64,000 bases of DNA from Pseudolabrys sp. FHR47 (GTDB taxonomy: Bacteria; Pseudomonadota; Alphaproteobacteria; Rhizobiales; Xanthobacteraceae). A program made the translations under genes and the position numbers. The notes beneath the pieces are model-generated. The model was not told the origin of the DNA and ran no database searches. It saw nothing but the letters and a program-made list of their open reading frames with translations. Shown piece after piece: positions 1-64,000 of the stretch (positions within the stretch are counted from its first letter, which is position 1; every line of letters begins with the position of its first letter). The stretch is taken from the NCBI RefSeq assembly GCF_005153485.1, contig NZ_CP039740.1, forward strand, positions 2,669,001-2,733,000, written 5' to 3'.

Positions 1-1401
1 GAACGGACCCAAGCCGTCCTTGCGCACCGTAATGCCCGCCGCCATCGCGTGCCCGCCGCCCTTGACCAGCAGGCCGTGATGCACGGCCTCGCGCACGGCG
101 CGGCCGAGATCAACGCCGGCAATCGAGCGGCCCGATCCGGTGCCGGTGCCGCCGGGCTCCAGCGAGATGGCGAAAGCCGGCCGGCCGAAACGCTCCTTCA
201 GCCGCGCCGCGACAAGGCCCACGACGCCGGGATGCCAGCCAGCCTGCGCGGTGACGACCACCGCGCCCTTCTCCTCGAGGCCGAGCGCGGCCAAGGCCTC
301 GGCTTCGGCCTGCTCCACAGCGGCGACCTCGATGACGCGGCGCTCGTGATTGAGCCGGTCGAGCTCGACGGCAATGCGCGCGGCTTCGGTCGCGTCGTCC
401 TCGAGCATCAGGCGCGCGCCGAGATCGGCGCGGCCGATGCGGCCGCCGGCATTGATGCGCGGCCCCAGCAGAAAGCCGAGATGAAACGCTTCCGGCGGGC
501 CGTTCAGCCGCGCCGCATCCATCAGCGCGGTCAGGCCCACCTGCTCGCGCCGCCGCATCGCGATCAGCCCCTTGGCAACGAAAGCGCGGTTCAGCCCCTT
601 GAGCGGCACCACGTCGGCCACGGTGCCGAGCGCGACCAGATCGAGCATCGACAGCAGGTCCGGCGCGGGGCGCGCATCGAAATAGCCGCGGCGGCGCAGT
701 TCACGCGTCAGCGCGACCAGCGTCATGAACACGATGCCGCAGGCGGCGAGATAACCTAAGCCCGAAATATCGTCGGCGCGATTGGCATTCACCACCGCGA
801 CTGCGGGCGGCAGCACTTCGTCGGCCAGATGATGGTCGAGCACGATGCTCTGCAGGCCGAGCGCCGCGGCTTCCGTGAGCACCACATGGCTGGTGGTGCC
901 GCAATCGACCGTGACCAGAAGCGTCGCGCCGCGCTCGGCGAAAGAGCGGATGGCGTCGGCATTCGGGCCATAGCCTTCGAAGATGCGATCGGGAATGTGG
1001 ACGATCGGATCGAGGCCACATTGACGCAGATAACGCGCCAAGAGCGCCGACGAGGTCGCGCCGTCGACATCGTAGTCGCCGAAGATCGCCACCTTCTCAT
1101 TGCGCTGAATGGCATCGGCAAGCCGCGCCGCCGCCGCGTCCATGGCGGTGAGCACCGACGGGTCGGGCATCAGGTTCTTCACGGTCGGATCGAGATAGGC
1201 CTCGACCTCATCGACCTCGACGCCACGCCCGGCCAGCACGCGCGCCAGCAGCTCCGGCGTGCCGAGCCGCTGCGTGATCGTGGTGGCACGCGCCAGCCCC
1301 CGGTCGTCCAGCCGGTCGCGCCACGCCCGCCCGGTCGCGGATTTCTCCACACCGAGGAAATAGCGGTCGCGTTCGTCGAAGGCGGCGGCGGGCAGGGCCA
1401 T
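1..1401 (-). CDS. recJ: Single-stranded-DNA-specific exonuclease RecJ (3' end missing)
   Basis: Reading the minus strand from the ATG at 1401 gives 467 open codons that run off the window edge, so the C-terminus is missing. The protein is a DHH-family 5'-3' exonuclease acting on single-stranded DNA in recombination and mismatch repair. Visible signatures are the metal-binding motif IFGDYDVDGATSSALL near residue 105, VTVDCGT, the diagnostic VLDHH, and the downstream DHHA1-type glycine motif GGHAMAAGIT. RecJ is usually about 560-610 residues, so perhaps a fifth is lost. The next gene upstream (glpX) is on the same strand but is separated by a palindromic repeat, so the two are probably independent transcripts. 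In many Rhizobiales recJ, glpX and hom are neighbours, which matches the order here. Confidence 0.96.
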   Translation of the reverse strand, partial: MALPAAAFDERDRYFLGVEKSATGRAWRDRLDDRGLARATTITQRLGTPELLARVLAGRGVEVDEVEAYLDPTVKNLMPDPSVLTAMDAAAARLADAIQRNEKVAIFGDYDVDGATSSALLARYLRQCGLDPIVHIPDRIFEGYGPNADAIRSFAERGATLLVTVDCGTTSHVVLTEAAALGLQSIVLDHHLADEVLPPAVAVVNANRADDISGLGYLAACGIVFMTLVALTRELRRRGYFDARPAPDLLSMLDLVALGTVADVVPLKGLNRAFVAKGLIAMRRREQVGLTALMDAARLNGPPEAFHLGFLLGPRINAGGRIGRADLGARLMLEDDATEAARIAVELDRLNHERRVIEVAAVEQAEAEALAALGLEEKGAVVVTAQAGWHPGVVGLVAARLKERFGRPAFAISLEPGGTGTGSGRSIAGVDLGRAVREAVHHGLLVKGGGHAMAAGITVRKDGLGPF

Positions 1402-1474
1402 GCCGGGAATATAAGAGGTTTGCCCGGGTATCACACGGGTGCCCTCGACGGGCTGTGTACAGCCTCAAAACTCG

Positions 1475-1547
1475 GTCATTCCCGCGAAAGCGGGAATCCA
1501 GCTCTTTCTCGAAGAAAGTGCTGGGTCCCCGCCTTCGCGAGGACGAC
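1475..1547. repeat. Mosaic palindromic intergenic repeat, copy A
   Basis: Two inverted-repeat modules flank a spacer: a left arm CCCGCGAAAGCGGGAATCCAG and a right arm beginning CTGGGTCCCCGCCTTCGCG, with complementary outer ends GTCATTCC / GGACGAC. The same architecture recurs at 31086-31153, 39854-39934 and 50957-51038. It lies just after the glpX stop codon and could act as an mRNA 3' hairpin. Similar elements are common between genes in Rhizobiales. Confidence 0.8.
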
Positions 1548-1554
1548 AGCAAGC

Positions 1555-2550
1555 TCAATCCAGATGAAACTTCTCAAGCTGGCGATGCTCGGCGATGACG
1601 CGGCGGACGGTGCCGGTGGTCGAGCGCATGACCACGGTCTCGGTCTCGATCACGTCCTTGCCGAAGGCGACGCCCCTGAGCATCGCGCCGGTGGTGACGC
1701 CGGTGGCGGCGAACAGGCAGTCGCCCTTCACCATGTCCTCGATCTCGTATTTCTTCTTGGCGTCATTGATGCCCATCTTGCGGATGCGCTCCTGCAGGGC
1801 CTCGGTATCGATCACGAGGCGTGTCTGCATCTGACCACCGATGCAGCGTAGCGCCGCCGCCGACAACACGCCCTCCGGCGCGCCGCCGATGCCGAGATAG
1901 ATATCGATGCCGGTCTTCGGCTCGGCGCAATGGATGACGCCAGCGACGTCGCCGTCCGAGATCAGCGACACCGCAGCACCCAGCTTGCGGATCGCGGCGA
2001 TGGCGTCGGCATGGCGCGGGCGGTCGAGCAGGATCGCGGTGATCTCGGAGGGCTTCACGCCCTTGGCCTTGGCGAGACTGATGATGTTCTCTTCAACCGG
2101 CGCATCGAGATCGACCGTTCCCTTGGGATAGCCGGGACCGATGGCGATCTTGTCCATGTAGCAGTCGGGCGCGTGCAGCAGCGTGCCGCCGTCCGCCATG
2201 GCGATGGTGGCGATGGAGCCCGGCATGTTCTTGGCGCACAGTACGGTGCCTTCCAGCGGATCGACCGCGATGTCGACCTTGGGCCCGTTCTTGTTGCCGA
2301 CCTTCTCGCCGATGAACAGCATCGGCGCCTCGTCGATCTCGCCCTCGCCGATGACCACGGTGCCGTCGATCGGCAGCTTGTTGAGTTCGCGCCGCATGGC
2401 GTCCACCGCCGCCTGGTCGGAAGCCTTGTCCAGCCCGCGTCCGCGCAGGCGCGCCGCCGACACCGCCGCGCGTTCGGTCACACGCACGATCTCCAGCGTC
2501 AGAATGCGCTCCAGCAGCAATTCGGGCTGAACCGTAATCGAAGCAGCCAT
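1555..2550 (-). CDS. glpX: Class II fructose-1,6-bisphosphatase
   Basis: 331 residues from the ATG at 2550, the normal length for GlpX. It hydrolyses fructose-1,6-bisphosphate to fructose-6-phosphate in gluconeogenesis (and sedoheptulose-bisphosphate in organisms with a Calvin cycle) in the cytoplasm. Family motifs are clear: GEGEIDEAPMLFIGE near residue 68, the metal-site DPLEGT near 98, and the stretch from KNMPGSIATIAMADGG. This is the class II (Li-sensitive) type, unrelated to Fbp. It sits between recJ and hom on the same strand; repeats on both sides suggest that it is transcribed alone. No frameshift or missing motif was seen. Confidence 0.96.
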   Translation of the reverse strand: MAASITVQPELLLERILTLEIVRVTERAAVSAARLRGRGLDKASDQAAVDAMRRELNKLPIDGTVVIGEGEIDEAPMLFIGEKVGNKNGPKVDIAVDPLEGTVLCAKNMPGSIATIAMADGGTLLHAPDCYMDKIAIGPGYPKGTVDLDAPVEENIISLAKAKGVKPSEITAILLDRPRHADAIAAIRKLGAAVSLISDGDVAGVIHCAEPKTGIDIYLGIGGAPEGVLSAAALRCIGGQMQTRLVIDTEALQERIRKMGINDAKKKYEIEDMVKGDCLFAATGVTTGAMLRGVAFGKDVIETETVVMRSTTGTVRRVIAEHRQLEKFHLD

Positions 2551-2594
2551 GGGACGTCCCCTCTCGTCTCTACAAAACTACAATTCGCTCGCGC

Positions 2595-2639
2595 GCATGA
2601 TCTTGTCCGAAAACCGGTTCTCGCTTTTCGGGATCATGC
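2595..2639. repeat. GCATGATC...GATCATGC intergenic palindrome
   Basis: A 45-bp element with perfect terminal arms GCATGATC and GATCATGC and an inner inverted repeat (TCCGAAAA ... CTTTTCGGGA). It ends one base before the hom stop codon at 2641-2643, so it could stabilise or terminate the hom transcript. This sequence type is widely dispersed in Bradyrhizobium and relatives (established knowledge, not checked here). Confidence 0.8.
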
Positions 2640-2640
2640 G

Positions 2641-3951
2641 CTAGTTCTTTTCGATGCGGATGACCTGCGGCCGTCCGGATATCACCTTGTCGCGCCCCAC
2701 CGCGGCCAGCGCCTTGCGCACCGCATCTTCGCTGGTCGCGTAGGTAATGAGAATAACCGGCACCGAACCATTTTTCGACTTGGCCATTTCGCCCTTCGGA
2801 TGCCGCTGCACGATGGACTCCAGCGAGATGTCCTGCTCGGCGAGGCGCTTGGCGATGGTCGCCGCGGTGCCGGGCTTGTCGCGCGCCTCGAGGCGGATGT
2901 AGTAGCCGCCCTCATGGCGCTGCATCGGCGCTTTTTTCACCGGTGCGAGCTTACCCGTCGGCCGGCCGAATGGCGCGGATTTGGCGCCGCGCGCGATGTC
3001 GGCGATGTCGGACAGCACGGCCGACGCGGTCGCCGCACCGCCGGCGCCTGGGCCAACCAAAGTAATCGGGTTGATGCCGTCGGCGTCGATGGTGACGGCG
3101 TTGGTGACGCCCATCACCTGGGCGATCGAGGAGTCCTTGCGCACCATGGTCGGGTGCACGCGCTGCTCGATGCCTTTGCCCGTACGCACGGCGACGCCGA
3201 GCAGCTTGATGCGATAGCCAAGCTCATCGGCGGCGGCGAGATCGGCCGGCGCGATCGAGGAGATGCCTTCGACATAGATCGCGCTCTCGTCAACCTTGGT
3301 GCCGAAAGCCAGGCTCGCCAGCAGCGCCAGCTTCTGCGCCGTGTCAAAGCCTTCAACATCGAAAGTCGGATCGGCCTCGGCATAGCCGAGGCGCTGCGCA
3401 TCGGCCAGGCAGTCGGCGTAGGACAGGCCCTCCTGCTCCATCCGCGTCAGGATGTAGTTACAGGTGCCGTTGAGGATGCCGTAAATGCGATTGATGGCGT
3501 TGCCGGCGAGCCCCTCGCGCAACGTCTTGATCACCGGAATGGCGGCGCCGACGGCGGCTTCGTAATTGAGTGCGACGCCCGCCTTCTCGGCGAGTTGCGC
3601 CATCTTGAAACCGTGCTTGGCGAGCAGCGCCTTGTTGGCGGTCACCACCGACTTGCCCGAAGCGAGCGCGTATTCGACCGCGGTCTTGGCCGGATCGCCC
3701 GAGCCGCCCATGAGCTCGACAAAGACGTCGATGCCGTCGTATCCGGCCAACTCGACCGGGTCGGAGAACCACTTCATCTTCTTGAGATCGACGCCGCGGT
3801 TCTTGTTGCGCGAGCGCGCCGAGACGGCAACCACCTCGATGCGGCGGCCGCAGCGCGCGGCGATGGCTTCGCGTTCCTTGCCGATCTGGGCAATCAATGC
3901 GGCACCCACCGTGCCGAGGCCGGCGACCCCTACTCTCAACGGTTCGACCAT
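2641..3951 (-). CDS. hom: Homoserine dehydrogenase
   Basis: 436 residues from the ATG at 3951. The reading frame stays open further upstream, but that part is antisense-frame read-through of the neighbouring aminotransferase; the start at MVEPLRVGVAGLGTVG places the nucleotide-binding loop at the N-terminus as in the family. It reduces aspartate semialdehyde to homoserine with NAD(P)H, the branch point to threonine and methionine. Visible are the Rossmann loop GVAGLGTVGAAL (about 8-19), the catalytic-domain stretch VVTANKALLAKHG, and a C-terminal ACT domain (about 350-430, from YYIRLEARDKPGTAATIA) for feedback regulation. The start codon lies four bases after the stop of the upstream aminotransferase gene, so the two form an operon. 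Confidence 0.96.
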   Translation of the reverse strand: MVEPLRVGVAGLGTVGAALIAQIGKEREAIAARCGRRIEVVAVSARSRNKNRGVDLKKMKWFSDPVELAGYDGIDVFVELMGGSGDPAKTAVEYALASGKSVVTANKALLAKHGFKMAQLAEKAGVALNYEAAVGAAIPVIKTLREGLAGNAINRIYGILNGTCNYILTRMEQEGLSYADCLADAQRLGYAEADPTFDVEGFDTAQKLALLASLAFGTKVDESAIYVEGISSIAPADLAAADELGYRIKLLGVAVRTGKGIEQRVHPTMVRKDSSIAQVMGVTNAVTIDADGINPITLVGPGAGGAATASAVLSDIADIARGAKSAPFGRPTGKLAPVKKAPMQRHEGGYYIRLEARDKPGTAATIAKRLAEQDISLESIVQRHPKGEMAKSKNGSVPVILITYATSEDAVRKALAAVGRDKVISGRPQVIRIEKN

Positions 3952-3955
3952 GGAC

Positions 3956-5173
3956 TTAGCGCCGGTTGGCCAGCGGAACGACGTTGTGAAGCTGCGTCGG
4001 CGCCGTCTCAAGGAATTTCTTGATGTTGCGAGCGGCCTGGCGGATGCGCTGCTCGTTCTCCACGAGCGCGATACGCACAAAGCCTTCGCCGCGCTCGCCA
4101 AAGCCGGTGCCGGGCGACACGGCGACCTCAGCCTTCTCGACCAGCAGCTTGGCGAATTCGACCGAACCCATATCGCGGAACGGCTCCGGAATCGGCGACC
4201 ATGCGAACATCGAGGCGGTTGGCGGCGGCACGTCCCAGCCGGCGCGCGAGAAGCTTTCGACCATCACGTCGCGGCGCTTGGTGTAGATCGAGCGCATTTC
4301 GCGCACGCAATCGTCCGGCCCATTGAGCGCTGCCGCGGCCGCAACCTGGATCGGGGTGAAGGCGCCATAGTCGAGATAGGACTTCACGCGGCCAAGCGCC
4401 GCGATCAGCCGGTCGTTGCCGACGGCAAAGCCCATGCGCCAGCCGGCCATCGAGAACGTCTTGGACATCGAGGTGAACTCGACGGCAACATCGATCGCGC
4501 CGGGCACCTGCAGCACGGACGGCGGCGGGTTGTTGTCGAAGAAGACCTCGGCGTAAGCCAGATCGGACAGGATGAAGATCTCGTGCTTCTTCGCGAAGGC
4601 GACGAGGTCTTTGTAGAAATCGAGGCTGGCGACGAAGGCAGTCGGGTTCGACGGATAGCAGACGACAATGGCGATCGGCTTCGGGATCGAATGCCGAATG
4701 GCGCGCTCGACCTGATTGAAGAAATCCGGCGTCGGATCGGATGAGACCGAGCGGATGACGCCGCCGGCCATCAGGAAGCCGAAAGCGTGAATCGGATAGC
4801 TCGGATCGGGCACGATGATGACATCGCCGGGCGCGGTGATGGCCTGCGCCATGTTGGCGAAGCCTTCCTTGGAGCCAAGCGTGGCGACGACCTGGGCGTC
4901 GGGATTGAGCTTCACCCCGAAGCGGCGCTCGTAATAGGCGGCCTGGGCGCGGCGCAGGCCCGGAATACCGCGCGAGGCCGAATAGCGGTCGGTGCGCGGC
5001 TTGCCGAGCGTTTCCTTGAGCTTGTCGAGAACGTGCTGCGGCGCCGGCAGGTCCGGATTGCCCATGCCGAGGTCGATGATGTCGGCGCCGGCGTTCCTGG
5101 CCTTGGCCTTGGCGCGGTTCACCTCTTCGAACACGTAGGGCGGCAGGCGGCGGATGCGGTAAAATTCTTCCAT
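3956..5173 (-). CDS. PLP-dependent class I/II aminotransferase (AlaC / LL-DAP aminotransferase-like)
   Basis: 405 residues from the ATG at 5173. Fold-type I aminotransferase: the N-terminal substrate loop (IIDLGMGNPDLPAPQHV), the tyrosine-proline region PDPSYPIHAFGF, the DLAYAEVFFD aspartate, and the PLP-binding lysine in SMSKTFSMAGWR are all present. It most resembles the AlaC/YfdZ and LL-diaminopimelate aminotransferase group, which uses glutamate/pyruvate or related amino donors. It is placed directly in front of hom (gap of four bases), as in many Rhizobiales, which suggests a role linked to the aspartate family of amino acids; the exact substrate cannot be read from sequence. Confidence 0.9.
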   Translation of the reverse strand: MEEFYRIRRLPPYVFEEVNRAKAKARNAGADIIDLGMGNPDLPAPQHVLDKLKETLGKPRTDRYSASRGIPGLRRAQAAYYERRFGVKLNPDAQVVATLGSKEGFANMAQAITAPGDVIIVPDPSYPIHAFGFLMAGGVIRSVSSDPTPDFFNQVERAIRHSIPKPIAIVVCYPSNPTAFVASLDFYKDLVAFAKKHEIFILSDLAYAEVFFDNNPPPSVLQVPGAIDVAVEFTSMSKTFSMAGWRMGFAVGNDRLIAALGRVKSYLDYGAFTPIQVAAAAALNGPDDCVREMRSIYTKRRDVMVESFSRAGWDVPPPTASMFAWSPIPEPFRDMGSVEFAKLLVEKAEVAVSPGTGFGERGEGFVRIALVENEQRIRQAARNIKKFLETAPTQLHNVVPLANRR

Positions 5174-5244
5174 CGTTCTCGGACCTTGGCTGGAGCCTTA
5201 AGCCGCCCTCTCCGGCTGGCCTTGGAAACCCCGGCTGGCTTTTA

Positions 5245-5646
5245 TCACGGGTTCGTTTTTGCGCCAGTGGCCTGCCCCGATTTCGGGGCCTTCGCGTCCT
5301 TTTTTGCCGGCTTTTGCGTCTGCGGCGGCGTGGCGGGAGCGTCAGGGTCCGCCGCGGTCTTTTCCTGCTGGTCGCGCAAATTCTGGAGGTCCTGCTGGAG
5401 CCTCAGTTGTTCGGCATCGTCGAGCGGCTTGGTACTCCGGGCGGCCGGGGTGTCATAAACGCCGGGATAGGAATAGGGCTTGTCCGGCCGGGCCGGCGCC
5501 GCCTGCGGCAGCCCGCCCATGGAGTGCGGCAACTGATCGCCCATGCCGCCCGCGGCGCAGCCTGACAACGCCAGTTGGGTCATCAGCGGTACCGCAATGG
5601 CCAGCAGCAACGATGATGGCCGCCATCCTCTCTCAATAGACCTCAT
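5245..5646 (-). CDS. Small lipoprotein with disordered C-terminus
   Basis: 133 residues from the ATG at 5646. The N-terminus has a positively charged start (MRSIERGWRPSS), a hydrophobic stretch, and the lipobox LALSGC, so it is expected to be lipidated on that cysteine and held in the envelope. The mature part is rich in Pro, Ala, Gln and Lys, with a short coiled-coil-like stretch (DDAEQLRLQQDLQNLRDQQE) and no known enzymatic motif. An in-frame ATG at 5670 and a TTG at 5709 are alternative starts; 5646 is preferred because it gives a normal signal-peptide n-region and has GAGG upstream. Function not recognised. It is transcribed away from phaC. Confidence 0.75.
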   Translation of the reverse strand: MRSIERGWRPSSLLLAIAVPLMTQLALSGCAAGGMGDQLPHSMGGLPQAAPARPDKPYSYPGVYDTPAARSTKPLDDAEQLRLQQDLQNLRDQQEKTAADPDAPATPPQTQKPAKKDAKAPKSGQATGAKTNP

Positions 5647-5712
5647 CCAGACCTCGGCCCGTCGCTGCATTGCAGAAAGGCGATTGCCAAAAAAGCGACG
5701 CAGACTCAATGA

Positions 5713-5741
5713 ATTATAGCATAAGGCTGTTAACCGGCTAA
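5713..5741 (-). promoter_or_regulatory. Candidate sigma-70 promoter for the lipoprotein gene
   Basis: On the minus strand a perfect -10 hexamer TATAAT (5713-5718) is preceded by a 17-bp spacer and a weak -35 (TTAGCC, 5736-5741). It would start transcription about 60 bases before the ATG at 5646. The weak -35 keeps confidence low. Confidence 0.4.
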
Positions 5742-5884
5742 TATGGCGGCAGCAAGGTGTGAAACGTGCCGCGCCGAATTCCGGAACGGCACGAACTGCC
5801 TAATAACGCGCCTTGCGATGCCTCGTGCACCTGGTCCAAGTGACGTCATCAACGTGACTCGGCCAAACGCGGCTCGAACAAAGA

Positions 5885-7828
5885 ATGACGATGGAAACGT
5901 CCAGTTCCGGCACTCAGGCGCCCTCCGAAAACGAGGCCGGCAATGTTGTTGCGCTCAAGCCGGGCGCGACCGCCAAGCCGGGCGGCGCCGGCAAGCCGAA
6001 GGCAGGCAAGTCCGCGGGTGACGGCAAGATCACTGCCGATCAGGTCGTTTTCGGCTCGGTCGATGTCGAGGCATTCTCGCGTAACCTCGCCCGCGCCATC
6101 GAGCAAGGCGGCAAGGCGCTCGCCGCCTATATGAAACCGCGCGAGGAAGGCAAAATCGAAGACGCCTTCGCCGCCGACATCGCCGATATCGTCAAGACGG
6201 TCGCCAAGATATTCGAATACTGGCTGGCCGAGCCCGAGCGCACGCTCCAGCTTCAGCAGAATATCGGGCGCTCCTATCTCGACCTGTGGGCGAGCGCGAT
6301 GCACCGTCTCTCCGGCGACGAGTTCAAGCCGGTGGTCGCCCCCGATCCGAAGGATAAGCGCTTCGCCGATCCGGAATGGTCGCAGAACCAGTTCTACGAT
6401 TTCCTCAAGCAGCTCTATTTGCTCACGGTGCAATGGAGCGAGAGGCTGGTGAGCGACGCCGAGGGCATCGACGAACATACGCGGCGCAAGGCTGAGTTCT
6501 ACATCAAGCAATTCGCCAACGCGATCGCGCCGTCGAATTTCCTCCTGACCAATCCGGAGCTCATGCGCGAGACGCTGACCTCCAACGCCGAGAACCTCGC
6601 CAACGGCCTCGAGATGCTGAGCGAGGACATCGCTGCCGGCCGCGGCAACCTCCGCATCCGCCAGACCGACCCGAGCAATTTCGCGGTCGGGCGCAATCTC
6701 GCGCTCACGCCGGGCAAGGTGATCTATCAGAACGAGCTGATGCAGCTCATCCAGTACGAAGCGACGACGGATGAGGTGTTCAAGGTCCCGCTGCTGATCG
6801 TGCCGCCATGGATCAACAAGTTTTACATCCTCGACCTGACGCCGGAAAAATCCTTCATCAAGTGGTGCGTCGAACGCGGCTTCACCGTGTTCGTGATCTC
6901 CTGGGTCAATCCGGATGCCCATCTCGCACAGAAGGGTTTCGAGCAGTACATGAAGGAAGGCCCGCTCGAGGCCATGGACGTGATCGAGAAGATCACCGGC
7001 GAGAGCAAGGTCCACACCATCGGCTACTGCGTCGGCGGCACGCTGCTCGCCGTGACCCTGGCCTGGCTTGCCGCCCAGAAGCAGGAACGCGTCGTCTCGG
7101 CCACCATGTTCGCAGCACAGGTCGATTTCACCTTCGCCGGCGACCTCAAGATCTTCGCCGACGAGGACCGCATCCAGCAGCTCGAACTGCAGATGAAGGA
7201 AATGGGCTATCTCGAAGCCTCGCGCATGGCGAACACGTTCAACATGCTGCGCTCGAACGACCTCGTCTGGCCTTACGTCGTCAACAACTACCTCAAGGGC
7301 AAGAAGCCCTACCCGTTCGACCTCCTGTATTGGAATTCGGACGCAACGCGCATGCCGGCGGCCAACCATTCCTTCTATCTACGCAACTGCTACCAGAACA
7401 ACCGCCTCACCAAGGGCGAGATGGAAATCGCCGGCACACATCTGAAGCTGAGCGACGTGACGGTGCCGATCTACAATCTCGCCACGCGCGAGGATCACAT
7501 CGCGCCGGCGAAATCCGTGCTGTACGGCTCGCAGTTCTTCGGCGGCCCGGTGCGTTATGTGCTGGCAGGCTCCGGCCACATCGCCGGCGTCATCAATCCG
7601 CCCGGCCCGAAAATCAAATACCAGTACTGGCTGGGCGACGCGCCCAAGGGCGACGATGTCGACAAGTGGATGGAAACGGCGACCGAGCATCCGGGCTCAT
7701 GGTGGCCGGACTGGCTCGACTGGATCGCGCGGCTCAGCGACGAAAAGGTGCCAGCGCGCGCCATCGGCGGCGGCCAGTTCGAGCCGATCGAGGACGCGCC
7801 TGGTTCCTATGTAAAGGTGCGGGATTGA
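5885..7828 (+). CDS. phaC: Class I poly(3-hydroxyalkanoate) synthase PhaC
   Basis: 647 residues from the ATG at 5885 (a second ATG follows two codons later). It polymerises 3-hydroxyacyl-CoA into PHA on the granule surface. The lipase-like box reads GYCVGG, putting the catalytic cysteine at residue 382; Asp537 (in REDHIAP) and His565 (in GSGHIAG) complete the triad, and the Asp-His spacing of 28 equals that of the Cupriavidus enzyme (480/508). The N-terminal PHA-synthase domain precedes the alpha/beta-hydrolase core. The first 50 residues form a low-complexity Gly/Lys/Ala extension. Length and lack of a PhaE partner fit class I. No phaA, phaB or phasin gene is next to it; it stands alone, divergent from the lipoprotein gene. 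Confidence 0.97.
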
Positions 7829-7900
7829 GGGCATCCGGGCTCCTCCGCGACGCTTCACGCCGCCCTCGATCCCTTGCCAGCCGGCCGACGAAAGCCTAAA

Positions 7901-7928
7901 TATGACCATGGTCATGACCATGGTCATA
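7901..7928. promoter_or_regulatory. 28-bp perfect palindrome, probable operator of the toxin-antitoxin pair
   Basis: The half-site TATGACCATGGTCA meets its exact reverse complement, so all 28 bases are symmetric. Internally it consists of two overlapping copies of the 14-bp palindrome ATGACCATGGTCAT. It ends 16 bases before the antitoxin start codon, where Phd/YefM-type antitoxins usually bind to repress their own operon. Confidence 0.75.
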
Positions 7929-7944
7929 TCGATCGGAGGCGGCC

Positions 7945-8178
7945 GTGACGAAAATCATGAAGGCATCGGAATTTAAGGCGAAATGCCTGGCGGTGATGGA
8001 CGAAGTTGCCAAGACCGGCGAAACCGTCGTGATCACCAAGAACGGCAAACCGGTGGCCGAAGTCGTACCGGCCAAGGCGACAGAACGCCCCAGCCCGTTC
8101 GGCATCTGGAAAGGCCTTGTCGAGGTCAAAGGCGACATCATGTCTCCCATCGACGTCGAATGGGATGCGATGAAGTGA
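7945..8178 (+). CDS. Phd/YefM-family antitoxin
   Basis: 77 residues from a GTG at 7945; GGAGG at 7935-7939 sits five bases in front of it, which favours this over the ATG at 7957. The N-terminal half has the Phd/YefM DNA-binding fold pattern (MKASEFKAKCLAVMDEV, then VVITKNGKPVAEVVP); the C-terminal tail (FGIWKGLVEVKGDIMSP) would wrap around and neutralise the toxin. Its stop codon overlaps the toxin start by four bases (GTGA), so the two are translationally coupled. Autoregulation through the palindrome at 7901-7928 is inferred. Confidence 0.9.
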   Translation: MTKIMKASEFKAKCLAVMDEVAKTGETVVITKNGKPVAEVVPAKATERPSPFGIWKGLVEVKGDIMSPIDVEWDAMK

Positions 8179-8576
8179 TCCTGCTCGATACTCACGCGGC
8201 ATTCTGGATGGCGAACAATGACCCGTCTCTCGGCCGCGCGAGCCAACAGCTAATCGTGCAATCGCTCCTGTCGAGCGGCGTTGCGATAAGTTCGATCAGT
8301 TTCTGGGAACTGGCTTTGCTTGTCTCCAAGAAACGTCTGATATTCCATCAGTCAGTCGCCAACCTCCGATCCAGAATGATCGGCAGCGGAATCACGGAAC
8401 TTCCCATAACGGGCGATATCGCCATCGAAGCGGTGAAGCTCGAAAATCTGCACGGCGATCCGGCCGACCGCTTCATCGTCGCAACGGCCATGGCGCACGG
8501 TGCCACGCTCGTCACCGCCGACAAGGCGATGCTGAAATGGCGCGGCAAGCTCGCACGTCAGGACGCCACCAGGTAG
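8175..8576 (+). CDS. PIN-domain toxin (VapC-like ribonuclease)
   Basis: 133 residues starting with GTG at 8175 inside the antitoxin stop (GTGA). The PIN-domain acidic residues are visible: Asp in LLDTHAAFW near the start, Glu in SISFWELALL, and the late pair in DPADRFIVATAMAHGATLVTADKAM. The family cleaves RNA, often initiator tRNA or other structured RNA, when free of antitoxin. A longer upstream reading frame exists but overlaps the whole antitoxin and lacks family similarity. The pairing of a PIN toxin with a Phd-type antitoxin is common. It ends seven bases from the convergent dioxygenase gene. Confidence 0.9.
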   Translation: MILLDTHAAFWMANNDPSLGRASQQLIVQSLLSSGVAISSISFWELALLVSKKRLIFHQSVANLRSRMIGSGITELPITGDIAIEAVKLENLHGDPADRFIVATAMAHGATLVTADKAMLKWRGKLARQDATR

Positions 8577-8583
8577 CCCCGCC

Positions 8584-9471
8584 TCACGATGCCAGCTTGA
8601 TCGGCACCTTCAGGTAATGCACGCCGTCGACCTCAGCCGGCGGAAACTTGCCGGCGCGGATGTTCACCTGAATTGACGGCAACAGCAGCAACGGTGCGGC
8701 GAGCGTGGCGTCGCGCGCCTCGCGCATTCTGACAAACTCGTCCTCGCTGACGCCATCGTGGACATGAACGTTGCGCGCCTTCTCCTCGCCGACGGTCGTC
8801 TCCCAAGCATAACTATCACGGCCGGGCGCCTTGTAGTCGTGGCACATGAACAGCCGCGTCTCGTCCGGCAGTGACAGGACGCGCTTGATCGAGCGGTAGA
8901 GAGCGCGCGCGTCGCCGCCGGGGAAATCGGCGCGCGCGGTGCCGTAATCCGGCATGAACATGGTGTCGCCGACGAACACGGCATCGCCGATCCGGTACGA
9001 CACGCAGGCCGGGGTGTGTCCGGGCGTATGCATCACCTCGCCCTCGAGGCCGCCGATCCGGAAGGTATCGCCGTCCTTGAACAGGCGATCGAACTCCGAA
9101 CCGTCGCCGGACACATCGACCGCATTGAACACCGGCCGGAAGATGCGCTGCACGTCGCGGATATGCTCGCCGATCGCCACCGTGGCGCCGGTCTTGAGCT
9201 TGATGTAGGGCGCGCCCGACAGATGATCGGCATGGGCATGCGTTTCCAGCACCTGCCCGATCTTGACGCCGAGCTTCTGCGCTTCGGCGAGGATTTCATC
9301 GGCCGACGACGTCGAGCACTCGCCAGTGCGGAAATCGTAGTCGAGCACGGGATCGATGACCGCGCCGTCTTTGGTTTCGCCGTCCCACACCAGATAGCTC
9401 ACCGTATTGGTCGGCTCATCGAAGAAGGCCCTGATTTGCGGCTTCTTCCCGGAATTGGCGGTTGCGGACAT
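8584..9471 (-). CDS. ETHE1/Blh-like persulfide dioxygenase (metallo-beta-lactamase fold)
   Basis: 295 residues from the ATG at 9471, chosen because AGGAG lies just upstream; the frame continues 22 codons further without similarity. The MBL iron site is clear: THAHADHLSG (HxHxDH), HTPGHTP, the GDTMF aspartate and a late CHDY histidine. The family oxidises glutathione persulfide to sulfite and glutathione, the mitochondrial ETHE1 reaction. In the bigR operons described from Xylella and Agrobacterium the equivalent protein (Blh) carries an extra rhodanese-like domain; here that domain is absent and a separate rhodanese gene stands across the promoter region. Divergent from bigR over a BigR-like box. 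Confidence 0.88.
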   Translation of the reverse strand: MSATANSGKKPQIRAFFDEPTNTVSYLVWDGETKDGAVIDPVLDYDFRTGECSTSSADEILAEAQKLGVKIGQVLETHAHADHLSGAPYIKLKTGATVAIGEHIRDVQRIFRPVFNAVDVSGDGSEFDRLFKDGDTFRIGGLEGEVMHTPGHTPACVSYRIGDAVFVGDTMFMPDYGTARADFPGGDARALYRSIKRVLSLPDETRLFMCHDYKAPGRDSYAWETTVGEEKARNVHVHDGVSEDEFVRMREARDATLAAPLLLLPSIQVNIRAGKFPPAEVDGVHYLKVPIKLAS

Positions 9472-9526
9472 CGGCAGCTCCTGAACGATTTCGCGCACGA
9501 AAACATCGCGGCGCGGCTTGACGTAT

Positions 9527-9546
9527 ATATTAGCCATACCTAATTT
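9527..9546. promoter_or_regulatory. BigR-type operator between blh-like gene and bigR
   Basis: AT-rich inverted repeat ATATTAG-N6-CTAATTT (6 of 7 arm positions symmetric) in the 104-bp divergent gap. BigR is known to bind an AT-rich palindrome overlapping the promoter of its operon. Its placement could let one site repress both directions. Confidence 0.65.
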
Positions 9547-9575
9547 AGCAACATCACACGCTCACGGAGCCCGAA

Positions 9576-9914
9576 ATGTCCACCCGCACGGCGGCCGGCA
9601 AGGCCCTCGCCACCGATAAAAGCATGGCCCAGCTCGAACGCAAGGCAGCCGATGCCGCTTCGCTGCTCAAGCTGCTCGCCAACGAAAACCGCCTGCTCAT
9701 CCTGTGCCGGCTCGCGGTCGCGGGCGAAGCATCGGTGGGAACTCTCTGCGACGCCATCGATCTGAGCCAATCGGCGCTGTCGCAACATCTCGCCAAGATG
9801 CGGCAGGACGGCCTTCTCGCCACCCGGCGCGACGCCCAGACGATCTACTACCGCATCGCCGATGAGGATGCCGGCCGACTTTTGAAGGTGCTCAAGGACA
9901 TCTACTGCTCCTGA
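9576..9914 (+). CDS. bigR: BigR/SqrR-type ArsR-family persulfide-sensing repressor
   Basis: 112 residues from the ATG at 9576. A winged-helix ArsR repressor: the recognition helix region is DLSQSALSQHLAKMRQDG followed by the wing LLATRRDAQTIYYRI. Cys44 (LILCRL) and Cys111 (DIYCS) correspond to the pair that forms a di- or tetrasulfide bridge in BigR/SqrR when persulfide rises, releasing DNA; a third cysteine is at 58. It heads a rightward operon with a rhodanese and a TauE/SafE permease and faces the dioxygenase gene. All members fit derepression by sulfide. Confidence 0.9.
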   Translation: MSTRTAAGKALATDKSMAQLERKAADAASLLKLLANENRLLILCRLAVAGEASVGTLCDAIDLSQSALSQHLAKMRQDGLLATRRDAQTIYYRIADEDAGRLLKVLKDIYCS

Positions 9915-9940
9915 CGCGCCGGAACCAACCGAGGAACCCA

Positions 9941-10324
9941 ATGAAGACCATAACGCCCGAACGCGCCGCCGAACTCGTCAAGAATGGCGCGACCTTGATC
10001 GACATCCGCGAAAGCGGCGAATATGCCGCCGAGAACATCCCCGGCGCGCGTCACCACGCGCTGTCGCTGATCGGTCCGGAAACTGTGCTGCGCGCCGGCG
10101 ACACCGTGCTGATCTTTCACTGCAAATCCGGAGGCCGCACCGCCATGAACGCCGGGATGCTCGCCGCCTCTGCCAAGGACTGCGAAGCCTATGTGATGGG
10201 CGGCGGCATAGAAGCCTGGAAGCGCGCCGGCTTTGCGACGTCCGCCCGTCCGGCGCGCGCGCCCGGCGACAACACCGCCCAGGGTGGTTTCCTGCAACGC
10301 CTGTCCAGCCTGTTCCGAGGCTAG
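9941..10324 (+). CDS. Rhodanese-domain sulfurtransferase
   Basis: 127 residues, one rhodanese domain. The active-site loop is HCKSGGRT with a catalytic cysteine near residue 61; the domain entry LIDIRESGEYAAENIPGARH and the closing MGGGIEAWKRAGF are typical. It would move sulfane sulfur from persulfides to an acceptor such as thiol or sulfite. The C-terminal 25 residues are a Pro/Ala-rich linker ending in a short amphipathic tail (GGFLQRLSSLFRG) that may attach to a partner or membrane. It follows bigR by 26 bases and supplies the sulfurtransferase activity that is fused to the dioxygenase in other bigR loci. Confidence 0.9.
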   Translation: MKTITPERAAELVKNGATLIDIRESGEYAAENIPGARHHALSLIGPETVLRAGDTVLIFHCKSGGRTAMNAGMLAASAKDCEAYVMGGGIEAWKRAGFATSARPARAPGDNTAQGGFLQRLSSLFRG

Positions 10325-10355
10325 CGCGGGAAACCGCGAACGAAAGAGAGCCGCC

Positions 10356-11135
10356 GTGCTGCACGACCTGCTCGCCATCGCATCGGGAAGCCTGGTCGGC
10401 TTCACGCTCGGCCTGATCGGCGGCGGTGGTTCGGTGCTAGCCGTGCCGCTGCTCGTCTATGTCGTCGGCGTGCCGTCGCCGCACGTTGCCATCGGCACCA
10501 GTGCCATCGCGGTGGCGGCGAGCGCGGCGATCAATCTCGCCGGTCACGCCCGGGCGCAGACCGTGAAGTGGCCCTGCGCACTGGTGTTCGCAGTGTCGGG
10601 CGTCGTCGGCGCCGCGCTCGGCGCTCAACTCGGCAAGATGGTCGACGGCGCGCGGCTGCTGGCGCTGTTCGGCGGACTGATGGTGGTCATCGGCGTCCTG
10701 ATGCTGCGGCCCCGCCGCGGCGGCGGCAATCCCGATGTGAAGCTCGACGCCGAAAGCCTCACGACGCTGCTGCCCTGGCTGATCGGCGGCGGCCTCGTCG
10801 TCGGCGCTCTGTCCGGCTTCTTCGGCATCGGCGGCGGCTTCGTCATCGTGCCGGGTTTGATCGCCGCCACGGCGATGCCGCTGATCAATGCCATTGGTTC
10901 CTCGCTGGTCTCGGTCACCGCCTTCGGACTCACCACCGCGGCGAGCTATGCGTGGTCGGGCCTCGTCGATTGGCCGCTGGCGCTCATGTTCATTGCCGGC
11001 GGCGCTGTCGGCGGCCTCGCCGGCACGCGCCTCGCGCGACATCTGTCGAGCCACAAGAATGCGCTGACCCGCGTCTTCTCCGGCATCGTAATCGCCGTCG
11101 GGCTGTATGTGATCGCCCGTTCCATTGTCGGATGA
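10356..11135 (+). CDS. TauE/SafE-family sulfite/organosulfur exporter
   Basis: 259 residues from a GTG at 10356, supported by the purine-rich AAAGAGAG just upstream; an open frame continuing into the rhodanese gene is ignored. About eight membrane helices are visible, in two related halves each carrying the family glycine motif (GLIGGGGSVLAVPLL near the start and GFFGIGGGFVIVPGL in the second half). Such permeases export sulfite or sulfonates. As the third gene after bigR and rhodanese, the probable job is removal of sulfite produced by the persulfide dioxygenase across the promoter. Confidence 0.9.
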   Translation: MLHDLLAIASGSLVGFTLGLIGGGGSVLAVPLLVYVVGVPSPHVAIGTSAIAVAASAAINLAGHARAQTVKWPCALVFAVSGVVGAALGAQLGKMVDGARLLALFGGLMVVIGVLMLRPRRGGGNPDVKLDAESLTTLLPWLIGGGLVVGALSGFFGIGGGFVIVPGLIAATAMPLINAIGSSLVSVTAFGLTTAASYAWSGLVDWPLALMFIAGGAVGGLAGTRLARHLSSHKNALTRVFSGIVIAVGLYVIARSIVG

Positions 11136-11224
11136 TTATCCACCGTGCGTGAATGGCCGCCGTCAGGCGGATCGGCTAGTCTCCGCGCCGCCGGCCGGTG
11201 CCGGCGTCGGACACGGAGGCAACG

Positions 11225-11623
11225 ATGTCGCGCGAACTGATGTGGCTTACCTTCACGGTCATCCTGACCGGCGTTCTCTGGATTCCCTACATTATCGATC
11301 GCGCGATCGTGCGTGGCCTTTGGGGTTGCATGGCCAACCCCTCACGCGACGACAAGCCGCAAACCCCGTGGGCGCAGCGACTGTACTTCGCCCACACCAA
11401 CGCAGTCGACAATCTCGTCGTGTTCGCACCGCTGGTGCTCATCCTGGACAATATCGGCTATTCGACGCGCGGCACCGTGATCGCCTGCGCCGTCTATTTC
11501 TGGGCGCGCCTCGCCCATGCGATTGTCTATGCGCTTGGCGTGCCGGTCTTGCGCACGCTCGCCTTCGCCGTCGGCTTCGGCGCGCAGGTGGTGCTGGTGC
11601 TGGCGATTTTCGGGAAGATGTAG
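11225..11623 (+). CDS. MAPEG-family membrane protein
   Basis: 132 residues from the ATG at 11225; GGAGG lies eight bases upstream and the frame before it lacks similarity. Four hydrophobic segments, with the MAPEG hallmark region RLYFAHTNAVDNLVVFAPLVL (Asn/Glu-type glutathione-transferase family loop) and a second conserved patch YFWARLAHAIVYALGVPVLR. The family includes membrane glutathione transferases and eicosanoid enzymes; bacterial members like this one have no assigned substrate. It follows tauE by 89 bases and may be separate. It converges on aidB with a four-base gap. Confidence 0.85.
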   Translation: MSRELMWLTFTVILTGVLWIPYIIDRAIVRGLWGCMANPSRDDKPQTPWAQRLYFAHTNAVDNLVVFAPLVLILDNIGYSTRGTVIACAVYFWARLAHAIVYALGVPVLRTLAFAVGFGAQVVLVLAIFGKM

Positions 11624-11627
11624 TCGC

Positions 11628-13241
11628 TTAATGCACCGGCCCCGCGCGCTCGACGATCGCCCGCGTATTGACACCGCGCGGCAGCGTACCGAAAGCGCCG
11701 CCGTTCTCAGCGCCAAGGCGCGACGCGCAGAACGCATCGGCGACAAAAGCCGGCGCGTGCTTGATCAGGAGTGCGGCCTGCAAGGCCAGCACCAGATCGC
11801 GCACCAGCGCACGGGCCTGGCTTTCGTCATTGCGCTCGGCACCGGTTAGCTGCTTTTCGAGCGACGCAGCAAAGGCCTTCAACCGCGGTTCACCCGAGAC
11901 ATCGAGTTCAGCGCGCAGAATCTCGCCCGCATGCGCGGTGCGGCCAAGCGCGCGCAGCACGTCGAGGCACATCACATTACCCGAGCCTTCCCAGATCGAA
12001 TTGACCGGCGCCTCGCGATAGAGCCGCGGCAGCACGCTCTCCTCGATGTAGCCCGACCCGCCCAGCACCTCCATGGCTTCGAGCGTAACGAACGGCGTGC
12101 GCTTGCAGATCCAGAACTTCGCCGCCGGCGTGATAACGCGGCGGAACACGGTGGCGACCTCGCCCTCCTCGTCATAGGCGCGCGCCAGCCGGAAGGTCAG
12201 AACCGTCGCGGCTTCGCATTCCAGCGCCAGATCGGCCAGCACATTGGTCATCAGCGGCTGATCGACAAGCTTCTTCTGGAACACGGTGCGGTGCCGGGCG
12301 TGATGGATCGCCTGCACCACGGCGGCCCGCATCAGCGACGACGAGCCGATCGAACATTCCAACCGCGTATGGTTGCCCATCTCGATGATGGTCGGAATGC
12401 CGCGGCCTTTTTCGCCGATAAGCTGCGCATAAGCGCCCTCGAACTCGACCTCGCTCGATGCATTCGATTTGTTGCCGAGCTTGTCCTTGAGGCGGAGGAT
12501 ACGAATGGCATTGCGCTCGCCATCGGGCGTAAAGCGCGGCATCAGAAAACAGCTCAGGCCCTTGTCGGATTGCGCCAGCACCAGAAAGCCGTCGCACATC
12601 GGCGCCGACATGAACCACTTGTGGCCGAAGAGCCGGAACGAACCGTCGCCCGTCGCTTCGGCGCGCGTCGTGTTGGTGCGCAGGTCCGAGCCGCCCTGGT
12701 TCTCGGTCATGCCCATGCCGAGCAGCGCCGCGCTCTTTTCTTTCACGGGAATGAAGCGTTTGTCGTAATCGCGGCCATACACTTTCGGCAGCCATGCCGC
12801 GGCGATATCGGGCGCGTGCTGCAATGTCGGTACCGAGCCGTAAGTCATGGCAATCGGGCAATAGACGCCGCTCTCGATCTGGTTGAGCATGTAGGTGCCG
12901 GCGGCGCGCGCCACGTGTGCACCGGCCTGCGACCTGGCCCACGGGCTCGAATGCAGCCCAGCCCGCAGCGCGATGGCCATCAACTCATGCCAGGCCGGAT
13001 GGAACTCGACCTCATCAAGCCGGTGGCCGTAGCGGTCGAGCGTTTTGAGTTGCGGCGGGAACTTGTTGGCATCGAAGCCGAGCTTGATCGTCTCCGGCTT
13101 GCCCAAAGTGGCGCCGAGCGCCTGCAGGCCTGCTTCGGCCCAGTCGGCCTTCTCGCGCATCACGCATTCGCGCAGCACGGTGTCGCTGGCGAAGAGATTA
13201 TACGGCTCCAGCGGCGGCGGCTGGTTCGCGACCTCGAACAT
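11628..13241 (-). CDS. aidB: AidB-like acyl-CoA dehydrogenase
   Basis: 537 residues from the ATG at 13241, chosen for GGGAGG upstream and because MFEVANQPPPLEPYNL aligns with the AidB N-terminus. Along its length it follows E. coli AidB: RLDEVEFHPAWHELM, GMGMTENQGGSDLRTNTTRAE, GHKWFMSAPMCD, LKDKLGNKSNASSEVEFE, and EAMEVLGGSGYIEESVLPRLYREAPVNSIWEGSGN. AidB is an FAD-binding member of the acyl-CoA dehydrogenase superfamily induced by alkylation in E. coli and able to bind DNA; its physiological reaction is unsettled. No alkB/ada/alkA gene is nearby, so the link to alkylation repair here is only by family. Confidence 0.92.
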   Translation of the reverse strand: MFEVANQPPPLEPYNLFASDTVLRECVMREKADWAEAGLQALGATLGKPETIKLGFDANKFPPQLKTLDRYGHRLDEVEFHPAWHELMAIALRAGLHSSPWARSQAGAHVARAAGTYMLNQIESGVYCPIAMTYGSVPTLQHAPDIAAAWLPKVYGRDYDKRFIPVKEKSAALLGMGMTENQGGSDLRTNTTRAEATGDGSFRLFGHKWFMSAPMCDGFLVLAQSDKGLSCFLMPRFTPDGERNAIRILRLKDKLGNKSNASSEVEFEGAYAQLIGEKGRGIPTIIEMGNHTRLECSIGSSSLMRAAVVQAIHHARHRTVFQKKLVDQPLMTNVLADLALECEAATVLTFRLARAYDEEGEVATVFRRVITPAAKFWICKRTPFVTLEAMEVLGGSGYIEESVLPRLYREAPVNSIWEGSGNVMCLDVLRALGRTAHAGEILRAELDVSGEPRLKAFAASLEKQLTGAERNDESQARALVRDLVLALQAALLIKHAPAFVADAFCASRLGAENGGAFGTLPRGVNTRAIVERAGPVH

Positions 13242-13288
13242 GGTCGGGCCTCCCGGCAAGGACGCCCGACCCTATTCCATGCGCCGCT

Positions 13289-14347
13289 TCAGGGAAACAG
13301 CGCGACCTGATCGATGCCCATGGTCTCGGGGAAGCCCATGATCAGGTTCATGTTCTGGATCGCCTGACCGGAGGCACCCTTCACCAGATTGTCGAGCGCC
13401 GAGATGATGATCGCCCGGCCCTCGATACGGTCGGCGGCGACGCCGATCATGGTCATGTTGGACCCGCGCACATGCCGGGTGTGCGGCGTTTCGCCAAACG
13501 GCAGAACATGCACGAAGGGTTCCTTCGCGTAGAACTTTGAAAGTATCTCATGAAGATCCTGCGCGGTGCGGCCGCGCCGCCCCCGCACATAGATGGTCGA
13601 GAGGATACCCCGGTTCTGCGGCAAGAGATGCGGCGTGAAAGTCACCGTCACCGGCCGGCCGGCCGCCAGCGAGAACTCCTGGTCGAGTTCGGCCATATGC
13701 CGGTGCTTGCCGACGCCATAGGCGTTGAAGCCCTCGGACACTTCCGAGAACAGCATCGCCTCCTTGGCTGAACGGCCGGCGCCGGTCATGCCGGACTTTG
13801 CGTCGATGACGATCTCGTCGAGGTCGATCGCCTTGTTGCGGATCAGCGGCGTCAGCGGCAGTTGCGCACCGGAGGTGTAGCAGCCCGGATTGGCGATGAG
13901 CCGCGCCTTCCTGATGTCACGCCGGTGAATTTCGACCAGCCCGTAAACCGCTTCCTTCTGCAGTTCCGGCGCATGATGCTCGTGGCCATACCACTTGGCG
14001 TACGAGCCTACATCCGACAGCCGGAAGTCAGCCGACAGATCGACCACCTTGGTCTCCGGCGCGGCGGCGAGCAGATCCTTGAGCACCTTCTGCGTCGTGG
14101 CGTGCGGCAGCGCGCAGAACACGACGTCGAGCGCCAAGGCCTTCCAGTCGAGGCCTTCGATGGCGACGAGGGTCGGCAGCTCATAGGGCGAGAACTGCGG
14201 AAAAACCTCGCGCATCGGCTTGCCGGCGCTGCGTTCAGCCGTGAGCAAAACGAGTTCAGCACGCGGGTGGCGCAACAGCATCCGCACCAGTTCGGAGCCC
14301 GTATAGCCGGAGGCGCCGAGAACGCCGATCTTTGCCTTTGTCGCCAT
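13289..14347 (-). CDS. argC: N-acetyl-gamma-glutamyl-phosphate reductase
   Basis: 352 residues from the ATG at 14347, type 1 length. It reduces N-acetylglutamyl phosphate to the semialdehyde with NADPH in arginine biosynthesis. The dinucleotide loop GVLGASGYTGSELVRML is at residues 8-24, and the catalytic cysteine lies in IANPGCYTSGAQLPL near residue 154. Other family patches are KSGMTGAGR and RHMAELDQE. In many Rhizobiales argC follows rplM-rpsI; here it has its own upstream region with a good promoter candidate and two short palindromes next to the start codon. Confidence 0.96.
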   Translation of the reverse strand: MATKAKIGVLGASGYTGSELVRMLLRHPRAELVLLTAERSAGKPMREVFPQFSPYELPTLVAIEGLDWKALALDVVFCALPHATTQKVLKDLLAAAPETKVVDLSADFRLSDVGSYAKWYGHEHHAPELQKEAVYGLVEIHRRDIRKARLIANPGCYTSGAQLPLTPLIRNKAIDLDEIVIDAKSGMTGAGRSAKEAMLFSEVSEGFNAYGVGKHRHMAELDQEFSLAAGRPVTVTFTPHLLPQNRGILSTIYVRGRRGRTAQDLHEILSKFYAKEPFVHVLPFGETPHTRHVRGSNMTMIGVAADRIEGRAIIISALDNLVKGASGQAIQNMNLIMGFPETMGIDQVALFP

Positions 14348-14358
14348 AACGTTAGGTC

Positions 14359-14385
14359 CTTGAATTCAAGCGCCGCTTGAGCGGC
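14359..14385. repeat. Adjacent short palindromes upstream of argC
   Basis: A perfect 12-bp palindrome CTTGAATTCAAG (14359-14370) is followed one base later by GCCGC-TTGA-GCGGC (14372-14385). They lie 11-38 bases before the argC start codon, the first overlapping the likely ribosome binding site on the minus strand. They could form RNA hairpins or serve as a protein site. Confidence 0.5.
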
Positions 14386-14570
14386 AAGCACAGTAGTCCT
14401 CCCCTTGACGGGAGCGTGATGGATGCTGGGGTGACGGCGGTCGGGAGACTGAAAAGGCCGCGGTCAAAATCCAGCGGCACAGGGACGTCTTACGCGCGCA
14501 AAAGTCCCCGCGCCGTGCCGATACGGCGGCGTGGACGTATATTCCGGGTGCAAATCGTCGTCATGGGCGC

Positions 14571-14599
14571 CATATAGGGCGCGGGCGAGAACCGGTCAA
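14571..14599 (-). promoter_or_regulatory. Candidate sigma-70 promoter of argC
   Basis: On the minus strand TTGACC (14594-14599), a 17-bp spacer, and TATATG (14571-14576). It would give a leader of about 215 bases before the argC ATG. The remainder of the 328-bp gap 14348-14675 holds the two palindromes near argC and the terminator of the next gene; nothing else was recognised in it. Confidence 0.5.
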
Positions 14600-14625
14600 T
14601 CCCGGCCCGAATGGAGCCGGAATGC

Positions 14626-14653
14626 AAAAAGGCCGCCCTTCCGGACGGCCTTT
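14626..14653 (-). terminator. Rho-independent terminator of the MBL-fold gene
   Basis: On the minus strand the stem GGCCGTCC / GGGCGGCC (one G-U pair) closes a GGAA tetraloop and is followed by TTTTT. It starts about 23 bases after the stop codon at 14676-14678. The U-run on this strand and the wobble pair show that it serves the leftward gene. Confidence 0.85.
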
Positions 14654-14675
14654 CGCACCGAAATCGCAAAATCCG

Positions 14676-15662
14676 TCAGCTCAGGACGTGCGCCTGCACC
14701 AGGCGATAGCCGCTGCCCGATTTCTCGACATAACCCGCCGACGGGAACGGGAAGTGATAGCCGATGATCGGCAGTTTGTCCGCGGAGGCCATGTCGTAGA
14801 ACTTCTTGCGCGTTGCCTCGGCGACCTGGGCTTCATTGTCGAACATCAGATGCCAGCCGGGATTCTGCATGAACACGCCCGGATGATTGGTGACGTCGCC
14901 CTGCACCACCACGGACTTGTTGCCCGAGGCGATGACAAACGACACATGCCCCGGTGTGTGCCCCGGCGTCGCCATCGCGGTGATGCCCGGCGCGACTTCC
15001 TTGCCGGCCTCGAATGGCGTCATCTTGAGGCCTTCAAACACCTTCTTCACATTGGCGAAGTTGCCCTTGTTCGGGCCGTTGGCCTTGCTGGCATTGGACT
15101 CGTCGGTCCAGAACGCCTGCTCGACCGACGGCACCATGATCTGCGCATTCGGGAAAGCCGGCGTGCCGTCGGCATTCTTGAGGCCGTTGATGTGGTCGCC
15201 GTGGAAATGGGATATAAGCACGATGTCCACGGACTTCGGATCGATGCCGGCGGCGGCCATGCTGTGCCGGGCATTGCCGACCGCGCCCTTGGTCGCTCCG
15301 TTGGCGGCCAGACCGTTGCCGGTGTCGATGGCGATGGTCTTGCCACCGGCCTTCACGATCAGCGGCGAGAAGGTGATGGTCACCTGCCCGGCCGGCATGA
15401 ACTGCCCGGCATAGGCCTTGGCCGTATCTTCCTTCGACACGTTGACGATGAAGTTCTCCGGGATCGGGAAGGTGCGCGCGCCGTCGAACACCTGGATGAT
15501 CTCGGCGTCACCCAGCTTGTAGGCGAAAACGCCGGTCAGCGGCGACACGGCGCCGCCGGCGGTCTGAGCCTTCGCCGCAATGGGGATGAGCGGGGCTGTG
15601 GTGAGCGCGGCGGCGGCGGCGGCCGTGCCGGTCATGAGATTGCGGCGCGAAAGCTCGAACAT
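14676..15662 (-). CDS. Tat-exported metallo-beta-lactamase-fold hydrolase
   Basis: 328 residues from the ATG at 15662. The N-terminus has a twin-arginine signal (LSRRNLMTGTAAAAAALTTAP) ending around AKAQT, so it is exported folded, with metal, to the periplasm. The MBL site is complete: SHFHGDHINGL (HxHxDH), ATPGHTPGHVSF, and VVQGDVTNHP. This subfamily includes lactonase-like and other periplasmic hydrolases (often labelled quorum-quenching-type), but no substrate can be named. A strong terminator follows it. It is probably monocistronic; DedA lies upstream on the same strand with a 120-bp gap. Confidence 0.85.
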   Translation of the reverse strand: MFELSRRNLMTGTAAAAAALTTAPLIPIAAKAQTAGGAVSPLTGVFAYKLGDAEIIQVFDGARTFPIPENFIVNVSKEDTAKAYAGQFMPAGQVTITFSPLIVKAGGKTIAIDTGNGLAANGATKGAVGNARHSMAAAGIDPKSVDIVLISHFHGDHINGLKNADGTPAFPNAQIMVPSVEQAFWTDESNASKANGPNKGNFANVKKVFEGLKMTPFEAGKEVAPGITAMATPGHTPGHVSFVIASGNKSVVVQGDVTNHPGVFMQNPGWHLMFDNEAQVAEATRKKFYDMASADKLPIIGYHFPFPSAGYVEKSGSGYRLVQAHVLS

Positions 15663-15782
15663 CCTGATCTCCCGTTGGAAAGCTCTTGTGGGGCGCCGTC
15701 AGGGGCGCCTGGCGCGCACAAGCTAACACCACCGCGTAACGGCTATTCCAGCGCGATAAGCCGCACCCCGTTCACGGCCTCG

Positions 15783-16313
15783 TTACCACGGCCATAGCGA
15801 CAGCACGCGGGAAATGCCGTCGCCGAGCGTCAGCAGCACCGCGGCCCACACGAAAGCCGAAGCGAAATTCGCGAGCTGAAACGTCCAGAACGGCATTTCG
15901 AAAATCCCGGCGATCAACGGGACGGAGGCGCGCAGCGGCCCAAAGAAGCGTCCAATGAAAATGCCGGGCACGCCCCACTTTCGCATGAAGGCTTCGCCGC
16001 GCGGGATGAGGTCCGGATGGCGCGACAGCGGCCAGATGTGCTGCACCCGATATTCGAGCTTCTGCCCGATCCAGTAGGACAGCCAGTCGCCGAAGCCCGC
16101 GCCGAGCGCCGCGGCGATCCACACCGGCCAGAAGCTGATGCCACTGGTGCCGATTAGCGCGCCGAGCGCCACCAGCGCCCCCCACGCCGGCAGCAGCAGC
16201 GAGACGAAGGCCAGCGACTCGCCGAAAGCGAGCACGAACATGAGCACCGGCGCCCATGCCGCGTTTTCGCGCGCGAAGGCGACGATCCCATCAATGATGC
16301 TTTGGAAGTCCAT
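15783..16313 (-). CDS. DedA-family membrane protein
   Basis: 176 residues from the ATG at 16313 with about five hydrophobic segments. The family signature is GVPGIFIGRFFGPLRASVPLIAG, containing the conserved glycine and arginine, and an upstream GDWLSYWIGQKL patch. DedA proteins act in undecaprenyl-phosphate or phospholipid translocation and in membrane potential homeostasis. It is slightly short for the family (about 190-220) but both conserved blocks are present. The 209 bases between it and the divergent parE show no recognised element. Confidence 0.88.
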   Translation of the reverse strand: MDFQSIIDGIVAFARENAAWAPVLMFVLAFGESLAFVSLLLPAWGALVALGALIGTSGISFWPVWIAAALGAGFGDWLSYWIGQKLEYRVQHIWPLSRHPDLIPRGEAFMRKWGVPGIFIGRFFGPLRASVPLIAGIFEMPFWTFQLANFASAFVWAAVLLTLGDGISRVLSLWPW

Positions 16314-16522
16314 TCAAACGTTCATCTAGCGCGAGCCCCGGGAACCCGCCAGTGCGGCACAAGGTTCCCGCCTCCGGGCGCCGCCTTGGTTTCGGCCTCA
16401 AGAGAGGTCATGGAAGCCCCGCCGTGGCATAGTCGCTGGCAAATGATTCGCCGAACACCCATCTGTCCGGCCTGTCTTTCCTCATCCGACCTGCGAAGTC
16501 CGACAACGAACGTCTTGTAATT

Positions 16523-18592
16523 ATGGCCAAATCCGCAACGAACAAGAAGACCGGCAAGCAGAACGACCTGTTCGCCGCCCCCGCCCGCCAGGCCGCCGCC
16601 CGTCCCGCGCCGAAGGAAGCCGCGCGCAAGGCGTCGAAAGCGAGCGGCGGCGATGGCGGCTACAGCGCCAAGGACATCGAGGTTCTCGAGGGTCTGGAAC
16701 CCGTCCGCCGCCGTCCCGGCATGTATATCGGCGGCACCGACGAGAAGGCGCTGCACCACCTGTTCGCCGAAGTCATCGACAACGCAATGGACGAGGCGCT
16801 GGCCGGCCACGCCGACTGGATCGAGGTCGAACTCGATGCCGACGGCTTCTTGTCCGTGACTGATAACGGCCGCGGCATGCCGATCGACAACCACCCCAAG
16901 TTCAAGAACAAGTCGGCGCTCGAAGTCATCATGTGCACGTTGCACGCCGGCGGCAAATTCGATTCCAAGGTCTATGAGACCTCCGGCGGCCTGCACGGCG
17001 TCGGCGTGTCGGTGACCAACGCGCTGTCGGAGCGGCTGGAAGTCGATGTCTGGCGCGAGCAGACCCAGTACCGCATGGCGTTCGAGCGCGGCAAGCCGAA
17101 GGGCAAGCTCGAGAAAGTCGGCCGCGCACCTAACAAACGCGGCACCCGCGTGCGCTTCAAGCCCGACCCGGAAATCTTCGGCAAGAAGGCGGCGTTCGAT
17201 CCGGCGCGCGTCTTCAAGATGGCGCGCTCGAAAGCCTATCTCTATGGCGGCGTCGAAATCCGCTGGTCCTGCGATCCTTCGCTGGTCGAAGGCACCGACA
17301 TTCCGGAGAAGGCCACGTTCCACTTCGAGAACGGCCTCGCCGATTATCTGCGCACCAATCTCGAAGGCGCGACCTTCGTGCACCCCGACATCTTCTCCGG
17401 CTCGTCGGGCAAGGCCGGCAAACATGGCGCGGTCGAGTGGGCGGTCGCCTGGACTGCGGACGCCGACGGCTTCACCAATTCCTACTGCAACACGATCCCG
17501 ACGCCGGATGGCGGCACGCATGAATCCGGCCTGCGCTCTGCCCTGCTCCGCGGCCTGAAGGATCACGCCGCGCGCATCGGCCAGGAAAAGCGCGTCGCGC
17601 CCGTGACCAGCGAAGACATCATGGTTGGCTCGGGCTCGATGCTGTCGGTCTATGTCCGCGAGCCGGAATTCCAGGGCCAGACCAAGGACCGCCTCGCCAC
17701 CGCCGCCGCGCAGAAGATCGTCGAAAGCGCGATCAAGGATCCGTTCGATCACTGGCTGTCGGGCAATCCGCTGCAGGCCAACAAGCTGCTCGATTTCGTC
17801 ATCGAGCGCGCCGAGGACCGCCTGCGCCGCCGCGCCGAAAAGGACATCGCGCGCAAGACCGCGGTGCGCAAATTGCGCCTGCCCGGCAAGCTCGCCGACT
17901 GCTCCAACACCGCCGAGCAAGGCTCCGAACTGTTCATCGTCGAAGGCGACTCGGCCGGCGGCTCGGCCAAGCAGGCGCGCGATCGCAGGACGCAGGCGGT
18001 GCTGCCGCTACGCGGCAAAATCCTCAACGTCGCCTCCGCCGGCAAGGACAAGCTGGCGCAGAACCAGCAGCTCGCTGATCTCATTCAGGCGCTCGGCTGC
18101 GGCACCGGCTCGCATTTCAGCGAGAACGATCTTCGCTACGAGAAGATCATCATCATGACCGACGCCGACGTCGACGGCGCGCATATTGCTTCGCTCTTGA
18201 TCACGTTCTTCTACCGGCAGATGCCGAAGCTGATCGATCTCGGGCGGCTTTATCTCGCCGTGCCGCCCCTCTTCCGCCTGCAACACGGCGGCAAGATCGC
18301 CTATGCGCGCAACGATGCGCACAAGGATCACCTGCTCAAGACCGAGTTCAACGCCAATGCCAAGGTCGAGGTCTCGCGCTTCAAGGGCCTTGGCGAGATG
18401 ATGGCGGCGCAGCTCAAAGAGACGACCATGGACCCGAACAAGCGCACCCTGCTCAAGGTGACGCTGGCGCATGAGGACGAGAAGGCCACTGAGAAATCCG
18501 TCGAGCGCCTGATGGGCAACAAGGCCGAAGCGCGCTTCGAGTTCATTCAGGAGAAGGCGGAGTTTGCGAGCGAGGAGTTGTTGGACGTTTAG
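16523..18592 (+). CDS. parE: DNA topoisomerase IV subunit B
   Basis: 689 residues from the ATG at 16523. The GHKL ATPase region runs from about 50 to 270 ([35 protein letters not shown]), the transducer follows, and the TOPRIM domain carries the [20 protein letters not shown] and [10 protein letters not shown] motifs. The sequence ends in the GyrB/ParE C-terminal block (RFKGLGEM). The short spacer between NTPase and TOPRIM and the lack of a GyrB-type insertion favour ParE over GyrB. The N-terminal 45 residues are Lys/Ala-rich and unconserved, usual for alphaproteobacterial ParE. parC is not in the window. Confidence 0.95.
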
Positions 18593-18610
18593 TCTGGCGG
18601 CGCTGGCAAA

Positions 18611-20221
18611 ATGGCAAACGATCTTAGGGAGCCAAGAGCCAGCGCAGCAAAAGTTGCATATCACCAAAATCAACTCTTGAAATTATTTTCCCGGGCCAAC
18701 GACGCCGCATTCCTTCAGATGATTTGGGCCACCGACGCCCTCCAATCGGGTCGGGAGCGTCACGCCAAGCGATATCTTTTGGCATACCCTCCTGAAGCCG
18801 TAGCGGAGTCATCTCTTAGATCTAATTTCGGAATCCATCGATGGGAACTGGAAACGCTGCTCGTGCAGTTGTTTTTAGTACCGAAAGAACTTCCTCGGGA
18901 AACAGGCAATTTAACTCTCGACTGTTCGAAATTTGAAGCCATCCGTCAAACGATAAACCGCCTGCGTTCTCTCGAGAATGTCGAGGCGGCCCGTTACCTG
19001 AGTGGTGAATTCACCATTTGGGCCGAAATGAACAGGATTGCGCAGCGGCAATTTCATTGGCAGCGCGGGTATTTCAACACACCACAATTCTATAGGTACG
19101 CCTATCTTTATGCACAAGGAAAGTGCGCGGAATACTTCAGACAAACGTATGGACTTGAAGTTTCCGATCTTATGTTCACCGGATTTAGCTTATTCACTGC
19201 ATACCTCAACAATCCGTGGATCCAGCGACAAACATCTGTTCCGGAGATGGGCCTCACCGAAGAAATCGTACAACGCGCATTTCCAATGTTGTCGTGCTCT
19301 CGAAACCAAGCCAGAGCCGAAACGGCGAAGCTCGTTGCCCATGCGCAGAATGATCACGGCTCTCCGATACCAACAGCGCTCTTGCCAAGCATACTTCGAA
19401 AATCACCTCTTATATATGTCGATGACGCTAACAAATTAGTGGCGCCGATTCCAGAAGCGATACTTCTTCGTGTCACTGCAGGATTATACTTCGACCTTCT
19501 CGCCGGAGGACAAGCTGTTATCAATGACGCTAACTCCCGTTTCGAACAATACTGCGCCGAACTTTTTGAAAAATTGATGAGGCAGTTCGGCGTCAAACGC
19601 GCTTACCGATACGGTGCCAAAGGAGCGCAATTTGACACGCCTGACATTCTAATCAAGGACGGCGATAAACTTGCAATCGTCGCGGAATGCAAAGCGACAA
19701 GATTGACGTATTTAGCACAGTTCGCAGAAGACCCATTTGAGGCTGCGAGGAAACAGTATTCTCAGATCGCCAAAGGCGTTTTTCAGCTATGGCGTTTCTT
19801 TGCACACATTCGTTGTGGTGTCGTGGAGGAGAAGCTTTCAAACGATTGCGCCGCGATGATTTTTACATTGGACGCGTATATGCAGATCGCAGAGGAATTG
19901 CAGAACAAAGTTCTTACCGAAGCCAATGCACTAGCCGATGCCGACGGAAATATCGAACAACAGGACCGCAAGCACATAATAATTTGCCCGATTTCCGACC
20001 TTGAATCTATCCTGACTACCTCGGACGAGATTTCATTACGAGAGTCATTGAAGGCTTCAAGTGAGCCTAAATATAAAGGCTGGATGTTAAATGAAGTACA
20101 CCGGAATACAGGCGCGACTGATCGTTTCGGCGCCCCGAAGCCGTTTCCATTCGACTTAGCCGACGTGCTTCCTTGGTGGAAAAAGATTGGCGAACTTCTG
20201 GATCAGCACCGCGGGAAGTAG
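18611..20221 (+). CDS. Uncharacterised protein with PD-(D/E)XK nuclease signature
   Basis: 536 residues from the ATG at 18611, only 18 bases after the parE stop and without a clear ribosome binding site. Not recognised as a named family. Residues 310-400 fit a restriction-endonuclease-like core: helix FEQYCAELFEKLM (311-323, Glu312), then TPDILIKDGDKLAIVAECKA with Asp345 and the Glu359-x-Lys361 pair, then a helix with Gln383 (KQYSQIAKGVFQLW). The first 300 residues look mainly helical with many aromatic residues (MNRIAQRQFHWQRGYFN; YAYLYAQGKCAEYF) and no motif I know; residues 255-290 (LLPSILRKSPLIYV) form a linker. No signal peptide or membrane segment. By eye the gene is far poorer in G+C than both neighbours and uses AT-ending codons freely, pointing to recent horizontal transfer. 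A stand-alone defence nuclease is one reading; nothing around it confirms a partner. Confidence 0.7.
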   Translation: MANDLREPRASAAKVAYHQNQLLKLFSRANDAAFLQMIWATDALQSGRERHAKRYLLAYPPEAVAESSLRSNFGIHRWELETLLVQLFLVPKELPRETGNLTLDCSKFEAIRQTINRLRSLENVEAARYLSGEFTIWAEMNRIAQRQFHWQRGYFNTPQFYRYAYLYAQGKCAEYFRQTYGLEVSDLMFTGFSLFTAYLNNPWIQRQTSVPEMGLTEEIVQRAFPMLSCSRNQARAETAKLVAHAQNDHGSPIPTALLPSILRKSPLIYVDDANKLVAPIPEAILLRVTAGLYFDLLAGGQAVINDANSRFEQYCAELFEKLMRQFGVKRAYRYGAKGAQFDTPDILIKDGDKLAIVAECKATRLTYLAQFAEDPFEAARKQYSQIAKGVFQLWRFFAHIRCGVVEEKLSNDCAAMIFTLDAYMQIAEELQNKVLTEANALADADGNIEQQDRKHIIICPISDLESILTTSDEISLRESLKASSEPKYKGWMLNEVHRNTGATDRFGAPKPFPFDLADVLPWWKKIGELLDQHRGK

Positions 20222-20254
20222 AGTTTCTACCTCAGCGTGTTGAGATTGCGTTAC

Positions 20255-20776
20255 CTACCCACACCTCCTCAACACCGCCGTCCTCGCCCCGCTGCGCACC
20301 GCCACGCCGCTCTTCACCCGCACGCCGTCCTCACCGCGGTTGAACATGGTGCGCCGCGTATCGACGCCCTTCTTGTCCTTCGCAATACGCAGCACCAAGG
20401 TCTGCGTCTCCTCGCCCTCGGTGCCGGGGCGGAACAGCGCCCGCGCCTCAATCAAGTCCTTGCCGGCGCGCGCCGCGGCAACGACGTGATAGAGATTGGG
20501 CGCGAAGTCCGGCCCGACATCGTGGCTCTCGACGATCAGCCCGCCGCCCGGCGCGGTGACGCCGACATGCGGGTTCATCGGCGACGCCGGTCTGTCGCAG
20601 GCCACCGCCCAGGTCCCCAGCAGATTGAAGTCGCGGAACACGGGCTCGGCGGTGAATTGCGGCGTCGCGAGTGTCCCCGGCTCGGGCGCCGGATCGGTCG
20701 CGGCACGCGCTGTCAGGACGGCGGCGGACATGAGAGACAGCGCCGCGATCAGCGACAACACCGCGAACCGTTTCAT
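20255..20776 (-). CDS. Secreted protein of unknown function
   Basis: 173 residues from the ATG at 20776. A classical signal peptide (MKRFAVLSLIAALSLMSAAV) with likely cleavage after TARA leads to a compact domain of about 145 residues with two cysteines (in WAVACDRP and at the very end, LRRCG) that could form a disulfide. I believe similar conserved hypotheticals exist in Bradyrhizobium but cannot name a family. It lies between the AT-rich nuclease-like gene, which is convergent, and an ICMT-like gene on the same strand. Confidence 0.75.
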   Translation of the reverse strand: MKRFAVLSLIAALSLMSAAVLTARAATDPAPEPGTLATPQFTAEPVFRDFNLLGTWAVACDRPASPMNPHVGVTAPGGGLIVESHDVGPDFAPNLYHVVAAARAGKDLIEARALFRPGTEGEETQTLVLRIAKDKKGVDTRRTMFNRGEDGVRVKSGVAVRSGARTAVLRRCG

Positions 20777-20893
20777 GAAAGGCTTCGACTCCGCTCAGGC
20801 CCCAACCGAGTTGAGCAGAATAGCAATGCGCTATGCCGCTACAATCTGCGCCAGATCAAAGTCGCAGCTTTTTTGTGCGGCGTGCTCCGCGCG

Positions 20894-21415
20894 TCACAAC
20901 GGCAGGCCATAGCGCGGCACCGTTCGCAGGTACCGCACATAGGGCTCGCCGAACTTGGCGGTGAGATAGCGCTCCTCGCGCAGGACGACGCCAAAATGCA
21001 GGACCAGCGCCAGAACGACCGTCATCACCACCATCCAGTCCGATGCCAGCAGGATGGCGAGACCGAGCACAAAGGCGGTGCCGCCGACATACATCGGATT
21101 GCGCACATAGCCGAAGATGCCGGTGCTCACCACCGCCGTGGAGGGCTTCCACGGCTTGACCTCGGTGCTGGCGCGGCGGAACTGGCGTTCGGCGACCATC
21201 ACCAGCGCGATGCCCGCCGCCATCAACTCGAGGCCGAGCAGGAAGCGCGTGCCCCACGACAGCAGCACGCTGAGCAGATAGGCCGGCAGCAGCCAGTCGA
21301 GAGCCAAGCCCAGTACGATGGCGATGAGGGCCAGTAAGGGCGGTGGCGCGATGACGCCGGCCGTATCGCCGGACTGCCCCGCTTCAGGCGCGGAGAAATT
21401 CAACAAGCGCGCCAT
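20894..21415 (-). CDS. Isoprenylcysteine carboxyl methyltransferase-like membrane protein
   Basis: 173 residues from the ATG at 21415, with four or five hydrophobic segments. The C-terminal SAM-binding signature of the ICMT/PEMT superfamily is clear: TGIFGYVRNPMYVGGTAF followed by VVLREERYLTAKFGEPYVRYLRTVPRY. Bacterial members methylate unknown small or lipid substrates. The start codon lies inside the end of the upstream hydrolase gene (32-base overlap), so they are probably cotranscribed and translationally coupled. Confidence 0.85.
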   Translation of the reverse strand: MARLLNFSAPEAGQSGDTAGVIAPPPLLALIAIVLGLALDWLLPAYLLSVLLSWGTRFLLGLELMAAGIALVMVAERQFRRASTEVKPWKPSTAVVSTGIFGYVRNPMYVGGTAFVLGLAILLASDWMVVMTVVLALVLHFGVVLREERYLTAKFGEPYVRYLRTVPRYGLPL

Positions 21416-22085
21416 TGACGGCCTCCGGCTTCTCGATGGTGGAGAGATGTCCGCATTCCGGCACGATCACCAGCTTCGAACCTGAAATGCCGGCGGCCAT
21501 TTCGCGCGCGAGATCCGGCGTCGTCAGTTCATCGCCATCGCCGACCAGCACGAGCGTCGGGCATTGGATCGAGGCCAGCAGCGGGCGCGAATCCGGCCGT
21601 CCCATGATCGCACGCTCCTGATTGACGAAAGCCTCGACGCCGGTGTCGCGCGCCATCGCCTTGACGATGCCTTTCAACCGCTCGTCGCCGGCATGGTTCC
21701 GGTGCAGGAACTTGGGCGTCAGCGTCTCGACGATGTCCATCAGCTTGCCGTCCTGAGCCATCTTGATAAATTTTTCGCGGCCGGCCTTGCCCTCCTCGGT
21801 GTCGGGCCGCGCCGACGTGTCGAGCAGCGCCAGCTTCGCGATGCGCTCAGGCGCCAGCCGCATCATGGCGAAGGCGATGTAGCCGCCCATCGACAGGCCG
21901 GCGAGCGCGAAGCGCGGCGGCGCGTTGTCGAGAATGCGCCGCGCGATCGCTTCCATCGTGTCGTCGCGGCGGTGATCGGCGACGGTCACCGGGCCGTTCG
22001 GCCACAGGGCCTCGATCTGCGGGGCATACAGCCGGGCGCTGCAGAGAAGGCCGGGAACCAGCACGAGCGGCAGCGAAATCGCCAT
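21384..22085 (-). CDS. Alpha/beta-hydrolase
   Basis: 233 residues from the ATG at 22085, which has GGAGG eight bases upstream; an in-frame ATG at 22127 is less likely. Alpha/beta-hydrolase fold with nucleophile elbow GLSMGGYIAF (Ser), acid in LVGDGDELT and the histidine in ECGHLST. Oxyanion-region VLVPGLLCSARLY is near the N-terminus. The substrate cannot be predicted; it resembles small esterase/lactonase members. It overlaps the ICMT-like gene downstream. Confidence 0.85.
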   Translation of the reverse strand: MAISLPLVLVPGLLCSARLYAPQIEALWPNGPVTVADHRRDDTMEAIARRILDNAPPRFALAGLSMGGYIAFAMMRLAPERIAKLALLDTSARPDTEEGKAGREKFIKMAQDGKLMDIVETLTPKFLHRNHAGDERLKGIVKAMARDTGVEAFVNQERAIMGRPDSRPLLASIQCPTLVLVGDGDELTTPDLAREMAAGISGSKLVIVPECGHLSTIEKPEAVNGALVEFLRA

Positions 22086-22154
22086 TTGAGAGCCTCCAGA
22101 GGGCAAAAAGCCCGAAAAATCAGCCAAAATTAGCCATACTGCACTGCGAAAGGA

Positions 22155-22182
22155 TTGACTTTACGCCCGTCCTCCCTATGTT
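22155..22182 (+). promoter_or_regulatory. Candidate promoter of the RhlE-type helicase gene
   Basis: TTGACT (22155-22160), a 16-bp spacer and TATGTT (22177-22182). It would give a leader of about 130 bases containing the hairpin at 22257-22277. Confidence 0.4.
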
Positions 22183-22256
22183 CCTGCCAGCCGGTCCGAG
22201 CAAAATCAGATTCGACCGTGCTCCCGCGCATTGTACTCGTTTCAGTAAATGGGTAC

Positions 22257-22277
22257 CCGGTTTCGACAACCGGTTTT
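22257..22277 (+). terminator. Terminator-like hairpin in the helicase leader
   Basis: CCGGTT-TCGAC-AACCGG followed by TTTT, within the presumed 5' leader and about 45 bases before the helicase start codon. The stem is only six pairs, so it could be a weak attenuator or a structural element rather than a true terminator. Confidence 0.4.
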
Positions 22278-22321
22278 ACGTCCGGCGCGGCGCTTGGCGA
22301 ATTTTCGCCCTTTGAGGTTTC

Positions 22322-23791
22322 ATGAGCTCTTCTGAACTCGGCGCGGCAGTCAGCACGACACCGGCCACGACCTTCTCCGAACTTGGTTTGTCCGACAAGG
22401 TCCTCGGCGCTATCGAAGCGACCGGCTACAAAACACCCACCCCCATCCAGGCCCAGGCCATCCCCCACGTTCTCGCGCGCCGCGACGTTCTCGGCATCGC
22501 GCAGACGGGCACCGGGAAAACCGCGGCCTTCGTCCTGCCGATGATCACCATGCTCGAGAAAGGCCGCGCGCGGGCCCGCATGCCGCGCACGCTGATCCTC
22601 GAGCCGACCCGCGAACTCGCCGCGCAGGTTTACGAGAGCTTCGAGAAATACGGCAAGAACCACAAGCTGAACGTCGCCCTCCTCATCGGCGGCGTTTCTT
22701 TTGGCGACCAAGACACCAAGCTCGTTCGCGGCGTCGATGTGCTGATCGCGACCCCGGGCCGCCTGCTCGATCATTCCGAGCGCGGCCGTCTCCTGCTCTC
22801 GGGCTGCGAACTGCTGATCATCGACGAAGCCGACCGCATGCTCGACATGGGTTTCATCCCGGACATCGAGCGCATCGGCAAGCTGGTGCCCTTCACGCGC
22901 CAGACCTTGTTCTTCACGGCGACCATGCCGCCGGAAATCCAGCGCATCGCCGACAACTTCCTGCACAATCCGGTGCGCGTCGAAGTATCGAAGCCCGCCA
23001 CCGCCGCCTCCACGATCACGCAGTTGCAGATCGCCGTCGGTCGCGAAGATTACGAGAAGCGCGCCACCTTGCGCCATCTCATTAACACCGCGGAGAACTT
23101 CAAGAACGCCATCATCTTCTGCAACCGCAAGCTCGAAGTCGCGGCGCTGCATAAGTCGCTGGTGAAGCACGGCTTCAATGCGGTGGCGCTGCATGGCGAT
23201 CTCGACCAGTCGACGCGCACAGCCGCGCTCGATGCCTTCCGCAAGGGCGACGCCAAGCTGCTGATCGCCTCCGACGTCGCGGCGCGCGGTCTCGACATCC
23301 CGGCGGTGAGCCATGTGTTCAATTTCGACGTCCCCCACCACCCCGACGACTACGTCCACCGCATTGGCCGGACGGGCCGTGCTGGCCTGACCGGCACCGC
23401 GATTTCATTGGTCGCGCCATTCGACGCCAAGTCGGTGGCCGCTATCGAGAAGCTGATGGGCACGACCATCCCGTGGATGGGTGAACCGGTCGTGGTCAGC
23501 GAGGAAGATGCCAAGGGCCGTCCGCGCCGTGGTGGCGGTCAGGATCGCGGCGCCGGCCGGGGCGGACGCGGCCGCAGTGGAGGTCGTGGCCGCCAAGGTG
23601 GCCGCCAGGAAGGCCGTGGCGAACGCCCGGAGCAACCGCGTCCTGAGCGTGCACCGCAGCAGCGTGCCGAAGTCGTGCCCAAGGCGGCTGAGCCACAACC
23701 TTATCGTGAGCGCGCAAATCGCGAAGCCAACGATACGGATGGCAGCCATTTGCCGGCGTTTTTGCTCAGGCCCGTGACCATCAAGGCTTAG
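22322..23791 (+). CDS. rhlE: RhlE-type DEAD-box RNA helicase
   Basis: 489 residues from the ATG at 22322. All helicase motifs are visible: Q motif (GYKTPTPIQAQAIP), Walker A AQTGTGKT, PTRELAAQ, TPGRLLD, DEADRML, motif III as FTATM rather than the usual SAT, and the C-terminal ARGLDIP and HRIGRTGRAG. The last 100 residues are basic and rich in Arg-Gly-Gln (GGGQDRGAGRGGRGRSGGRG), typical of RNA-binding tails. Such helicases work in RNA decay and ribosome assembly, often with RNase E and at low temperature. The RhlE assignment rather than DeaD or SrmB rests on length and motif style. Confidence 0.9.
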   Translation: MSSSELGAAVSTTPATTFSELGLSDKVLGAIEATGYKTPTPIQAQAIPHVLARRDVLGIAQTGTGKTAAFVLPMITMLEKGRARARMPRTLILEPTRELAAQVYESFEKYGKNHKLNVALLIGGVSFGDQDTKLVRGVDVLIATPGRLLDHSERGRLLLSGCELLIIDEADRMLDMGFIPDIERIGKLVPFTRQTLFFTATMPPEIQRIADNFLHNPVRVEVSKPATAASTITQLQIAVGREDYEKRATLRHLINTAENFKNAIIFCNRKLEVAALHKSLVKHGFNAVALHGDLDQSTRTAALDAFRKGDAKLLIASDVAARGLDIPAVSHVFNFDVPHHPDDYVHRIGRTGRAGLTGTAISLVAPFDAKSVAAIEKLMGTTIPWMGEPVVVSEEDAKGRPRRGGGQDRGAGRGGRGRSGGRGRQGGRQEGRGERPEQPRPERAPQQRAEVVPKAAEPQPYRERANREANDTDGSHLPAFLLRPVTIKA

Positions 23792-23964
23792 GCATCCCTC
23801 GCCCGCCGCGTCCCGGAGTGGTATGTATCGCCACCACAACCGGTTCCGTATTTACCGCTCATTCATATCCCTCGCATACCGTTCTTGTCGGGGACGCGAC
23901 GCGGCCACGAATTGGCGCGCCATAAGGCCCACGGGCAACGACGCCTCCAGAGGGTTTTTTGAGG

Positions 23965-25032
23965 ATGAGCGGGCACAGCGACGAACATGAACGCACTATG
24001 GCGTTCTGCGAAATCGCGCTGAGCCAGATCAAGGCGCTGCGCCAGCCTGCGACGCCCCGGAATTACGAAATCTGGTACTCATATGCGACCGGGTATCAGC
24101 CGTCGCTCAATCAGAAAATCAACGAAACACTGAGCCAGAACGGCAGCCTGTCGGATGCCGATCTCGACAGCGTCTATGAGACCTATCTGGCGCCGTCCCG
24201 CCTGACCGATCGCATCGACAGCGTCGGATCCAAGGTGATGGGCGAGATTGAGCAGGTCATGGCGATGATCGACGCCGCGGCCGGCAGTGCCTCGACCTAT
24301 ACCGAAAGCCTCGCCGGCATGTCTGAAGCGATAGGCGCGTCGTCGGATCGCGAAGGGCTGCGCGCCATCGTCGAAGGCCTGGTGGCGACTGCCAAGGAAA
24401 TGGAAGAATCGAACCAGAAGCTCGAAGAGCGCCTCAACGCCTCGAAGGCGGAGATCAACGAGCTTCAGGTCAACCTCGAAGCCGTGCGCACCGAGAGTCT
24501 CACCGACCCGCTGACCCAGCTCGCCAACCGCAAGTTCTTCGACACGACGCTGCAGGATGCGATCAACTTCGCGCGCGAGAATGACGAGCCGCTGTCGCTG
24601 ATGCTCACCGACATCGACCATTTCAAGAAATTCAACGACACCTTCGGCCATCTGACGGGCGACCAGGTGCTACGCCTCGTCGCCATGTCGGTGAAGCAGA
24701 ACGTCAAGGGCCAGGACACGGCAGCACGATACGGCGGCGAGGAGTTCGCTGTGATCTTGCCGAATACCGTGTTGCGATCCGCCCTCACCGTCGCGGATCA
24801 CATCCGCCGCGCCGTGATGACCAAGGAACTGATGAAGCGCTCCACCGGCGAGCATCTCGGCCGCGTGACCATCTCCATCGGCGTTGCCTCCCTACAGGCG
24901 GATGACACCGCTGCAACCCTGATCGAACGAGCCGACGCCTGCCTCTATGCCGCCAAGCGCAACGGCCGCAACTGCGTGCTGTGCGAGGCCGATCCGGAAG
25001 TCTCCGCCGATCAGGCGATGCAGGTGGCTTAA
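23965..25032 (+). CDS. GGDEF-domain protein (probable diguanylate cyclase)
   Basis: 355 residues from the ATG at 23965; a TTG two codons earlier is unlikely. The N-terminal half (about 1-180) is soluble and helical, ending in a coiled coil (MEESNQKLEERLNASKAEINELQ). The GGDEF domain follows with TDPLTQLANRKFFD, MLTDIDHFKKFND and the active-site RYGGEEF, so synthesis of c-di-GMP from two GTP is expected. At the place of the RxxD product-inhibition site the sequence is KGQD, so that feedback control may be lost. No phosphodiesterase domain or membrane segment. It stands alone, convergent with the porin gene. Confidence 0.9.
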   Translation: MSGHSDEHERTMAFCEIALSQIKALRQPATPRNYEIWYSYATGYQPSLNQKINETLSQNGSLSDADLDSVYETYLAPSRLTDRIDSVGSKVMGEIEQVMAMIDAAAGSASTYTESLAGMSEAIGASSDREGLRAIVEGLVATAKEMEESNQKLEERLNASKAEINELQVNLEAVRTESLTDPLTQLANRKFFDTTLQDAINFARENDEPLSLMLTDIDHFKKFNDTFGHLTGDQVLRLVAMSVKQNVKGQDTAARYGGEEFAVILPNTVLRSALTVADHIRRAVMTKELMKRSTGEHLGRVTISIGVASLQADDTAATLIERADACLYAAKRNGRNCVLCEADPEVSADQAMQVA

Positions 25033-25058
25033 AGGCTTTCCTCGCCGCCCCTGCCCTC

Positions 25059-26288
25059 CTAAAGCTCGGCCGACACCGACAGCGTACCGATATAGGAGCG
25101 GCCGCTATTGCCGCTGAAATAGCCGGCAAAGCCGTTCGGCTCGATGGCGATATCGACATAGCCGAGTTCGACCCCGAACTTCAGCCGCTCGACCGGCTTC
25201 CAGAACAGATTGACCGCCGTACGAAATGTTTCGCTCCGCGGTTTTGCGGCGAGAAGCTCGGCCTTGACCGAGACGAAGCTCGCAAACACGTTTGATTCGA
25301 ACTGCTCCGACCATTCGTGGTGATAGGATGCCACCGCGCTCCAGCCTTTGGTTGGACCAACGGACCGCACGATGCTCTGATAGACCACGAGATCGTTGGT
25401 CGTGCCGAGATAAGACGAAGCGTCGACCGCGTAAGTGGCCTGGAAGCTGAACGCATCACCGTCGGCAATGAACGGCGTCGGGATCGTCATGCCGGCACTC
25501 ACGGCCCAGCCGGTGCGGGTCGTGGCCGTGCTCGGCAGGAACGGCAACAGCGGCGACCGCGAAAAATCGGCGCGACGCACGACGCCGGAAAGATGCGTGG
25601 TGAACGCTTCGGTCTCGCGCCGCCAGCGCAGCGCGTAGACCGGGCTCGAAAAGTCGAAGCTCCAGATATCGGTGTCGGCATTCGGCGATGTCGGCAGGCT
25701 GGATTCGATACCGACAGCGAGGCTGTTGGCATCATCAAGCCGGTGCTCGTAGACGATCGACGTCGCGGAGCGGCCGGGCGAACTGGCGCTGGTGAGGAAG
25801 CTGCCCTCCCAGAAGCTCATCAGCGTGCCGTTATATCCGACCGTTAGGCCTTCGAAGCCGACGCTCCAACCAGTGAAGTAGGCGCTGCCGCTCGCCGTGC
25901 CATCGCCGGTCGACTTCGACCACTCCCCGGCGATGGTGGACTTGAACAAGCCGAGCGAGGTCTGACGCGTCAATTCAAGCCCGGTGTTCGCCGTGATCGT
26001 CTGCGAGTCTGTGCTTTGCGACACCGTGCCGTTGCGGTTGACGATCCGCGGCACACCCGCGCTTTGGCTGGCCCGCTGGTAGCTGTAGGAAACGCCGGCG
26101 GTGACCTTGGCGCAGGCCTCGCCGACGGCGAAAAAGGCGCCGCTGTCGGCGTCGTCGGCTGCGTCCTGACAGAAGTCCGGCGCGCCGGGGGAGACGATGG
26201 GTTCCGCGCGGGCAACCACCGCGCCCAGCGACACTATCGACAGCGAAACAACGATCCGGGCAATCGTTCCGGCCTCACGCCACGCCAT
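25059..26288 (-). CDS. Outer-membrane porin (alphaproteobacterial Porin_2-like)
   Basis: 409 residues from the ATG at 26288, with a signal peptide cleaved near VARA. The mature sequence starts EPIVSPGAPDFCQDAADDADSGAFFAVGEACAKV, with an early cysteine pair usual in this family, and continues as alternating short strands rich in Gly, Ser, Thr and aromatic residues up to the C-terminal strand ending in SAEL. This fits a beta-barrel of the Porin_2 type, though the final residue is not Phe. An in-frame extension begins with TTG and is less likely. Confidence 0.75.
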   Translation of the reverse strand: MAWREAGTIARIVVSLSIVSLGAVVARAEPIVSPGAPDFCQDAADDADSGAFFAVGEACAKVTAGVSYSYQRASQSAGVPRIVNRNGTVSQSTDSQTITANTGLELTRQTSLGLFKSTIAGEWSKSTGDGTASGSAYFTGWSVGFEGLTVGYNGTLMSFWEGSFLTSASSPGRSATSIVYEHRLDDANSLAVGIESSLPTSPNADTDIWSFDFSSPVYALRWRRETEAFTTHLSGVVRRADFSRSPLLPFLPSTATTRTGWAVSAGMTIPTPFIADGDAFSFQATYAVDASSYLGTTNDLVVYQSIVRSVGPTKGWSAVASYHHEWSEQFESNVFASFVSVKAELLAAKPRSETFRTAVNLFWKPVERLKFGVELGYVDIAIEPNGFAGYFSGNSGRSYIGTLSVSAEL

Positions 26289-26362
26289 GACCTCAACCGC
26301 CCCCAGAGACCCTTCGCCATTCGCAGTCAAAGGCCGGATCGAGTCAAGCGTGGCGGCCCGAC

Positions 26363-26770
26363 TTATGCTCGTTTTGGCTTCTTCGCCCTGGATATTGGTT
26401 TCCGCTTCGGCTTGGTGCTGCGCTTGGGGCGCTGCTTTGGCTTACGCACCCGAAGTGCGTGGGCGACCCGCACGGCGGCCCGCGTCCAATCGGCCAGTTC
26501 GTCGGCATCGTCATAAAGCCGCTCCGGCAAACGCCAGAACGAATTGACAATAACGACCTTGCCGCTCTTGGGCTGGGTGTAGCTGAAAGGTCGAGCGCCT
26601 TCCGCCTCGAAACGCGGAATGGTCGAGGCATCGGCCTTGAAGTACAGCTCGCCGCGCAGGAACATGGCGAAACAGACATCTTCGGCGTAAAGACCGAAGC
26701 CCGAAAACATCCGTTTGACGCTGACAGGACCGTAGGACGAAAACAGTTCGGCGATGTCCTCACGGTCCAT
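26363..26770 (-). CDS. TfoX N-terminal-domain protein
   Basis: 135 residues from the ATG at 26770. Residues 1-95 form the TfoX_N domain (IAELFSSYGPVSVKRMFSGFGLYAEDVCFAMFLRGELYFKAD ... YDDADELADWTRAAV, here given in parts), while the last 35 residues are a basic Lys/Pro/Arg tail (KPKQRPKRSTKPKRKP) that may bind nucleic acid. TfoX_N proteins occur outside competence systems in Rhizobiales and have no settled role. The second TfoX domain of the competence regulator is absent. It lies downstream of the suf genes on the same strand, after a 72-bp gap. Confidence 0.8.
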   Translation of the reverse strand: MDREDIAELFSSYGPVSVKRMFSGFGLYAEDVCFAMFLRGELYFKADASTIPRFEAEGARPFSYTQPKSGKVVIVNSFWRLPERLYDDADELADWTRAAVRVAHALRVRKPKQRPKRSTKPKRKPISRAKKPKRA

Positions 26771-26842
26771 CGTCCGGTGCTACCTATTTTGACGCGTTTT
26801 CTTCACACGAACCGGCTTCCACTTCGCTTGAAAACGCTTTGT

Positions 26843-27250
26843 TCAGTGCGCGGCAGCTTCGTCGCCCGCTTTCGCTGGCGTGAGCTGGACGCTCTCGCCG
26901 CAGCCGCAGGCCGAGGTCTGGTTCGGGTTGTTGAATACGAATTGCGACGACAGCTTCTCGGTCTTGAAATCCATCTCGGTGCCGAGCAGGAACAGCACTG
27001 CTTTGGGATCGATCAGTATCTTGACGCCCTTGTCCTCGATCACCTCGTCGGTCGGCTTCACGGCGTCGGCATATTCCATGGTGTACTCCATGCCGGCGCA
27101 GCCGCCGTTCTTGACGCCGACGCGAAGGCCCGCAACCGGCTTGTCGGCATTCGCCATGACCGCCTTGATGCGCTCGGCGGCGGCTTCGGTCAGCCGCATC
27201 ACCTGGGGCCGGGGTCTTGGCGTAGAAGGTCTCGGAGTGGCAGTCGCCAT
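26843..27250 (-). CDS. sufA: A-type Fe-S carrier protein SufA
   Basis: 135 residues from the ATG at 27250 (GAGG seven bases upstream); a longer open frame upstream has no similarity. The HesB/IscA fold begins at VMRLTEAAAERI, and the three ligand cysteines are present: one in NGGCAGMEY and two in SACGCGES. It accepts Fe-S clusters from the SufBCD scaffold and hands them to apoproteins. It is the last gene of the suf cluster. Confidence 0.92.
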   Translation of the reverse strand: MATATPRPSTPRPRPQVMRLTEAAAERIKAVMANADKPVAGLRVGVKNGGCAGMEYTMEYADAVKPTDEVIEDKGVKILIDPKAVLFLLGTEMDFKTEKLSSQFVFNNPNQTSACGCGESVQLTPAKAGDEAAAH

Positions 27251-27303
27251 GATCGTCCTCGTCAGTTGACCCTTATCTAAGCACCGATTCCTGAAATTTA
27301 AAC

Positions 27304-27729
27304 TCACCACATGTTGAGGACGAGACGCGCCTCGTCCGACATGCGGCTCGGGTCCCATGGCGGGTCCCAAACTACGGAAACCTTGGTTTCTTTGACGCCA
27401 GGAACGGCGGATACGGCGTTCTCGACCATAATCGGCAGTTCCTGCGCCGACGGGCAGTTCGGCGAGGTCAGCGACATATCGACCTTCACCGTGCGGTCGT
27501 CGCCAATGTCGATTCGGTAAATCAGGCCGAGTTCATAGACGTCGGCCGGGATTTCCGGGTCATAGACCGTCTTGATGCCGGCGATGATCTCGTCGGTCAT
27601 CCGGTTCAGTTCCTCCTGCGGCAATGCCGAAGAGCCGGTCACGGCCGCATTCGGGTCGCTGATCTCCGGCGCCGTCGTTGCGACCGGCGCTTCCTGCTTC
27701 ACGGTGTCGTCGCTGGTGTTTTCAGTCAC
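27304..27729 (-). CDS. sufT: SUF-system Fe-S assembly protein SufT (DUF59/MIP18 family)
   Basis: 141 residues starting at a GTG (27729) that overlaps the sufS stop by four bases (GTGA). The DUF59 core has TVYDPEIPADVYELGLIYRI and the cysteine motif LTSPNCPSAQELP, ending in VVWDPPWDPSRMSDEARL. SufT assists maturation of Fe-S proteins. The first 40 residues are an acidic, low-complexity extension. Position between sufS and sufA is the usual one in Rhizobiales. Confidence 0.92.
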   Translation of the reverse strand: MTENTSDDTVKQEAPVATTAPEISDPNAAVTGSSALPQEELNRMTDEIIAGIKTVYDPEIPADVYELGLIYRIDIGDDRTVKVDMSLTSPNCPSAQELPIMVENAVSAVPGVKETKVSVVWDPPWDPSRMSDEARLVLNMW

Positions 27730-28973
27730 GCGAAGAACTCCTGCGCCTTGATCAGCGCGCTGGCCAGAGTGTCCACCTCGGCCTTGGTATTGTACATGCC
27801 GAACGAGGCCCGGCACGTCGCCGTGACGCCGAAGCGCGCCAGGAGCGGCATCGTGCAATGGGTGCCGGCGCGGACGGCGACGCCCGAGCGGTCGATCACC
27901 GTTGCAATATCATGAGCGTGCGCGCCCTTCATCTCGAAAGAGACAATGGGCCCCTTATCTTTCGCCGTGCCTATGATGCGCAGCGAATTGATCTGACCCA
28001 GTTTCTCATGGGCATATTTGACCAATTCCAATTCGTGAGAGCGGATGCGCGCCTTGCCGACCGACTGGATGTAGTCGAGCGCGGCGCCCAAGCCGATCGC
28101 CTGCACGATCGGTGGCGTGCCGGCTTCGAATTTGTGCGGCGGATCGCCATAGGTGACGCGATCCTCGAACACCTCGCGAATCATCTCGCCGCCACCATTG
28201 AACGGCCGCATCGCCTCGAGATGTTCCATCTTGCCCCAGAGCGCGCCGATGCCTGTCGGACCGTAAAGCTTGTGGCCGGTCATGACGAAGAAATCGCAGC
28301 CGATGTCCTGGACGTCGACGTCCATGTGCACGGCGCTCTGCGAGCCGTCGACCAGCACCGGAATGCCGCGGGCATGGGCGATGCGCGCCACTTCCTTCAC
28401 CGGCACCACGGTGCCAAGCGCGTTCGACATCTGCGTGATGGCGACAATCTTCGTGCGCGGCGTCAGCAGCTTCTCGAATTCGTCGAGAAGGAAGTTGCCC
28501 TCTTCGTCCACCGGCGCCCACTTGATCACGGCGCCGCTGCGCTCGCGGTGGAAGTGCCACGGCACGATGTTGGAGTGATGCTCCATGATCGAGAGCACGA
28601 TCTCATCGCCCTCATTCAGGCGGCCGGCGCCGAAGCTCGAGGCTACCAGATTAAGGGCCTCGGTGGCATTGCGCGTGAAGATGATCTCTTCCTTGCGCGG
28701 CGCATTGATGAACTTCTGAACCTTCTCGCGCGCGCCCTCGTAGGCCTCTGTCGCTTCGTTGGCGAGATAATGCAGGCCGCGATGCACATTGGCGTATTCG
28801 CGGGTGTAGGCCTTCATCAGCCGGTCGAGCACGGCTTGCGGCTTTTGCGCCGAGGCAGCGTTATCGAGATAGACCAGCGGCTTGCCATACACCTGCATCG
28901 CCAGCGCCGGAAAATCGGCGCGGAGCTTGTCGACGTCGTAGGCGCCGTTGGCGATGGCGGCGTGCATGTTCAT
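27726..28973 (-). CDS. sufS: Cysteine desulfurase SufS (group II)
   Basis: 415 residues from the ATG at 28973 (a second ATG two codons later). A PLP enzyme that takes sulfur from cysteine as persulfide for SufBCD. The PLP lysine is in MTGHKLYGPTGIG, the upstream VLVDGSQSAVHM aspartate is present, and the catalytic cysteine loop reads RAGTHCTMPLL near residue 370, in the short-loop form of group II enzymes. The start codon overlaps the sufD stop (ATGA) and the stop overlaps sufT, so it is embedded in a tightly coupled operon. No sufE gene is seen in the cluster. Confidence 0.95.
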   Translation of the reverse strand: MNMHAAIANGAYDVDKLRADFPALAMQVYGKPLVYLDNAASAQKPQAVLDRLMKAYTREYANVHRGLHYLANEATEAYEGAREKVQKFINAPRKEEIIFTRNATEALNLVASSFGAGRLNEGDEIVLSIMEHHSNIVPWHFHRERSGAVIKWAPVDEEGNFLLDEFEKLLTPRTKIVAITQMSNALGTVVPVKEVARIAHARGIPVLVDGSQSAVHMDVDVQDIGCDFFVMTGHKLYGPTGIGALWGKMEHLEAMRPFNGGGEMIREVFEDRVTYGDPPHKFEAGTPPIVQAIGLGAALDYIQSVGKARIRSHELELVKYAHEKLGQINSLRIIGTAKDKGPIVSFEMKGAHAHDIATVIDRSGVAVRAGTHCTMPLLARFGVTATCRASFGMYNTKAEVDTLASALIKAQEFFA

Positions 28974-30283
28974 GGCTTGACCTCGCGGGCCTCCAGCCAG
29001 GCCAGCGCCGCGTTCATGATGGCGTCGCGGAATCCTTCGTTCGCGATTTCCTCGACGGTCTCGCCGATGAAGGCCTGGATCAGCAGCGCCTCGGCCTGCG
29101 CCTCATCGATGCCGCGCGACATCAGGTAGAATTTCAGCGTCGGGTCGAGCGCGCCGGCGGTGGCACCATGGCCGCAGACCACGTCGTCGGCGAAGATTTC
29201 CAGCTCCGGCTTGTTGTCGGCCTCGGCCTTGTCGGAGAGCAGCAAAGCCCGCGTCATCATCTTGGAGTCGGTCTTCTGCGCGCCGGGCTTGACCACGATC
29301 TTGCCCTGGAACACCGAATGGCTTTCGCCGTCGAGCACCGCCTTGAACTGCTCGCGGCCGGCGCAATGCGCCGCCACATGCTCGATCAGCAGTGTATTAT
29401 CGACATGCTCCTCGCCGCGCAGCAGATTGACGCCGCGCACCGCGCCTTTGGAATGCTCGCCGGCGAAGCGGATGAAGCTCTGGTTGCGGACGATGCCGAC
29501 ATCGTGATTGAGCACGAAGGTATCGAAACGCGCGTTCCGGCCGGCGCTCATCAAGAGGCTACCGAGATGGACGCCGCGATTGGCAACCACCTTGTAGTAA
29601 TCGACCTCGGCCTCGTCACCGACGATCAGCTCCAGCGCGGTATTGACCTGCGCGGCAACGCCTTCATGGCTTTCGGCAATCGCCACCTTGGCGCCCTTCT
29701 CCACCACGATCAGCGAGCGGGTGAAGGATGACGCCTCGCTCTGCGTCACGAACACCAGATGCAGCGGCCGCTTGAGCGCCGTGCCGGCGGCGATGCGGAT
29801 CACCACGCCGTCGCCCATCAGCGCCGTGTTGAGCGCGACGGCGATGTCGTCGGTCTCGAAGGTCTTGCCGAGTTTCGCCGTGACCTCGGCATCGCCCTTG
29901 GTCAGCGCCTCCGCCATCGAGCCGATGGAAAGCCCGGCTTCCGACGACAGGTCCGACAGTTCCGGCACGAAAGCGCCGTCGACAAAGGTCAGCTTGCGCG
30001 GCTTGAGCGCGGCGAATACGGCGCCGGCATCCCTGGCGTTGGCCTTCGCGGCGGCATCCGGCACCGCGGCGAGCGGCAGCGCCTCGCGCAGGCCCGTGCG
30101 CAGATCGGTGTATTTCCACTCCTCGACGCGGCGCGTCGGCAGCCCCTTGGCGTCGAAGCGCTTGAAAGCATCCTCGCGCAGCGAAGCGACCGCGCCCTTC
30201 CCCGGCAGCTTGCCGCGCGCGCCATCATAAGCGGCGATGAGCCCCTGCTCGGCGGGAGTCCTGATCGGAGTTACGTCAGCCAT
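28970..30283 (-). CDS. sufD: Fe-S assembly scaffold subunit SufD
   Basis: 437 residues from the ATG at 30283. The C-terminal SufB/SufD core is clear (GEEHVDNTLLIEHVAAHCAGREQFK, GKIVVKPGAQKTDSKM, and the late CGHGATAGALDPTLKFYLMSRGI). It forms the SufBC2D scaffold with SufB and the SufC ATPase. The start lies nine bases after sufC, whose stop region provides the purine-rich binding site. The stop overlaps sufS by four bases. Confidence 0.95.
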   Translation of the reverse strand: MADVTPIRTPAEQGLIAAYDGARGKLPGKGAVASLREDAFKRFDAKGLPTRRVEEWKYTDLRTGLREALPLAAVPDAAAKANARDAGAVFAALKPRKLTFVDGAFVPELSDLSSEAGLSIGSMAEALTKGDAEVTAKLGKTFETDDIAVALNTALMGDGVVIRIAAGTALKRPLHLVFVTQSEASSFTRSLIVVEKGAKVAIAESHEGVAAQVNTALELIVGDEAEVDYYKVVANRGVHLGSLLMSAGRNARFDTFVLNHDVGIVRNQSFIRFAGEHSKGAVRGVNLLRGEEHVDNTLLIEHVAAHCAGREQFKAVLDGESHSVFQGKIVVKPGAQKTDSKMMTRALLLSDKAEADNKPELEIFADDVVCGHGATAGALDPTLKFYLMSRGIDEAQAEALLIQAFIGETVEEIANEGFRDAIMNAALAWLEAREVKP

Positions 30284-30292
30284 CGCTAAACC

Positions 30293-31060
30293 TTACGCCG
30301 CCTCGTCCGTATCGGTGTATTGCGCGTAGCCCTTCGCCTCGAGCTCCAGCGCCAGTTCCTTGCCGCCCGAGCGCACGACGCGGCCCTTGGCCATGACATG
30401 CACGACGTCCGGCACGATGTAATCGAGCAGACGCTGATAATGCGTGATCACGATCATGGAGCGCTCCGGCGAGCGCAGGCGGTTGACGCCTTCCGACACG
30501 GTTTTCAGCGCGTCGATATCGAGACCGGAGTCGGTTTCGTCGAGCACGGCGATACGCGGCTCCAGGATCGCCATCTGCAAAATCTCGTTGCGCTTCTTCT
30601 CGCCGCCGGAGAACCCGACATTGACGCTGCGGCGGAGCATCTCCTGGCTGATGCCAAGCTTGCCCGAGGTGTCGCGCACCAGCTTGATGAATTCCGGCGT
30701 CGAAACCTCGGCCTCGCCGCGCAGCTTGCGCTGAGCGTTGAGCGCGGTGCGCAGGAAGGTCATGGTGGCGACGCCCGGCACTTCGACCGGATACTGGAAG
30801 GCGAGGAACACGCCCTTGGCGGCGCGCTCGTTCGGGTCCATCTCAAGAATGCTCTCGCCGTCGAGCAGGATGTCGCCTTCGGTGACGGCATAGCCGGGCC
30901 GGCCGGCGAGCACATAAGCCAGTGTCGATTTGCCGGAGCCGTTCGGCCCCATGATGGCAGCGACCTGGCCCTTCTCGATGGTCAGATTGAGACCGTTGAG
31001 GATCTTCTTGCCGTCATCCTCGATCTCGACATGCAGGTTCTTGATCTCAAGCAGTGACAT
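30293..31060 (-). CDS. sufC: Fe-S assembly ATPase SufC
   Basis: 255 residues from the ATG at 31060. ABC-type ATPase with Walker A GPNGSGKSTL (about 38-47), the signature FSGGEKKRNEILQ, Walker B IAVLDETDSGLDIDAL and the switch histidine in VITHYQRLLDY. The KKRNE form of the signature is diagnostic for SufC rather than a transporter. It drives conformational change in SufBC2D during cluster assembly. A palindromic repeat separates it from sufB. Confidence 0.96.
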   Translation of the reverse strand: MSLLEIKNLHVEIEDDGKKILNGLNLTIEKGQVAAIMGPNGSGKSTLAYVLAGRPGYAVTEGDILLDGESILEMDPNERAAKGVFLAFQYPVEVPGVATMTFLRTALNAQRKLRGEAEVSTPEFIKLVRDTSGKLGISQEMLRRSVNVGFSGGEKKRNEILQMAILEPRIAVLDETDSGLDIDALKTVSEGVNRLRSPERSMIVITHYQRLLDYIVPDVVHVMAKGRVVRSGGKELALELEAKGYAQYTDTDEAA

Positions 31061-31085
31061 AATCGGTCCACTTATCCTCTGTCTC

Positions 31086-31153
31086 CGTTCGCCCCCGCGA
31101 AAGCGGGGGCCCAGTTCTTGGCTTCTGGGTTCCCGCTTCCGCGGGAACGAACG
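31086..31153. repeat. Mosaic palindromic intergenic repeat, copy B (inside suf operon)
   Basis: Left arm CCCCCGCGAAAGCGGGGGCCCAG, given here as a palindrome centred near 31100, then a short spacer and a right arm CTGGGTTCCCGCTTCCGCGGG; outer ends CGTTCG / CGAACG are complementary. It fills the 98-bp gap between sufB and sufC. As RNA it would form strong hairpins in the middle of the operon transcript. Confidence 0.8.
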
Positions 31154-31158
31154 GGTCG

Positions 31159-32682
31159 TTAACCCACCGATCCCTCAAGCGAGATCGAAATCAGCTTCTG
31201 CGCTTCCACCGCGAATTCCATCGGCAACTGCTGCAGCACGTCTTTGACGAAGCCGTTGACGACGAGCGCGGTCGCCTCCTCCGCCGACATGCCCCGGCTC
31301 TGGCAGTAGAACAGCATGTCCTCGGAAATCTTCGAGGTGGAGGCCTCGTGCTCGAACACGGCGGATGAATTCTTAGCTTCCATATACGGCACGGTATGCG
31401 CGCCGCATTTGTCGCCGATCAGCAGCGAGTCGCAGTTGGTGAAGTTGCGCGCGCCGGTCGCGCGGCGATGCGCGGTGACGAGACCGCGATAGGTGTTCTG
31501 CGACTTGCCGGCCGAGATGCCCTTGGAGATGATCCGGCTCACGGTGTTCTTGCCGAGATGGATCATCTTGGTGCCTGAATCGACCTGCTGGTGGCCGTTC
31601 GAAATCGCGATCGAATAGAACTCGCCGCGCGAACCATCGCCGCGCAGGATGCAGCTTGGATATTTCCAGGTAATCGCCGAGCCGGTCTCGACCTGGGTCC
31701 AGGAGATCTTCGAGTTCTTGCCGCGGCAGTCGCCACGCTTGGTGACGAAGTTGAAGATGCCACCCTTGCCTTCGGCGTCGCCCGGATACCAGTTCTGCAC
31801 GGTCGAGTATTTGATCTCGGCGTCGTCGAGCGCCACGAGCTCGACCACGGCGGCGTGCAACTGGTTCTCGTCGCGCATCGGCGCGGTGCAGCCTTCGAGA
31901 TAGCTGACATAGGCGCCCTCGTCCGCAATGATCAGCGTGCGCTCGAATTGTCCGGTGTTCTGCTCGTTGATGCGGAAATAGGTCGACAACTCCATCGGGC
32001 AGCGCACGCCCTTCGGCACGTAGACGAAGGAGCCATCGGAGAACACCGCCGAATTCAGCGTGGCGAAGAAGTTGTCCGAGGTCGGCACCACCGAGCCCAG
32101 ATACTTCTTGATGAGATCCGGGTGCTCCTGGATCGCCTCCGAGATCGGCATGAAGATCACGCCGGCGCGCTTGAGTTCTTCCTTGAAGGTGGTCGCCACT
32201 GACACCGAGTCGAACACGGCATCGACCGCGACGCGGCCGGACGAGCGCATGCCCTCCATCATGTCGCCGTCGAGCTGGCTCGGCTCGCTTTGCTTGCGCA
32301 CGCCGGCGAGGATCTCCTGCTCCTTCAGCGGAATGCCGAGCTTCTCGTAGGTGCGCAGCAGTTCGGGATCAACGTCAGCCAGCGACTTCGGCGCCTTGAA
32401 CGCCTTCGGCGCCGAATAATAATAGGCGTCCTGATAATCAATCTTGGGATAGGAGACGCGCGCCCAGGTCGGCTCCTTCATGGTCAGCCAGCGACGGAAC
32501 GCCTCGAGGCGCCAGTCGAGCATCCACTGCGGCTCGTTCTTCTTGGCCGAGATGAAACGGACGGTGTCTTCGTTCAGACCCTTCGGGGCCTTCTCGGATT
32601 CGATCTCGGTGACGAATCCATACTTGTATTGGTCAACGTCGATCTGGCGGACCCGATCGACGGTCTCTTGTACGGCCGGCAT
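31159..32682 (-). CDS. sufB: Fe-S assembly scaffold subunit SufB
   Basis: 507 residues from the ATG at 32682, with GGAGGG just upstream. The SufB signatures are strong: [53 protein letters not shown] (in two parts here), [13 protein letters not shown], and the conserved [21 protein letters not shown] near the end. It is the main cluster-building scaffold and receives persulfide sulfur. Position: second gene of the operon after the iscS-like gene. Confidence 0.96.
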
Positions 32683-32779
32683 TCTTCCCTCCGCTCACGG
32701 TTTCAAGGACCGCGGGTTGGATCAGTCGGTTATGGTCGGTTCGCGTTTTTCGTCGCGATCGTTCCTGTTTGAATTCGGT

Positions 32780-33937
32780 TCAGGCCGCTTGCGCGTGCCT
32801 CTTAAGTAGTGACGCAGCCACCTTTTTCCAAGCATTTAGAAGGCTTTCGACCTCGGCTTCGGTCGTGCTCCAGCCGAGCGACACGCGGATCGCGCCGGCC
32901 GCCAGCGCCGGTGCCACGCCCATCGCGGCGAGCACGTGGGAAGCACCCACCTTGCCCGACGAGCAGGCGGAACCGGACGAGACCGCTATCCCGTTGAGAT
33001 CGAAGGCGATCAGCGCCGTTTCAGCCTTCAGGCCGGGAACCGCGACAAGAGACGTGTTCGGCAAGCGCGGCACTCCAGCGCCGAAAATCACAGTCCCTAG
33101 GACCTCGTCCTTGAGCCGCGCCTCGAACATGTCGCGCAGGCCGGCCATGCGCGTGGCGGCCGTCTCCCGGCTGCGCGCGGCCGCTTCCGCCGCCGCGCCA
33201 AACCCGGCAATCGCGGCCACGTTCTCGGTGCCGGCGCGGAAACCGCGCTCCTGCCCGCCACCCTTGATCAACGCCGCCGCCGGCTGCACGCCGCGCATGA
33301 TCAGCGTGCCGGCACCCTGCGGGCCGCCGATTTTGTGCGACGACACCGTCAGCATGTCGGCCGCGAGCGCAGCCATATCGCAGGCAATGCGCCCCGCCGT
33401 CTGCGCTGCATCGACATGCAGAACACCGCCAGCCTCGTGAACGATCCCGCTAATCTCCGCGATCGGCTGGATCACACCGGTTTCGTTGTTGGCATGCATG
33501 ACCGACACCAGCGGACGCTCGGCATGGACCAATGCTGCACGCAGGGCCGCAAGATCGACGATGCCGTCGGCGGTCACCGGGAGGCGCTGGACCTGATCGG
33601 CCGCAAACCGGCCGCCGCTGAGCACGGAGGCATGCTCAACGGCCGATACGAACAGACGGCCGCAAGTGAAGGGCTTGCCCAGAACAACCAGGTCCGGCGT
33701 CAAAGCCAGCATGTTGGCTTCCGTGGCGCCGCTAGTGAAAATGACGTTCTTGGCTTCCGCACCGACCAGCGCCGCGACTTGGCTGCGAGCCTTCTCCACC
33801 AGCGCGCGGGCGCCACGCCCCTCGGAATGCACAGAAGCCGCTGCGCCGGGCACGTCCAGCGCAGCCACCATGGCCGTGCGGGCCTCATCCCGCAGCGGCG
33901 CGGTCGCATTCCAGTCAAAATAAGCGCGCGCGCTCAT
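32780..33937 (-). CDS. Cysteine desulfurase, IscS/NifS type (group I)
   Basis: 385 residues from the ATG at 33937. The same frame remains open for another 276 codons upstream, but that is antisense to the hydrolase gene and has no similarity; the family N-terminus is YFDWNATAPLRDEARTAM. The PLP lysine is in VSSHKIGGPQGAG, the histidine in SAVEHASVL, and the catalytic cysteine in the loop GSACSSGKVGASHVL. It heads the suf operon, giving the cluster two desulfurases of different groups, a normal arrangement in Rhizobiales. An iscR/rirA gene is not present in front of it. Confidence 0.92.
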   Translation of the reverse strand: MSARAYFDWNATAPLRDEARTAMVAALDVPGAAASVHSEGRGARALVEKARSQVAALVGAEAKNVIFTSGATEANMLALTPDLVVLGKPFTCGRLFVSAVEHASVLSGGRFAADQVQRLPVTADGIVDLAALRAALVHAERPLVSVMHANNETGVIQPIAEISGIVHEAGGVLHVDAAQTAGRIACDMAALAADMLTVSSHKIGGPQGAGTLIMRGVQPAAALIKGGGQERGFRAGTENVAAIAGFGAAAEAAARSRETAATRMAGLRDMFEARLKDEVLGTVIFGAGVPRLPNTSLVAVPGLKAETALIAFDLNGIAVSSGSACSSGKVGASHVLAAMGVAPALAAGAIRVSLGWSTTEAEVESLLNAWKKVAASLLKRHAQAA

Positions 33938-34093
33938 GGAACCTTCGAGTATCGTGTTACCGGTCCGGCCAACGGCCCGGCCGCTAGGCCTCGCAAAAAG
34001 CTTGCTTTTTGCCCCGGCGCCTGTGGTAGAAGCCGGCGGCAACCAAGGCCACTTATAGCCATTGTTGCGGCGCTGACCAGCGGAATTCATATA

Positions 34094-34110
34094 ATTAGAA
34101 CAATTCCAAA
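34094..34110. promoter_or_regulatory. Irr-box / iron-control-element-like site upstream of the suf operon
   Basis: ATTAGAACAATTCCAAA is an inverted repeat TTAGAA-CAA-TTCCAA, 11 of 12 positions matching the rhizobial iron-control pattern TTAGAA-N3-TTCTAA as I recall it. It lies about 157 bp before the first suf-operon gene and about 85 bp before the divergent hydrolase. Irr control of suf operons is known in Rhizobiales; its role here is inferred. Confidence 0.5.
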
Positions 34111-34195
34111 CTGGCCTTGTTCGATCACCAGCGACGCAGAAAATCACGACGCCGCAAGGCCTTGTACCGCGGCTTTGAATTAGAGGTTGACCATC

Positions 34196-34858
34196 ATGCC
34201 CGAGGTCATTTTCACCGGCCCGGCCGGCCGTATCGAAGGCCGGTATCACCCGGCAAGGCAGAAGAACGCGCCGATCGCCATCATCCTGCACCCGCACCCG
34301 CAGTTCGGGGGCACGATGAACCACCAGATCATCTATCAGCTCTATTATGCCTTCGTGCACCGCGGCTTTTCGGCGCTGCGCTTCAACTTCCGTGGCGTCG
34401 GGCGCTCGCAGGGCTCGTTTGACCACGGCACCGGCGAACTGTCCGACGCGGCCGCCGCGCTCGACTGGGCGCAAACCATCAACCCGGAAGCCAAGAGCTG
34501 CTGGATCGCCGGCTTCTCGTTCGGCGCCTGGATCGGCATGCAGCTTCTGATGCGCCGCCCGGAAATCGAGGGCTTCATCTCGATCTGCCCGCCGGCCAAC
34601 CTCTATGACTTCTCGTTCCTGGCACCCTGCCCGTCCTCGGGACTGATCATCCATGGCGACAAGGACGCGGTGGTGCCGGCCAAGGACGTCAACACCTTGG
34701 TCGAGAAGCTCAAGACCCAGAAGGGCATCGTCATCGAGCAGAAGGTCGTGCCCGGCGCCAACCACTTCTTCGACGGCAAGGTCGACACCCTGCTCGGCTC
34801 GGTCGAGCAGTATCTCGACAAGCGCCTCAAGGCCCCCGAGCGCAAGCCGGCGGCTTAA
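34196..34858 (+). CDS. Alpha/beta-hydrolase (serine-hydrolase-like, FSH/DLH type)
   Basis: 220 residues from the ATG at 34196 with TAGAGG nine bases upstream; a TTG three codons earlier is less likely. Early HPHPQFGGTMNHQIIY forms the oxyanion region, the nucleophile elbow is GFSFGAWIGM, the acid is in IHGDKDAVVP and the histidine in PGANHFFDG. Similar genes stand divergent from suf clusters in several Rhizobiales, but the substrate is not known. A strong terminator follows. Confidence 0.88.
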   Translation: MPEVIFTGPAGRIEGRYHPARQKNAPIAIILHPHPQFGGTMNHQIIYQLYYAFVHRGFSALRFNFRGVGRSQGSFDHGTGELSDAAAALDWAQTINPEAKSCWIAGFSFGAWIGMQLLMRRPEIEGFISICPPANLYDFSFLAPCPSSGLIIHGDKDAVVPAKDVNTLVEKLKTQKGIVIEQKVVPGANHFFDGKVDTLLGSVEQYLDKRLKAPERKPAA

Positions 34859-34881
34859 GACGTATACCAGCGCAACAGTTC

Positions 34882-34914
34882 AAAGGCCCGGCCGCCATGC
34901 GACCGGGCCTTTTT
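34882..34914 (+). terminator. Rho-independent terminator
   Basis: AAAGGCCCGG and CCGGGCCTTT arms flank an 11-base loop and are followed by further T residues on the plus strand. It lies 24 bases after the hydrolase stop codon. With A residues on the other side, it may also work for the leftward DUF1127 transcript. Confidence 0.85.
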
Positions 34915-34922
34915 CGTTCGCC

Positions 34923-35150
34923 TCACTCGTCTTCGCGCGCCGACTGCTCAGCGATGTAGTCGAGTTGGCAGCGCGACAGCGCCAGATCGCGCAAGGTTTC
35001 GTCCGACATCATGCCGAGTTCATCGCGCGCCGCGGCGACGCGCAGCCGATGCCGCAGCCAGCGCAACAGCCGTATGGCGACGTTGCCGGCTTTCGTCTCT
35101 ACGTCCGGGGCAAATACACCAACTTTGTAGTTCCACAGGGACAGGCTCAT
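34923..35150 (-). CDS. DUF1127 small regulatory-type protein
   Basis: 75 residues from the ATG at 35150 with GGGGGA upstream; an open frame to 35234 overlaps the methyltransferase end and is discarded. The C-terminal half is a DUF1127 motif (basic RWLRHRLRVAAARDELGMMSDETLRDLALSR), which in other alphaproteobacteria binds RNA or affects phosphate and carbon uptake. It follows the methyltransferase gene by 13 bases on the same strand, so cotranscription is likely. Confidence 0.85.
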   Translation of the reverse strand: MSLSLWNYKVGVFAPDVETKAGNVAIRLLRWLRHRLRVAAARDELGMMSDETLRDLALSRCQLDYIAEQSAREDE

Positions 35151-35163
35151 GATCGTCCCCCGC

Positions 35164-36240
35164 TCAGCGCTTGAAGCCGATGATCGCACCGTTGGCGCCC
35201 GGTCCGTCGAAACGCACCGTTTCGATGTCGACAAATCCGGCGTCGCGCAGCCATGCGGCGTATTCCGCCGGCGTGTAGTTGCGGCCTTCGGTTTCGATCA
35301 GCATGTTGAGACTCATCAAGGCGGCGGGCGCCGGCCCACTCTTGTCGTCATCGACCAGCAACTCGCTGATCACCACCGCGCCACCGGCCGGAAGCGCGTG
35401 ATACGACTTGCTCAGCAGGGCCCGGTTCTTGGCCTCATCCCAGTCATGCATGATCATCGAGAACAGGTGCACGTCATGACCGGCCGGAAATTCGCAGAAG
35501 AAGCTGCCGCCGATCGTATCGATACGATCCGACAGACCAGCCTCGGCGATCTTGCCGGCCGCAATGTCGGCGACGTGCGGCAGGTCGAACACGGAGGCTC
35601 GAAGCCCCGGATAGTCGCGGCAAAGTTCGATGTCGAAAGCGCCTGAGCCGCCGCCGATGTCGAGCAAACGCTTGTACGGGGAAAAGTCGAACGCCTGCCC
35701 CAACGCGCGCGCCGTCATGGTCGACAGCGAATGCATCGCCTCCCAGAACAGAGCCAGCATCTTCGGATCCTCGCCGTCGAACAGCGAGGCCTGCACATCC
35801 GGATTCCACGTGGTGGGGCGATTGCTGCGCAGGGCTTCGGTCAGCTTGCCCCACCCGGCATAGAGCCGCTTGTCGGCCATCTCGATCCAGCCGCCGAAAT
35901 AATGCGGCTTGCCGGGGACCAGATAGGCTTCGCTGGCCGGCGTATTACGAAAGCGACCGCCGGCCGTCTCGAGCAGGCCGAGCGAGGCGCAGCCGGTCAG
36001 CAGCATCTCGGCCGGCCGTCGGTCTATGCCGAGCGCAACGGCCAGTTCATCGGCCGTTGTCGTTCCGGTGCGCGACAGATGCGCGAACAGGCCGAGTTCG
36101 TGCCCGGCGGCGAGCGTCTTGAAGGCCCAGAAACCGGTCGACAATTGCATCAGCGGCAATGGCGACGGCATGGCGTCGCCTTGCGGCGCGGCGGAATTGA
36201 CCAGTTGCAGCTTGGCGGCAGCGGCGTGGTTCTTGATCAC
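35164..36240 (-). CDS. SAM-dependent O-methyltransferase, class 2 family
   Basis: 358 residues from a GTG at 36240; AGGAGAGG is five bases upstream and decides the start. The N-terminal dimerisation winged helix (about 30-110, LGLFAHLSRTGTTTADELA) precedes the Rossmann methyltransferase domain with the SAM loop LLDIGGGSGAFDIELC near residue 200, and the catalytic-region HDWDEAKNRALL. It resembles hydroxyneurosporene/acetylserotonin-type methyltransferases; with no pigment or other biosynthetic genes nearby, the substrate is unknown. Divergent from a LysR regulator, which may control it. Confidence 0.88.
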   Translation of the reverse strand: MIKNHAAAAKLQLVNSAAPQGDAMPSPLPLMQLSTGFWAFKTLAAGHELGLFAHLSRTGTTTADELAVALGIDRRPAEMLLTGCASLGLLETAGGRFRNTPASEAYLVPGKPHYFGGWIEMADKRLYAGWGKLTEALRSNRPTTWNPDVQASLFDGEDPKMLALFWEAMHSLSTMTARALGQAFDFSPYKRLLDIGGGSGAFDIELCRDYPGLRASVFDLPHVADIAAGKIAEAGLSDRIDTIGGSFFCEFPAGHDVHLFSMIMHDWDEAKNRALLSKSYHALPAGGAVVISELLVDDDKSGPAPAALMSLNMLIETEGRNYTPAEYAAWLRDAGFVDIETVRFDGPGANGAIIGFKR

Positions 36241-36436
36241 GGTGTCCTCTCCTTTTGTGTTCGTTGTCGCGACGTGCGCGTTTCAGCGCGCAGGCCGTCG
36301 TTCCGGCCGGCAGAAGCCGGCTCGGCAAGGTCGCGATGTTTCGTCTGATGCGGCCGCCTGTTTCGACACGGCGGCCGGATGCGCGGGTTAATAGGCGCGC
36401 AAATAAACAGCTTCAATCGGCACTATTGCCAGACCG

Positions 36437-36454
36437 TTCTGCATTTTTGCAGAA
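36437..36454. promoter_or_regulatory. Perfect inverted repeat at the LysR gene start
   Basis: TTCTGCA-TTTT-TGCAGAA, seven-base arms, ending six bases before the ATG at 36461 where the ribosome binding site should be; no Shine-Dalgarno sequence is visible. It may be an autoregulatory operator or an RNA hairpin hiding the start. Confidence 0.6.
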
Positions 36455-36460
36455 TGACGC

Positions 36461-37390
36461 ATGTTCGATTGGGGTGATCTTCGCTTCGTGCTCGCGGTGG
36501 CCCGCGCCGGTTCGGCCCTGGGGGCAGCGCGTGCGCTCAAGGTCAACCAGACCACCGTCACCCGCCGCATCGCGCAACTGGAAGAAGACCTCGGCGCCGA
36601 ATTGTTCGAAACGCGGCAAAGCGGCCAGACGTTGACCCCACTCGGCGAACTCGTCGTCGCCGGCGCCGAAAAAGTCGAAGCCGAAGTGCGTGCGTTGCAG
36701 AGCGCGGTCGACGCACGGCTGCGCGCGGTGTCAGGCGCCGTTCGCTTTACATCGCCGGATGTCTACGCCGACCTCATCGTCGCGCCGTTCCTGCGCAGCT
36801 TTAACCGGCAATACCCCGAAGTCACCGTCGAAGTCCTTGCCGATGATCGTCAACTCGACATTGCCAAGGGCGAAGCCGATGTCGCTGTGCGCGCCAATGC
36901 CCGGCCTGAAGGCGGCGGCATCGTCGGACAGCGCCTGCCGGATGTCGCCTGGGCGCCCTATTGCAGCCGCGCCTATGCCGACGACCATGGCTTACCGGCG
37001 AGCGTTGCCGATCTCAACCGCCACGCCGTGATCCTGGTCGACAACAGGGTCTCCCGCGCCGTGCAATTCCGCTGGCTTCCGGAGGTCGCCCGCGACGCCA
37101 AGATCAGCGCGCGCAGCAACAGCTTGACCAATTCGCTGTCGGCGGTGAGAGCCGGCCTCGGCATCGGCATGTTGCCCTGCTTCGTCGGCGATAGTGAAGC
37201 GGACCTCGTGCGCTGCCTGCCGCCAAGCCGCGAACTCGATAACGAAGTTTGGATGATCGTCCGCGAGAACGTCCGAAGCGCGCCGCATGTGCGCGCTTTC
37301 GTCGATGCGCTGTCGGCACATCTGGCCACGCTACGGCCGGTATTGATGGGCCGCGAAGCTTCGCCCTCGGCGCCTAAGGCCGCGCGATGA
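36461..37390 (+). CDS. LysR-family transcriptional regulator
   Basis: 309 residues from the ATG at 36461. The N-terminal winged helix ([42 protein letters not shown], given as its first 60 residues) is followed by a linker helix and a periplasmic-binding-like effector domain with [13 protein letters not shown] near the end. The TVTRRI recognition helix differs from the common AVSRQI type. Divergent from the O-methyltransferase gene, the classical arrangement for a regulator and its target. The end overlaps the anmK 3' end by 17 bases in convergent orientation. Confidence 0.9.
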
Positions 37391-38501
37391 TACCCCCCGC
37401 CATCGCATGCGGCGCGCCGGTGGTCCGCGGGAACGTGATCGGCAAGCCGCCCAGCGTTCGCATGGCAAGGTAAGCGAAAGCCTGGGCCTCGATCGACTGC
37501 GACGACCAGCCGGCGGCATCGGCGGTTTCGACCGTGGCGGGCGCGAGGCGCTCGCTGAGCATCCTCATCAAAGTCGGATTGCGCGCGCCGCCACCAGCGA
37601 CGATCCACGCTTTCGGCGTGGCCGGCAGACGCGGCACGACGCGCGCGACCGAGGCCGCCGTGAGTGCCGACAAGGTCGCCGCGCCATCGGCCACCGACAT
37701 CTCCGGCAGTCCGATATTGGCGAGCGCGAAGTCGTTGCGGTCGAGAGATTTCGGGCACGGCAAATCGAAGAACGGATGCGCGAGCACGCGGGCAATGAAA
37801 GCCTCATCGACCTTGCCGCGCGCGGCCTGATCGCCATCGCGGTCGAGCGGCGCACCGGTTCTGGCGCGCATGAAATCGTCGATCAGCGCATTGCCCGGCC
37901 CGGTGTCGCAGGCCACGGGATCGCCGCCGTCGACCCAGGTGACGTTGGCGACGCCGCCGATGTTCAGCACCGCGATGGGATGCGGTCGCTCGATGCTGCG
38001 CGCCAGCGCCTGATGGAAGATCGGCACCAGAGGCGCGCCCTGCCCGCCAGCAGCGACGTCGGCGGCGCGGAAATCGTAGGCGACCGTCAGGCGGAGGTGT
38101 TTGGCCAGCGCTACGCCGTCGCCGATCTGGACGGTGAGCCGGTCGCCCGGCCGGTGCAGCACGGTCTGGCCGTGGAAGCCGACGATGGTGACCTTGTCGC
38201 GGACGATACCTTCGGCCTGGAGCAAGGCTTCCACGGCCTCCGCATGGGCACGCGTGATGAAGGCTTCCGCATCGGCCAGCACGCCCGGCCGCGACGTCCG
38301 TTCGGTCAGCGCCTTGGCGTCCGAAAGGGCCTGGCGCAGCAAAGCTCTTTCGTCATCCGAGTACGGGCGGTAGCCGGTCGGGCCGAAGCTCAAAATGCGC
38401 TCGCCGTCGCTCTCGATGGCGGCAACATCGACGCCGTCGAGCGACGTCCCGCTCATCAGGCCGATCGCAAGCCCGTCTTTTCCGCTTTTCGACAACCCCA
38501 A
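37374..38501 (-). CDS. anmK: Anhydro-N-acetylmuramic acid kinase
   Basis: 375 residues from a TTG at 38501; no ATG or GTG precedes the conserved start, and another TTG is two codons on. The enzyme opens and phosphorylates 1,6-anhydroMurNAc to MurNAc-6-P in cell-wall recycling. The N-terminal phosphate-binding [15 protein letters not shown], the [11 protein letters not shown] block, the [11 protein letters not shown] block, NIGGVANVT and [10 protein letters not shown] all match AnmK. The C-terminal [11 protein letters not shown] is also present. Divergent from tyrS with a 66-bp gap. A linked murQ is not visible. Confidence 0.94.
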
Positions 38502-38567
38502 CCCCGTCAGTTGAATCCAGCGCCGGACCTGTTACACCACGCCCCGCAGAGCGCAAGCAGGCCCCCA

Positions 38568-39836
38568 ATGAGCACCTATAAGTCTGATTTCCTTAATATT
38601 CTCAGCGAACGTGGCTTCATCCACCAGGTCTCCGACACCGCCGGCCTCGACGCGTTGGCGGCGAAGTCCGGGGTCGTCGCCTATGTCGGGTATGACTGCA
38701 CGGCCGCCTCGCTCCACGTCGGGCACCTTCTGTCGATCATGATGCTGCATTGGCTCCAGGCGACCGGCAACAAGCCGATCGCGCTGATGGGCGGCGGCAC
38801 CACCCGGGTCGGCGATCCGTCGGGCCGCGACGAGACGCGCAAACTGTTGAGCTACGAGCAGATCGACGCCAACAAGGCCTCGATCCGCACCACCTTCGAC
38901 AAGTTCATCACGTTCGGTTCCGGCAAGTCCGACGCCATCATGGCGGACAATGCCGAATGGCTGACGAAGCTCAATTACATCGAGATGCTGCGCGAGGTTG
39001 GACGGCATTTCTCGATCAACCGCATGCTGACGATGGATTCGGTCAAGCTGCGGCTCGATCGTGACCAGGAACTGTCCTTCATCGAATTCAACTACATGAT
39101 CCTCCAGTCCTACGACTTCGTCGAACTGGCGCGGCGCTACGGCTGCAATCTGCAGATGGGCGGCTCGGATCAGTGGGGCAATATCGTCAACGGCATCGAT
39201 CTCGGCCGGCGCATGGGCACGCATCAGCTCTATGCCCTGACCTGTCCGCTGCTCACCACCGCCTCCGGCGCCAAGATGGGCAAGACCGCGGCCGGTGCGG
39301 TGTGGCTCAATGCCGATCTGCTCGCGCCCTACGGCTACTGGCAATTCTGGCGCAACACCGAAGACGGCGACGTCACGCGCTTCCTCAAGCTGTTTACCAC
39401 CATGCCGATGAGCGAGATCGCGCGCCTTGGTAAATTGCAGGGCAACGAGATCAACGAAGCCAAGAAGATCCTCGCCACCGAAGCGACCGCACTGATGCAC
39501 GGCCGCGCGGCCGCGGAGGAAGCCGCCGAGACCGCACGCAAGACTTTCGAGGAAGGCGCCTTTGCCGAGAGTCTGCCGACCGTACGAATGCGGGAAGATA
39601 TCCAGAAGATGTTCTACGAACAGGATGGTATTCCCACGCTTATCGCCGCGCAATTTGTGGGATTCGCACGCTCCACGAGCGAGGCGCGTCGTCTTATCGA
39701 AGGACGAGGGCTAAGAATCAACGATGAGACAGTCGAAAGCATACTCATGTTGATCAAGCCGTCAGACTTGACGTCCGACGGCGTCATCAAGCTCTCGTTC
39801 GGCAAGAAGAAGCATGTGCTGCTGAAGCCGGTGTGA
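38568..39836 (+). CDS. tyrS: Tyrosyl-tRNA synthetase
   Basis: 422 residues from the ATG at 38568, a normal TyrS length; the same frame is open far upstream only because it runs antisense through anmK. Class I synthetase: HVGH (residues 50-53) is the HIGH motif and KMGKT (236-240) the KMSKS motif. The tyrosine-binding [15 protein letters not shown] and [10 protein letters not shown] segments are intact, and an S4 RNA-binding domain (from [17 protein letters not shown]) closes the protein. Only CAGG is seen as a weak ribosome binding site. A palindromic repeat follows. Confidence 0.96.
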
Positions 39837-39853
39837 GCTGGCCCCAAACTCCG

Positions 39854-39934
39854 CTCATGCCCGCGCAGGCCGGCATCCAGATCGAAGCGTTGTTTTGGGA
39901 CGAAAGACTGGACCCCGCCTTCGCGGGGGTGAGC
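39854..39934. repeat. Mosaic palindromic intergenic repeat, copy C
   Basis: Left module CTCATGCCCGCGCAGGC / CGGCATCCAG, a 30-bp spacer, then ACTGGACCCCGCCTTCGCGG with the outer end GGGTGAG. It is the most diverged copy in the left arm. It fills the gap between the convergent ends of tyrS and the AsmA-like gene, where it could terminate both transcripts. Confidence 0.75.
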
Positions 39935-39945
39935 GGGTTGTTTGC

Positions 39946-42900
39946 CTACTGCGGCGCCGGCATGAATTTCGGATCGAACGTCCCTGGCGAGGGGATGAAC
40001 TTCCGCAGCAGCCCCGGCGCGATGGCGCTCACCGGGTTGACGCTGATGCGCGGCGCACCGGGCGCGCCGGTTGCCTCGTAAGTAATACCGAGCAGGCCCT
40101 CGTTGCTGCCGCCCAGGAACAGGCCGACAATCGGAATCTGCCCCAATCCGAAGATGTTGTTGAGGCCGTAGAGCGGCACGAAAGTGCCGCGCAGATGCAT
40201 CTCGCTGCGGGCAAAGTCCACCTGTCCTTCCACCGTGGCGCCGACCAGCGGCCCGCGGACGACGCCGTCGCGCACGGACATGCGTCCCGGCGTCTTGGTA
40301 AAGCCGGCGCTCCCTTCGGCAAAGCCCACGCCCTGCGGACCGCTGGCGCCGCTGGTGGCCACGATGCGGTCGAGCGCAGGCTCGCCGCGCACGACGAAGT
40401 CCCGTACGACAATGGTGCCGACCTGCGGCGTCTGCTCCTGCGTCGGCGGGTCCATGGCGATCCACATGCGACCGCCGAAGATGCGCGGATAGGTGTCGGT
40501 GAAGCGGAACAGCGCGCCGGCGTCGTCGGTCTCGAGATAGACGACACGATGATTGTCGCGCGCACGCAGCCGTAGGTCTCCGATCAGCGGCGTGTCGCGT
40601 CCGATCTTGGCATTGAGATTAAAGGTCCGGATCTGCCCGCCTCGTCGCGACAGTTTCAAATCGAGGCCGCGCAAAGTCTCGCCATTGTGTCCCGCCACCG
40701 CGCCGATGCGGATATCGAGATCGAGGTCCATCTGCTTGCCCTTGGGGCCTTCGTCGGCGCCGGCCAGCGATGATTTGACGAAGTTGCGGCCGTCATAAAC
40801 GTCGCCGCGCATCAGCACCTTGAGTGCACCATTCTCGCCGCGGTCGGCCTTGACCGAAAGTTTGTCGCCATCCGACAGCGCGAAGGTCGGGAAATTAGCC
40901 AACTGAAGATTGCCGTTGTTGTCGAGCTCGACCGTTCCTTTGACGCTGGCCCCGGCGCCTTCGATGCTCAGGTCCTCGAAGCGTGTCCGATTGGCGCTTT
41001 TGATCATCGTATAGGTCGCGCGCGCCGTCTTGCCGGCCGGCTTCATCCAGCCGGGCAAGAGATTTTCGATCTTCACCGGCGTGAGATCGGCCTCGATGTT
41101 CAGGCGCTCGTCCTTGACGTTATCGCCAACCGCGCCTGTGGCCTTGACAGGGATCGTGCCGGCGACCGAAGCGCCGAAATCGAAGCCGAGACGCCGGCGC
41201 GCCGCCTCGTCGATCGAGGCCGTCATGACGAGCTGCGCCGCATCGTCGCCCTTGCCGCGACGCAGGTCGATCTTCGCGGCGGTTCCGTTGATCTTGACGT
41301 CGCCCTTGATCGAATAGCCGTTGCTCGAGGCGTTCACCTTGAGCGTCTGGGCTTCGATCTTTTGGCCGAGCAGCAATTTGTCGGCGGCGAAGTTCTGCAG
41401 ATCGGCATCGACCGTGTAGCTGGTTGCACCCGGCGGAATCTCCTTGGCGAGCGGCAGCTTGATCGTCACCTGCGCCGACATGGTGCCACGGCTGGTCGCC
41501 GGATCGATGGTCAGCCCCATCTTGTCGCGCAGGCCTTCGGACGCCAGCAGCGCCGCAGCCGCCGGCACCGTGCCGTCGACGCGGAAGGTTGTGATCGACG
41601 GTGCCGGCTTGAGATGCGTGTTCGGGATCGAGAACACGCCGCTCGCGACATTGAGCTTGCGGCCGCCGACCTCGACCGTGCCACGGCCGAGATTGATGGT
41701 GGCGGTACCCCCCGTAACCCTTACGCTGAGATCGGCGTCGCGAATTTCCGGAAGATCGTCCACAGGGCGCAGCGTGGTGGCGCTGGTTTCGATATCGACA
41801 GACAGCCCGTCCTCGGGCGTCGGCGGGCCGCCATCCTTGAAATTGCTCATCGGCGCATTGCCGGCGACGACGACGCGCTCGACGATGCCGTTGCTGATAT
41901 GGCCGGCGACCCATTCGCGCACCTCGCGCGCGGCAAAAACGGGCCACAACTTCATCATGATCGGCATCGGCATGCGCGTGCCAGCGACACCGAAAGCGAT
42001 ATGTGGCTCGCCGGAAAAATCGAGGCTGCCGGTCACCGCCACCGCGACATTGAAAAGCGGCCGGTTGTCGACACGACTGATATCGCCCTGGTCGAGATCG
42101 ATGCGCTTCTTCGCCGTATCGATGCGAGCCCGGATGTTCACGCGATTGAGTGCGAGGCCGTCATTGGCCTTCGGACTTGAAGCACCGAGAATGACCGGAT
42201 CGATCACCGCATCGCCGCGTGTCACCTCGAGCCGCCAGACCGGGTCGCCGGACGCTGGCGGCTCCAGAGTCGCGCGCAGCGTGAACTGGTTGGCCCCGGC
42301 ATTGACCTGGAACGGCACGATGAGATTGCCGCGCCGCGCATCCCAGTTGAAACGCGCATCAATGCGGTCGATGTCGTAGCGGATGGTCTCCTTGCCGTGA
42401 TCGATCAGCGTGCCGGGGTCCGTGAATATCTCGCCTTGCACCACGTTGGGCATGCCGTCGGCGCCGACCTCGGCGCGCACCGAAGCGGAGATCGGCAGGT
42501 CGACCTCCAACCCGCTGGTGTCGAGACGGGCGGCGAGCAGAAGGTCCCGTGTCGACACCTTGCGTGCTTCAAGGCCAAGCGCGCGAATGCCATCGGCTAG
42601 CGGACGCATGGCGGCGCTGATGATCCAGGGCCGCTCGGGGTTCACCGATTCAAGACGGAAGACGACGCCACCCTGCTCCGGCCGCGTCAGGCTGGCATTG
42701 ATGCGGTCGAAGGTCAGGCGTTTGCCGGTGCGACGGTCGTCGACCAGCAGGCTGCCGTTCTTGAGACCGACCTCGCGCAATTCGTGGCCGTCGAGACCGC
42801 GGGCACCGACATTGTCGATCCAGGTCATGATGCCGGCGAGATCGGCAAATGCCGTGCGCGGCGCTTCGATGGCCGTGCCGGGATCGGCGGGTGCAGCGTC

Positions 42901-43623
42901 CGACTTGAGTTGTTCGACCGGCTTCACAGTCGGCGGCGCCGTCGCGATCGGCCGGTTCTCGCCACCGGCGAACACGGTAATCCGGCCGTCGGTCTCGATA
43001 CGGATCGACATCGCCGCTTCGACGAGATTGAGACTCTGCGCGCGCACACGGCCATAGAGCAGCCCGAGGCCCGACAGGCCGACCTCGGCTTTCGGCGCAC
43101 TGGCCACGACGACGCCCTCGGCGTTCCGCACCTCGATATCGCGCAATCGCAGCGACGTCCGTCCCTTCTCGTCGCGTTCGATCTGCGTGCCACCGACCGA
43201 TACTTGGTCGCCCGCGCCAAAATTCTCTTCGATCGCCTGCTTCAGCCACGGCGTGGCGATGTCGAGTTCGATCGGCCCGGAATTGAGCCGCCACCAGAGG
43301 CCGGCCGCAGCGACCATGATCACCGCGGTCGCCAGCGTCAGGCTCCAAAACAGGCGGCGGAACGTGCGATGGCGCAGCACGCGGACGACGCCGCGGCGCA
43401 GACGGCTCCAGCGCCGGCGGGCGCTTCGCTTGGTCCTGTGCGTGCTCGCCGTCGCGTCGTCCTTGGCCGGCTTCACGTGGCCGAGATCGCGACCGTAGCG
43501 GTGTCTTTGCGCATGATCCTTGTGACCATGGTGCGCATGATCCTGACGCGCACGAGCGTCCGCATCATGCGGTTCGGCCTCGTGCGCGGCCCGCGGGCCG
43601 GGATGATGCGGCTTGGTGCTCAT
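39946..43623 (-). CDS. Giant AsmA-like (YhdP/TamB-type) envelope protein
   Basis: 1225 residues from the ATG at 43623; a GTG at 43686 would add 21 residues. The first 75 residues are cytoplasmic, rich in His and Arg (ARQDHAHHGHKDHAQRHRYG), followed by a single membrane helix (FWSLTLATAVIMVAAAGLWW) and a very long repetitive beta-type periplasmic region. The C-terminal block (FVPLYGLNNIFGLGQIPIVG ... GLLGITYEATGAPGAPRISVNP) is the AsmA-like C-terminal domain. Such proteins form groove-like bridges that move phospholipids between the inner and outer membranes. It is larger than most AsmA proteins and similar in scale to YhdP. Confidence 0.85.
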   Translation of the reverse strand: MSTKPHHPGPRAAHEAEPHDADARARQDHAHHGHKDHAQRHRYGRDLGHVKPAKDDATASTHRTKRSARRRWSRLRRGVVRVLRHRTFRRLFWSLTLATAVIMVAAAGLWWRLNSGPIELDIATPWLKQAIEENFGAGDQVSVGGTQIERDEKGRTSLRLRDIEVRNAEGVVVASAPKAEVGLSGLGLLYGRVRAQSLNLVEAAMSIRIETDGRITVFAGGENRPIATAPPTVKPVEQLKSDAAPADPGTAIEAPRTAFADLAGIMTWIDNVGARGLDGHELREVGLKNGSLLVDDRRTGKRLTFDRINASLTRPEQGGVVFRLESVNPERPWIISAAMRPLADGIRALGLEARKVSTRDLLLAARLDTSGLEVDLPISASVRAEVGADGMPNVVQGEIFTDPGTLIDHGKETIRYDIDRIDARFNWDARRGNLIVPFQVNAGANQFTLRATLEPPASGDPVWRLEVTRGDAVIDPVILGASSPKANDGLALNRVNIRARIDTAKKRIDLDQGDISRVDNRPLFNVAVAVTGSLDFSGEPHIAFGVAGTRMPMPIMMKLWPVFAAREVREWVAGHISNGIVERVVVAGNAPMSNFKDGGPPTPEDGLSVDIETSATTLRPVDDLPEIRDADLSVRVTGGTATINLGRGTVEVGGRKLNVASGVFSIPNTHLKPAPSITTFRVDGTVPAAAALLASEGLRDKMGLTIDPATSRGTMSAQVTIKLPLAKEIPPGATSYTVDADLQNFAADKLLLGQKIEAQTLKVNASSNGYSIKGDVKINGTAAKIDLRRGKGDDAAQLVMTASIDEAARRRLGFDFGASVAGTIPVKATGAVGDNVKDERLNIEADLTPVKIENLLPGWMKPAGKTARATYTMIKSANRTRFEDLSIEGAGASVKGTVELDNNGNLQLANFPTFALSDGDKLSVKADRGENGALKVLMRGDVYDGRNFVKSSLAGADEGPKGKQMDLDLDIRIGAVAGHNGETLRGLDLKLSRRGGQIRTFNLNAKIGRDTPLIGDLRLRARDNHRVVYLETDDAGALFRFTDTYPRIFGGRMWIAMDPPTQEQTPQVGTIVVRDFVVRGEPALDRIVATSGASGPQGVGFAEGSAGFTKTPGRMSVRDGVVRGPLVGATVEGQVDFARSEMHLRGTFVPLYGLNNIFGLGQIPIVGLFLGGSNEGLLGITYEATGAPGAPRISVNPVSAIAPGLLRKFIPSPGTFDPKFMPAPQ

Positions 43624-43819
43624 GCCCTCATGAAATATCTTTGCCAACGCGTCCGCAGGTCGACTCAGGCCGCGCGCCCCTGCCACGGCGGTACCATCCT
43701 AAGGAACCGGCGGCCACAGGGCACGCACCGTCCTTTCCCCAAGCGCGGCGGCCGTTGCGGCTGCCTCACGCAAATGGCATGGCGAGAATGACCGCGCGAA
43801 AGCGACGAAAGGAAGGCAC

Positions 43820-44383
43820 ATGCCTGCGAAAAAGCCCGGTAAATCGACCACTAAAAAAGCCGTCAAAGCCACTGTGAAAAAGTCCGCAAGCAAAAGCGTT
43901 CCAAAGTCTCAACGGCTATCCCCGGGCGACAAGGCCCCCGCCTTCAAGCTCCTCCGCGACGACGGTAGTGCGGTGGCACTGTCCGACTTCAAAGGCCGCA
44001 ACCTGGTCCTATATTTCTATCCCAGGGCCGACACGCCGGGCTGCACCCAGGAGGCCATGGACTTCTCCCGGCTGCGAAGCGCTTTCGCCAAGGCCGATAC
44101 CGAGATTCTCGGCGTCTCTGCCGACCCGGTCGCGGCGCAGGCCAAGTTCAAGGGCAAGCACAAGCTCACCGTCGCGCTCGGCTCGGATGAATCGAAGGCG
44201 ATGCTGTCGGCCTACGGGGCCTGGGGCGAGAAGTCGCTGTACGGGCGCAAATTCCTCGGCGTCATCCGCAGCACGTTCCTGATCGACGGCAAAGGGCGCA
44301 TCGCCCAGGTCTGGCCGTCTGTTAAGGTCGCGGGCCATGCCGAGGAGGTGCTGGCCGCGGCGCGCGCTTTGGTCGCGCCATAA
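43820..44383 (+). CDS. bcp: Peroxiredoxin of the PrxQ/Bcp family
   Basis: 187 residues from the ATG at 43820 (GGAAGG upstream). The thioredoxin-like fold has the peroxidatic Cys75 in RADTPGCTQEAMDF. In E. coli Bcp the resolving cysteine is five residues on; here that place is Met80 and no other cysteine exists, so the enzyme should work by a 1-Cys mechanism with an external thiol. An unusual 30-residue Lys/Ser/Ala-rich N-terminal extension (KKPGKSTTKKAVKATVKKSA) precedes the domain. Divergent from the AsmA-like gene. Confidence 0.93.
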   Translation: MPAKKPGKSTTKKAVKATVKKSASKSVPKSQRLSPGDKAPAFKLLRDDGSAVALSDFKGRNLVLYFYPRADTPGCTQEAMDFSRLRSAFAKADTEILGVSADPVAAQAKFKGKHKLTVALGSDESKAMLSAYGAWGEKSLYGRKFLGVIRSTFLIDGKGRIAQVWPSVKVAGHAEEVLAAARALVAP

Positions 44384-44506
44384 GGGTATGAGGTCACGGC
44401 AGAAATCGCTCCGTAACTCACGGTTTTTACGGAATTCTTAACCATGACAGGCTGATATCGGGACACGGTCCCGGCCCACGCGGCGGCGGCCTCGCGTGGA
44501 GCGTTT

Positions 44507-45868
44507 ATGTCGCAAGTCGCCTATTCCCAGTACGACCACCCCGGCCACGCCCGGCCCCCGTCGGCGGAATCCGTCTCGAGGCATTTGCACCGCGCGCACG
44601 CGACCAACAAGCCACATGCTCACGACTACACGCTGCAGCATCATGGCCGGCAGGTCCGCATCGGTCCGGTGGCGTTCTGGATCGTGGTCGGCACCCTGGT
44701 CATCATGGGCGTGTGGTCGATCGCGACCGGCACCTATTTCGCTTTCCGCGACGACGTCCTCACCGGCCTGATCGGGCGACAGGCCTCGATGCAGTTCGCC
44801 TACGAGGACCGCATCGCCGAACTGCGCAGCCAGATCGACCGCATCACCAGCCGGCAGTTGCTCGACCAGGAGCAATTCGATCAGAAGATTCAGGCCCTGC
44901 TCCGCCGCCAGCAGCTGCTCGAGCAGCGCACCGCCGCTATCGCCGGCGACGTCGTCACCACCGGCTCCATCAAGCCGGCGCGCGTGCCTGAACTGCGGAG
45001 CGCGCCAAGGCCCGTGAAGCCATCGCCCATCAGCGACACGGTGATCTTCACCGCCCCGCCCGACCGCGAGGCCCGCCTGCAATCGCGCGAAGGCAACGAC
45101 GGCAATACCCGCCTTGCCGATGCCGCCGGCTCCGCCGGTGTGGACGGCATGCTCGCCCGCGTGTCGTTGTCGCTCGACCGCATCGACCGCAAGCAGACCG
45201 CCACCCTCACCGACATGGAAGAGAAGGCCGACAGCAAGGCGCGGCAGATCGGCGGCGTGCTCGCCGATCTCGGCATCAGCGTGCCGAAGGTTTCGCCGGC
45301 GCCGCCGAGCGCGACCGGCGGCCCCTACATTCCCCTGAAAGCGCCTAAGGGCGACACCAGCGCCTTTGCCCGCCAGCTTTACCGTATCAACGTCGCCAAT
45401 GCCCAGATCGACCGCTACATGCGCACCCTCACCAATGTGCCGGTGCGCAAGCCGGTGGTCGGATCGATGGATATGAGCTCGCCATTCGGCTCGCGCATGG
45501 ACCCCTTCCTGAGAGGCCCGGCAATCCACAGCGGCATCGACTTGCGCGGCGACACCGGCGATCCGGTGCGCGCGACGGCGAGCGGCACGGTCGTTACGGC
45601 GAGCTGGCAAGGCGGCTACGGCAACATGGTCGAGATCGACCACGGCAATGGCCTCTCCACCCGATACGGCCATATGTCGAAGATCGACGTGAAGGTCGGC
45701 CAGCATGTCGCCATTGGTCAGCAGGTCGGCCGTATCGGCTCGACCGGCCGCTCGACTGGCCCGCACCTGCACTATGAGACGCGCATCAACGACAAGGCGG
45801 TCGACCCGCAGAAGTTCCTGCGTGCGGGCCTGCGCCTTGGTTCAAGCGTGCTCGGCGCGAATATCTGA
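44507..45868 (+). CDS. M23-family peptidoglycan endopeptidase
   Basis: 453 residues from the ATG at 44507 with GGAG upstream. A cytoplasmic His-rich N-terminus of 50 residues (HPGHARPPSAESVSRHLHRAH), one membrane helix (VAFWIVVGTLVIMGVWSIAT), a periplasmic coiled coil (about 95-150), a Pro-rich linker, and a LytM domain at the end. Zinc ligands are present: HSGIDL (first His and Asp) and HLHYE. It therefore likely cuts stem-peptide crosslinks during growth or division, although coiled-coil M23 proteins can also act as amidase activators. Confidence 0.92.
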   Translation: MSQVAYSQYDHPGHARPPSAESVSRHLHRAHATNKPHAHDYTLQHHGRQVRIGPVAFWIVVGTLVIMGVWSIATGTYFAFRDDVLTGLIGRQASMQFAYEDRIAELRSQIDRITSRQLLDQEQFDQKIQALLRRQQLLEQRTAAIAGDVVTTGSIKPARVPELRSAPRPVKPSPISDTVIFTAPPDREARLQSREGNDGNTRLADAAGSAGVDGMLARVSLSLDRIDRKQTATLTDMEEKADSKARQIGGVLADLGISVPKVSPAPPSATGGPYIPLKAPKGDTSAFARQLYRINVANAQIDRYMRTLTNVPVRKPVVGSMDMSSPFGSRMDPFLRGPAIHSGIDLRGDTGDPVRATASGTVVTASWQGGYGNMVEIDHGNGLSTRYGHMSKIDVKVGQHVAIGQQVGRIGSTGRSTGPHLHYETRINDKAVDPQKFLRAGLRLGSSVLGANI

Positions 45869-45871
45869 CGC

Positions 45872-46111
45872 TTAGTTGATCCTGATCACGCGGACCTGTT
45901 CGCCCGATTGCGCGCCGGTGCAGTTGAGATAGGGCCACGTGCCGTCGCAGGCTTTCGTCGAAGCCTCGATCGGGGTGGCGACAGCGCTGAGGACCAGGCG
46001 GTCGCCCGGGGTCGTTACGGCGGTGAAGATGCCGGCAATGACGGCGGCGGTGATTACGGCATGCGTGACTTTGAAGGCAGTCCCGCTGGAGGATTGGGTC
46101 ACGTTGAACAC
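45872..46111 (-). CDS. Small membrane-anchored or secreted protein, conserved hypothetical
   Basis: 79 residues from a GTG at 46111, with AGGAG seven bases upstream. One hydrophobic segment (HAVITAAVIAGIFTAVT) is followed by a short external part with two cysteines in ACDGTWPYLNCTG. Small proteins with a similar CDxxWPYLxxxC ending occur in Bradyrhizobium and relatives; the function is unknown. It converges on the M23 peptidase gene with a three-base gap. Confidence 0.65.
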   Translation of the reverse strand: MFNVTQSSSGTAFKVTHAVITAAVIAGIFTAVTTPGDRLVLSAVATPIEASTKACDGTWPYLNCTGAQSGEQVRVIRIN

Positions 46112-46302
46112 GACACTCTCCTGTTATCTGACGGCCGCCGCTTGTTTATATTGGCGACCTTGATTTATTGTCAGAATAAGCAGGCGATCGCGCTTAAGCT
46201 GTGTTAGCCATCACGCTTTCACCGTTGGCGTACAAACGCCCAACGGCTTGAAAAAGTTTCATATTTTTAAACAAGGAGGTAACGGGCGGCGTCCCCCGCC
46301 CC

Positions 46303-46884
46303 CTATTCCCCGCGACCGCGCCAGCGCGACAGCGGCACCGCGAGAAAGTTCAGGAAATAGGCGTACATCGCATGCCGCGGCTCGATGAAGGAAAGTGCCA
46401 CCGATAGCAGTGCCGAGGCGATGAACACCGCGGTGCCGATATTGTCGGCCCGCGCGCGGGCACGATGCTCGGGCACGACTTCGAGCGCGCGCAACCGCAA
46501 CGACACCGCTGCGGCCGCGATCATGTTGGCGGCATAGAGCCAGACGGCGGGCGGCAGGTCGCCATGCCGGCCGACAACGCCGCTCGAGAACGGCACCGAG
46601 GTAATGAAAAACAGGTAGACGATCGACCAGCTTACGGCCTCCTGCGACACCTCCTCGACGCGCCGCAGCCCGATCTCGACACGCCACTGCGCGGCAAGCA
46701 CGAAGAAGCTGATGATGTAGACCAGATATTCGGGAACGAGAGCCTGCAGCCGCGCCAGCAGTTCCGCGCTGTCTTTGACCACGGCATCCGGCGGCAGCCG
46801 AATTTCGAGCACGAGCAGCGTCATCGCGAAGGCGAAAATGCCGTCGGTCAAGGCATCAATGCGGGCCTTGGGAAACGTCTTCAT
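46303..46884 (-). CDS. TMEM175-like (DUF1211) potassium-channel-type membrane protein
   Basis: 193 residues from the ATG at 46884. About six membrane helices. The N-terminal pore helix RIDALTDGIFAFAMTLLVLEI aligns with the TMEM175 signature, although the usual Phe-Ser-Asp is Leu-Thr-Asp here. Bacterial members form tetrameric, weakly K+-selective channels. The 190 bases downstream hold only a short inverted repeat (CCGTTGG ... CCAACGG, 46222-46245). No coupled genes are evident. Confidence 0.85.
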   Translation of the reverse strand: MKTFPKARIDALTDGIFAFAMTLLVLEIRLPPDAVVKDSAELLARLQALVPEYLVYIISFFVLAAQWRVEIGLRRVEEVSQEAVSWSIVYLFFITSVPFSSGVVGRHGDLPPAVWLYAANMIAAAAVSLRLRALEVVPEHRARARADNIGTAVFIASALLSVALSFIEPRHAMYAYFLNFLAVPLSRWRGRGE

Positions 46885-46958
46885 CAACGTTCTCGCGGCG
46901 GCGGCCCGTCAGTCGGCGCGGCAGGCGCCAACTGCGAATCGTCCAGTCCGCGTCGAGT

Positions 46959-48090
46959 TTACTCCACGTCCTCGACGTTGAGCGGCCCGCCGCCGAAGGC
47001 TTTCTGCGCCAGCGCAGCCTGCATGAAGGGGTCAAGGTCGCCGTCGAGCACGCCCGAAGAGTCGGAGGTCGACACACCGGTGCGCAGGTCCTTCACCATC
47101 TGATAGGGCTGCAACACGTAGGAGCGTATCTGGTGGCCCCAGCCGATATCGGTCTTGGCGTCCTGCTCGGCTTCGGCGACCGCCTCGCGCTTCTTCACCT
47201 CGCGCTCGAACAGCTTGGCGCGCAGCATGTCCCAGGCCATGGCGCGGTTGCGGTGCTGCGAGCGGTCCTGCTGGCACTTCACCACGATGCCTGATGGCTC
47301 GTGCGTCAGGCGCACCGCCGACTCCGTCTTGTTGACGTGCTGGCCGCCCGCGCCACCCGAACGCATCACGTCGGTGCGCACATCCTTCTCGTTGATCTCG
47401 ATCTTGATGTTGTCATCAACCACCGGATAGACGACGACGCTGGCGAACGAGGTGTGCCGCCGCGCATTGGCGTCGAAGGGCGAGATGCGCACCAGACGGT
47501 GCACGCCGTTCTCGCTCTTGAGCCAGCCATAGGCGTTGTGGCCCTTGATCTGCACGGTCGCCGACTTGATGCCGGCGCCCTCGCCTTCGCTCTCTTCCAG
47601 CCAGTCGACCTTGTAGCCCTTCTTCTCGGCCCAGCGCACATACATGCGCAGCAGCATGCCGGCCCAGTCGTTGCTCTCGGTGCCGCCGGCGCCGGCATGG
47701 ACTTCGAGATAGCAATCATTGGCGTCGGCCTCGCCGGACAGCAAGGCTTCAAGCTCGCGCCGCGCCACCTCACCCTTGAGGCCCTTGAGAGCCACCTCGG
47801 CGTCGGCCACGGTCGCACTATCGCCCTCGGCGTCGCCGAGTTCGATGAGCATCAGATTGTCCTCGAGGTCCTGCTCGATGCGGGCCAGCGCCTTGAGCCG
47901 GTCTTCCAGCGCATCGCGCTCGCGCATGGCCTTCTGGGCCTTGATCGGGTCGTTCCAGAGATTGGGGTCTTCGGCCGCCTTGTTCAGTTCGGCCAGACGT
48001 CGTGTCGCGGCATCGACGTCAAAGATGCCTCCTCAGCAGCCCGACCGACTGCTTGATCTCATCGACGAGATTCTGTGTTTCCGCGCGCAT
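46959..48090 (-). CDS. prfB: Peptide chain release factor 2 (programmed +1 frameshift)
   Basis: The start ATG is at 48090. Frame 0 runs 23 codons ([20 protein letters not shown]...) to an in-frame UGA at 48019-48021; a +1 shift there continues as [19 protein letters not shown] into the long frame ending at 46959, for 376 residues. The product recognises UGA and UAA. The stop-recognition SPF motif ([14 protein letters not shown]) and the catalytic GGQ ([14 protein letters not shown]) are intact. The frameshift makes RF2 limit its own synthesis. It sits downstream of the mrcA-amiC region in the order usual for Rhizobiales, with a GDPD gene and a membrane-protein gene inserted between. Confidence 0.97.
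48018..48033 (-). promoter_or_regulatory. RF2 programmed frameshift signal
   Basis: On the minus strand AGGAGG-CAT-CTT-TGA-C: an internal Shine-Dalgarno sequence three bases before the slippery CTT and the in-frame UGA followed by C. It matches the E. coli prfB site (AGGGGG-TAT-CTT-TGA-C) in spacing and slip codon. Confidence 0.95.
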
Positions 48091-48239
48091 TTCCGCCGTC
48101 TCTTCAAGGGATTGGCCGCCCCGCCAAGGCGCGAAGCGGCTCGTTCCGTATGTAGGACGGGGGTTTAGCGGCGCAATGGCCCCGGCGCAACCCACCCGGC
48201 GCACGAAGCGCCCAGTGCCCGGTGGGCGGCGTCGGCCAG

Positions 48240-49448
48240 CTACTTCAGGCCCATGCAGTTGGCGTAGAAGGTCACGGTCGCCGGCCAGTCGGAGAAAATG
48301 CCGACAACGCCGACGTCGCGGGCGAGCACGTCGAGCAATTCGTAGATCACGCCGTCGTTGTTCACGATGGAGTTGATCGACTTGTAATAGTAGCCGCCGC
48401 CCTTCTGCAGCGGCCCGGAGCGCTCCAGCGACCAGGTGATGATCTTCAACCCCGCCGCCTTCGCTTCCTTCGCGTAAACCGACGGCGCGATCTTTCCGTT
48501 CTCAACGGTGACCAGAAGCGGCATCGACGGCGCGATATAATTCACGCCCATCGCCTTCAATTCCTTCATCGAGGGCTTAAAGGTGGCCGCGTTCATGGGA
48601 TCGAACGCCTTGTCGGTCTCGTCGCGGTCGTCGAGGAACACCGCCTGCTTGCCGAACTCCGGCTCGGCTTTGATCCAGTACAGCACGTCGGCGAGCCGGA
48701 ATGACTGCGGGAAAACGTCGGAGGCCGACACGCCGGCCGCCTTGTATTCGTCGATCATCGCCTGCGCGTATTGCTCCTGCGTCCAGCCTTCGTAAGGCAT
48801 GGCAACGGAGGGCGTCTTCAGTTCGGGGGTGAACTTCACACCCATCTTCTTGCCCATGGCGATGTATTCGGCATGAGTCATCAGCGTGCCGCCCGCCGCC
48901 GCATACAAATCCGTGCGCCAGCGCGGCGTGCCGTTCATATATCCGGCGACCGTGGTCGCCTTGGCATCGGCGGCGTCCATTTTGCCGGTCAGCGTCTTGA
49001 ACTCGGCGAGCGTGATGTCGCTGGTGCGGCATTCCGCCGAGGCCGGCTTGTCGCCTTCGGCCGGCGTGAACGGTTTGGTGCATTTCGCGGCGAGAGGGGT
49101 CGCGAGAATATTGGTCGTGGTGTGCAGGTCGTTCTGCGCGTGACGGCAGACGAGCTTCTTGTCCTTGGTGAAGGCGACGTCGCATTCCTGGATGCCCGCG
49201 CCCATACGGTGCGCCGCGGCGTAGGACTCCGCCGTATGCTCGGCGAACTGCAACGGCGCACCGCGATGCGCGATCGAGAACAGCTTGCGCTCCTGCGGCC
49301 TGTCGAGACAGGCCTCAAGCTTCGCCTTCAGCTCCGGATCGCGGATTTGACCAATGAGGAACTGCGGCCGCACGCCAACCTCGACCGGCGCGGCGGCGGC
49401 AAAGCCTGAAAGCACACCGGCCAGGATGAGAACCGACAGAAACCGCAT
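48240..49448 (-). CDS. Secreted glycerophosphodiester phosphodiesterase
   Basis: 402 residues from the ATG at 49448 (AGGAGG eight bases upstream). Signal peptide [20 protein letters not shown]. The GDPD catalytic region is visible: [17 protein letters not shown] (catalytic His and Arg, Glu), [20 protein letters not shown] with the second His. It hydrolyses glycerophosphodiesters to glycerol-3-phosphate plus alcohol in the periplasm. It is longer than E. coli GlpQ (358) because of an insertion after residue 130. No glp transporter is nearby. Confidence 0.9.
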
Positions 49449-49528
49449 AGCCAATCCTCCTGATCGTTGGCCCGCAGGATGACGGGCCAAAGGACTTGCC
49501 GAAACTAGCGACGGCGGAATACTCCTTT

Positions 49529-50944
49529 ATGACATTCGCCGGACGCGTCCGATTGACGCTACTCGCCAGACAGGTCGCGCCCTTGCCGCTCAACATGCTG
49601 TTCAGGAAGGTGTTGATTGCCGGCTTCATGGCGATCGGCCTCGTCCTTCTCTTGCAACCCTTGTTCGTGGGCATCCTGGTCGCCGCCCGCAGCCAGGCCG
49701 ACCTGCCGGCGATCCGCGCCCACATCGTCAAGGCCTTCGCTGATGGCTATGTGTCAGTCGACGAGAAGCCGACGCGCTTCATGCATGGCGGCGGCCACCA
49801 GTTCACCGAATGCGCCGGGCTCCTCGTCGCGATCGACCCCGAGCCCGATCCGCTAGTGGCCGCGCTGCATCCGGTCATGCATTCGCGCTATGTCGGCCCC
49901 TGCGGCGAAGTCGAAAGCCTGGCCAAGGGCGTCGAGACCGCCGCGCGCACCGACTATGCGCGCTACTGGCACGGCTATCGTGTCTATCTGTGGCCGATGC
50001 TGAGCCTGTTCAGCCTCGAAACCGTGCGCGTGATCAACCTCGTCCTGCTCTATGCCGCGACGGCGTTCTATTTCTTCGGCATGCGCCGCGCGCTGGGGGC
50101 GACGCCCGCGCTTGTCTTTTTCATCGTGCAGATGAGCCTCACCGACATCTGGCGTATGTGGAACATCACCACGCATACGCTGAGTACCATCGTCATCCTC
50201 GCCGGCACCGCCCTGTTCGCTTCCATCTATCCGCGGACGCGCAACCTCACGCTCGCCATCGTCATGGCGGCGGCATTCGGTGCCGTGTTCAACTTTATCG
50301 ACTTCCTGATCAACCCGCCGCTGATGCCGATGCTGCTCGCGTTCATTGTCATGGCGGCTGAATTGCGGCGCCCGGTGCCGGTGGAGAAGCGCAATGTCGT
50401 TCCGGCGCTCCTGATGGCCGGCTTTGTCGCACTCGCCTGGTTCGGCGGCTATGGGCTGACCTGGGCGAGCGAATGGCTCCTCGCCGTGTGGATGTCGCCG
50501 GACGGCCAGAAGGCCGGACTGTCGATCATCAAGCAGATTACGCTGCGCCTCTACGGCGTCGAAGCGGACTCGGTGGTGCCGATGTATCCGCTGGTCCCGA
50601 CGCTGACCATGATCTTGCAGTCATTCATCTCGGTCGGCAGCGTCATTGTCGCAGTGCTGGCCGCCGCGATGGCGATCTTCCTGCGCACGCACTGGCAAGC
50701 TTTCGACTGGCGGCGCTTCCTGCTGTTGAGTTCACCGACTTTGATCGCCATGGCGTGGTTCGAGGCGCTCAACAATCACACCCAGACGCACTCGCACTTC
50801 ACCTATCGCAGCGAAAGCGCCGCCATCGCCATTGTCTTTGCCGCCGCGCTCCTGGCGACCGACGCGCAAGCAACGCTGCGCTCGCTGCTCGGTGACTTGT
50901 GGCACACCATAAGCAAACGGCCGGCGCAAGCGCCGGTCGCGTGA
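49529..50944 (+). CDS. Polytopic membrane protein of unknown function
   Basis: 471 residues if it starts at the ATG at 49529; ATG at 49595 and TTG at 49496 are other options, and none has a good ribosome binding site. About ten membrane helices. After the first helix a 100-residue periplasmic loop (DGYVSVDEKPTRFMHGGGHQFTEC ... YVGPCGEVE) contains two cysteines and several His/Asp residues; a first-loop acidic residue and such topology recall GT-C glycosyltransferases, but no defining motif is seen. Divergent from the GDPD gene by 80 bp. Confidence 0.8.
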   Translation: MTFAGRVRLTLLARQVAPLPLNMLFRKVLIAGFMAIGLVLLLQPLFVGILVAARSQADLPAIRAHIVKAFADGYVSVDEKPTRFMHGGGHQFTECAGLLVAIDPEPDPLVAALHPVMHSRYVGPCGEVESLAKGVETAARTDYARYWHGYRVYLWPMLSLFSLETVRVINLVLLYAATAFYFFGMRRALGATPALVFFIVQMSLTDIWRMWNITTHTLSTIVILAGTALFASIYPRTRNLTLAIVMAAAFGAVFNFIDFLINPPLMPMLLAFIVMAAELRRPVPVEKRNVVPALLMAGFVALAWFGGYGLTWASEWLLAVWMSPDGQKAGLSIIKQITLRLYGVEADSVVPMYPLVPTLTMILQSFISVGSVIVAVLAAAMAIFLRTHWQAFDWRRFLLLSSPTLIAMAWFEALNNHTQTHSHFTYRSESAAIAIVFAAALLATDAQATLRSLLGDLWHTISKRPAQAPVA

Positions 50945-50956
50945 CGCTCGCAAAGC

Positions 50957-51038
50957 GTCATCGCCCGCGAAAGCGGGCGATCCAGTAGCCATCATGTTTT
51001 CAGATAGTGCTGGATGCCCCGCTTTCGCGGAGCATGAC
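50957..51038. repeat. Mosaic palindromic intergenic repeat, copy D
   Basis: GTCATCGCCCGCGAAAGCGG (palindromic left module) ending CGATCCAG, a 30-bp spacer, then CTGGATGCCCCGCTTTCGCG with outer end ATGAC complementary to the GTCAT start. It lies in the 110-bp gap between the convergent ends of the membrane-protein gene and mrcA. Confidence 0.8.
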
Positions 51039-51054
51039 AGAGAGACAAGCGCTG

Positions 51055-53529
51055 CTAATACAACCCGCCGGTGCCCGAGCGCACGGCGCGGCCGGATTCC
51101 GGCGAGATGCGCTGGCCGAAGAACGGTGCGCCGCCGCTTTGCTGTCCGTCATAGCCGACCGTCGAATAGCCGTCCGGCGGCGCGGTGCCAGGCTTGAAGG
51201 CTTCGAGGATCGCCTTCGTCGTTTCGGGGCCGGCGCGCACGCCGGTCTTGGCATCGACGCGGATCAGCTTGATGCCCGGCGGCACGCGGAACGGCGCGCC
51301 CGGCTTATCGGCGAGCGCGTATTTCATGAAGTCCTTGACCACCGGCGCGGCGAGCTTGCCGCCGGTCTCGCCGCGGCCAAGCGAGCGCGGCTTGTCGAAG
51401 CCGAAATAGACGCCAACCGTGACATCGGTGGTGAAGCCGACGAACCAGGCATCCTTGTAGTCATTGGTGGTGCCGGTCTTGCCGGCCACCGGCTTGCCGA
51501 CTTCCTTCTGGAAACCGACGCCGCCGGCCGTGCCGCGCAGCACGACGCCTTCCATGATCGAGGTGATCTGATAGGCGGTCATCGGGTCGATGACCTGCTG
51601 GCGCCGATCGATCAGCGACGGCTCCGGCTGGTTCTCCCACTTCGCCGCCGAGCAACCGATGCACTCGCGCTCGTCGTGACGATAGACGGTGTGCCCATAG
51701 CGATCCTGAATGCGGTCGATCAAAGTCGGCTTCACCTTGCGGCCACCATTGTCGATCATCGAATAGGCCGTGACCATCCGCAGCAGCGTGGTTTCGCCGG
51801 CACCGAGCGAGAACGACAGATAAGGCGGCAGGCTGTCATAGACGCCGAAGCGCCGCGCATATTCGGCGATCAACGGCATGCCCACGTCCTGCGACAGACG
51901 AACCGTCATGACGTTGCGCGAATGCTCGATGCCGAAGCGCAAGGTCGAGGGACCGAAGAAGTTGTTCTCGTAGTTCTCCGGCTTCCACACGCCGAGGCCC
52001 GGGCCCTGGTCGAGTTCGATCGGCGCGTCGAGTATCACCGACGACGGCGTATAGCCGTTGTCCAGCGCGGCGGCGTAAACGAGCGGCTTGAATGACGACC
52101 CTGGCTGGCGCAACGCTTGCGTCGCGCGGTTGAACTGACTCTGGTCGTAGGAGAAGCCGCCGACCATGGCGAGCACGCGGCCGGTCTGCGGGTCCTGCAC
52201 CACGATGCCGCCCGAGACTTCCGGCACCTGACGCAGACGGAACTGGCCGTCTTTCTTGGCGTCGGTCTCGACATAGATCACGTCGCCGGGGTTGAGCACC
52301 TGGCTGACTTTGGTCGGCGCCTTGCCGGACACCCTCGCCCATTTCATGTTCTCGAGCGGCAGAATGCCGATGTCACGCGCGCGATCGATGCGGCCGGCTG
52401 GATCGCGGCCTGGCTGCAGGCCGACGCGCGCCGACTGGTCGCTGACCTCAAGCACCACGGCGGCGCGCCACGGCGCGACGTCGTTCAGCGTCTTCACATC
52501 GGCGAGCTTGGTGCCCCAGTCGCCCGAGATATCGATCGTGGCGAAGGCACCGCGATAGCCGTGGGCTTCGTCGTATTTAACGAGACCGTCGGTCAGCGCC
52601 TTGCGCGCAATCACCTGCATCTTGGGATCGAGCGTGGTGCGCACCGAAAGGCCGCCTTCGTACAGCTTCTTTTCGCCGTAGCGCTCGTAGAGTTCGCGGC
52701 GCACCTCTTCGGCGAAGTATTCGGCCGAGAACGTGTGCGCGACGCTGCTCTTGGTCGTGACGCCGAGCGAGGTTTTCTTCGCCGTTTCGGCGTCGGCGCT
52801 CTTGATGAAGCCCGCCTCCGCCATGCGGTCGATCACCCAGTTGCGCCGCTCGAGCGCGCGCTCGCGCTGGCGGAACGGGTGATAGTTGTTCGGTGCCTTC
52901 GGCAGCGCGGCGAGATAGGCGGCCTCCTGGACGTTGAGTTCGCTCACGCTCTTGTCGAAATAGACGAGCGAGGCAGCGGCGATGCCATAGGCACCCAGGC
53001 CGAGATAGATCTCGTTGAGATAGAGTTCGAGGATCTTGTCCTTCGAGTAGGTGCGCTCGATCTTGAGCGCGAGCAGCGCTTCCTTGATCTTGCGTGTCAT
53101 CGACACTTCGTTGGTCAGCAGGAAGTTCTTGGCGACCTGCTGCGTGATGGTCGAAGCGCCCTGCGGGCGGCGGTTCGAGCCCAGATTCTGGACGTAGTTG
53201 ACGCCGGCACGCGCGATGCCGGTGAAGTCGAGGCCACCGTGCTCGTAGAAGTTCTTGTCTTCGGCGGCGAGGAAAGCGCTGATGACGAGCTTCGGCACCG
53301 CCTGGATCGGGAGATAGAGCCGGCGCTCGCGCGCATATTCGCCCACCAGCGAACCGTCGGCGGCATGAACGCGCGTCATCACCGGCGGCTCGTAGTCGCG
53401 CAACTGCGAATAGTCCGGCAGATCCTTGGAATAGTGCCACAGCAGGCCCGAAACCGCGGCCACGCCGACGACGAACACAATGGTGCCCGCTGCGAACAGG
53501 AAGCCGAGGAAGCGCAGAAGGAATCTCAT
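51055..53529 (-). CDS. mrcA: Penicillin-binding protein 1A (bifunctional)
   Basis: 824 residues from the ATG at 53529. After a membrane helix near the N-terminus, the GT51 glycosyltransferase has AAEDKNFYEHGGLDFTGIARA and STITQQVAKNFLLTNE; an OB-like insert follows; the transpeptidase has SxxK in PGSSFKPLVYAAALDNGY, SxN in EHSRNVMTVRLSQDVG and KTGT in VAGKTGTTNDYKDAWFVGF. It polymerises and crosslinks peptidoglycan. A short Cys-x2-Cys (ECIGCS) lies between SxN and KTGT. The gene follows amiC on the same strand after 172 bases. Confidence 0.96.
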   Translation of the reverse strand: MRFLLRFLGFLFAAGTIVFVVGVAAVSGLLWHYSKDLPDYSQLRDYEPPVMTRVHAADGSLVGEYARERRLYLPIQAVPKLVISAFLAAEDKNFYEHGGLDFTGIARAGVNYVQNLGSNRRPQGASTITQQVAKNFLLTNEVSMTRKIKEALLALKIERTYSKDKILELYLNEIYLGLGAYGIAAASLVYFDKSVSELNVQEAAYLAALPKAPNNYHPFRQRERALERRNWVIDRMAEAGFIKSADAETAKKTSLGVTTKSSVAHTFSAEYFAEEVRRELYERYGEKKLYEGGLSVRTTLDPKMQVIARKALTDGLVKYDEAHGYRGAFATIDISGDWGTKLADVKTLNDVAPWRAAVVLEVSDQSARVGLQPGRDPAGRIDRARDIGILPLENMKWARVSGKAPTKVSQVLNPGDVIYVETDAKKDGQFRLRQVPEVSGGIVVQDPQTGRVLAMVGGFSYDQSQFNRATQALRQPGSSFKPLVYAAALDNGYTPSSVILDAPIELDQGPGLGVWKPENYENNFFGPSTLRFGIEHSRNVMTVRLSQDVGMPLIAEYARRFGVYDSLPPYLSFSLGAGETTLLRMVTAYSMIDNGGRKVKPTLIDRIQDRYGHTVYRHDERECIGCSAAKWENQPEPSLIDRRQQVIDPMTAYQITSIMEGVVLRGTAGGVGFQKEVGKPVAGKTGTTNDYKDAWFVGFTTDVTVGVYFGFDKPRSLGRGETGGKLAAPVVKDFMKYALADKPGAPFRVPPGIKLIRVDAKTGVRAGPETTKAILEAFKPGTAPPDGYSTVGYDGQQSGGAPFFGQRISPESGRAVRSGTGGLY

Positions 53530-53701
53530 GTGCGAGTGACGCAACGGCCGCCCTTGGCGGCGCTGTCCCTAAAGGTCGTGGACATTGAGGTCGCAGACAA
53601 GGCGGTCGAGGCGGTCAAGTCCATGGCAGGACTGCAACTTTGCCCGGTTTTATGTTGAAACTGAGGCCGATTTCGAGCGCAAACACTCCGATTTGGCGTC
53701 A

Positions 53702-54934
53702 TCAGTTGGCTCCTGCCTGCCCGCGCGCCAGGCGCGGCCCGAAGAAGGAGTCGACCGCCTGGGCCACTGCACCGGCAGTCTTGGTCTGCCAGACATCCGA
53801 CGTCATCATCTTGAGATCGCCCTTGGTCGACATGTAACCGAGCTCGATCAGCACCGAAGGTACATCCGGTGCCGTCAGTACCTTGAACCCCGCCGACTTC
53901 AACGGATGCTTGTGCAGCCGCGCCGAGGTCTTGAGTTCACCGACCACGCCCCTCGCAAACTTCGTTGAGTAGGTTTTGGTTTCGCGCTGCGCGAGGTCGA
54001 ACAGGATATTGGCGACGTCGTCCGGCTCGATCGTCAGGTCGACGCCGGCAATGGCGTCGGCCTTGTTCTCGGCTTCGGCCAGCCGCGCCGCTTCGGCATC
54101 AGACGCGGTCTCGGACAAGGTGTAGACGGTCGCGCCCTCGGCCTGTCCTTCGCCCTTCGGCAGGCTGTCGGCGTGAATCGAGATGAACAGCGCCGCGCCA
54201 TTCGAACGGCTGAACTTCACCCGATCGCTCAGTGCGATGAATGTATCGTCCGTGCGCGTCATAGCGACCCGGTATTTGCCGGTCTTCTCCAGCTTGCCAC
54301 GCAGGATCTGGGCGAACTGCAGCACGACGTCCTTTTCCAGTTCGCCGCTTTGGGCCCGCGCCCCGTTATCGATGCCGCCATGGCCGGGATCGAGCACGAT
54401 CAGCGGCCGGGCGTCGTTATCGGCTTTGGCCGGCGGTTCCGGCGGTTTGGCGGTCGTCCGCCGCTCCGGACCGTTGTCGAGCGTGAGCGCGCGCATGAAA
54501 CTGGCGCGGTCCGTGGCGGCAAGGTCGATGACCAAACGCGCCGGCTCGCCGGCATCGGCATCCAGGACGAAGGCCTTCTCCACCTTCACCGGCCCGGCGG
54601 TATCGAGCACCACGCGGGAGCCGCCCTGCATGATGAGGCCGTAACGGAACGCCTTGACCAGCCCCCGGCTCTGCTCGCCGATCTTGTCCGGCAGACGGAA
54701 GGCGACCTGGGGCATGTCGACGACCACCCGGTACGGGTTGGCGAGCGCAAAGGCCGCCACGTCGATCTTTTGGCTCAGGTCCATGATGAAGCGGGTCTTC
54801 TGACCATCGCCCCCGACCCGGACGGCGGTCACGGCCGGAAGCTGGCCGGATTGGGCCAAAACAGGCGCAGAACCGACCCAGCCGCCCGCCAGGGCGGCAA
54901 TAAACGCCAAAATTGCGGTTTTGCGACGTGCCAC
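53702..54934 (-). CDS. amiC: N-acetylmuramoyl-L-alanine amidase with AMIN domain
   Basis: 410 residues from the ATG at 54934. Signal peptide (MARRKTAILAFIAALAGGWVGSAPVLAQ given as its first 28 residues), an AMIN domain (about 35-150, VAAFALANPYRVVVDMPQ) that localises such enzymes to the septum or wall, a short linker, then Amidase_3 (about 175-405). Zinc ligands: LDPGHGGIDNG, the Glu in SGELEKDVVL, SIHADSLPKG; catalytic Glu in VLIELGYMST. Cleaves the MurNAc-Ala bond during daughter-cell separation. Upstream of mrcA and divergent from rne, a common order in Rhizobiales. Confidence 0.95.
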   Translation of the reverse strand: MARRKTAILAFIAALAGGWVGSAPVLAQSGQLPAVTAVRVGGDGQKTRFIMDLSQKIDVAAFALANPYRVVVDMPQVAFRLPDKIGEQSRGLVKAFRYGLIMQGGSRVVLDTAGPVKVEKAFVLDADAGEPARLVIDLAATDRASFMRALTLDNGPERRTTAKPPEPPAKADNDARPLIVLDPGHGGIDNGARAQSGELEKDVVLQFAQILRGKLEKTGKYRVAMTRTDDTFIALSDRVKFSRSNGAALFISIHADSLPKGEGQAEGATVYTLSETASDAEAARLAEAENKADAIAGVDLTIEPDDVANILFDLAQRETKTYSTKFARGVVGELKTSARLHKHPLKSAGFKVLTAPDVPSVLIELGYMSTKGDLKMMTSDVWQTKTAGAVAQAVDSFFGPRLARGQAGAN

Positions 54935-55013
54935 CGAATCCAGTCCCTCTGGAGGCGCGTTTTACCCCATTAGCCGCTGCGCCGGTTAATGGAAGTTGAC
55001 GATCCGGCTGTTT

Positions 55014-55035
55014 TTGGCGGCATTCACCGCCAAAG
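55014..55035. promoter_or_regulatory. Perfect inverted repeat between amiC and rne
   Basis: TTTGGCGG-CATTCA-CCGCCAAA, eight-base arms with a six-base loop, 80 bp upstream of the amiC start and just left of the rne promoter candidate. No T-run follows on the minus strand, so an operator or RNA hairpin is more likely than a terminator. Confidence 0.5.
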
Positions 55036-55070
55036 TGTGACGTTTGCGCCGCGGCGGGCCAACCCCTTGC

Positions 55071-55099
55071 TTGCCAACGGCAGATTCCAGCCGTACATA
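55071..55099 (+). promoter_or_regulatory. Candidate promoter of rne
   Basis: TTGCCA (55071-55076), a 17-bp spacer and TACATA (55094-55099). It would place transcription start near 55106, about 510 bases before the rne ATG. The -10 match is weak. Confidence 0.3.
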
Positions 55100-55616
55100 G
55101 CTAGTGCTGACGGTTTAGTTCCGGTTGTGCCGCGTTCGGGCATCCCGGCCCGCCAGTCCAGATCGGTCCCCCCAAGGAGGCAGGCCGAACGGACGGCGAA
55201 GCGAGCCGAAACCCTTGGTACCAGGATCCTCCGAGATTCTTGGTGCAAGGACACCCGGAACAGCGATTGGCCCGTATTGGCCACCCGCGCTCCAGCCGGT
55301 CAGCGATGAGAAATCTCGGCAGCGCCCGTTTTTGGCGTCGCCGCAAGCGCTACGGGTCGCAATTTTATGCTGCCAAGGTCGCAGCAAAAGCCATTCGAGG
55401 TCCCCCGCTTTCGCGAATCCATCGTGACAGCATGCTTCTGCACGGGCCTCAGCCAGCTTCGGGACCTTGGCTTGTTCCGGCGTGAAAACGCGCCCCACCC
55501 TTCAAACCCCCATCAGGCACCCTCCCCGTTTCGTCGATCCGTTCATCGGGTCGCGTCCCGGCTCGCGCCATCGTTGCGCGAACCGGCGGGCCGGACGGCC
55601 TCAGTGAGATATTCCA

Positions 55617-58600
55617 ATGCCCGACAAAATGTTGATCGACGCGACCCACCCGGAAGAAACGCGGGTGGTCGTGCTGCGTGGCAATCGCGTCGAGGAATTC
55701 GACTTCGAGTCCGCTAACCGCAAGCAGCTCCGCGGTAACATCTACCTCGCCAAGGTCACACGGGTCGAACCGTCGCTGCAGGCGGCGTTCGTCGATTACG
55801 GCGGCAACCGGCACGGCTTCCTCGCCTTCGCCGAAATCCATCCCGACTACTATCAGATCCCGGTGGCCGACCGGCAGGCCCTGCTCGCCCAGGAAGAGCA
55901 GGATGCCCGCCAGGCCGAAGCCGAACATGAAAGCCGTAGCAGCCGTGGCGGCCGTCGCAACCGACACCGCCGCTCGGATCGCTCCCGCGACGCCAGCCGC
56001 ACCGAGGCGGTTGCCGACACGACCGAGACGCCGAACGAGGCCGCGGCAGAAACGGCGGGCGAGGTTCTAGGCGAAGCAGCGCTGGGCGGCGTCACGCCAC
56101 CTGAAGCCGGGCACACCGAATTTCCGCTGTCCGATGCCACTGCCCCGGCCGAGGTTGAAGCATCGGCCGAGACGCCGGCCGAAGCCGAGCATCCGCTGAC
56201 GACATCGGAGGAAATCGACCTGCCGCCGCTGCCGCAGGCCCATATCGAAACCGCACCGGCTGAAGCCGAGGCGGCCGACACGGCCGGCGTCATGGAGCCG
56301 GAAGGCGGCGAGGACCATGCCGAGACCGGCGATGAAACCCTCATGCCGGATGCCCAGTCGATCGTTGCCGACGAGAACAATGGCGATGAGAACGACGTCG
56401 ACAACGGCATTGGCGACGATAACGGCAATGGCGAGGATCACCACGACGACGAGGTCGAGCCGGTCGAATCCGTCGGCGGCGCCGACGCACTCGAAGAGGT
56501 CGAGGATCGCAAGCCGCGCTTCCGCCGCAACTACAAGATTCAGGAAGTCATCAAGCGCCGCCAGGTGATGCTGGTGCAGGTGGTCAAGGAAGAGCGCGGC
56601 AGCAAGGGCGCGGCGCTGACTACCTATCTGTCGCTCGCCGGCCGCTACTCAGTGCTGATGCCGAACACCGCGCGCGGCGGCGGCATTTCGCGAAAGATCA
56701 CCTCCGGCGAAGATCGCAGCCGGCTCAAGGAAATCGCGCAGGAGCTCGACGTGCCGGAAGGCATGGGCGTGATCCTGCGCACCGCCGGCGCCTCCCGCAC
56801 CAAGATGGAGGTCAAGCGCGACTTCGAATATCTGCTGCGGCTGTGGGAGACGGTGCGCGACCTGACGCTCAAATCGATGGCCCCCACCCTCGTCTACGAG
56901 GAAGGCTCACTGATCAAGCGCTCCATCCGCGACCTCTATTCCAAGGACATCGACGAGGTCATCGTCGCGGGCGAAGCCGGCTACAAGGAAGCGCGCGACT
57001 TCATGCGCATGCTGATGCCGACGCATGCCAAGAACGTGAAGCTCTACAACGAGGCCCAGCCGCTGTTCACGCGCTATGGCATCGAGAGCCAGCTCGATGC
57101 CATGTTCCAGCCGACCGTGCAGTTGCGCTCCGGCGGCTACATCGTCATCAACCAGACTGAAGCTTTGGTCGCGATCGACGTCAACTCCGGTAGAGCCACG
57201 CGCGAGCACCACATCGAAGACACCGCGCTCAAGACCAATTGCGAAGCCGCCGACGAAGTGGCGCGCCAGCTGCGCCTTCGCGATCTTGCCGGCCTCATCG
57301 TCATCGACTTCATCGATATGGATGAAGGCCGCAACAACCGCACGGTCGAGCGGCGCATGAAGGAAGCGCTCAAGCACGACCGCGCGCGCATTCAGGTCGG
57401 CCGCATCTCGCATTTCGGCCTCCTGGAAATGTCGCGCCAGCGCATCCGCACGTCGGTGCTGGAGTCTTCGACCGAGAAATGCCCCGTCTGCGGCGGCCTC
57501 GGTCATGTGCGTTCGGTATCGTCGGTCGCGCTGCAATTGCTGCGTGCCATCGAGGACACGCTGAACAAGGGCGGCACCCATAACCTCACCGTGCGCACAC
57601 GGTCGGATGTCGCGCTCTATGTACTCAATCACAAGCGCGCCCATTTGCGCGCTCTTGAAGAGCGCTTCCGCATCACCATCACCATCGCGGCCGACGCGAC
57701 CGTGTCGCCGCAGGTCTCGTACATGGTCGAGCGTGGCGAACAGATGCATAGCGCCGAGCAGGCCAAGGCGATCGCCGCCGCGGCGCCGCCCATGACAATC
57801 ACGATCGAGGAAGACGATTTCGTCCCGCCGGAGGAACCGGAATACGAGGACGAGACGGTCGCCGGCGCGGCCGACGAAGATGAAGACGAAGGCGCCGAGG
57901 ACGAAAGCGAAGCCCAGGCCACGGACGACGAGGAAAGCGAACGCGACGGAGGCCGCCGCCGTCGGCGGCGGCGTGGCCGCGGACGCGGTCGCGGCCGTCA
58001 GCGCGATGAGTCCCAGCCGCAGCCGCAAAACCTCGGCGAACATGCCGTCGCGCATGAGGATCATGACGCTGGCTCGCCGGAGGAAGAAGGCATCGCCGCC
58101 GAACAGGACGGTGAGGAAGCCGCCGCCGAAGGTACCGACCAGAACGGCGAACAGCGCCGCCGTCGCCGTCGCGGCCGCCGCGGCGGCCGCCGTAACCGCC
58201 AACGCGGTGACGAAGGCTACCAGGGCAATGGCCGGGAAGCCGGCGAGCAGCCGACAGCGTCCTTCGAACAGGGCGTGCACGAGACCTCGGAAGGCGCGCC
58301 GCATCCGGTGCTCAGCGATGAGGATGCCGGTCTGATGGCGCCGCCCTTCCCGCAACCGGCCCAGGTTCACGAAGCAGCTCCGGCACCTGCTCCAAGCGCA
58401 CTGGGCACACCTGCTGCATCCGAACCGCTGCCGGAAGCGCCGCCGCGCCGCCGCTCGACCATCCGCGAGCCGGCGCCTGTCGGCACGAGCGAGCCGATGA
58501 CAACCGTTGCACCGAGCGCGCCGGCACCGGCTCCGGTTATTTCGTCGACCGCACCCGACACCTCATCGGAACCGCCGAAGCGCGGCTGGTGGGCCAAGCG

Positions 58601-58622
58601 ACTGCTCGGCGACAAGAGTTAG
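55617..58622 (+). CDS. rne: Ribonuclease E
   Basis: 1001 residues from the ATG at 55617. Essential endonuclease and degradosome scaffold. The catalytic aspartates are Asp521 (AIDVNSGRATREHHIED) and Asp564 (LIVIDFIDM), 43 apart as in E. coli (303/346); the zinc-link cysteines are 622 and 625 (CPVCGG), 101 after Asp521 as in E. coli. The S1 domain is split: it starts around 36 (GNIYLAKVTRVEPSLQAAF), is broken by a 200-residue acidic, Ala/Glu-rich insert (about 90-297), and resumes at Arg298 (RKPRFRRNYKIQ). Two Arg-rich patches (RRRRRRGRGRGRGRQR and RRRRRRGRRGGRRNRQR) mark the disordered C-terminal half, which ends in RGWWAKRLLG. Confidence 0.97.
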   Translation: MPDKMLIDATHPEETRVVVLRGNRVEEFDFESANRKQLRGNIYLAKVTRVEPSLQAAFVDYGGNRHGFLAFAEIHPDYYQIPVADRQALLAQEEQDARQAEAEHESRSSRGGRRNRHRRSDRSRDASRTEAVADTTETPNEAAAETAGEVLGEAALGGVTPPEAGHTEFPLSDATAPAEVEASAETPAEAEHPLTTSEEIDLPPLPQAHIETAPAEAEAADTAGVMEPEGGEDHAETGDETLMPDAQSIVADENNGDENDVDNGIGDDNGNGEDHHDDEVEPVESVGGADALEEVEDRKPRFRRNYKIQEVIKRRQVMLVQVVKEERGSKGAALTTYLSLAGRYSVLMPNTARGGGISRKITSGEDRSRLKEIAQELDVPEGMGVILRTAGASRTKMEVKRDFEYLLRLWETVRDLTLKSMAPTLVYEEGSLIKRSIRDLYSKDIDEVIVAGEAGYKEARDFMRMLMPTHAKNVKLYNEAQPLFTRYGIESQLDAMFQPTVQLRSGGYIVINQTEALVAIDVNSGRATREHHIEDTALKTNCEAADEVARQLRLRDLAGLIVIDFIDMDEGRNNRTVERRMKEALKHDRARIQVGRISHFGLLEMSRQRIRTSVLESSTEKCPVCGGLGHVRSVSSVALQLLRAIEDTLNKGGTHNLTVRTRSDVALYVLNHKRAHLRALEERFRITITIAADATVSPQVSYMVERGEQMHSAEQAKAIAAAAPPMTITIEEDDFVPPEEPEYEDETVAGAADEDEDEGAEDESEAQATDDEESERDGGRRRRRRRGRGRGRGRQRDESQPQPQNLGEHAVAHEDHDAGSPEEEGIAAEQDGEEAAAEGTDQNGEQRRRRRRGRRGGRRNRQRGDEGYQGNGREAGEQPTASFEQGVHETSEGAPHPVLSDEDAGLMAPPFPQPAQVHEAAPAPAPSALGTPAASEPLPEAPPRRRSTIREPAPVGTSEPMTTVAPSAPAPAPVISSTAPDTSSEPPKRGWWAKRLLGDKS

Positions 58623-58749
58623 CCGCAATCGGCAGCCACATCGGGCGCGGCGGAATCGCCGCAGCCCGGCGACGCCGAAGCCGCCGAAAGCGTGCTATAC
58701 TGATATTGGTCCACGCGCAGCGTGGAGCCTGAGCCGAAGGACGACGCCC

Positions 58750-59079
58750 ATGTCGAAGAGCTTGTCGAAGAGCTTGCCGCAGACGAAGATTGCTATGCTC
58801 GCACTGATGAGCGTCCTGCCGCTGGCTCTGGCTGCCCAGCCGGCGGCCGCCGCGACGAAGCAGGAAAAGATGGAAACCTGCAAGGTCGGCGCCGACCACG
58901 ACAATCTCACGGGCGCCAAGCGCGATGCCTTCATGAAGAAGTGCATGGGCGCCGGCAATTACGAGCCGAAGGCGCGCCAGGATGCACTCAAGCAGGCGAA
59001 GTCGAAGAAGCCGGCGGCAACGCCGGCCGCTGCCCCTGCTCCAGCCGCTGACGACCAGCCGGAAGAGAAGGCGCAGTAA
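58750..59079 (+). CDS. PsiF-repeat-like small secreted protein
   Basis: 109 residues from the ATG at 58750 (AAGGA nine bases upstream). Signal peptide (MLALMSVLPLALAAQPAAAA within the first 35 residues), then a PsiF-type unit with two cysteines (MET C KVGADHDNLTGAKRDAFMKK C MG) and an Ala/Pro-rich acidic tail (AATPAAAPAPAADDQPEE). PsiF in E. coli is phosphate-starvation-inducible with no known activity. A hexamer TATACT at 58694 might be its -10, but no good -35 is seen. Upstream is rne on the same strand, 127 bases away. Confidence 0.82.
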   Translation: MSKSLSKSLPQTKIAMLALMSVLPLALAAQPAAAATKQEKMETCKVGADHDNLTGAKRDAFMKKCMGAGNYEPKARQDALKQAKSKKPAATPAAAPAPAADDQPEEKAQ

Positions 59080-59087
59080 TTGCACCT

Positions 59088-59159
59088 GTAGCCCGGATGT
59101 AGCGTAGCGAAATCCGGGACTGGTTGGCCCCGCATTCCGCTTCGCTTCATGCGGGCTAC
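59088..59159. repeat. GTAGCCCGGAT-type palindromic intergenic repeat
   Basis: Outer ends GTAG and CTAC pair. The left half GTAGCCCGGATGTAGCG ends in ATCCGGG, and the right half CCCCGCATTCCGCTTCGC ends in ATGCGGGCTAC, giving two tandem hairpins. It lies between convergent psiF-like and protease genes. This repeat type is common in Rhizobiales genomes (established knowledge). Confidence 0.85.
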
Positions 59160-59163
59160 TAAG

Positions 59164-60240
59164 CTAAGCCGCCTTCACCGCCGGCCGTTCGGTCGGCGTG
59201 ACGTCGAAGCTCCGCAATTGTCCGCGCCGCAGCGCGTCGAACGTTACCGGCCGCCCGATGCGCTCGCCATTCAAGATGCGGATCAGATCGTCGACGCCAG
59301 TCACCGCTTCGCCATCGACCCGCACAATAGTATCGAACGACATCAGCCCTGCCTGCGCAGCCGGCCCGCCTTGCTCGAGGCCCGAGATCATCGCGCCCGT
59401 GCGGTTTTCGATCTCCGCATTGCGCGCATGCCGCCGCGGCACTTCCACAGTCTGCCCAGAGACTCCGATATAACCGCGCCGCACGCGGCCGTGCTGAATC
59501 AGTTCCGACAACACGAACTGCGCGGTGTTGGCGGCAACGGCAAAACAGATGCCCTGCGCGCCTCGGATCACCGCGGTGTTGATGCCGATCACCTCGCCGC
59601 GCGACGACACCAGCGGTCCGCCGGAATTGCCGGGATTGAGCGCGGCGTCGGTCTGGATGACGTCCTCGATCAGCCGCCCATTGCGCGCGCGTAAGGAGCG
59701 GCCGAGGGCCGAGATGACACCGGCGGTCACCGTCGATTCAAAGCCAAGCGGATTGCCGATGGCGACGACGAGCTGGCCGCGCCGCAGCGATTTGGAATCG
59801 CCGAGCATGGCATGCGGCAGGTCGCGCACTGCGCCGGCGCGGAGCAGCGCAAGATCGGTGTCGGGATCGACGCCGATGGCGCGTGCTTCCATGACGCGGC
59901 CTTCGGTATCGAGCAGGCGAATCTCCCTGGCGCCTTCGACGACGTGGCAGTTGGTGAGCACCAGTCCATCGGGGGCGATGGTGACGCCGGAGCCGGTGCC
60001 ACCAGGGCGATTGCCGGCCGCGCGTGTTTCGACGCGCAGTACGGCTGGCCCGACGGTGTCAGCGACGGACATCACCGCCTGCGAATAGGCGTCGAGAATT
60101 TCGGTGTCTGTATGCAGCGCGAGGGCGGCCGCAGCCGCACCCGCGCCGTCGTCTTCCTCTGAGGAAGGAGGCGTGAAGTCGAGCATGTTCGGTTTCTTGT
60201 GGTGACGATTGAAAGCGAATGTAGGTATCCGCTTCGCCAT
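59164..60240 (-). CDS. Do-like trypsin-family serine protease with one PDZ domain
   Basis: 358 residues from the ATG at 60240; ATG at 60186 is an alternative, and TTG at 60300 is less likely. The protease domain has its triad in VLTNCHVVEGA (His), PDTDLALLRAG (Asp) and LNPGNSGGPLVS (Ser), followed by one PDZ domain (about 265-345, from EQGGPAAQAGLMSFDTIV). Unlike DegP/DegQ, no signal peptide or membrane anchor is visible at either start (the N-terminus is MAKRIPTFAFNRHHKKPNML), so it may act in the cytoplasm. Transcribed away from the chemoreceptor gene. Confidence 0.9.
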   Translation of the reverse strand: MAKRIPTFAFNRHHKKPNMLDFTPPSSEEDDGAGAAAAALALHTDTEILDAYSQAVMSVADTVGPAVLRVETRAAGNRPGGTGSGVTIAPDGLVLTNCHVVEGAREIRLLDTEGRVMEARAIGVDPDTDLALLRAGAVRDLPHAMLGDSKSLRRGQLVVAIGNPLGFESTVTAGVISALGRSLRARNGRLIEDVIQTDAALNPGNSGGPLVSSRGEVIGINTAVIRGAQGICFAVAANTAQFVLSELIQHGRVRRGYIGVSGQTVEVPRRHARNAEIENRTGAMISGLEQGGPAAQAGLMSFDTIVRVDGEAVTGVDDLIRILNGERIGRPVTFDALRRGQLRSFDVTPTERPAVKAA

Positions 60241-60331
60241 TGGAAGGGAGCCACCAGAGAGCCGCGAGGTTATGCGGCCGGGTGACTCAACAAGCGTCAA
60301 AACGCCGCGAAACTAGGCTGCAAAGGACGAA

Positions 60332-60346
60332 TTAAGCCGAAATTAA
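60332..60346. promoter_or_regulatory. Perfect CtrA-type site upstream of the PilZ chemoreceptor
   Basis: TTAA-GCCGAAA-TTAA exactly fits the CtrA consensus TTAA-N7-TTAA. It lies 25 bases before the chemoreceptor ATG and 91 bases from the divergent protease gene. CtrA controls motility and chemotaxis genes in many alphaproteobacteria. Confidence 0.7.
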
Positions 60347-60371
60347 CCATCCTGCCTAATCCTGTACCACC

Positions 60372-62147
60372 ATGCTAGGGATGAGGCTCAAGGCGCCATC
60401 GCAGACGCGAGACGGTCAGATTTTGTCTGACGTCTCCGTGCCGGCCGCCGAGTCCCTCACTCGCATTTCCGAAAATGACGCAGCGACAGCCGCCCTCGCC
60501 GCTTCGGTGCGCGAGACCATCGACCTGATCGAACTCGACCTTGGCGCCATGATCCGCGAGGTCGCGCAGGCCGCCGAAGCCGTCCATTCCGGCACCAGCT
60601 CATCGGCCAAAGCCCTCGCCGCCATCCGCGCCCGCAGCGAAGACCTCGCCACCCAGTCTCAAGACGCCAGGCGCGATGCTGGTCAGGTGGCCGAGGCCAC
60701 CGTCGAACTGGCTCAATCGGCCGGCGAGATCGATCAGCGGGTCAAGGCCGCCGGCGCGCTCACCGATGATGCCGAGACCGCAGCCAGCGCCGCCAACAAA
60801 AGCGTCGACGAACTCAAGTCGTCGATCGGCGACATCGGCAAGGTCGTCAATCTCATCGCCAATGTCGCGCGCCAGACCAATCTGCTGGCGCTCAACGCCA
60901 CCATCGAGGCGGCGCGCGCCGGCGCCGCGGGCCGCGGCTTCGCCGTCGTCGCCGCCGAGGTGAAGGAACTTTCGGTGCGCACGCAGGCCGCCACCGAGGA
61001 CATCACCCGCAAGATCGATACGCTGCAGAAAGCTGCCGCCACCTCGATCGCGGCTGTGCATCGCATTTCGGATGCGACCAAAGCCGTGCGGCCGGTGTTC
61101 TCCTCGATTGCCGAGGCGGTACAGGCCCAGGTCACGACCACCGACGGCCTGTCGCGCAACGCCAGCGAGACATCGTCCTTCATCGGCGCGGTCGCGGACG
61201 GCGCGGGCGAAATTCGTCAGGCTGCTGCCGATGCCACCGCCCATGGCGACGCCGTCGATCGCTCCGGCCGCGAAGCCGGCCATCTCGCCGAGAAACTGAA
61301 GACTCGCTGCGTCATCTTCCTCCGCCTCACGGATATCGGCGACCGCCGCCAGCACGAGCGCCTGCCCTGCGAGCTCGACGTCTCGCTCGACGTTAACGGC
61401 ACGATCTTGCGCGGACAGACCGCCGACATCTCCGAAGGCGGGCTTCTGGTGCGGCTGCGTGAGCCGAGCCAACTGCGCACCGGCGCCACGCTGAATGCGG
61501 AGATCGCCGGCATCGGCCCATGCGAACTCCATCTGGTCAATCAGTCCAATCTCGGCCTGCACCTGCAGTTCGGTCCGTTGGCGCCCGACACCAAAGCCAA
61601 TCTCGACGGCCGCCTCGCCGCCATTCGTGAAGCCAACAAGGAATTCATCGCCCGCGCCATCGGCGCCGCTGACCGCATCTCAGCGCTGTTCGAGGACGCG
61701 GTGAACGCCGGCCAGATCGCGCTCGACGATCTGTTCGACAATCATTATGTGCCGATCCCCGGCACCAATCCGCAGCAATACCGCACGCGATTCCTGTCGC
61801 TTTGCGAAGCGCTGTTGCCGGCCGTCCAGGAGCCCCTGTTGGCCAGCGATCCACGCCTGGTGTTTTGCGCGGCGGTCGATCGCAACGGCTATCTGCCGGT
61901 CCACAACGCTGCCTATGCCCAGCCGCAACGGCCGGACGATCCGCTCTGGAACGCCGCGCACAGCCGCAACCGCCGCATCTTCGACGACCGCGCCGGGCTG
62001 TCCGCCGGCCGCGTGGTGCGGCCCTACATTATCCAGAACTACCCGCGCGACATGGGCGACAGGGTCGTGATGATGTGGGAAATCGGCGCGCCGATCCGCG
62101 TTTTCGGCAAGAAATGGGGCGGTTTCCGCACCGCCTATACACTTTGA
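60372..62147 (+). CDS. Soluble methyl-accepting chemotaxis-type protein with PilZ domain
   Basis: 591 residues from the ATG at 60372 (another ATG three codons later). No membrane helix. The chemoreceptor signalling domain spans about 60-310, with the hairpin tip [17 protein letters not shown] from Gln168 and [16 protein letters not shown] after it. A PilZ domain follows (about 320-425) with both c-di-GMP-binding motifs intact: R326-x3-R330 and D352-x-S354-x2-G357. The last 160 residues ([19 protein letters not shown] to [10 protein letters not shown]) are a C-terminal sensor-like domain found at the end of other bacterial chemoreceptors. It likely reports internal c-di-GMP or a cytoplasmic ligand to CheA. 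No che genes are in the window. Confidence 0.92.
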
Positions 62148-62261
62148 CCGGCTCGGCTCCGGCCGCCGGAATTCCATAAAATTTGACGCAAGTTCTTCAA
62201 GCGATTGCAAGTCCGCAGGCCTAACGTCCAAGGCTAACGCCGGTTTACCCGGCTGCCTGGA

Positions 62262-62666
62262 ATGGCCATGTACAAAAGCCGCCTGCTGCGAGCCCAAGAA
62301 CGCAAGCAACTCCGCGCGACCGACGTCATTCGTCTCGCCGCCGGCGCCGCGCTGCTCACGGGCGTGCTGGCGGTACTGGTCTTCGTCGCGCCGCGTCTCA
62401 AGCCGGCGCAAATCGAACTGTCACCGGAACAGATCGCCGAGAACGCCCGCCAGGCAACGCTGAAGGCGGCGCTGGCACACCGGGAGGGCACGATCCTCTT
62501 TGTCGATCCGGAGATGTGTTACGAGCACAGCTTCGACAACTGGACCGGCGCCATCGCGTACAAGGAACAAATCGACTGCGACGCCCGGCTCGCCAAGTTG
62601 CGCAAGTCGGAAACCGAACGGTCCGCCGAACGCGTGCGCAGCGTCGTCGAAGGTTTCCGCCGCTAG
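62262..62666 (+). CDS. Small single-pass membrane protein, conserved hypothetical
   Basis: 134 residues from the ATG at 62262 (ATG also at 62268). A basic N-terminus (MYKSRLLRAQERKQLRATD) leads to one membrane helix (LAAGAALLTGVLAVLVFVA), with an external domain that has two cysteines (EMCYEHSFDN and QIDCDARL). No family is recognised. It follows the PilZ chemoreceptor by 115 bases on the same strand; cotranscription is possible but not shown. Confidence 0.7.
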   Translation: MAMYKSRLLRAQERKQLRATDVIRLAAGAALLTGVLAVLVFVAPRLKPAQIELSPEQIAENARQATLKAALAHREGTILFVDPEMCYEHSFDNWTGAIAYKEQIDCDARLAKLRKSETERSAERVRSVVEGFRR

Positions 62667-62986
62667 TGAATGCGTCAGATGACCTAACGGCATCTACTAA
62701 GACATAACCGCCCTGCGCCCCGGCGTTCGATCCGCGCCGTTCCCTGGGCCGATGCTGCTCGGCAACACCAAAACACCTTGAGACGCATACGCGCCCGCCG
62801 GATACAGGTTCGGCAGGCCTTTTGGTTTTTGAATTCCGGCCAGCACGCGGCAGCTATCTAATATATTGAACGAAATCGTCGTCTCCTTGGTCCCCCGATT
62901 GCATCAACCGAATGGCGTTTGATGCGGCGCGCGCACCCGGCCACCGCTCAAAACGAAAATTGCAATCTGAACTAAGGAGTCGCTCC
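62667..62986. other. 320-bp gap without a recognised gene
   Basis: No open frame with similarity, no tRNA-like fold and no clear terminator was found. The right third is AT-richer (CTATCTAATATATTGAACG around 62854) and may hold the promoter of the isochorismatase-like gene. Confidence 0.4.
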
Positions 62987-63769
62987 ATGAACCTATCGTC
63001 GCCTACCCGTCGCGATGCCGTTGCCGGTATCGCCGCCCTCGCTGTCGCTTCCGCAGCGTCATCGGCCGACAAAGCATCAGCCGCTCCGATTGGCGGCATT
63101 CACGCCATTCCGGAGCTTGCACCGCAGTGGAAGAAACTCGATCTGGCTGAAATTCTATCTCGTCCGGCCGCATTCATGTCGGTCAGTCAAGTCAATTCGC
63201 TCTACGAGCCGTGGGGCGCCCAGGCGGCGGAAAAACACCGCGATCGCGGCAGCCTTCCTGCCACCGTGAAAGTCGCCAAAGCCGCCCGTGCTGCGAAGAA
63301 CTTCGTTTCCTTCAACTGGATCGGCTACGAGGTTTTCCGCGAATCCTATCCGCAGTCCGATTTCGACCGTGTGCAATTTGCAAGCTGGGTCGAGGGGCTG
63401 AATTTCACGCCGGAGATGAAGAAGAAGGACAACGAGCTGGTCGCCGAGCTGCGCGCACTCGTTCAGTCCGGCGACAATGAATTCAACGAACTCGCGCTTC
63501 AAACCGCTTTCACTGGCACGCAGCTTCCTCTCGTCCTTTCTCGCAAGCGGATCGAAGTGATCGTGCTCACCGGCATTCACCTCGACTGGTGCATCGAAGG
63601 CAATGCGCGAGCGGCGCGTGACGCCGGCTATCTGCCCATCGTTATCGGCGATGCTTGCGCCTGCCAGACGCCCGAGCAGGAAGCGGCGGCCATGCAGAGA
63701 ATAAACGACTTCTTCGCGCCGGTGATATCGGCCGACACGTTCGTTCAATTACTCAAAAAGCGGGCGTAA
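62987..63769 (+). CDS. Tat-exported isochorismatase-like cysteine hydrolase
   Basis: 260 residues from the ATG at 62987 (AAGGAG eight bases upstream); an earlier in-frame ATG at 62912 lacks a binding site. The N-terminus has a twin-arginine-type signal (SPTRRDAVAGIAALAVASAAS). The C-terminal half keeps the cysteine-hydrolase nucleophile region VIVLTGIHLDWCIEGNARAA and GYLPIVIGDACA, but the early Asp of the family (usual DxQN) appears as Ser-x-x-x-Asn (MSVSQVNSLY), and the catalytic lysine is not evident. It may be a divergent or inactive member. Substrate unknown. Confidence 0.75.
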   Translation: MNLSSPTRRDAVAGIAALAVASAASSADKASAAPIGGIHAIPELAPQWKKLDLAEILSRPAAFMSVSQVNSLYEPWGAQAAEKHRDRGSLPATVKVAKAARAAKNFVSFNWIGYEVFRESYPQSDFDRVQFASWVEGLNFTPEMKKKDNELVAELRALVQSGDNEFNELALQTAFTGTQLPLVLSRKRIEVIVLTGIHLDWCIEGNARAARDAGYLPIVIGDACACQTPEQEAAAMQRINDFFAPVISADTFVQLLKKRA

Positions 63770-63849
63770 ACTGGCCTCGGGCCGCGGGCGGTCCCGCGGC
63801 CCAATCCTTGCGTCACCCCCTGACCCCCCACGAAAACAGGCAGGCTCCC

Positions 63850-64000
63850 GTGCCCCGACAACTGAACAGGAGTAGCGTTACAAGGATATCCCAAGCGCGC
63901 GAGGCGCCGCGTTTTGACAGACCGGCCGCGCAGGATGCAGCCTCGCTCGACAAAGCCATCGGTGCACGGCTTAAAACGCTGCGCATCTCGGCGGGATTGA
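63850..64000 (+). CDS. Probable XRE-family regulator (5' part only)
   Basis: An open frame from a GTG at 63850 to the window edge (50 codons). After a variable, basic first 35 residues it reads LDKAIGARLKTLRISAGL, the typical entry into a Cro/C1-type helix-turn-helix domain. The start is uncertain because the binding site is weak and the rest of the gene is cut off. Confidence 0.55.
   Translation, partial: MPRQLNRSSVTRISQAREAPRFDRPAAQDAASLDKAIGARLKTLRISAGL

Follow-up and report, generated by a model that had tools for sequence, protein, structure and literature searches.

We report a protein of 536 residues, distantly related to antiphage GapS1 and encoded behind parE in a Pseudolabrys genome (G000, 4.5 Mb), in which a predicted PD-(D/E)XK core follows a helical half and which we regard as a likely lone antiphage nuclease, kept silent until a phage cue arrives. 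This reading draws on a near full-length relationship to GapS1, two invariant residues of the core (D345 and K361), a model resembling restriction endonucleases, patchy presence among genomes, foreign composition, a parE site that is occupied here and empty in relatives, and defence genes near several homologues. For a specialist, the surprising points would be the size of the unannotated group, the way its structure recalls the C-terminal part of Upx, and the candidate landing site at parE. Positions refer to the window, by which we mean the whole stretch of 64,000 nucleotides that was analysed (Table 1).

Table 1. Features of the gene, its protein and its flanks, in window coordinates
Feature	Position	Strand	Basis
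parE, left flank of insertion site	16523..18592	+	ORF; 92-95% identical parE in 6 closest relatives
GapS1-like putative single-gene antiphage nuclease, 536 aa	18611..20221	+	ORF; NF047931; hhalign; pLDDT 89.9
Helical N-terminal half, residues 1-300, putative regulatory or recognition part	18611..19510	+	secondary structure; conserved R142, Q147, W150, Q151, R162; structural match to Upx
PD-(D/E)XK nuclease core (predicted), about residues 301-480	19511..20050	+	conservation, AlphaFold model, structure search
C-terminal helical extension, about residues 481-536	20051..20218	+	predicted model
173-aa convergent gene without Pfam match, right flank of insertion site	20255..20776	-	homologue at most 150 bp from parE in 16/29 relatives' loci

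An AT-Rich Gene Behind parE

The ORF opens with ATG, runs through 536 uninterrupted codons and is a real gene. Most homologues among the 120 matches listed are of about the same length, and most of 22 aligned homologues start about 12 residues or less from the start of the window protein. Its G+C content of 0.487 compares with 0.638 in the window and 0.643 in parE. No gene-sized sliding window out of 624 is lower, and the ten that fall under 0.53 all overlap the gene, so the intact AT-rich frame of the original prediction is borne out. The surrounding ORFs look housekeeping-like by eye.

The gene lies on the same strand as parE, with an 18-bp gap after the parE stop at 18592. This spacing had been taken to allow expression by read-through from parE; the spacing itself is correct, while read-through is the less convincing part, because the copy in the same-genus genome G032 lies 385 bp behind parE and the upstream gene varies elsewhere, differing between homologue loci and standing on the opposite strand in 6 of 19. 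A promoter scan returned 0 sites, with 1.6 expected by chance, and so says nothing either way.

A Predicted Nuclease Core Behind a Helical Half

The AlphaFold model (pLDDT 89.9) contains a restriction-endonuclease core, whose absence would have spoken against the original prediction. In this model a helix at 301-322 carries E312, a strand at 346-350 follows D345, a second strand at 353-361 carries E359 and K361, and a helix at 380-401 with Q392 precedes a strand at 409-419. In an alignment of 65 proteins (A8), D345 and K361 are both kept in 65/65, position 359 is acidic throughout (53 E, 12 D), E312 is found in 63/65, Q392 likewise in 63/65, and F or Y occupies position 396 in 54/65. The D and the (D/E)xK thus sit at adjacent strands of the predicted core fold, as in the PD-(D/E)XK superfamily, and conservation together with the model supports a predicted nuclease of that type. 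The four acidic and basic positions first proposed are the conserved ones, and the core itself is upheld by the agreement of conservation, confident model and structural neighbours. The remaining residue named at the outset, Gln383, was misplaced: residue 383 is Tyr, Gln stands at 382 and 385, and the Gln that is strongly conserved in this helix is Q392. An earlier model built from 22 sequences had a poor N-terminal half and is superseded by the present one; a BFVD structure search using that earlier model gave no match under 0.001.

The helical half has a conserved patch of its own, R142, Q147, W150, Q151 and R162 (window 19034-19096), each kept in 59-63 of the 65 proteins. With residues conserved across the group now named, helical half included, mutants can be chosen at once. 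The original description of this half as helical and unknown was right in its first word; the second no longer applies, since the half is common to GapS1-family proteins and structurally resembles the matching part of Upx.

A Probable Sister Group of GapS1

The first protein search gathered at least 239 clusters at E up to 0.001, and among the 120 matches listed every legible source name was hypothetical. For the window protein, Pfam returned no family over its cut-off and PADLOC-DB 2.0.0 returned 0 families at E up to 10. A weak Pfam match to DUF234 (E 0.022, below cut-off) and weak or partial matches to FMN_dh and HSDR_N in some members were not used. The NCBIfam model NF047931 (antiphage_GapS1) matches residues 106-471 with an E-value of 8.1e-19 and 67.8 bits, below its curated cut-off of 320 bits. 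For 24 of the 26 members of a diverse alignment (A3), this model is the sole match at E up to 0.01.

Searching genomes with the antiphage_GapS1 model gave matches in 11 of 398, 3 of them over cut-off, and five of the proteins (L065-L069; three over and two under the cut-off) formed a GapS1-family set, A2. The profile comparison of A2 with A3 by hhalign reached a probability of 98.8% (E 1.3e-16) over 393 columns at 13% identity, with the D and (D/E)xK of both sets coinciding, and shuffled and reversed controls gave at most 5.1%; homology to GapS1 thus extends over most of the length, catalytic positions included. A narrower set, A1, reached a probability of only 77.6% against the GapS1-family set, and the A3 HMM finds 2 of the 5 A2 proteins and misses L065, L068 and L069, one of which is over cut-off. 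Given these two results and a score far under the cut-off, function may have diverged from that of GapS1.

From these comparisons, the window family is most likely a divergent, alphaproteobacteria-centred sister group of GapS1 that lies below the family's own cut-off, for which reason we call it "GapS1-like". The window protein is neither a new kind of system nor a new mechanism; what it brings is an extension of the little-studied GapS1 kind of antiphage protein to at least 239 protein clusters. GapS1, also written GAPS1 (NCBIfam NF047931), reportedly goes back to Mahata et al. 2024. A role in defence is supported by published mentions of GapS1 as antiphage: a passage of a conference report states that GAPS1 of K. 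pneumoniae protects against many phages (PMC12908700), and the Phold paper, in the part that mentions it, cites GAPS1 as a defence system (PMC12774648). Our literature search found no phage assays of the GapS1-like subfamily, and reports beyond those seen may exist.

The parE Insertion Site

A homologue is present in 2 of the 60 relatives and, at the level of the order, in 9 of 397 genomes, the source genome being counted in both. parE was matched in 36 of 40 same-genus genomes, and 30 of these loci, that of the window included, were compared. The gene directly downstream in the window, encoding the 173-aa protein, begins at most 150 bp from parE in 16 of the 29 relatives' loci and 288-1269 bp away in four; in eight it was not found within the compared stretch, which in one case holds just 153 bp. 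The remaining locus, that of G032, has a 69%-identical homologue flanked by parE and the gene for the 173-aa protein. In four of the five closest gene-free relatives (L027-L030; parE 94-95% identical) the native genes are separated by 32 to 426 bp; in the fifth, G033, the interval measures 1.87 kb (52.4% G+C) and holds a 272-aa ORF of no known family. The site is therefore occupied here and empty in relatives, as the proposal of a single gene acquired behind parE had foreseen, and homologues are not fixed at it.

A role in DNA repair or replication, tied to topoisomerase IV through the position after parE, would agree with the common strand and close spacing in the window. We consider it scarcely credible, since 34 of the 36 same-genus genomes searched lack the gene, though parE is present in most, since no parE is named beside homologues on the annotated plasmids, and since the composition is foreign.

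Several observations concern the sequence behind parE in other genomes. The orphan ORF of G033 (L104:8156-8974) is AT-rich and without Pfam or PADLOC match, G022 has at its parE site an AT-rich gene (L042:3658-4311) whose protein matches DUF2971 and the PADLOC candidate family PDC-S31, and at L036:325-1413 a 362-aa orphan of 55.6% G+C follows parE. By eye, the first 250 bp after parE in L031/L032 and in L029/L030 are repeat-like and partly self-complementary, of at least two kinds, and such sequences may mark the exchange site.

With different AT-rich genes in the window, G033 and G022, the 3' end of parE in Pseudolabrys looks like a small, recurrent landing site for single AT-rich genes, one resident of which belongs to a candidate defence family. 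Between the window and G032 copies, 314 of the 536 third codon positions differ and dS is not computable, whereas their parE genes have a dS of 0.34 (NG86) or 0.82 (YN00). In a tree of the homologues (480 aa) the two copies are not sisters, although support at the joining node is weak (0.535). On this sequence comparison, a single old insertion appears to fit less well than separate acquisitions of the two copies at this site or the replacement of one of them.

Neighbourhoods of the Homologues

The neighbourhood survey suggested with the original prediction found defence genes near homologues at several loci, though not at every one. On annotated plasmids the homologue is accompanied by a reverse transcriptase with an ATP-binding protein and an S8 peptidase (L073), a Gabija-like pair of AAA ATPase and ATP-dependent helicase (L074), a UvrD-type helicase with multiubiquitin and ThiF proteins (L075), or five TIR-domain proteins (L080). 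By annotation, the Pseudomonas and Sphingobium stretches hold no defence system; in the Sphingobium stretch (L082) an AAA_15 ATPase directly upstream matches the AriA, Old and GajA models. Three further plasmid stretches came without annotation. On genome contigs we found an MmeI-like type IIG enzyme (L063) and a PDC-S49 protein (L060). A UvrD-type neighbour (L062) also has a PcrA/UvrD tudor match and may be housekeeping. Speaking against a general defence setting, L058, L059 and L070 have a housekeeping or metabolic gene (KefC, HrpB or adenine deaminase, one each) within 7 kb, and the window gene itself lies among ORFs of housekeeping appearance.

To put numbers on these surroundings, 251 neighbour proteins from 20 loci were compared with PADLOC models at E up to 1e-10, giving 141 + 233 models, against 3 + 5 models for 225 proteins from 20 control stretches; the counts are of models and not of proteins, one protein alone having matched 92 models at E up to 0.001. 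The excess of defence genes near homologues is strong in direction, without a clean enrichment factor. SIR2/HerA, PDC-S26 and RT_UG20 models were also matched in the pooled neighbour scan. The count used 10 of the 27 plasmid records. Excluded were L023, which lacked a control, L064, whose control contig measured just 2.7 kb, L024 as a split copy, the copies at the parE site, the GapS1-family loci L065-L069, and ORFs shorter than 110 aa or longer than 1200 aa. The control positions were chosen manually; for G299 and G544 they came from a different contig of the genome in question. L057 and L077 share surroundings, so that the 20 loci amount to 19 independent ones.

No partner gene is conserved across the 20 homologue loci: the commonest neighbour cluster occurs in 4 (in L074 its member carries the annotation of a LysR-type regulator) and the next, a UvrD-type helicase, in 3. 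For this subfamily the organisation is accordingly that of a single gene, and GAPS1 is a single-gene system.

Three loci deserve mention in their own right. In Oceanibaculum pacificum (L024:4164-5714) the copy is split into ORFs 4164-4655 and 4899-5714, either a broken gene or an assembly error. On pSymA of S. meliloti (L078:15084-17618) a neighbour aligns from end to end (1-845) with a helicase-domain protein of 845 residues whose structure is solved (10uj, 9yhn, 9ykj). On a Thioclava plasmid (L079:8992-10548) the homologue adjoins an S24-family gene, with GemA and transposase genes of the transposable (Mu-like) phage type alongside, a location which suggests carriage by such phages. Phage records searched for homologues gave no match, and among viral contigs 55 stretches fit a pattern, with 0 relatives among them.

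These surroundings also bear on the idea that the protein is a mobile-element nuclease which helps its own gene to enter the 3' end of parE and has no part in defence. Apparently separate presence at that end in two Pseudolabrys genomes would suit such an element, as would the integrase genes near two homologues (L071, 31 bp upstream, and L081). However, unrelated genes enter the same site, and elsewhere the homologues stand at many different sites with no common partner, several of them near defence genes, which leaves this idea a slim chance.

Proposed Mechanism and Its Main Rival

A nuclease that is always active and has neither methyltransferase nor immunity partner would harm its host, and we therefore infer a silent state. 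In the absence of a phage cue, the helical half would hold the nuclease core inactive. The same half would recognise the cue, a part we assign to it because no methyltransferase or other fixed partner is present to protect host DNA. Once activated, the core may cut either phage DNA or all DNA, the latter with loss of the infected cell. Of the single-gene defence nuclease proposed at the outset, the predicted core, the single acquired gene and the defence-gene neighbours stand, and defence itself is the likely rather than the settled part.

The main rival is restriction that depends on DNA modification or on sequence: like a type IV enzyme, the protein would act directly on incoming modified or foreign DNA, which the helical half would read, and would need no trigger protein to cut it. 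Type IV enzymes are not expected to have a methyltransferase partner, and a methyltransferase is indeed not a conserved partner here; moreover, restriction and nicking enzymes make up most of the best structural neighbours in a list of 50. Yet no Pfam domain, and hence no known modified-base reader, exceeds its cut-off in the window protein, and within that list the helical half matches Upx. We judge direct reading of modified DNA to be unlikely, though well ahead of the other alternatives, and prefer a triggered antiphage nuclease.

Comparison with Known Systems

From the effector nucleases Shedu SduA, NucC and Card1/Can2/Cdn1 the window protein is set apart by having no PADLOC match, and the models of such nuclease effectors found in A3 are only CARF_PDDEXK and Csx1, in 1 of 26 members each at E about 0.02. 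The accessory domains of these effectors differ as well.

The likeness to Upx, another defence protein, is a structural one, drawn from the predicted model. Residues 1-476 of the model superpose on residues 753-1272 of Upx (solved structure 9wuf) with an rmsd of 8.7 Å, a value at which the two halves may be set differently, and both the helical part and the nuclease core are alike, so that the C-terminal part of Upx resembles nearly the whole window protein and offers a solved template for a half that looked orphan. Upx has in addition a large N-terminal part without counterpart here (a 1212-residue chain, in an architecture of about 1200 residues, against 536 aa). By sequence, Upx gave no match at E up to 10, and the PDB sequence search returned nothing with A1 and, with A8, 18 weak matches (best E 0.12) that include no Upx or nuclease. 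In one table of a published source Upx is placed under nucleic acid degradation (PMC10855318). It is tempting, though we hold it with rather less than even confidence, to see GapS1, its alphaproteobacteria-centred sister family and the C-terminal part of Upx as one mobile immune module, made of a helical phage-sensing half and a PD-(D/E)XK blade, that would spread unaccompanied, as one gene, to permissive chromosomal ends, the end of parE among them, would have been built into the larger Upx, and would use the Qxx(W/Y/F)Q...R motif as its switch.

GapS1 remains the closest known system. The window subfamily departs from it in the low identity of the profile alignment, in a bit score far from the family cut-off, in W150, which is F or Y in the four GapS1-family proteins placed in A8, and in its centre in the Alphaproteobacteria (19 of 27 plasmid records, including the 13 best). 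It resembles GapS1 in length (536 aa against 513-533 aa in five family ORFs), in a helical half joined to a D...(D/E)xK core that can be aligned along the columns given above, and in Q147, Q151, R162, P266, D345 and K361, all kept in 4/4 of those family proteins.
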